Source of the DNA: an uncultured Bacilli bacterium
GTDB taxonomy: Bacteria > Bacillota_I > Bacilli_A > RF39 > UBA660
Length of the DNA stretch: 14,805 nucleotides
Reading direction: 5' to 3'
Assembly: GCA_947589725.1 (NCBI GenBank)
Contig: CANQCQ010000008.1
Span: 1 to 14,805, forward strand
Below, in pieces: positions 1 through 14,805 of this stretch. The notes beneath the pieces are model-generated. The model ran no database searches and was not told where the DNA came from. It worked only from the letters and a program-made list of their open reading frames with translations. Both the position numbers and the translations under genes were made by a program. Numbering within the stretch: position 1 is the stretch's first letter; each line of letters opens with the position of its first letter.

Positions 1-596
1 TTAGATTTCAAGCTCGAACAGTAACTGAAAATAATATTATAAATGAGTATTTTGAAGAAGAATTTGTTAATTTATCAGGAGTAGATGCTTTCAAAAAAAT
101 TGTTAAATTTCATTTTATTGAAAATATTTGGTGTTATGCAATTAAAAAAAGCTATTATGATGAACAAAACTTTAAATTTAAAAAAGGAACTGTTCATGAA
201 GATTTTGGTTTAACACCTCTTGTAATTATTAAGGCTAACATAGTAAATTCTATTAATTATATAGGTTATAATTATTTTAGAAGAAATGGTAGTATTATGA
301 ATAATCTTGATTATGAATGGACTAAAACAAAAGTAAATGATTTTTATAATCACTATTTATATCTAAATAATGAAGTAGATAAAATGAATATTGATAGTTC
401 TGTATTTAAAAGTTATATTTCTAATAGTCTTTTGATAAAAATATGTGAATTAAAGAAAAATGATTATAAAAATTATGTTCATAAAATAAAAGAAGATAAA
501 GTAATAGATAATTTACTAAGTAATACTTTATTTCGTAAAATAAAAAAGTTAATGTATAGGATAAGTCCAAAACTTGCAGTTAAGTTTATAAAATAA
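1..596 (+). CDS. Glycosyltransferase family 2, C-terminal part (5' end outside window)
   Basis: This is the C-terminal ~198 residues of a family 2 glycosyltransferase. The frame is open from base 3 with no start inside the window, so the catalytic GT-A core with its DxD motif lies upstream. An ATG at 297 is internal: the same frame runs unbroken upstream and carries family sequence. Visible hallmarks are a HEDFGLTPLVI segment (the 'ED' motif that follows the acceptor region in EpsJ/CpsI-type enzymes) and the downstream YNYFRRNGSIMN, matching the usual 'Y.YR...SI' ending. The C-terminal ~90 residues are lysine-rich and helical in character, with no membrane segment. The enzyme would add a sugar from a nucleotide donor to a lipid-linked glycan in the cytoplasm. 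The gene ends in TAA, followed at once by a small stem-loop and then, 35 bases on, another GT2 gene with the same C-terminal layout. Donor and acceptor cannot be told. Confidence 0.85.
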   Translation, partial: RFQARTVTENNIINEYFEEEFVNLSGVDAFKKIVKFHFIENIWCYAIKKSYYDEQNFKFKKGTVHEDFGLTPLVIIKANIVNSINYIGYNYFRRNGSIMNNLDYEWTKTKVNDFYNHYLYLNNEVDKMNIDSSVFKSYISNSLLIKICELKKNDYKNYVHKIKEDKVIDNLLSNTLFRKIKKLMYRISPKLAVKFIK

Positions 597-613
597 TCCA
601 CAATATTTGTGGA
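597..613 (+). other. Short stem-loop directly after the first gene
   Basis: TCCACAA (597-603) pairs perfectly with TTGTGGA (607-613) around a three-base TAT loop. It begins at the base after the TAA stop. It is followed by a run of A rather than T, so it is not an intrinsic terminator on the + strand, and on the - strand the T-run precedes the stem. It may protect an mRNA 3' end or lower read-through into the next gene. A function is not demonstrated, and a seven-base stem can arise by chance. Confidence 0.4.
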
Positions 614-631
614 AAAAAATTTGGAGGTAGT

Positions 632-1570
632 ATGGCAAAAATTAGTATAATAATTCCAGTTTATAATGCAGAAAAATATCTAAATAAATGTATTGATTCA
701 TGCATTAATCAAACATTTAAAGATTTAGAAATTATAATGGTAGATGATGGATCTATAGATAATTCTTCATCTATCATAAAAAATTATAGTGATAAAAGAA
801 TAAAGTATTATAAAAACACAAATCATGGAATTGGCTATACTAGAAATTTTGGTATTGAAAAAGCAAGTTCAGAATTTATTATGTTTTTAGATTCAGACGA
901 CTATTTAGAATTAGAGGCTTGTTCAAAACTATATTCATATGCAATATCAAATAATTTAGATTTAGTAATATGTGATTTTTATCGTATTATAGATAATAAA
1001 GTTCTAGAAGAAAAGTTGCCTACTTTCAATAATACAACTTTAAAAGAAACACCTTCATTACTATCAGATATAAATTTATCTCCATGGAATAAGTTTTATA
1101 AAAAATCTCTAATAATTGATAATAAAATAAAGTTTATAGAAAACTTAAAATATGAAGATGCTCCCTTTGTTTCATTTGCCTTAGATAAAGCAAAGAATAT
1201 AGGAAAAATTGATGAATGTCTATACGACTACTGTGTTAGAGAAAGTAGTGAGACAACTATTAGAGATGAAAGATGTTTTGATATATTTAAAATAATTGAT
1301 ATAATGAAAAATTATTTTAATAAGAAAGACTATGTAAAAAACTCTTTTAATCAATTTGTTGTTAGAACTATAACAAATTATACAATTCAACAAAGAACAC
1401 AAATTGATAAAAAAGTAGGTCAAAAGTTTATTGATGAAGCATTCAAATACTTAAAAGAAAATGTTAAAGATTATAAAAACAGTAAGTATTATAAATCTAG
1501 AGGATTTATTAGAAAGAATATTGAAAGAAGTAAATTATTAACTAAATTATATTGTTTATTATATAGATAA
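632..1570 (+). CDS. Glycosyltransferase family 2 (GT-A fold), complete
   Basis: A complete 312-residue inverting-type GT2 enzyme that would transfer a sugar from a nucleotide donor to a growing cell-surface glycan on the cytoplasmic side. The N-terminus has the standard SIIIPVYNAEKYL opening (residues 5-17), the nucleotide-binding VDDGS at 37-41, and the metal-binding DSDD at 87-90 after the FIMFL strand. The acceptor-side region shows WNKFYKK at 152-158 and the YED motif at 174-176 that contains the probable catalytic base. No membrane span is evident. Its length is normal for EpsJ/CpsI-like enzymes. The start is supported by GGAGG at 623-627, four bases before ATG. It follows another GT2 gene with a similar C-terminal pattern, so the two probably act in succession. 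Sugar specificity cannot be read from the sequence. Confidence 0.93.
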   Translation: MAKISIIIPVYNAEKYLNKCIDSCINQTFKDLEIIMVDDGSIDNSSSIIKNYSDKRIKYYKNTNHGIGYTRNFGIEKASSEFIMFLDSDDYLELEACSKLYSYAISNNLDLVICDFYRIIDNKVLEEKLPTFNNTTLKETPSLLSDINLSPWNKFYKKSLIIDNKIKFIENLKYEDAPFVSFALDKAKNIGKIDECLYDYCVRESSETTIRDERCFDIFKIIDIMKNYFNKKDYVKNSFNQFVVRTITNYTIQQRTQIDKKVGQKFIDEAFKYLKENVKDYKNSKYYKSRGFIRKNIERSKLLTKLYCLLYR

Positions 1571-1595
1571 TTTATGTTAGAATAGAAATGTTTAT

Positions 1596-1604
1596 AAAGG
1601 AGAG
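1596..1604 (+). promoter_or_regulatory. Ribosome binding site deciding the start at 1612
   Basis: AAAGGAGAG lies at a normal distance before ATG 1612. An in-frame ATG at 1588 would place this strong site inside the coding region and has no Shine-Dalgarno sequence of its own. The start at 1612 (575 residues) is therefore preferred over 1588 (583 residues). Confidence 0.75.
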
Positions 1605-1611
1605 TTTTATT

Positions 1612-3339
1612 ATGAAGTTAAAAACATCTAGTAATAATTTATTTATAACTAACTCTATGAAATTATTCTTTATGTTATGCTTATATTTTTTAAGTGTACT
1701 AGTATTATTTTCAATAACTGAAATTTTAAATATCAACAATGTATTAGGTTTAATAGAAATAATTTCAATAATTATTCCAATTATGTATATTTATAAAAAT
1801 ACAAAAATTGATAAAAAACTTTATACAATAATATCTATATTTTTATTGTTAGTAGTAGTATTACCTTTTTTATCTACTAAAACATTTGATACAACTGTAG
1901 ATGGAAATACTTATCATAAAAGCTCAATAGCTTTTATAAAAAATGGTTGGAATCCAGTTTATCAAGGAGCAAAAGAATTTCAAAAAGAAAATAGTGATGT
2001 TATTAAGATAGAAGATGACTCAATCCTAGATGTATGGATGGATCATTATCCTAAAGCTACTTGGATAGTAGCAGCTGTTATGTATAATTTAACTGGAAAT
2101 ATTGAATCTGGAAAATGCATTACTATAATCCTTTCTATAATGTTATTAATTATCACTTATAATGTTTTAAGAAAAATACTTGATAAAAAATGGGCAGTAA
2201 TTATTTCTCTTTTATTTACTTTAAATCCAATTGTATTAGGACAATTTTACTCATACTATTTAGATGGTATTATGGGAATATGCTTTTTGATGCAATTAAT
2301 TTTATTATTTCATGTTAATCCTATGGAAAAACAAAATATAATGATTTGGACATCTCTTGCCGCAATCATTAGTATCTTTTCTAATCTTAAGTTTACAGGA
2401 TTAATGTGCTCTGGTGTTATTGCCGCAATATTTTACTTTTATTGGATAATAAAATTTCATAAAGAAAAAGACTTCTTTAAAAAATTCAGAAAAATTACTT
2501 ATTACTTTATAGGTGTTTATGTAATAGCTATATGTTTAGTAGGATCTAATTCATATATTAAAAATACTATTGATCATCATAATCCTTTATATCCATTATT
2601 AGGAAAAGGTAAAATAGATATAGTTACTACTATGCAACCTAAAGAGTATGGAAAAATGAACTCAGTAGAAAAATTTACTTATTCATTATTTTCTAAAACA
2701 GAAAACACAATTTATGAAATGAATAAACCAGATTTAAAACTACCTTTTCAAGTATATAAAAGTGAAATTCAAGAATTGTATAGTCCAGATACAAGAATTG
2801 GAGGATTTGGACCGTTATTTACTTTATGTTTAATAATTTCAATTATTATTTTCATACCATCAATAATAATACTATATAAAAATGAAAAAAATAATGTAAA
2901 ATACGTTGTAATTTCCTTGCTTTCAGTAGTAGTTACAATGATTATGGTAGGAGAAGTATGGTGGGCTAGATATGTTCCTCAATTTTACTTTGTTGTTGTG
3001 GGAACCTTATTCTTACTAGTTTATATTTCTAAATATATAAACAATAAATTTATTAATTATATAAAATATTTATTTATGGTACCAATTCTAATTAATATAT
3101 TTTTCTTTTTATACGTAGTTTTAAATACTACTTTATCATTTAGAACTTTAAATAATGATCTAATAGAATTAAAAAATACTAAAAACTTGAAATTAGAAAT
3201 TGGAAGAGAATTATATGGGTATGAGTATTTATTAAAAGATAGAAAAATTAATTACAAAAAAGTTTACAATCTAAAAGAAGATGAAGTTATTTATAAATTT
3301 TCATGGAAATTTAAAGTAAAAAGGAGTAGCAGTAAATGA
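1612..3339 (+). CDS. GT-C-like multi-spanning membrane glycosyltransferase candidate
   Basis: A 575-residue integral membrane protein with about a dozen hydrophobic spans, beginning within the first 40 residues. After the third or so span it has an acidic loop, DTTVDGNTYH (93-102), then WNPVY (113-117) and WMDHYPK (142-148). Acidic residues in the first outer loop are the usual site of the catalytic Asp in GT-C enzymes, which use polyprenyl-phosphate sugars and act outside the membrane. These motifs recur in the same order in the C-terminal part of the protein encoded at 5502-7796, and the two are similar along their whole length, including the soluble tail with NNDLIELKN near the end. No Pfam family is named with confidence, and membrane transport remains an alternative. 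The start is set by the ribosome binding site at 1596-1604. The stop overlaps the next gene's start as ATGA (3336-3339), which suggests translational coupling to the acyltransferase. Confidence 0.7.
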   Translation: MKLKTSSNNLFITNSMKLFFMLCLYFLSVLVLFSITEILNINNVLGLIEIISIIIPIMYIYKNTKIDKKLYTIISIFLLLVVVLPFLSTKTFDTTVDGNTYHKSSIAFIKNGWNPVYQGAKEFQKENSDVIKIEDDSILDVWMDHYPKATWIVAAVMYNLTGNIESGKCITIILSIMLLIITYNVLRKILDKKWAVIISLLFTLNPIVLGQFYSYYLDGIMGICFLMQLILLFHVNPMEKQNIMIWTSLAAIISIFSNLKFTGLMCSGVIAAIFYFYWIIKFHKEKDFFKKFRKITYYFIGVYVIAICLVGSNSYIKNTIDHHNPLYPLLGKGKIDIVTTMQPKEYGKMNSVEKFTYSLFSKTENTIYEMNKPDLKLPFQVYKSEIQELYSPDTRIGGFGPLFTLCLIISIIIFIPSIIILYKNEKNNVKYVVISLLSVVVTMIMVGEVWWARYVPQFYFVVVGTLFLLVYISKYINNKFINYIKYLFMVPILINIFFFLYVVLNTTLSFRTLNNDLIELKNTKNLKLEIGRELYGYEYLLKDRKINYKKVYNLKEDEVIYKFSWKFKVKRSSSK

Positions 3340-4382
3340 AGCAAAGAGATTATAATATAGATTTTTTAAGAGGAGTTGCAACACTTTGGATAATTGTAGT
3401 TCATACTGCTTTTTGGTCTGGTGAATTATACTTACCTAAATGGTTCAGTAATCTTACATTATTATTAGATGTCCCTGCTTTTATGTACATTGCTGGTTTA
3501 TCTTTTAGTTATAGTAATTCCATTACCAAAACTTTAAAGAATATAATAAATCAATGGAAAAAATGGTGCTATTTCTTAATATTTTATGTAATCTTAACTT
3601 TTATCTTTTATAGATATGATTTTCATTTTAAAGATATAATATCTTGGTTGTTTTACACATTTCCAAAAAGTTATGGCTTTTTAGTAGTTGGCGGAAGTAT
3701 TTGGTTTATCTCAATGTATATAGGAGTATCAATCTTTAGTTCTCTTATAATTTGTATAAATAATTATTTTGAAAAAAATAAAGATAAAAATATTCAAAAT
3801 TTAATATATATTTTATTATTTTTATTATTAATATTTGGCCATAATACTACAGGAGATGCTTCCTTATTGATAAATAAAGATATTTCGTTTTATTCTTTAA
3901 TCTTTATTTTTGGTTATTTAACTAGAAATTATAGTATTAATTTAAAACAAGCTATTATATATCTTACTTCTTGTTTAATTATATTAATTGGTATTTTAAT
4001 GGTTAATGATTATAATATATCTTATTTCCAACAATTAAAATTTCCACCATCAATTGCATATTTATTCATATCTTCTTTTTCAATAATAATATTTTGGTAT
4101 TTAAAGGATAAACTAAAGATTAAGAAAAATAATATTCTAAATTATGTTGGTAAAAATGCAATATTTTATTATTTTGCTCAAGGAATGTCATCAACATTAA
4201 TATATAGAGCAGTAGTAGCTTTATTACCTACAGTTAATCCATATATATTATTTGTTTTAATGGTTATTTTAAATATTGCTCTTGCAACAGCACTTGTTGT
4301 AATTTTAGAAAAATTATATAATTTAGTTTGTAAAATTAAGTTAGATAAGTTTAAAAAGATACTTTTACCAACACAAAAGTAG
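3336..4382 (+). CDS. Membrane acyltransferase, acyltransferase-3 (AT3) family
   Basis: A 348-residue protein of about ten membrane spans matching the acyltransferase-3 family (PF01757; OafA, NolL and the membrane half of OatA). These pass an acyl group, usually acetyl, from the cytoplasm towards a sugar at the outer face. The N-terminal signature is present: RDYNIDFLRG (4-13) with Asp9 and Arg12, followed by IIVVHTAFW with the invariant His23. The VPAFMYIAGLSF stretch at about 46-57 corresponds to the family's 'vP.Fff.SG' second span. There is no fused SGNH domain, but the next gene encodes a membrane-anchored one, so the two may form a split OatA-like system. The start is supported by AAGGAG upstream inside the preceding gene, which it overlaps by four bases. 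The acyl group and the sugar target are not identifiable. Confidence 0.9.
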   Translation: MKQRDYNIDFLRGVATLWIIVVHTAFWSGELYLPKWFSNLTLLLDVPAFMYIAGLSFSYSNSITKTLKNIINQWKKWCYFLIFYVILTFIFYRYDFHFKDIISWLFYTFPKSYGFLVVGGSIWFISMYIGVSIFSSLIICINNYFEKNKDKNIQNLIYILLFLLLIFGHNTTGDASLLINKDISFYSLIFIFGYLTRNYSINLKQAIIYLTSCLIILIGILMVNDYNISYFQQLKFPPSIAYLFISSFSIIIFWYLKDKLKIKKNNILNYVGKNAIFYYFAQGMSSTLIYRAVVALLPTVNPYILFVLMVILNIALATALVVILEKLYNLVCKIKLDKFKKILLPTQK

Positions 4383-4422
4383 AAATCTAAGATATAATTT
4401 ATTTGTTGTAGAGGTGAGTTAG

Positions 4423-5481
4423 ATGTTATTAATATCAATAGATGTAGAGTACAATTATAATCTAATAGAAAAAATTCGAAAAGCTAAAGATAAAGTACAA
4501 ACAAATATCTTTATTTCTGATGATTTAAATTACTCACATGACTATAGTAATTATGATTATATAATTACCGAATATGATATAAAAAAAATAGACTATTTTT
4601 CAGCTTTGGGAAAAAATGTCATAATTTGTTGTTTTAATGATGAAACTATTGAATCTAGTTACAGAAAAAAAGAGAATATAACAATATGTTATACAGAAGA
4701 TGACGTAGTTAAAAAAGTATGTGAAAAACCATTAAAGAAAGATTCTTATATTACTTGGAGTTATTTAAAAAAAGCTCTACCAGCTCTATTAATTATATTA
4801 ATTGCAGTATTTGGAGTCTTTACTTTAAGTAAAACAGTATTTAAACCTGAACCAAAAGAAGAAAAAAAACAACAGAAAGTAGTAGAAAAGAAATCTACGG
4901 AAATAGATTTTGGCAAAGAAAATTATGTTTTTTTAGGAGACTCAATTACTGATTTTTATGACTTGGAAACATATTATGGAGATTTACCTGTCGTAAATAG
5001 TGGAATTAGTGGTAATCAATATAAAGATTTATTAAATAATTTAGAAACAAGAGTATATGCGTATAATCCAACTAAAATATTTATCTTAATAGGTACTAAT
5101 GATATAGCTTTTACTGACATAACAGATGAAGAATTAGTAGACAAAATTATAGAAATATGTGATGAAATTCATAAAGTTAAAGAAAAAGCAGAAATTTATG
5201 TTGAATCAATTTATCCTGTAAATAAAACTACTAATAATGATATTGTTGATCTTGATATGGTTACAGTTAGAGAAAATGATAGAATTAAAGAAATAAATAA
5301 ACTACTTAAAGAAAAAGTAGAAGAAAATAAATACAACTATATAAATATGTATGACTTATTAAAAGATGAAGATGATAATTTAAAATTAGATTATACAGTT
5401 GATGGTCTTCATATATCTGATCAAGGATATAAAGTTATTACAAAAAAAATAAAAGAAATTATATATAATAAAGAAAACTAA
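4423..5481 (+). CDS. Membrane-anchored SGNH/GDSL hydrolase or O-acyltransferase partner
   Basis: A 352-residue protein in three parts. Residues 1-~112 form an unrecognised soluble domain of alternating strands and helices with cysteines at 69, 70, 89 and 100. Residues ~118-136 (ALPALLIILIAVFGVF region) are a single membrane span, followed by a Lys/Glu-rich linker to ~165. Residues ~167-350 are an SGNH domain with all blocks visible: GDSIT at 172-176 (nucleophile Ser174), NSGISG at 192-197, GTND at 224-227, and DGLH at 327-330 (Asp327, His330). The expected topology puts the SGNH domain outside. It follows the acyltransferase-3 gene by 40 bases, so it likely completes acyl transfer to the surface glycan, as the SGNH domain of OatA does. 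A de-O-acetylating esterase is the alternative. GAGGTGA at 4411-4417 supports the start. Confidence 0.88.
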   Translation: MLLISIDVEYNYNLIEKIRKAKDKVQTNIFISDDLNYSHDYSNYDYIITEYDIKKIDYFSALGKNVIICCFNDETIESSYRKKENITICYTEDDVVKKVCEKPLKKDSYITWSYLKKALPALLIILIAVFGVFTLSKTVFKPEPKEEKKQQKVVEKKSTEIDFGKENYVFLGDSITDFYDLETYYGDLPVVNSGISGNQYKDLLNNLETRVYAYNPTKIFILIGTNDIAFTDITDEELVDKIIEICDEIHKVKEKAEIYVESIYPVNKTTNNDIVDLDMVTVRENDRIKEINKLLKEKVEENKYNYINMYDLLKDEDDNLKLDYTVDGLHISDQGYKVITKKIKEIIYNKEN

Positions 5482-5501
5482 GTAGTAAATGAGGAAAGAA
5501 T

Positions 5502-7796
5502 ATGAGAAATGCATATGACTTTGATGGAACAATTTATGATGGAGACTCTTCTATAGATTTTTATTTTTATTGTTTAAAGAAAAAACCATTTATTATTTTC
5601 TTTTTACCAATTCAAATATATGGGATAATTTTATATTGTTTAAAAATAAAAAATAAAGATTACATGAAAGAGAAAATATTTTCTTTTTTAAGAGAAATAG
5701 ATGATGTTGATAAATATGTAAATGATTTTTGGGAAAAGAACTATAATAAAATTAAATCATGGTATTTTAATCAAAAGAAAACTACTGACATAATTATTTC
5801 TGCATCACCTGAATTTTTATTAAAAGGCTTAGAAAAAAAGTTAAATATTGAAAAAGTAATTGCCACAAAAGTAAATAAAAAAACAGGAAAATTTGAATCA
5901 AAGAATTGTCATGATTATGAAAAAATTAAAAGATATGAAAAACTATATGGTAAAAAGGAAATTAATGCATTTTATTCAGACTCAGTTAAAGCTGATAGAG
6001 CAATGTTAGAGTATTCTAATAAAGCTTATTTAGTTGATAAAGACGAAGTTAAAGAAATTGATATAAAAAATTATAAAGAAGAAAATAATTTTGCTTTACT
6101 AGTTTCTATAAATATTTTATTATTTATATCAATACTTGCATTTATACCACAAATCTTATACTTAATAAATATTAGTATTAATAAATTTTATTTACCACTA
6201 ACATTATTATTTTTAATAATTTATAATTACTTTGCTTCAAAAAAATCCATAAAGAAAACAATTAAAATAACATTGACTTCATTTATAATAATATTTGCAT
6301 CAATTGCCTTTTGTGCCTTAATTACAGATATATCTATTGATGGAAATAGTTATCGAAAAATAATGAGTGGATTATTAAGAGAAGGTTGGAATCCAGTTTA
6401 TGAGTCAGCGCAAAGTTTTAATAAGATGGCTCATATTTTACCAGATAAATTGTCATCATTTGGTAATAAAACACAATGGTTTTGGATGGATGTTTATCCA
6501 AAAGGTTTAGCAACTCTTGGTTCATGCATTTCAATTATATTTAATTTAATAGAAACTGGTAAATGTTATACGATACTTACAATGTTTGTTTTATTTCTTT
6601 TATATTATATTGTATTAAAAAAGTATTTTAATAAAGCAACTTGCATATTATTAAGTTTAATCATAGCACTAAATCCAGTATCAATATGTCAATTAAAAAC
6701 CTTCTATGTCGATGCAGCACTAAGTAATATAATTTTAATTGCCGTAGCTTTATCAATACTATATTTTAGAGATAATAAAAATATTTACATATATTTAATA
6801 TGTTTATGTATAATGCACAGTTTTTCAATAAAATTTAATGGAATATTATACATAGGTATCACTTGTATTATAATGTGGTTAATCCAACTTATAATAGATA
6901 AGAAACAAAATAATTACAACAAAAGCAAAAAAATCTTTATATTATATTCAATAAGCATTTTATTATCAATAGTTATAAATTATTCTCCATACATAACTAA
7001 TATAACAAGATATAATGAGATACTTCCAGGAATTACTGGAGAATCTACTAAGGCAATAGGAAATGTTACAATATCAACAAAAAAATTAAATACAATTGAA
7101 ATATTTTATGCAAATATATTTTCTAAAGTAGGAGATTATTGGGAAGAAGAAAACTTACCATTAAAGGTACCATTTACTTTTTCAAAAGAAGAAGTGGTAA
7201 ACTATGAAATTGCAGCAGGACAGTTTGGAACATTTGGAATGTTTTTTAGTGGTATTTATATAGTTATTACTATACTTGGACTTTCAATGATTATTAAATA
7301 TAGAAAACAAATTTTTAAAGATAAAGAAGGCCTTATAACATTTATCTTTGTAGTATCAATTTATATTCAATCTGTTTTATCACCAATCGGATATGGTGGA
7401 CTTAGATATGTTGGACATTTCTATATTATTGTTCCATATGTTCTTGCTTTATCTATGTACTTTATGAAGAATACAAATAACATTGCAAGAAAGAGTTTAT
7501 TAGTAATAAATTCATTTTTAGTAATACTTATAATGGCAAATTTGATACCATATATTAGAATTTATATTACAAATATTTCTTGCTTTAGAAGAGATAGAAA
7601 TGATTTAATTTATATAAGTAATAATTATAAAACAGAAATGAAAGTAGCTTTAAGAATAGAAACATCACATGGAATGCTACTCAACTTAAGAGATTATAAC
7701 ATTAATTATGGTGATTATGATTTTGTAACTCAAAAAGAATTAAAAGGTAAAGTTTTTAATACTTGTGCGTATCAAATTTATTACGCACATAAATAG
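5502..7796 (+). CDS. HAD-IB phosphatase fused to a GT-C-like membrane domain
   Basis: A 764-residue two-part protein. Residues 1-~190 are a complete haloacid-dehalogenase phosphatase of the SerB-like IB class: DFDGT at 6-10 (nucleophile Asp6, acid Asp8), SAS at 100-102 (motif II Ser), lysines near 141-143 (motif III) and YSDSVKAD at 158-165 (motif IV). A hydrophobic cap insert at ~29-48 may touch the membrane. Residues ~196-764 hold about a dozen spans and are paralogous to the protein encoded at 1612-3339: DISIDGNSYR (276-285), WNPVY (296-300), WMDVYPK (328-334) and a matching RNDLI segment near the end. The reading frame is continuous across the junction with no second start needed. The next gene, nine bases on, encodes a phosphoribosyl-polyprenyl synthase, so the HAD part may remove the 5-phosphate from its product and the membrane part may use the resulting lipid sugar. 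Motifs are seen; the substrates are inferred. Confidence 0.82.
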   Translation: MRNAYDFDGTIYDGDSSIDFYFYCLKKKPFIIFFLPIQIYGIILYCLKIKNKDYMKEKIFSFLREIDDVDKYVNDFWEKNYNKIKSWYFNQKKTTDIIISASPEFLLKGLEKKLNIEKVIATKVNKKTGKFESKNCHDYEKIKRYEKLYGKKEINAFYSDSVKADRAMLEYSNKAYLVDKDEVKEIDIKNYKEENNFALLVSINILLFISILAFIPQILYLINISINKFYLPLTLLFLIIYNYFASKKSIKKTIKITLTSFIIIFASIAFCALITDISIDGNSYRKIMSGLLREGWNPVYESAQSFNKMAHILPDKLSSFGNKTQWFWMDVYPKGLATLGSCISIIFNLIETGKCYTILTMFVLFLLYYIVLKKYFNKATCILLSLIIALNPVSICQLKTFYVDAALSNIILIAVALSILYFRDNKNIYIYLICLCIMHSFSIKFNGILYIGITCIIMWLIQLIIDKKQNNYNKSKKIFILYSISILLSIVINYSPYITNITRYNEILPGITGESTKAIGNVTISTKKLNTIEIFYANIFSKVGDYWEEENLPLKVPFTFSKEEVVNYEIAAGQFGTFGMFFSGIYIVITILGLSMIIKYRKQIFKDKEGLITFIFVVSIYIQSVLSPIGYGGLRYVGHFYIIVPYVLALSMYFMKNTNNIARKSLLVINSFLVILIMANLIPYIRIYITNISCFRRDRNDLIYISNNYKTEMKVALRIETSHGMLLNLRDYNINYGDYDFVTQKELKGKVFNTCAYQIYYAHK
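7764..7789 (+). other. Hairpin at the 3' end of the HAD fusion gene
   Basis: TGTGCGTA (7764-7771) and TACGCACA (7782-7789) form a perfect eight-base stem with a ten-base loop. The stem is rich in G and C compared with its surroundings and lies inside the last coding codons, five bases before the stop and eight before the next gene's ribosome binding site. No T-run follows, so it is not a terminator. It could influence translation of the downstream UbiA-type gene or mRNA stability. Chance is possible. Confidence 0.4.
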
Positions 7797-7805
7797 AGGT
7801 GGAAT

Positions 7806-8678
7806 ATGAAAAATTATATTAAACTTATAAGAGCAAAACATTGGTTAAAAAATGCATTAGTATTTTTACCAGTTTTCTTTAGTATTAACATTTTAAATTT
7901 AAATTATTTAGCTAAATGCTTACTGGCATTTGTTGTTTTTTGCTTTGCATCTTCTATAGTCTATGTTTTAAATGATATGAGTGATATAGAAAAAGATAGA
8001 TTACATCCAATCAAAAAAAATAGACCATTAGCAAGTGGAGCAATTAGTCTAAATCAAGCTAAAATGACTATTCTAATCTTAGGAATCTTTATGATTATTA
8101 TCATGTCATTTTTCTACAACTCTACTAAGAATATTTTTACTATTTTAATTCCTTTAATATATATCTTATTAAATATTTTATATAGTAAAGGATTAAAAAA
8201 TATTCCAATTATTGACGTAGTAATTCTTGTGAGTGGCTTTGTCTTTAGAGTTATGTATGGTGGAGTAGTTATAAATGTTGAAGTTTCTAAGTATTTATAT
8301 TTAATGATAATATTTGCTGCTTTTTATTTAGGATTTGGAAAAAGACGTAATGAAATATTAAAAAATGGTGAAAAAAGTAGAAAAGTATTAGAATATTACA
8401 ATAAAGATTTCTTAGATAAAAATATGTATGTAGCTTTTGCTTTAGCAATTGTTTCATATACTTTATGGTGTGTTGATCCTACAACAATAGCACACGTAGG
8501 AACTGAAAATTTATTTTGGACAGTACCTTTCGTTATGGTTATTTTACAACTATATAGTTTAAATATTGAAGGTAACTCACATGGAGATCCAATTGAAGTT
8601 ATACTTTCAGATAAAATATTACTTTTAACTGGAACAATTTATGGTATTATTATGATAATTATTTTATATGTATTATAA
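7806..8678 (+). CDS. UbiA-superfamily polyprenyl-phosphate phosphoribosyltransferase (DPPR synthase-like)
   Basis: A 290-residue membrane protein with about eight or nine spans. It most resembles decaprenyl-phosphate phosphoribosyltransferase (Rv3806c type), which transfers 5-phosphoribose from PRPP to polyprenyl phosphate. The first Asp-rich motif reads NDMSDIEKDRLHP (56-68) and runs into KKNRPLASG (70-78), the specific 'HP.K..RP.ASG' form of that subfamily. The second region has YSKGLKNIPIIDV (126-138), then GFVFRVMYGG (144-153) and FGKRRNEI (177-184), again the subfamily's 'gFvlRa.aG ... gKR..El' pattern. Menaquinone or ubiquinone prenyltransferases lack this combination. The start is supported by AGGTGG directly after the upstream TAG. 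In actinobacteria the product is dephosphorylated and becomes a furanose donor. Here the upstream HAD domain could do the dephosphorylation, and neighbouring GT-C-like proteins could use the donor. Confidence 0.88.
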   Translation: MKNYIKLIRAKHWLKNALVFLPVFFSINILNLNYLAKCLLAFVVFCFASSIVYVLNDMSDIEKDRLHPIKKNRPLASGAISLNQAKMTILILGIFMIIIMSFFYNSTKNIFTILIPLIYILLNILYSKGLKNIPIIDVVILVSGFVFRVMYGGVVINVEVSKYLYLMIIFAAFYLGFGKRRNEILKNGEKSRKVLEYYNKDFLDKNMYVAFALAIVSYTLWCVDPTTIAHVGTENLFWTVPFVMVILQLYSLNIEGNSHGDPIEVILSDKILLLTGTIYGIIMIIILYVL

Positions 8679-8693
8679 AAAGTAGGTGTTAAA

Positions 8694-10187
8694 ATGAAAA
8701 AAGAAAAATCAACTAATAAAATAAGAAATTTAATTAATAGAAAAACAATTTTATTTTCATTAATATTAATAACTATTATTTTATTGATTCCCATTATTGG
8801 TGCATCGTTTTATACAAATCCATCAGCAGATGATTATACATATGGACTAAGAACTATGAATGCTCTTTCTAATGGTGGAATAATTGAATTAATAAAAGAA
8901 ATAGGAAATACTGTAAAAGACAATTATTTTAGTTGGCAAGGAACATTTAGTGCTATTGTTTTATTTTCATTAAATCCTAGTATATGGGGAACACAAATCT
9001 ATTTTTTAACAACAATTATTATATTAGTAGCATTTTTCTTTTCTATATATTATTTATTTTCAATAGTCATAAATAAAGTTTTAAAAGTAGATAAAATTAT
9101 TACTTGGATAGCAATATTAGTATTTTATCTATTATGTATAGAAACCATTCCAGATAAAACTCAAGGCCTTTACTGGTGGAATGGAGCAAGTTATTATATG
9201 TTGTTTTTCTCAATGCAATTAATTGAGATAGCTCTTTTAATTAAAAGATATGTTTTACTACATAAAACTAAATTAAATTCTACATTAGTTTGTATTTTAA
9301 CAATTATTATAAGTGGTGGTAACTTTATAACTGCACTTCAATTATTAATAATATTAGCATTTTTAAATCTTTACTTAGTAATTGTTAAAAAAGATAAAAG
9401 TGCCACATTACCATTTGCTTTAGCAATTATAGGTTTTTTAATAAGTGCATTAGCTCCTGGCAATGCAGTTAGAGCTAGTGGAGTAGTAGGTATGAATCCA
9501 ATTAAGGCAATAATAATGTCATTTATATCTTCTATTAATAAAATTATAGAATGGTCAACACCATTAAATTTAGTAATAATTACAATAATTTCATTACTTT
9601 TAATAACAAGTTATAAAAATATTAAATTTAATTTTAAATATCCTTTAGTCTTTATCTTATTTTTATATTGCATATTTTCTGCAGAATTTACACCTAGCTT
9701 GTATGCACAATCAACAATTGGTGAAGGTAGAGCTTTAAATATAATGTATATTAGTTATTTACTTTTTCTTTTAGCAACTATCTATTATTTAAATGGTAAT
9801 ATAAGATTAAAATGTTTAAAAGAAAAAATATTTACAACTAATGCCTTAACTAATACAACAAAAATATTAAAAGAAGCAATATACATCTATATAATATTCT
9901 TTGTACTTTTGATTAATATATTTACAAATAATAAACAAAATATGACTAGTTATGTCACATATAGAATACTAGCTAATGGTGAAGCTAAAACTTATTATAA
10001 TGAATATCAAGAAAGATTAAAGATCTTAAAAGATGATAAGATAAAAGATGTTGAATTTGAAAGATTTTCAGTTTACCCATATCCTATAGTATATGCAGAA
10101 TATAGTGAAGATAAATATAGTTGGCTTAATACTCCAACAGCAGATATCTATCATAAAAACTATGTTGTCCTAAAAAAAGAAAAGTAG
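8694..10187 (+). CDS. DUF6056-like multi-spanning membrane protein, candidate GT-C glycosyltransferase
   Basis: A 497-residue membrane protein with an N-terminal span at about 18-36, immediately followed by an outer-loop motif NPSADDYTYG (42-51) whose paired Asp46-Asp47 suit a GT-C catalytic site. Further conserved-looking motifs are YFSWQG (78-83), GLYWWNGASYY (158-168) and APGNAVR (254-260). This set ('DDY', 'W.G.YY', 'PGN..R') is what I recall of the DUF6056 family, found among surface-glycan genes; I could not check it. About a dozen spans follow, and the last ~75 residues form a soluble tail. The motifs differ from those of the GT-C-like pair at 1612-3339 and 5502-7796, so it is not simply a third copy. 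The start is 15 bases after the UbiA-type gene, with AGGTG at 8684-8688. A role in transferring a lipid-linked sugar is inferred from fold type and neighbours. Confidence 0.68.
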   Translation: MKKEKSTNKIRNLINRKTILFSLILITIILLIPIIGASFYTNPSADDYTYGLRTMNALSNGGIIELIKEIGNTVKDNYFSWQGTFSAIVLFSLNPSIWGTQIYFLTTIIILVAFFFSIYYLFSIVINKVLKVDKIITWIAILVFYLLCIETIPDKTQGLYWWNGASYYMLFFSMQLIEIALLIKRYVLLHKTKLNSTLVCILTIIISGGNFITALQLLIILAFLNLYLVIVKKDKSATLPFALAIIGFLISALAPGNAVRASGVVGMNPIKAIIMSFISSINKIIEWSTPLNLVIITIISLLLITSYKNIKFNFKYPLVFILFLYCIFSAEFTPSLYAQSTIGEGRALNIMYISYLLFLLATIYYLNGNIRLKCLKEKIFTTNALTNTTKILKEAIYIYIIFFVLLINIFTNNKQNMTSYVTYRILANGEAKTYYNEYQERLKILKDDKIKDVEFERFSVYPYPIVYAEYSEDKYSWLNTPTADIYHKNYVVLKKEK

Positions 10188-10196
10188 AGAGGTAAT

Positions 10197-12917
10197 ATGT
10201 TAAACAAAATTAAAGAAAAATTAGATTTAAATAAATATAGTGATAAACAAATTATAAAATTCTTATTTATATTTTCATTACTTTTTTCAATTTTAATAGG
10301 AATTTTATTATCATATAATATTGATTTTTCTGACAATTTGAATTTATTGTTTGATTCTGATACAGGAAGAGTAATAAATGATGCATCAGTCACTACATAT
10401 GATCATTATAGATTAAGTGTTCATCCATTATATGTTTTATTAGTTCAACCAATTATCTTTATATTATCAGGAATTACTATAGATAAGATGATAGCTTTAG
10501 TAATATTTAATTCAGTTATATCTTCGTTATCAATAGTAATGCTTTACAAAACATTATCTTTATTTCATAAAGACAATAACTTTAAAGTTATTGCAGTTTT
10601 AGTATATTTATTTAGTTTTTGTAATTACATTTTTACAGCGGGAATAGAATTATATAATTTAGCTTCTTTAATATTAATTACCTCATGGTACTATGCAATT
10701 AAAAAAATGAAAGAAGGTAAATTTACCAATTATTCATACATAATTTTTATAGTTTTAGGTCTATTAAATTTATCAGTAACAATTACTAATTTTATAGTTT
10801 TTCTAATAATAATGTTTATGTTATTACTTTCAAAAAAAGTTCAATTAAAAAATATTATTATAATATGTACAAGTTCTGTAGTATTAATGCTTGGACTAAG
10901 TTATTTTCAAAATCTTGTTTGGCATAATACACCTATTATTTGGGAACAAAGATTATCTAATGAAAAAATATATTCAAAAGACATTACATATGATAAAAAA
11001 ATAAAAAACGTTATAATTAATGATTATTATCATTCTATAATAGGAAACAAATCAGAAGTTAATGTAGTATATGGTGATCAATATTTTAAAGATAATTTTA
11101 AACTTGATTTCTTAGAAAAAGAAATCTTAATAAACATAATTGTTCTTACTTTGTTTTATATATTATTAATTTATTTAATAGTAAAACACTTTAAAAAGAA
11201 TATTTTAATAAACATAGCATTAGTTTTAACATTATTATTTAATACTTTATTTCACACTATATATGGTAATAATTGTTGCTTTATATATTCATTACATTTC
11301 TTATATTTAATTGTGTTTTTACTTACTATAAATTACTCTCAAGAGAAAAATATAAAAATACAAAACTTCCTTAAGTTTATACTAATAGTAATATTATTTC
11401 TTGAAATTATAATTAACAATTATTTATTTCAATCTATAATTAAAGTAGCTAGAACTATTTTAAAAAGTACTTATTTTTTAGCAACCTTTGGATTTATAAA
11501 AGCATTTATATTAGAAGTAGGTTTAATAATAATTATTTCTTTTTCAGTTTATTTATTATTTAAACAATTAAATAAATTATCTAAAGAAAAAAATAAAGAA
11601 AAAAAGATAGTAAAAATAATTACAACTATAGTTTTAATAATGTTTATTGAATGTGTATTTATAGGAATTGATACTACTAAGACATCAAACAAAATATTAT
11701 GGAAAGAATTATACCCAGAAAAATTTGAATCACATACTATTTATAAGTATCAATATATGAATACAGATTTTAAAAACCACTTCACAAAAGAAATTAAATT
11801 ACTTGATACATATACAAATGAATATAATAAATTTCTAAATGACTATGCTCATGATAATTATTATAATTTAAATGCTGTAGATTATTATTTATTTGGATTA
11901 GGTAATAGGAAAAAACTTATTTTTGTTGATAATGTTATAAAGGATTTAGAAACAAAAAATATTTTATATAAATTTGATATAAAGGAAAAGTTAATTATAC
12001 CGAATAATTATGAAGTAATCATTCAAACAAGTTCTAATGATTTTATAAAAATATATGAAGATAATAATGGTGTACACTATAATAAAAATGGAAAAGATGA
12101 AATTATAGATGGTACTGATGTAAAGATCAATTTATATGATTTTAAAAATCAAAAATATCAAAATATTAAGAAAGTACTATATGGGGAAATTTTATTTAAT
12201 ATAAAAGACAGTATTATATATCCAAATATATTAGTGTATGATTCTCCATGGTATAGAGATGCTGCTTTAGCTGCAATGGTGTTAAAGCAAACAAATAACA
12301 CAGATTTGATAAAGGATTGGGTTTCCAATATAAAAGATATTTATGATAGACAAAATAAAGGTAATAAAGAACCTGATAATTTAGGAGAACTACTTTATAT
12401 TTTATCAACACAAAAAGAGAAAAATGAATTGCTAATTAATGAAATTGAAAAAGAAGCAGAAGCTATAGCTAAATCAAATAAATTAGGTTATTATCTTCAT
12501 GGAAATATTGATTATACTGAAATGAATTTATATCCAAATCTTTGGTATAAACTAGGTATAGAAGCAGTTGGAAGAAAATTTAAATTCAATATAAATAATT
12601 TAAAAGATGATTATTCTAATTCTGCTTGGTGGAGTAATAATGATAAAAATAATAATACTGAATACACACCAGATGATAAATATCCTTATTTAACTTTTGG
12701 TAAAAGACATGCTTTAGGAAAAGGAAAAATAGTTGTCAATAGTAAAAATTATCCATTATCATGGGAACAATGTGCGTCTGAGGCAAATTACGATAATATG
12801 GAAATTATCGACAAAGGCTTTAAAGATTATAAAGTTTCTCCAACACATACTTGGACAGCATCTGAATTTCTTCTTTTCCTATTAGATGAAACTAATGACT
12901 TAAAGGAGCTATATTAA
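10197..12917 (+). CDS. Large GT-C-like membrane protein with C-terminal helical-barrel-like ectodomain
   Basis: A 906-residue protein. Residues ~20-490 contain about a dozen hydrophobic spans; after the first, the loop reads DSDTGRVINDAS (53-64) and YDHYRLSVHPLY (68-79), with acidic and HPL elements like those in GT39-type mannosyltransferases. Residues ~495-906 are soluble and probably outside the membrane. The region ~500-670 looks mixed or beta-rich. The last ~240 residues contain SPWYRDAALAAMVL (683-696), EPDNLGELLYILS (725-737), YPLSWEQCASEA (852-863) and THTWTASEFLLFL (883-895). The Trp/Asp/Glu-rich helical repeats resemble six-hairpin (alpha/alpha barrel) glycosidases, which is a pattern judgement and not a family match. 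The protein may transfer a sugar and bind or trim the glycan, or the tail may be non-catalytic. The ribosome binding site AGAGG (10188-10192) abuts the upstream stop, indicating a tight operon. Confidence 0.68.
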   Translation: MLNKIKEKLDLNKYSDKQIIKFLFIFSLLFSILIGILLSYNIDFSDNLNLLFDSDTGRVINDASVTTYDHYRLSVHPLYVLLVQPIIFILSGITIDKMIALVIFNSVISSLSIVMLYKTLSLFHKDNNFKVIAVLVYLFSFCNYIFTAGIELYNLASLILITSWYYAIKKMKEGKFTNYSYIIFIVLGLLNLSVTITNFIVFLIIMFMLLLSKKVQLKNIIIICTSSVVLMLGLSYFQNLVWHNTPIIWEQRLSNEKIYSKDITYDKKIKNVIINDYYHSIIGNKSEVNVVYGDQYFKDNFKLDFLEKEILINIIVLTLFYILLIYLIVKHFKKNILINIALVLTLLFNTLFHTIYGNNCCFIYSLHFLYLIVFLLTINYSQEKNIKIQNFLKFILIVILFLEIIINNYLFQSIIKVARTILKSTYFLATFGFIKAFILEVGLIIIISFSVYLLFKQLNKLSKEKNKEKKIVKIITTIVLIMFIECVFIGIDTTKTSNKILWKELYPEKFESHTIYKYQYMNTDFKNHFTKEIKLLDTYTNEYNKFLNDYAHDNYYNLNAVDYYLFGLGNRKKLIFVDNVIKDLETKNILYKFDIKEKLIIPNNYEVIIQTSSNDFIKIYEDNNGVHYNKNGKDEIIDGTDVKINLYDFKNQKYQNIKKVLYGEILFNIKDSIIYPNILVYDSPWYRDAALAAMVLKQTNNTDLIKDWVSNIKDIYDRQNKGNKEPDNLGELLYILSTQKEKNELLINEIEKEAEAIAKSNKLGYYLHGNIDYTEMNLYPNLWYKLGIEAVGRKFKFNINNLKDDYSNSAWWSNNDKNNNTEYTPDDKYPYLTFGKRHALGKGKIVVNSKNYPLSWEQCASEANYDNMEIIDKGFKDYKVSPTHTWTASEFLLFLLDETNDLKELY

Positions 12918-12918
12918 T

Positions 12919-12946
12919 TTGATTTAAAAATATCGTATGCTATAAT
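12919..12946 (+). promoter_or_regulatory. Sigma-A type promoter with extended -10, upstream of the GtrB-like gene
   Basis: TTGATT (12919-12924, four of six to TTGACA), a 16-base spacer and a perfect TATAAT (12941-12946) preceded by TG at 12938-12939, an extended -10. Transcription would begin around 12952-12954, placing the start at or next to the AGAGG ribosome binding site (12954-12958) and giving a leader of only about 14 bases before ATG 12967. The position in the 49-base gap between two genes supports it. In such AT-rich DNA single TATAAT matches are common; here the combination of three elements is what counts. Confidence 0.6.
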
Positions 12947-12966
12947 AAGTTTTAGAGGTAGATTGT

Positions 12967-13938
12967 ATGATTAAAAAACCAGTTTTGTATATTGTTGTTC
13001 CATGCTATAACGAAGAAGAAGTATTGGAAGAGACAACAAGACAATTAAAGATAAAGATGGAAAATTTAATAAAACAACAAAGTATTTCAGAAGATAGTAG
13101 AGTAATGTACATTAATGATGGTTCTAAAGATAGTACTTGGGAACTTATAAAAAAGATAGATAGTAAAGAAAAATTATTTACTGGTGCTAGCTTATCAAGA
13201 AATAGAGGACATCAAAATGCTTTACTAGGTGGATTAATGACTGCCAAAAAATATGCAGATGTAGTAATTTCTATGGATGCAGATTTACAAGATGATATAA
13301 ATGCAATCGATGAAATGATTGAAAAATATAAAGAGGGTTCAAATATTGTATATGGAGTAAGAAGTGCTAGAAAAAAAGATACTTTCTTTAAACGTGTAAC
13401 TGCTGAAGGATTTTATAAATTTATGAAACTCTTAGGAGTAGATTGTGTTTACAATCATGCTGATTTTAGGTTAACTTCAAAAAGAGTCTTAGATGAATTT
13501 GAAAACTTTAAAGAAGTAAATTTATTTTTAAGAGGAATGTTTCCATTAGTAGGATTTAAAACAGATGTAGTTTATTATGAGAGAAACGAACGTTTTGCTG
13601 GAAAATCTAAATATCCATTAAAGAAAATGTTAAACTTTGCATGGGATGGAATAACTTCATTTAGTGTTAAGCCTTTAAGATTTATTTGTTCACTAGGATT
13701 TATTATTCTCTTAATAAGTTTTGCTATTATGATCTATTCGGTTGTTAGAAAAATAACTGGTAATACAGTCGATGGTTGGACGTTTCTTTCAATATCAATT
13801 TGGTTTATTGGTGGATTGCAAATGATAAGTATAGGAATCATTGGTGAATATGTTGGAAAGATGTATAGTGAAACAAAAGCACGTCCTAGATATATAATTT
13901 CAGAAAATCTAAATGAAAAAGAAAAAACTGAAAAATAA
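12967..13938 (+). CDS. Polyprenyl-phosphate hexosyltransferase, GtrB/CsbB-like (GT2, DPM1 type)
   Basis: A 323-residue enzyme that would transfer a hexose (glucose or GlcNAc in known relatives) from a nucleotide sugar to undecaprenyl phosphate at the inner face of the membrane, making a donor for GT-C enzymes. The GT-A domain opens with VVPCYNEEEVL (10-20), then NDGSKDST (50-57), LSRNRGHQNALLGG (76-89), the metal-binding DADLQDD (104-110) and DFRL (166-169). RFAGKSKYPLKK at 209-220 is the typical acceptor-side motif. Two membrane spans (about 238-260 and 272-295) and the ending GEYVGKMYSETKARPRY (293-309) are characteristic of GtrB, CsbB and YfdH. No GtrA-like flippase is in the window. It has its own promoter but sits on the same strand, 49 bases after the GT-C-like gene, and is followed by an intrinsic terminator. 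AGAGG at 12954-12958 supports the start. Confidence 0.93.
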   Translation: MIKKPVLYIVVPCYNEEEVLEETTRQLKIKMENLIKQQSISEDSRVMYINDGSKDSTWELIKKIDSKEKLFTGASLSRNRGHQNALLGGLMTAKKYADVVISMDADLQDDINAIDEMIEKYKEGSNIVYGVRSARKKDTFFKRVTAEGFYKFMKLLGVDCVYNHADFRLTSKRVLDEFENFKEVNLFLRGMFPLVGFKTDVVYYERNERFAGKSKYPLKKMLNFAWDGITSFSVKPLRFICSLGFIILLISFAIMIYSVVRKITGNTVDGWTFLSISIWFIGGLQMISIGIIGEYVGKMYSETKARPRYIISENLNEKEKTEK

Positions 13939-14005
13939 AATTTTCCAAAGAATATTCATTACGATTAATTAAATTTCTTTAACAAAATTAATAATTTCTA
14001 ATAAG

Positions 14006-14051
14006 AGTGTTGTATAAAATGCTAAATTCTTGATTTTACAACACTTTTTTT
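14006..14051 (+). terminator. Rho-independent terminator closing the glycan cluster
   Basis: The arm AGTGTTGTATAAAAT (14006-14020) pairs with ATTTTACAACACT (14033-14045) to form a 13-pair stem with a two-base bulge and a 12-base loop, followed by seven T residues (14045-14051). It lies in the 158-base gap 13939-14096, which otherwise holds only AT-rich sequence and the next gene's ribosome binding site. On the opposite strand no T-run follows the hairpin, so it acts on the + strand only. It marks the end of the transcript for the glycan genes. Confidence 0.88.
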
Positions 14052-14096
14052 ATGTGCTAAAACATTTTCATCATTAAAAAAAAGAGGTGATGTTAA

Positions 14097-14805
14097 ATGT
14101 CAGATATTAAGTTTATTTCTCCTTTATATGATTGTACTTTTAAGATATTGTGGAAAAGTTTAGAATGCCGTAGTTGGTTTACTAAGCTGATTAAATTGAT
14201 TACTAATGTAGATTTATCTAATTATGAATTATATGATCCTGAATATAATAAAAGAAGTAATATTAAAGAATATCGTCTAGATATAGTTTTTAAAAGTAAG
14301 AGTTCTGATGATATTTTAAATATTGAGATGTATAAAGATTTTGAAATGGTAGATAGAATTAAGTCTCATGCTTATGTATTTAGAATATTATCAAATAATT
14401 ATGAATCAAATGAAGAATATAAATTAAGGAAAGCTATTCAAATTAATTTTAATGATGGAATATTTAAAGATGATCCAGATGTTGATATTATATCTTATAA
14501 GTTAAGAGATAAGCTTGGAAAATATGAATTAGATGAGATTACAATCTATGATGTATATCTTCACAATTTTAGAAATTATTGTTATAATGAAAGCGAAGAA
14601 TTATATGCAATGTTATCTCTTTTAACAGCTAATAGTTATGAAGAGATGGAGATAATTGCAAATGGTAATTTGGAGGCAAAGATTATAGTGGATAAACTAA
14701 AAGAAATAGCAAATGAAAAACGATTTGGTGTAATATACGATGCTGAAAAAGAACAACGCAAAAGAGAAAGAAGCAACTACACTTTTGGATATGATGAAGG
14801 TAGAG
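14097..14805 (+). CDS. Rpn/PDDEXK family nuclease or putative transposase, 3' end outside window
   Basis: The first 236 codons of a gene that continues past the window end. The start has GAGGTG at 14084-14089, seven bases before ATG; an overlapping ATG at 14090 stops after six codons. The N-terminus FISPLYDCTFKILW (6-19) is the usual opening of the Rpn/'PD-(D/E)XK nuclease family transposase' group (PF12784-like). The nuclease core shows RLDIVF with Asp62, then ILNIEMYKDF with Glu77 (74-82), then RIKSHAYVFRI (87-97). Most relatives read E-x-Q at the second catalytic site, while here it is E-M-Y followed by Lys80, so activity is less certain. The last visible residues, FGYDEGR, begin the Gly/Glu-rich tail common in this family. 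Such proteins are linked to recombination-promoting DNA cleavage and are often multicopy in gut Firmicutes. It lies beyond the terminator and is unlikely to belong to the glycan cluster. Confidence 0.82.
   Translation, partial: MSDIKFISPLYDCTFKILWKSLECRSWFTKLIKLITNVDLSNYELYDPEYNKRSNIKEYRLDIVFKSKSSDDILNIEMYKDFEMVDRIKSHAYVFRILSNNYESNEEYKLRKAIQINFNDGIFKDDPDVDIISYKLRDKLGKYELDEITIYDVYLHNFRNYCYNESEELYAMLSLLTANSYEEMEIIANGNLEAKIIVDKLKEIANEKRFGVIYDAEKEQRKRERSNYTFGYDEGR

What the first reader, a model, noticed from the sequence alone, without database searches (positions are those of the whole stretch)
5502..8678. HAD phosphatase–GT-C fusion beside a DPPR synthase: a possible compact polyprenyl-phosphate-ribose module
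Seen: one continuous frame carries all four HAD motifs and then a dozen-span membrane domain, and nine bases later lies a UbiA enzyme with the motifs of the Rv3806c subfamily. Known: in mycobacteria Rv3806c makes polyprenyl-phosphoryl-5-phosphoribose, a separate phosphatase removes the 5-phosphate, and GT-C enzymes use the final furanose donor. Inferred: here phosphatase and transferase are one polypeptide that could take phosphoribosyl lipid, dephosphorylate it in the cytoplasm and spend the product outside. I do not know of a characterised protein with this fusion.
Basis: partly seen in the sequence, partly recalled or inferred. Interest (0 to 1): 0.75.

Follow-up and report, generated by a model that had tools for sequence, protein, structure and literature searches.

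The report
Sugar-lipid phosphatase fused to membrane glycosyltransferase
A bacterium whose closest relatives are gut Bacilli seems to carry, in one protein, the phosphatase that finishes a ribose-lipid donor and a membrane enzyme that could use that donor outside the cell, next to the gene that starts the donor; relatives shuffle the same phosphatase onto many other proteins.

Summary
One open frame (5502-7796, 764 aa) joins an N-terminal HAD-IB phosphatase to a polytopic membrane domain, and nine bases later lies a UbiA enzyme of the Rv3806c subfamily. It is no frame error: four database relatives carry the same fusion over full length, and HAD joins this membrane family at four separate places on its tree. 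In all four other loci where such a fusion could be read in context, UbiA is next door. In a 241-genome sample, 28 of 31 genomes with this UbiA also have this HAD; 24 of 29 HAD places in them lie within 5 kb, on the same strand. The same HAD is fused to about a dozen partner groups, including GtrA flippases, other PMT/GT-C-like proteins, and a HAD-GtrA-GT-C triple fusion. Best reading: a polyprenyl-phosphate-ribofuranose pathway like the Citrobacter three-component system (Kelly 2024), with the phosphatase moved from UbiA to the transferase. Against: this HAD family also occurs without UbiA (32 of 60 HAD genomes), and some partners are not transferases.

The parts
5502..6071 (+). HAD-IB phosphatase domain (residues 1-190; Pfam match 5-170), predicted 5-phosphate phosphatase of polyprenyl-phosphoryl-phosphoribose
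6099..7796 (+). GT-C-like polytopic membrane domain (residues 200-764) with an invariant D276-x-x-x-D280-G motif in the loop after the first hydrophobic segments
7806..8678 (+). UbiA-type polyprenyl-phosphate phosphoribosyltransferase (Rv3806c subfamily); N56 D57 D60 D64 and R180/E183 keep the spacing of ORF15 N247 D248 D251 D255 and R366/E369
   Evidence: residue numbers of ORF15 from PMC11127046 section 7
5491..5498 (+). Shine-Dalgarno-like GAGGAAAG of the fusion gene
1588..3339 (+). stand-alone paralogue of the GT-C domain (583 aa; 28.9% identity, E 1e-38), weak PMT_2 match below cut-off
8694..10187 (+). DUF6056 membrane protein (497 aa); relatives of it are fused to the same HAD elsewhere (P0011, P0034, L005)
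10197..12917 (+). 906-aa membrane protein; relatives of it are fused to the same HAD elsewhere (P0010, P0025, P0028; L010, L131, L134)
4423..5481 (+). SGNH/GDSL protein; one relative is fused to the same HAD elsewhere (P0032)
3336..4382 (+). acyltransferase-3; a protein of the same Pfam family (not clustering with this one) is fused to the same HAD in P0081
12967..13938 (+). GT2 of the polyprenyl-phosphate-sugar synthase type (PgfS / ArnC-like, below cut-off), a possible second lipid-sugar donor maker
632..1570 (+). GT2 glycosyltransferase of the cluster

Best explanation
UbiA (7806-8678) transfers phosphoribose from PRPP to polyprenyl phosphate on the cytoplasmic face. The HAD domain of the fusion protein removes the 5-phosphate there, giving polyprenyl-phosphate-ribofuranose. 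A flippase (GtrA-type in relatives, not seen in this window) carries it across. The GT-C-like domain of the same polypeptide adds the ribofuranose to a surface glycan. Joining the phosphatase to the transferase keeps the finishing step of the donor beside its consumer (or, in relatives, beside its flippase). UbiA motifs and the HAD-UbiA linkage are well supported by sequence and genome evidence; the HAD substrate, flipping and the GT-C donor are inferred.
For: UbiA carries the Rv3806c motifs with the spacing of characterised members. In 241 genomes of one order, HAD (E<=1e-15) is in 60 and UbiA in 31; 28 of the 31 have both (Fisher p 9e-17, not corrected for kinship; completeness of these genomes is not told). 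Of 29 HAD places in those 28 genomes, 16 lie within 50 bases of UbiA, 8 more within 5 kb (24 of 24 on the same strand), 5 on other contigs. In 80 HAD loci plus the window, UbiA is the commonest neighbour family (36 of 81; 30 of the 36 upstream of HAD; median gap 10 bases). GT-C family: 14 of 31 UbiA genomes against 12 of 210 others (p 6e-8); 13 of the 14 lie within 2.6 kb of UbiA. HAD is fused to this GT-C family at four separate places on the GT-C tree (minimum 5 state changes over 42 rows, 11 fused); UbiA adjoins the fusion in the window, L008, L127, L129, L130. L127 reads HAD-GT-C, UbiA, GtrA in a row. A Lactococcus plasmid holds separate UbiA, HAD and GtrA genes next to a 533-aa protein of another fusion-partner group. 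HAD-GtrA fusions beside UbiA: L039, L049, L074, L076, L135, L136 (PF04138 checked in L039, L074, L076). Triple fusion HAD-GtrA-GT-C in 4 database proteins.
Against: 32 of the 60 HAD genomes have no UbiA match. HAD-GtrA genes occur behind ispF/ispD in loci without UbiA, and in the four such genomes tested no UbiA was found, so this HAD family has other uses. Some fusion partners are an SGNH protein and an acyltransferase, so fusion alone does not name the ribosyltransferase. 12 of 26 genomes with the GT-C family lack UbiA; of the 6 read, five are closest to P0088 and one to P0075 at about 50-70%. No flippase found in the window. The GT-C fold rests on weak similarity; no structure could be predicted. 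3 of 31 UbiA genomes lack this HAD; in the two read (L145, L146) none lies in the fetched stretch.
Confidence: 0.66

Rival explanations
1. The phosphatase is right but the fusion is only a membrane tether or a by-product of gene adjacency: HAD acts on the UbiA product, while the GT-C domain uses another donor, such as a polyprenyl-phosphate-hexose made by the GT2 at 12967.
For: HAD is fused to about a dozen unlike groups, with at least 39 changes among 13 partner states on a 164-row HAD tree; HADs 80-94% identical carry different partners. 12 of 30 UbiA-linked stand-alone HADs are followed within 150 bases by a gene of a fusion-partner group (one of the 12, an acyltransferase, by Pfam class only), against 1 of 29 unlinked ones, so fusion by loss of the stop between neighbours is plausible. 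The window has a GT2 of the lipid-sugar-synthase type, below cut-off, and several other membrane proteins.
Against: The GT-C family itself tracks UbiA (13 of 14 within 2.6 kb) and was fused to HAD more than once. No stand-alone HAD was seen directly 5' of this GT-C family among the 59 examined, so mere read-through of a common gene order is not evident for it.
Confidence: 0.25
2. The HAD is a lipid phosphatase of another pathway (for example a PgpC-like phosphatidylglycerophosphatase or a polyprenyl phosphatase), and its nearness to UbiA is incidental.
For: The best NCBIfam match, TIGR01490 (HAD-IB hyp1), is below cut-off; two relatives weakly match the phosphatidylglycerophosphatase C model and several the histidinol-phosphatase models, all far below cut-off. 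HAD occurs without UbiA in 32 of 60 genomes.
Against: 28 of 31 UbiA genomes carry it, 24 of 29 places within 5 kb on the same strand. The HAD of PRK08238-type HAD-UbiA fusions aligns to it over the domain by profile comparison (probability 96.6-97.4).
Confidence: 0.07
3. The fusion is an assembly or sequencing error.
For: The window's own protein stands on a single contig (P0001).
Against: Four full-length relatives with the same fusion at 53-63% identity and further ones in L008, L127, L129, L130.
Confidence: 0.01

Closest known systems
Citrobacter youngae O1/O2 three-component pentofuranose system (ORF15 PRP-UbiA, ORF14 MATE, ORF12 GT136; PMC11127046)
   Same: UbiA-type polyprenyl phosphoribose synthase, HAD-family phosphoribose phosphatase, GT-C-like transferase in a surface-glycan cluster
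   Different: There the HAD is fused to UbiA; here it is fused to the membrane transferase (in relatives also to GtrA and others). Several relatives have GtrA beside UbiA instead of a MATE protein.
Mycobacterial Rv3806c / Rv3807c / DprE1-E2 / Emb-Aft arabinan pathway
   Same: UbiA enzyme of the same subfamily (8j8j is the best solved match)
   Different: Its phosphatase Rv3807c is unrelated to HAD (PMC11127046); no DprE1/E2-like match among the nine window ORFs scanned
PRK08238 / NF006088 HAD-UbiA fusions of Alphaproteobacteria (Salipiger, Rhizobium plasmids)
   Same: HAD plus UbiA, next to GtrA and two oxidoreductases
   Different: HAD in the UbiA chain. The A3 profile of the window-type HAD does not find their HAD with HMMER; hhalign aligns the two. 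None of 27 matches in 199 genomes of the phylum of G009 (the genome of L028, Cellulosilyticum) is such a fusion.
Cytoplasmic gPRT-PRP ribofuranosyltransferases and the Hib capsule polymerase (the first from the introduction of PMC11127046; the second seen only as a search listing, PMC10299916, details recalled)
   Same: A HAD phosphatase domain fused to the enzyme that handles phosphoribose
   Different: Those transfer phosphoribose from PRPP directly to the glycan in the cytoplasm; no lipid donor, no GT-C

Membership tests
Polyprenyl-phosphate phosphoribosyltransferase (Rv3806c subfamily of UbiA) | NDxxDxxxD motif and loop-IV R..E with the spacing of characterised members | tested here: met
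   N56 D57 D60 D64, R180 and E183 invariant in 21 sequences; spacing equals ORF15 N247/D248/D251/D255, R366/E369
Polyprenyl-phosphate phosphoribosyltransferase (Rv3806c subfamily of UbiA) | Score over a curated family cut-off | tested here: met
   NF008978 209.6 vs 207; but NF008977 216.3 vs 234 and NF008976 153.1 vs 474 are below
Polyprenyl-phosphate phosphoribosyltransferase (Rv3806c subfamily of UbiA) | PRPP-dependent activity | not testable with these tools
   needs an assay
HAD superfamily, type IB | PF12710 over cut-off and four catalytic motifs | tested here: met
   41.7 vs 27 bits; motifs invariant
HAD superfamily, type IB | TIGR01490 / TIGR01488 curated cut-offs | tested here: not met
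   61.5 vs 98.3 and 31.2 vs 45 bits; the Lactococcus stand-alone relative passes TIGR01488 with 60.1
Phosphoribose phosphatase (PRP) domain of Kelly et al. | Sequence kinship with the HAD domain of HAD-UbiA fusions | tested here: inconclusive
   no HMMER match of the A3 profile to the Salipiger and Rhizobium fusions, hhalign probability 96.6-97.4 over the domain with a two-sequence profile; Citrobacter ORF15 itself was not obtained
Phosphoribose phosphatase (PRP) domain of Kelly et al. | Removal of the 5-phosphate from the lipid-linked phosphoribose | not testable with these tools
   needs an assay
GT-C glycosyltransferase | Recognisable GT-C sequence family | tested here: inconclusive
   no Pfam match for the window domain; 3 of 14 relatives match PMT_2, best E 2.5e-4, below cut-off for the window paralogue; hhalign to a PMT_2-bearing family 93.6%, E 2e-7 over 187 columns; to two other partner groups 13% and 6%
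GT-C glycosyltransferase | GT-C fold with catalytic Asp in the first outer loop | tested here: inconclusive
GT136 | Kinship with Citrobacter ORF12 | not tested
   ORF12 sequence was not obtained
Three-component pentofuranosylation system | Flippase encoded with the donor synthase and the transferase | tested here: not met
   no GtrA, MATE or SMR match among the window's ORFs scanned; the contig is cut. Met in relatives L127 and L008 and on the Lactococcus plasmid
PRK08238 HAD-UbiA fusion | HAD and UbiA in one chain | tested here: not met
   separate genes

The most novel reading that the evidence does not exclude
Low-GC gut Bacilli and relatives run a mix-and-match, extracytoplasmic pentofuranosylation system in which one phosphatase module is repeatedly re-fused to whichever protein takes the lipid-ribose next: the flippase (HAD-GtrA), the transferase (HAD-GT-C), or both in one chain (HAD-GtrA-GT-C). 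The fusion would couple donor finishing on the inside to export and use on the outside, and the partner swap would change which glycan is decorated.
Probability: 0.42. Interest if true: 0.76.

Novelty: new variant of a known kind. Interest (0 to 1): 0.6.

Why it matters
It predicts lipid-linked ribofuranose, shown as a glycosylation donor in Citrobacter and as a step of mycobacterial arabinan synthesis (PMC11127046), as a widespread surface-sugar donor in Bacillota, including a plasmid of dairy Lactococcus where it can be tested at once. The repeated fusions act as natural labels: they point to new families of candidate pentofuranosyltransferases (the 764/583 family and other partner groups) that have little or no functional annotation. 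A phosphatase, flippase and transferase in one chain would be a clean case for studying how a donor is handed across a membrane.

Tried and rejected
Sequence error joining two genes: rejected, four full-length relatives. GT-C recognition by profile against solved structures: no meaningful hit (two anti-CRISPR chains at E 0.3-0.4 are chance). HAD profile against solved structures: none. Kinship of the GT-C family with the 906-aa and P0033-type partner groups by hhalign: not supported (6% and 13%). GT-C family on plasmids: window paralogue no match, P0110 only three weak Cereibacter hits. HAD-UbiA fusion in the phylum of G009: none among 27 matches in 199 genomes. A hydrophobic cap helix as a sign of a lipid substrate: only 9 of 23 alignment rows (27 of 82 HAD ORFs, window included) reach the threshold, so dropped. 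Co-occurrence of the 906-aa family: 4 of 241 genomes only, too few. Literature on a HAD-GT-C or HAD-GtrA fusion: searches of the held open library listed none in titles and abstracts; subscription papers and preprints are not covered, and listed papers other than PMC11127046 were not opened. Window genome: not held.
Full report
WHAT IS THERE. The window is a 17-27% GC surface-glycan cluster; all ten ORFs of 90 aa or more lie on the + strand. The fusion gene (5502-7796) starts behind a Shine-Dalgarno-like site. Residues 5-170 match PF12710, with the HAD motifs. From residue about 197 on there are some ten hydrophobic segments. UbiA follows after nine bases. Its best NCBIfam matches are the decaprenyl-phosphate phosphoribosyltransferase models, one of them just over its cut-off, and its best solved relative is Rv3806c (8j8j, E 2.5e-36; E 1.2e-53 for the family profile).

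THE FUSION IS REAL AND RECURRENT. A protein search returned 115 relatives (of 7999 candidates scored). By motif and clustering, 99 carry the HAD and 16 are GT-C-family proteins without it. The 99 fall into 12 partner groups (blastp clusters at E<1e-8, so remote kinship between groups is not excluded): the window's GT-C family (16), P0026 type (31), 906-aa type with DUF6080 (16), P0033 type (12), PMT_2 type (8), GtrA-containing or related (7), YfhO (3), DUF6056 (2), and single cases with SGNH, acyltransferase-3, P0074 and P0098. On a HAD tree of 164 rows the partner state changes at least 39 times among 13 states, and fused versus alone at least 19 times. Pairs of HADs with different partners reach 94% identity (P0015 and P0093). 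On the GT-C tree HAD-fused members appear in four separate places: the window with P0002-P0005 (unfused P0006 inside), L127, L129 with L130 (and P0015, P0023), and L008; the reduced tree needs at least 5 changes (42 rows, 11 fused). Counts of changes cannot tell gain from loss, and the trees are of the quick kind.

THE HAD BELONGS WITH UbiA, BUT NOT ONLY. Of 81 HAD ORFs in them, 56 have over 3 kb on both sides; 25 of these 56 have UbiA within 200 bases and 33 within 5 kb. Of the 15 loci closest to the window (L001-L015), 13 show UbiA within 5 kb; the other two are L007 (contig ends 1.1 kb downstream) and L012, whose genome has a 73% UbiA elsewhere. A second, whole-genome test took 241 genomes of one order. 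HAD was in 60, UbiA in 31, both in 28 (Fisher p 9e-17, not corrected for kinship). Of 29 HAD places in those 28 genomes 24 lie within 5 kb of UbiA, all on the same strand, and 5 are on other contigs. Against this, 32 HAD genomes have no UbiA. In unlinked loci, mostly of Clostridia, the HAD stands behind a CNNM-family gene (L018, L019, L022, L043, L046, L055), or as HAD-GtrA behind ispF, with ispD where the contig shows it (L035, L045, L050, L070, L073, L080), so the family has at least one other role.

THE GT-C FAMILY ALSO TRACKS UbiA. In the same 241 genomes the family is in 26: 14 of 31 UbiA genomes and 12 of 210 others (p 6e-8). 13 of the 14 lie within 2.6 kb of UbiA. Six of the 12 others were read: five are closest to P0088 and one to P0075, at about 50-70% identity. 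On the tree the P0088 group holds no UbiA-linked close member, but the P0075 group also holds a copy 4.3 kb from UbiA (L004). Every fusion of HAD with this family whose surroundings could be read has UbiA beside it: window, L008, L127, L129, L130.

UNFUSED AND OTHERWISE FUSED VERSIONS. In L001 and L002, close syntenic relatives of the window, HAD is a separate gene overlapping the end of UbiA by four bases. On the Lactococcus plasmid pLLF27D the order is a 533-aa protein of the P0033 partner group (32%), UbiA, HAD, GtrA, inside an exopolysaccharide cluster that also has an oligosaccharide flippase. L127 reads HAD-GT-C, UbiA, GtrA. HAD-GtrA fusions adjoin UbiA in L039, L049, L074, L076, L135 and L136 (L049 is nearly identical to L039). 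Four proteins of about 815 aa (P0084, P0085, P0090, P0094) run HAD, GtrA, then about 490 residues similar to the PMT_2-bearing part of P0079 (25-26%, E 1.5e-11 to 1.9e-10): phosphatase, presumed flippase and presumed transferase in one chain. Their genomic context was not seen. Stand-alone, UbiA-linked HADs are followed within 150 bases by a gene of a fusion-partner group in 12 of 30 cases, unlinked ones in 1 of 29, so many fusions can be read as merged neighbours; none of those neighbours was of the window's GT-C family.

MECHANISM. Shown by sequence: the UbiA motifs and the HAD motifs. Shown by genome evidence: the tie between HAD and UbiA, and between this GT-C family and UbiA. Inferred: UbiA makes polyprenyl-P-ribose-5-phosphate; the HAD removes the 5-phosphate; a flippase turns the lipid over; the GT-C domain uses it outside. 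The chemistry follows the Citrobacter system, where the D18A phosphatase mutant gave mainly the phosphorylated lipid, with some dephosphorylated product left, and ORF12 used the lipid-ribofuranose (PMC11127046; read: outline, sections 5, 7, 9, first of two parts of 12, and found passages). Whether the sugar stays ribose is open; no epimerase-like match came up among the nine window ORFs scanned. The topology needed (HAD inside, D276/D280 loop outside) depends on counting two or three hydrophobic segments before that loop and is not settled.

WHAT IS KNOWN AND WHAT IS NEW. Known: HAD-UbiA fusion, separate phosphatases, and GT-C transfer of lipid-pentofuranose (PMC11127046). New here, as far as the searches in the held open library go: HAD fused to the GT-C rather than to UbiA, its recurrence, the wide partner exchange and the triple fusion. 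The window HAD and that of HAD-UbiA fusions are distant relatives: no HMMER match, hhalign 96.6-97.4% (a two-sequence profile). PMC10299916 was seen only as a listing with the start of its abstract.

VERDICT. It is a new variant of the three-component pentofuranosylation pathway.

Noticed in passing
L035, L045, L050, L070, L073, L080: HAD-GtrA fusion genes directly behind ispF (and ispD where visible) without a linked UbiA; the four genomes tested (of L045, L050, L070, L073) have no UbiA match at all. Another use of the same phosphatase-flippase pair, perhaps on another polyprenyl phosphate.
   Followed up: partly
P0084, P0085, P0090, P0094: Proteins of about 815 aa that run HAD, GtrA, then a PMT/GT-C-like part: phosphatase, flippase and transferase in one chain.
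   Followed up: partly
L123 11998-13715 (Lactococcus plasmid pLLF27D): Separate UbiA, HAD and GtrA genes inside a dairy exopolysaccharide cluster, a convenient test organism.
   Followed up: partly
L005 7863-12046: Two HAD fusions side by side (P0026-type partner, then DUF6056 partner) with HAD domains 86% identical, beside UbiA.
   Followed up: partly
window 10197-12917: 906-aa protein of a DUF6080-related membrane family with a long, strongly conserved C-terminal part without a Pfam match.
   Followed up: no
window 14097-14804: ORF cut by the window end, no Pfam match; the syntenic relative L001 has an ABC-transporter pair (PF00005, PF01061) at this place instead.
   Followed up: partly
L124 and L125: Salipiger and Rhizobium plasmids with HAD-UbiA, GtrA and two oxidoreductases in a row, an apparent lipid-pentofuranose epimerisation set.
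   Followed up: no
L018, L019, L022, L043, L046, L055: Stand-alone HAD of this family just behind a CNNM/CBS/CorC-HlyC gene, in one clade of the HAD tree, no UbiA in the locus: function unknown.
   Followed up: no
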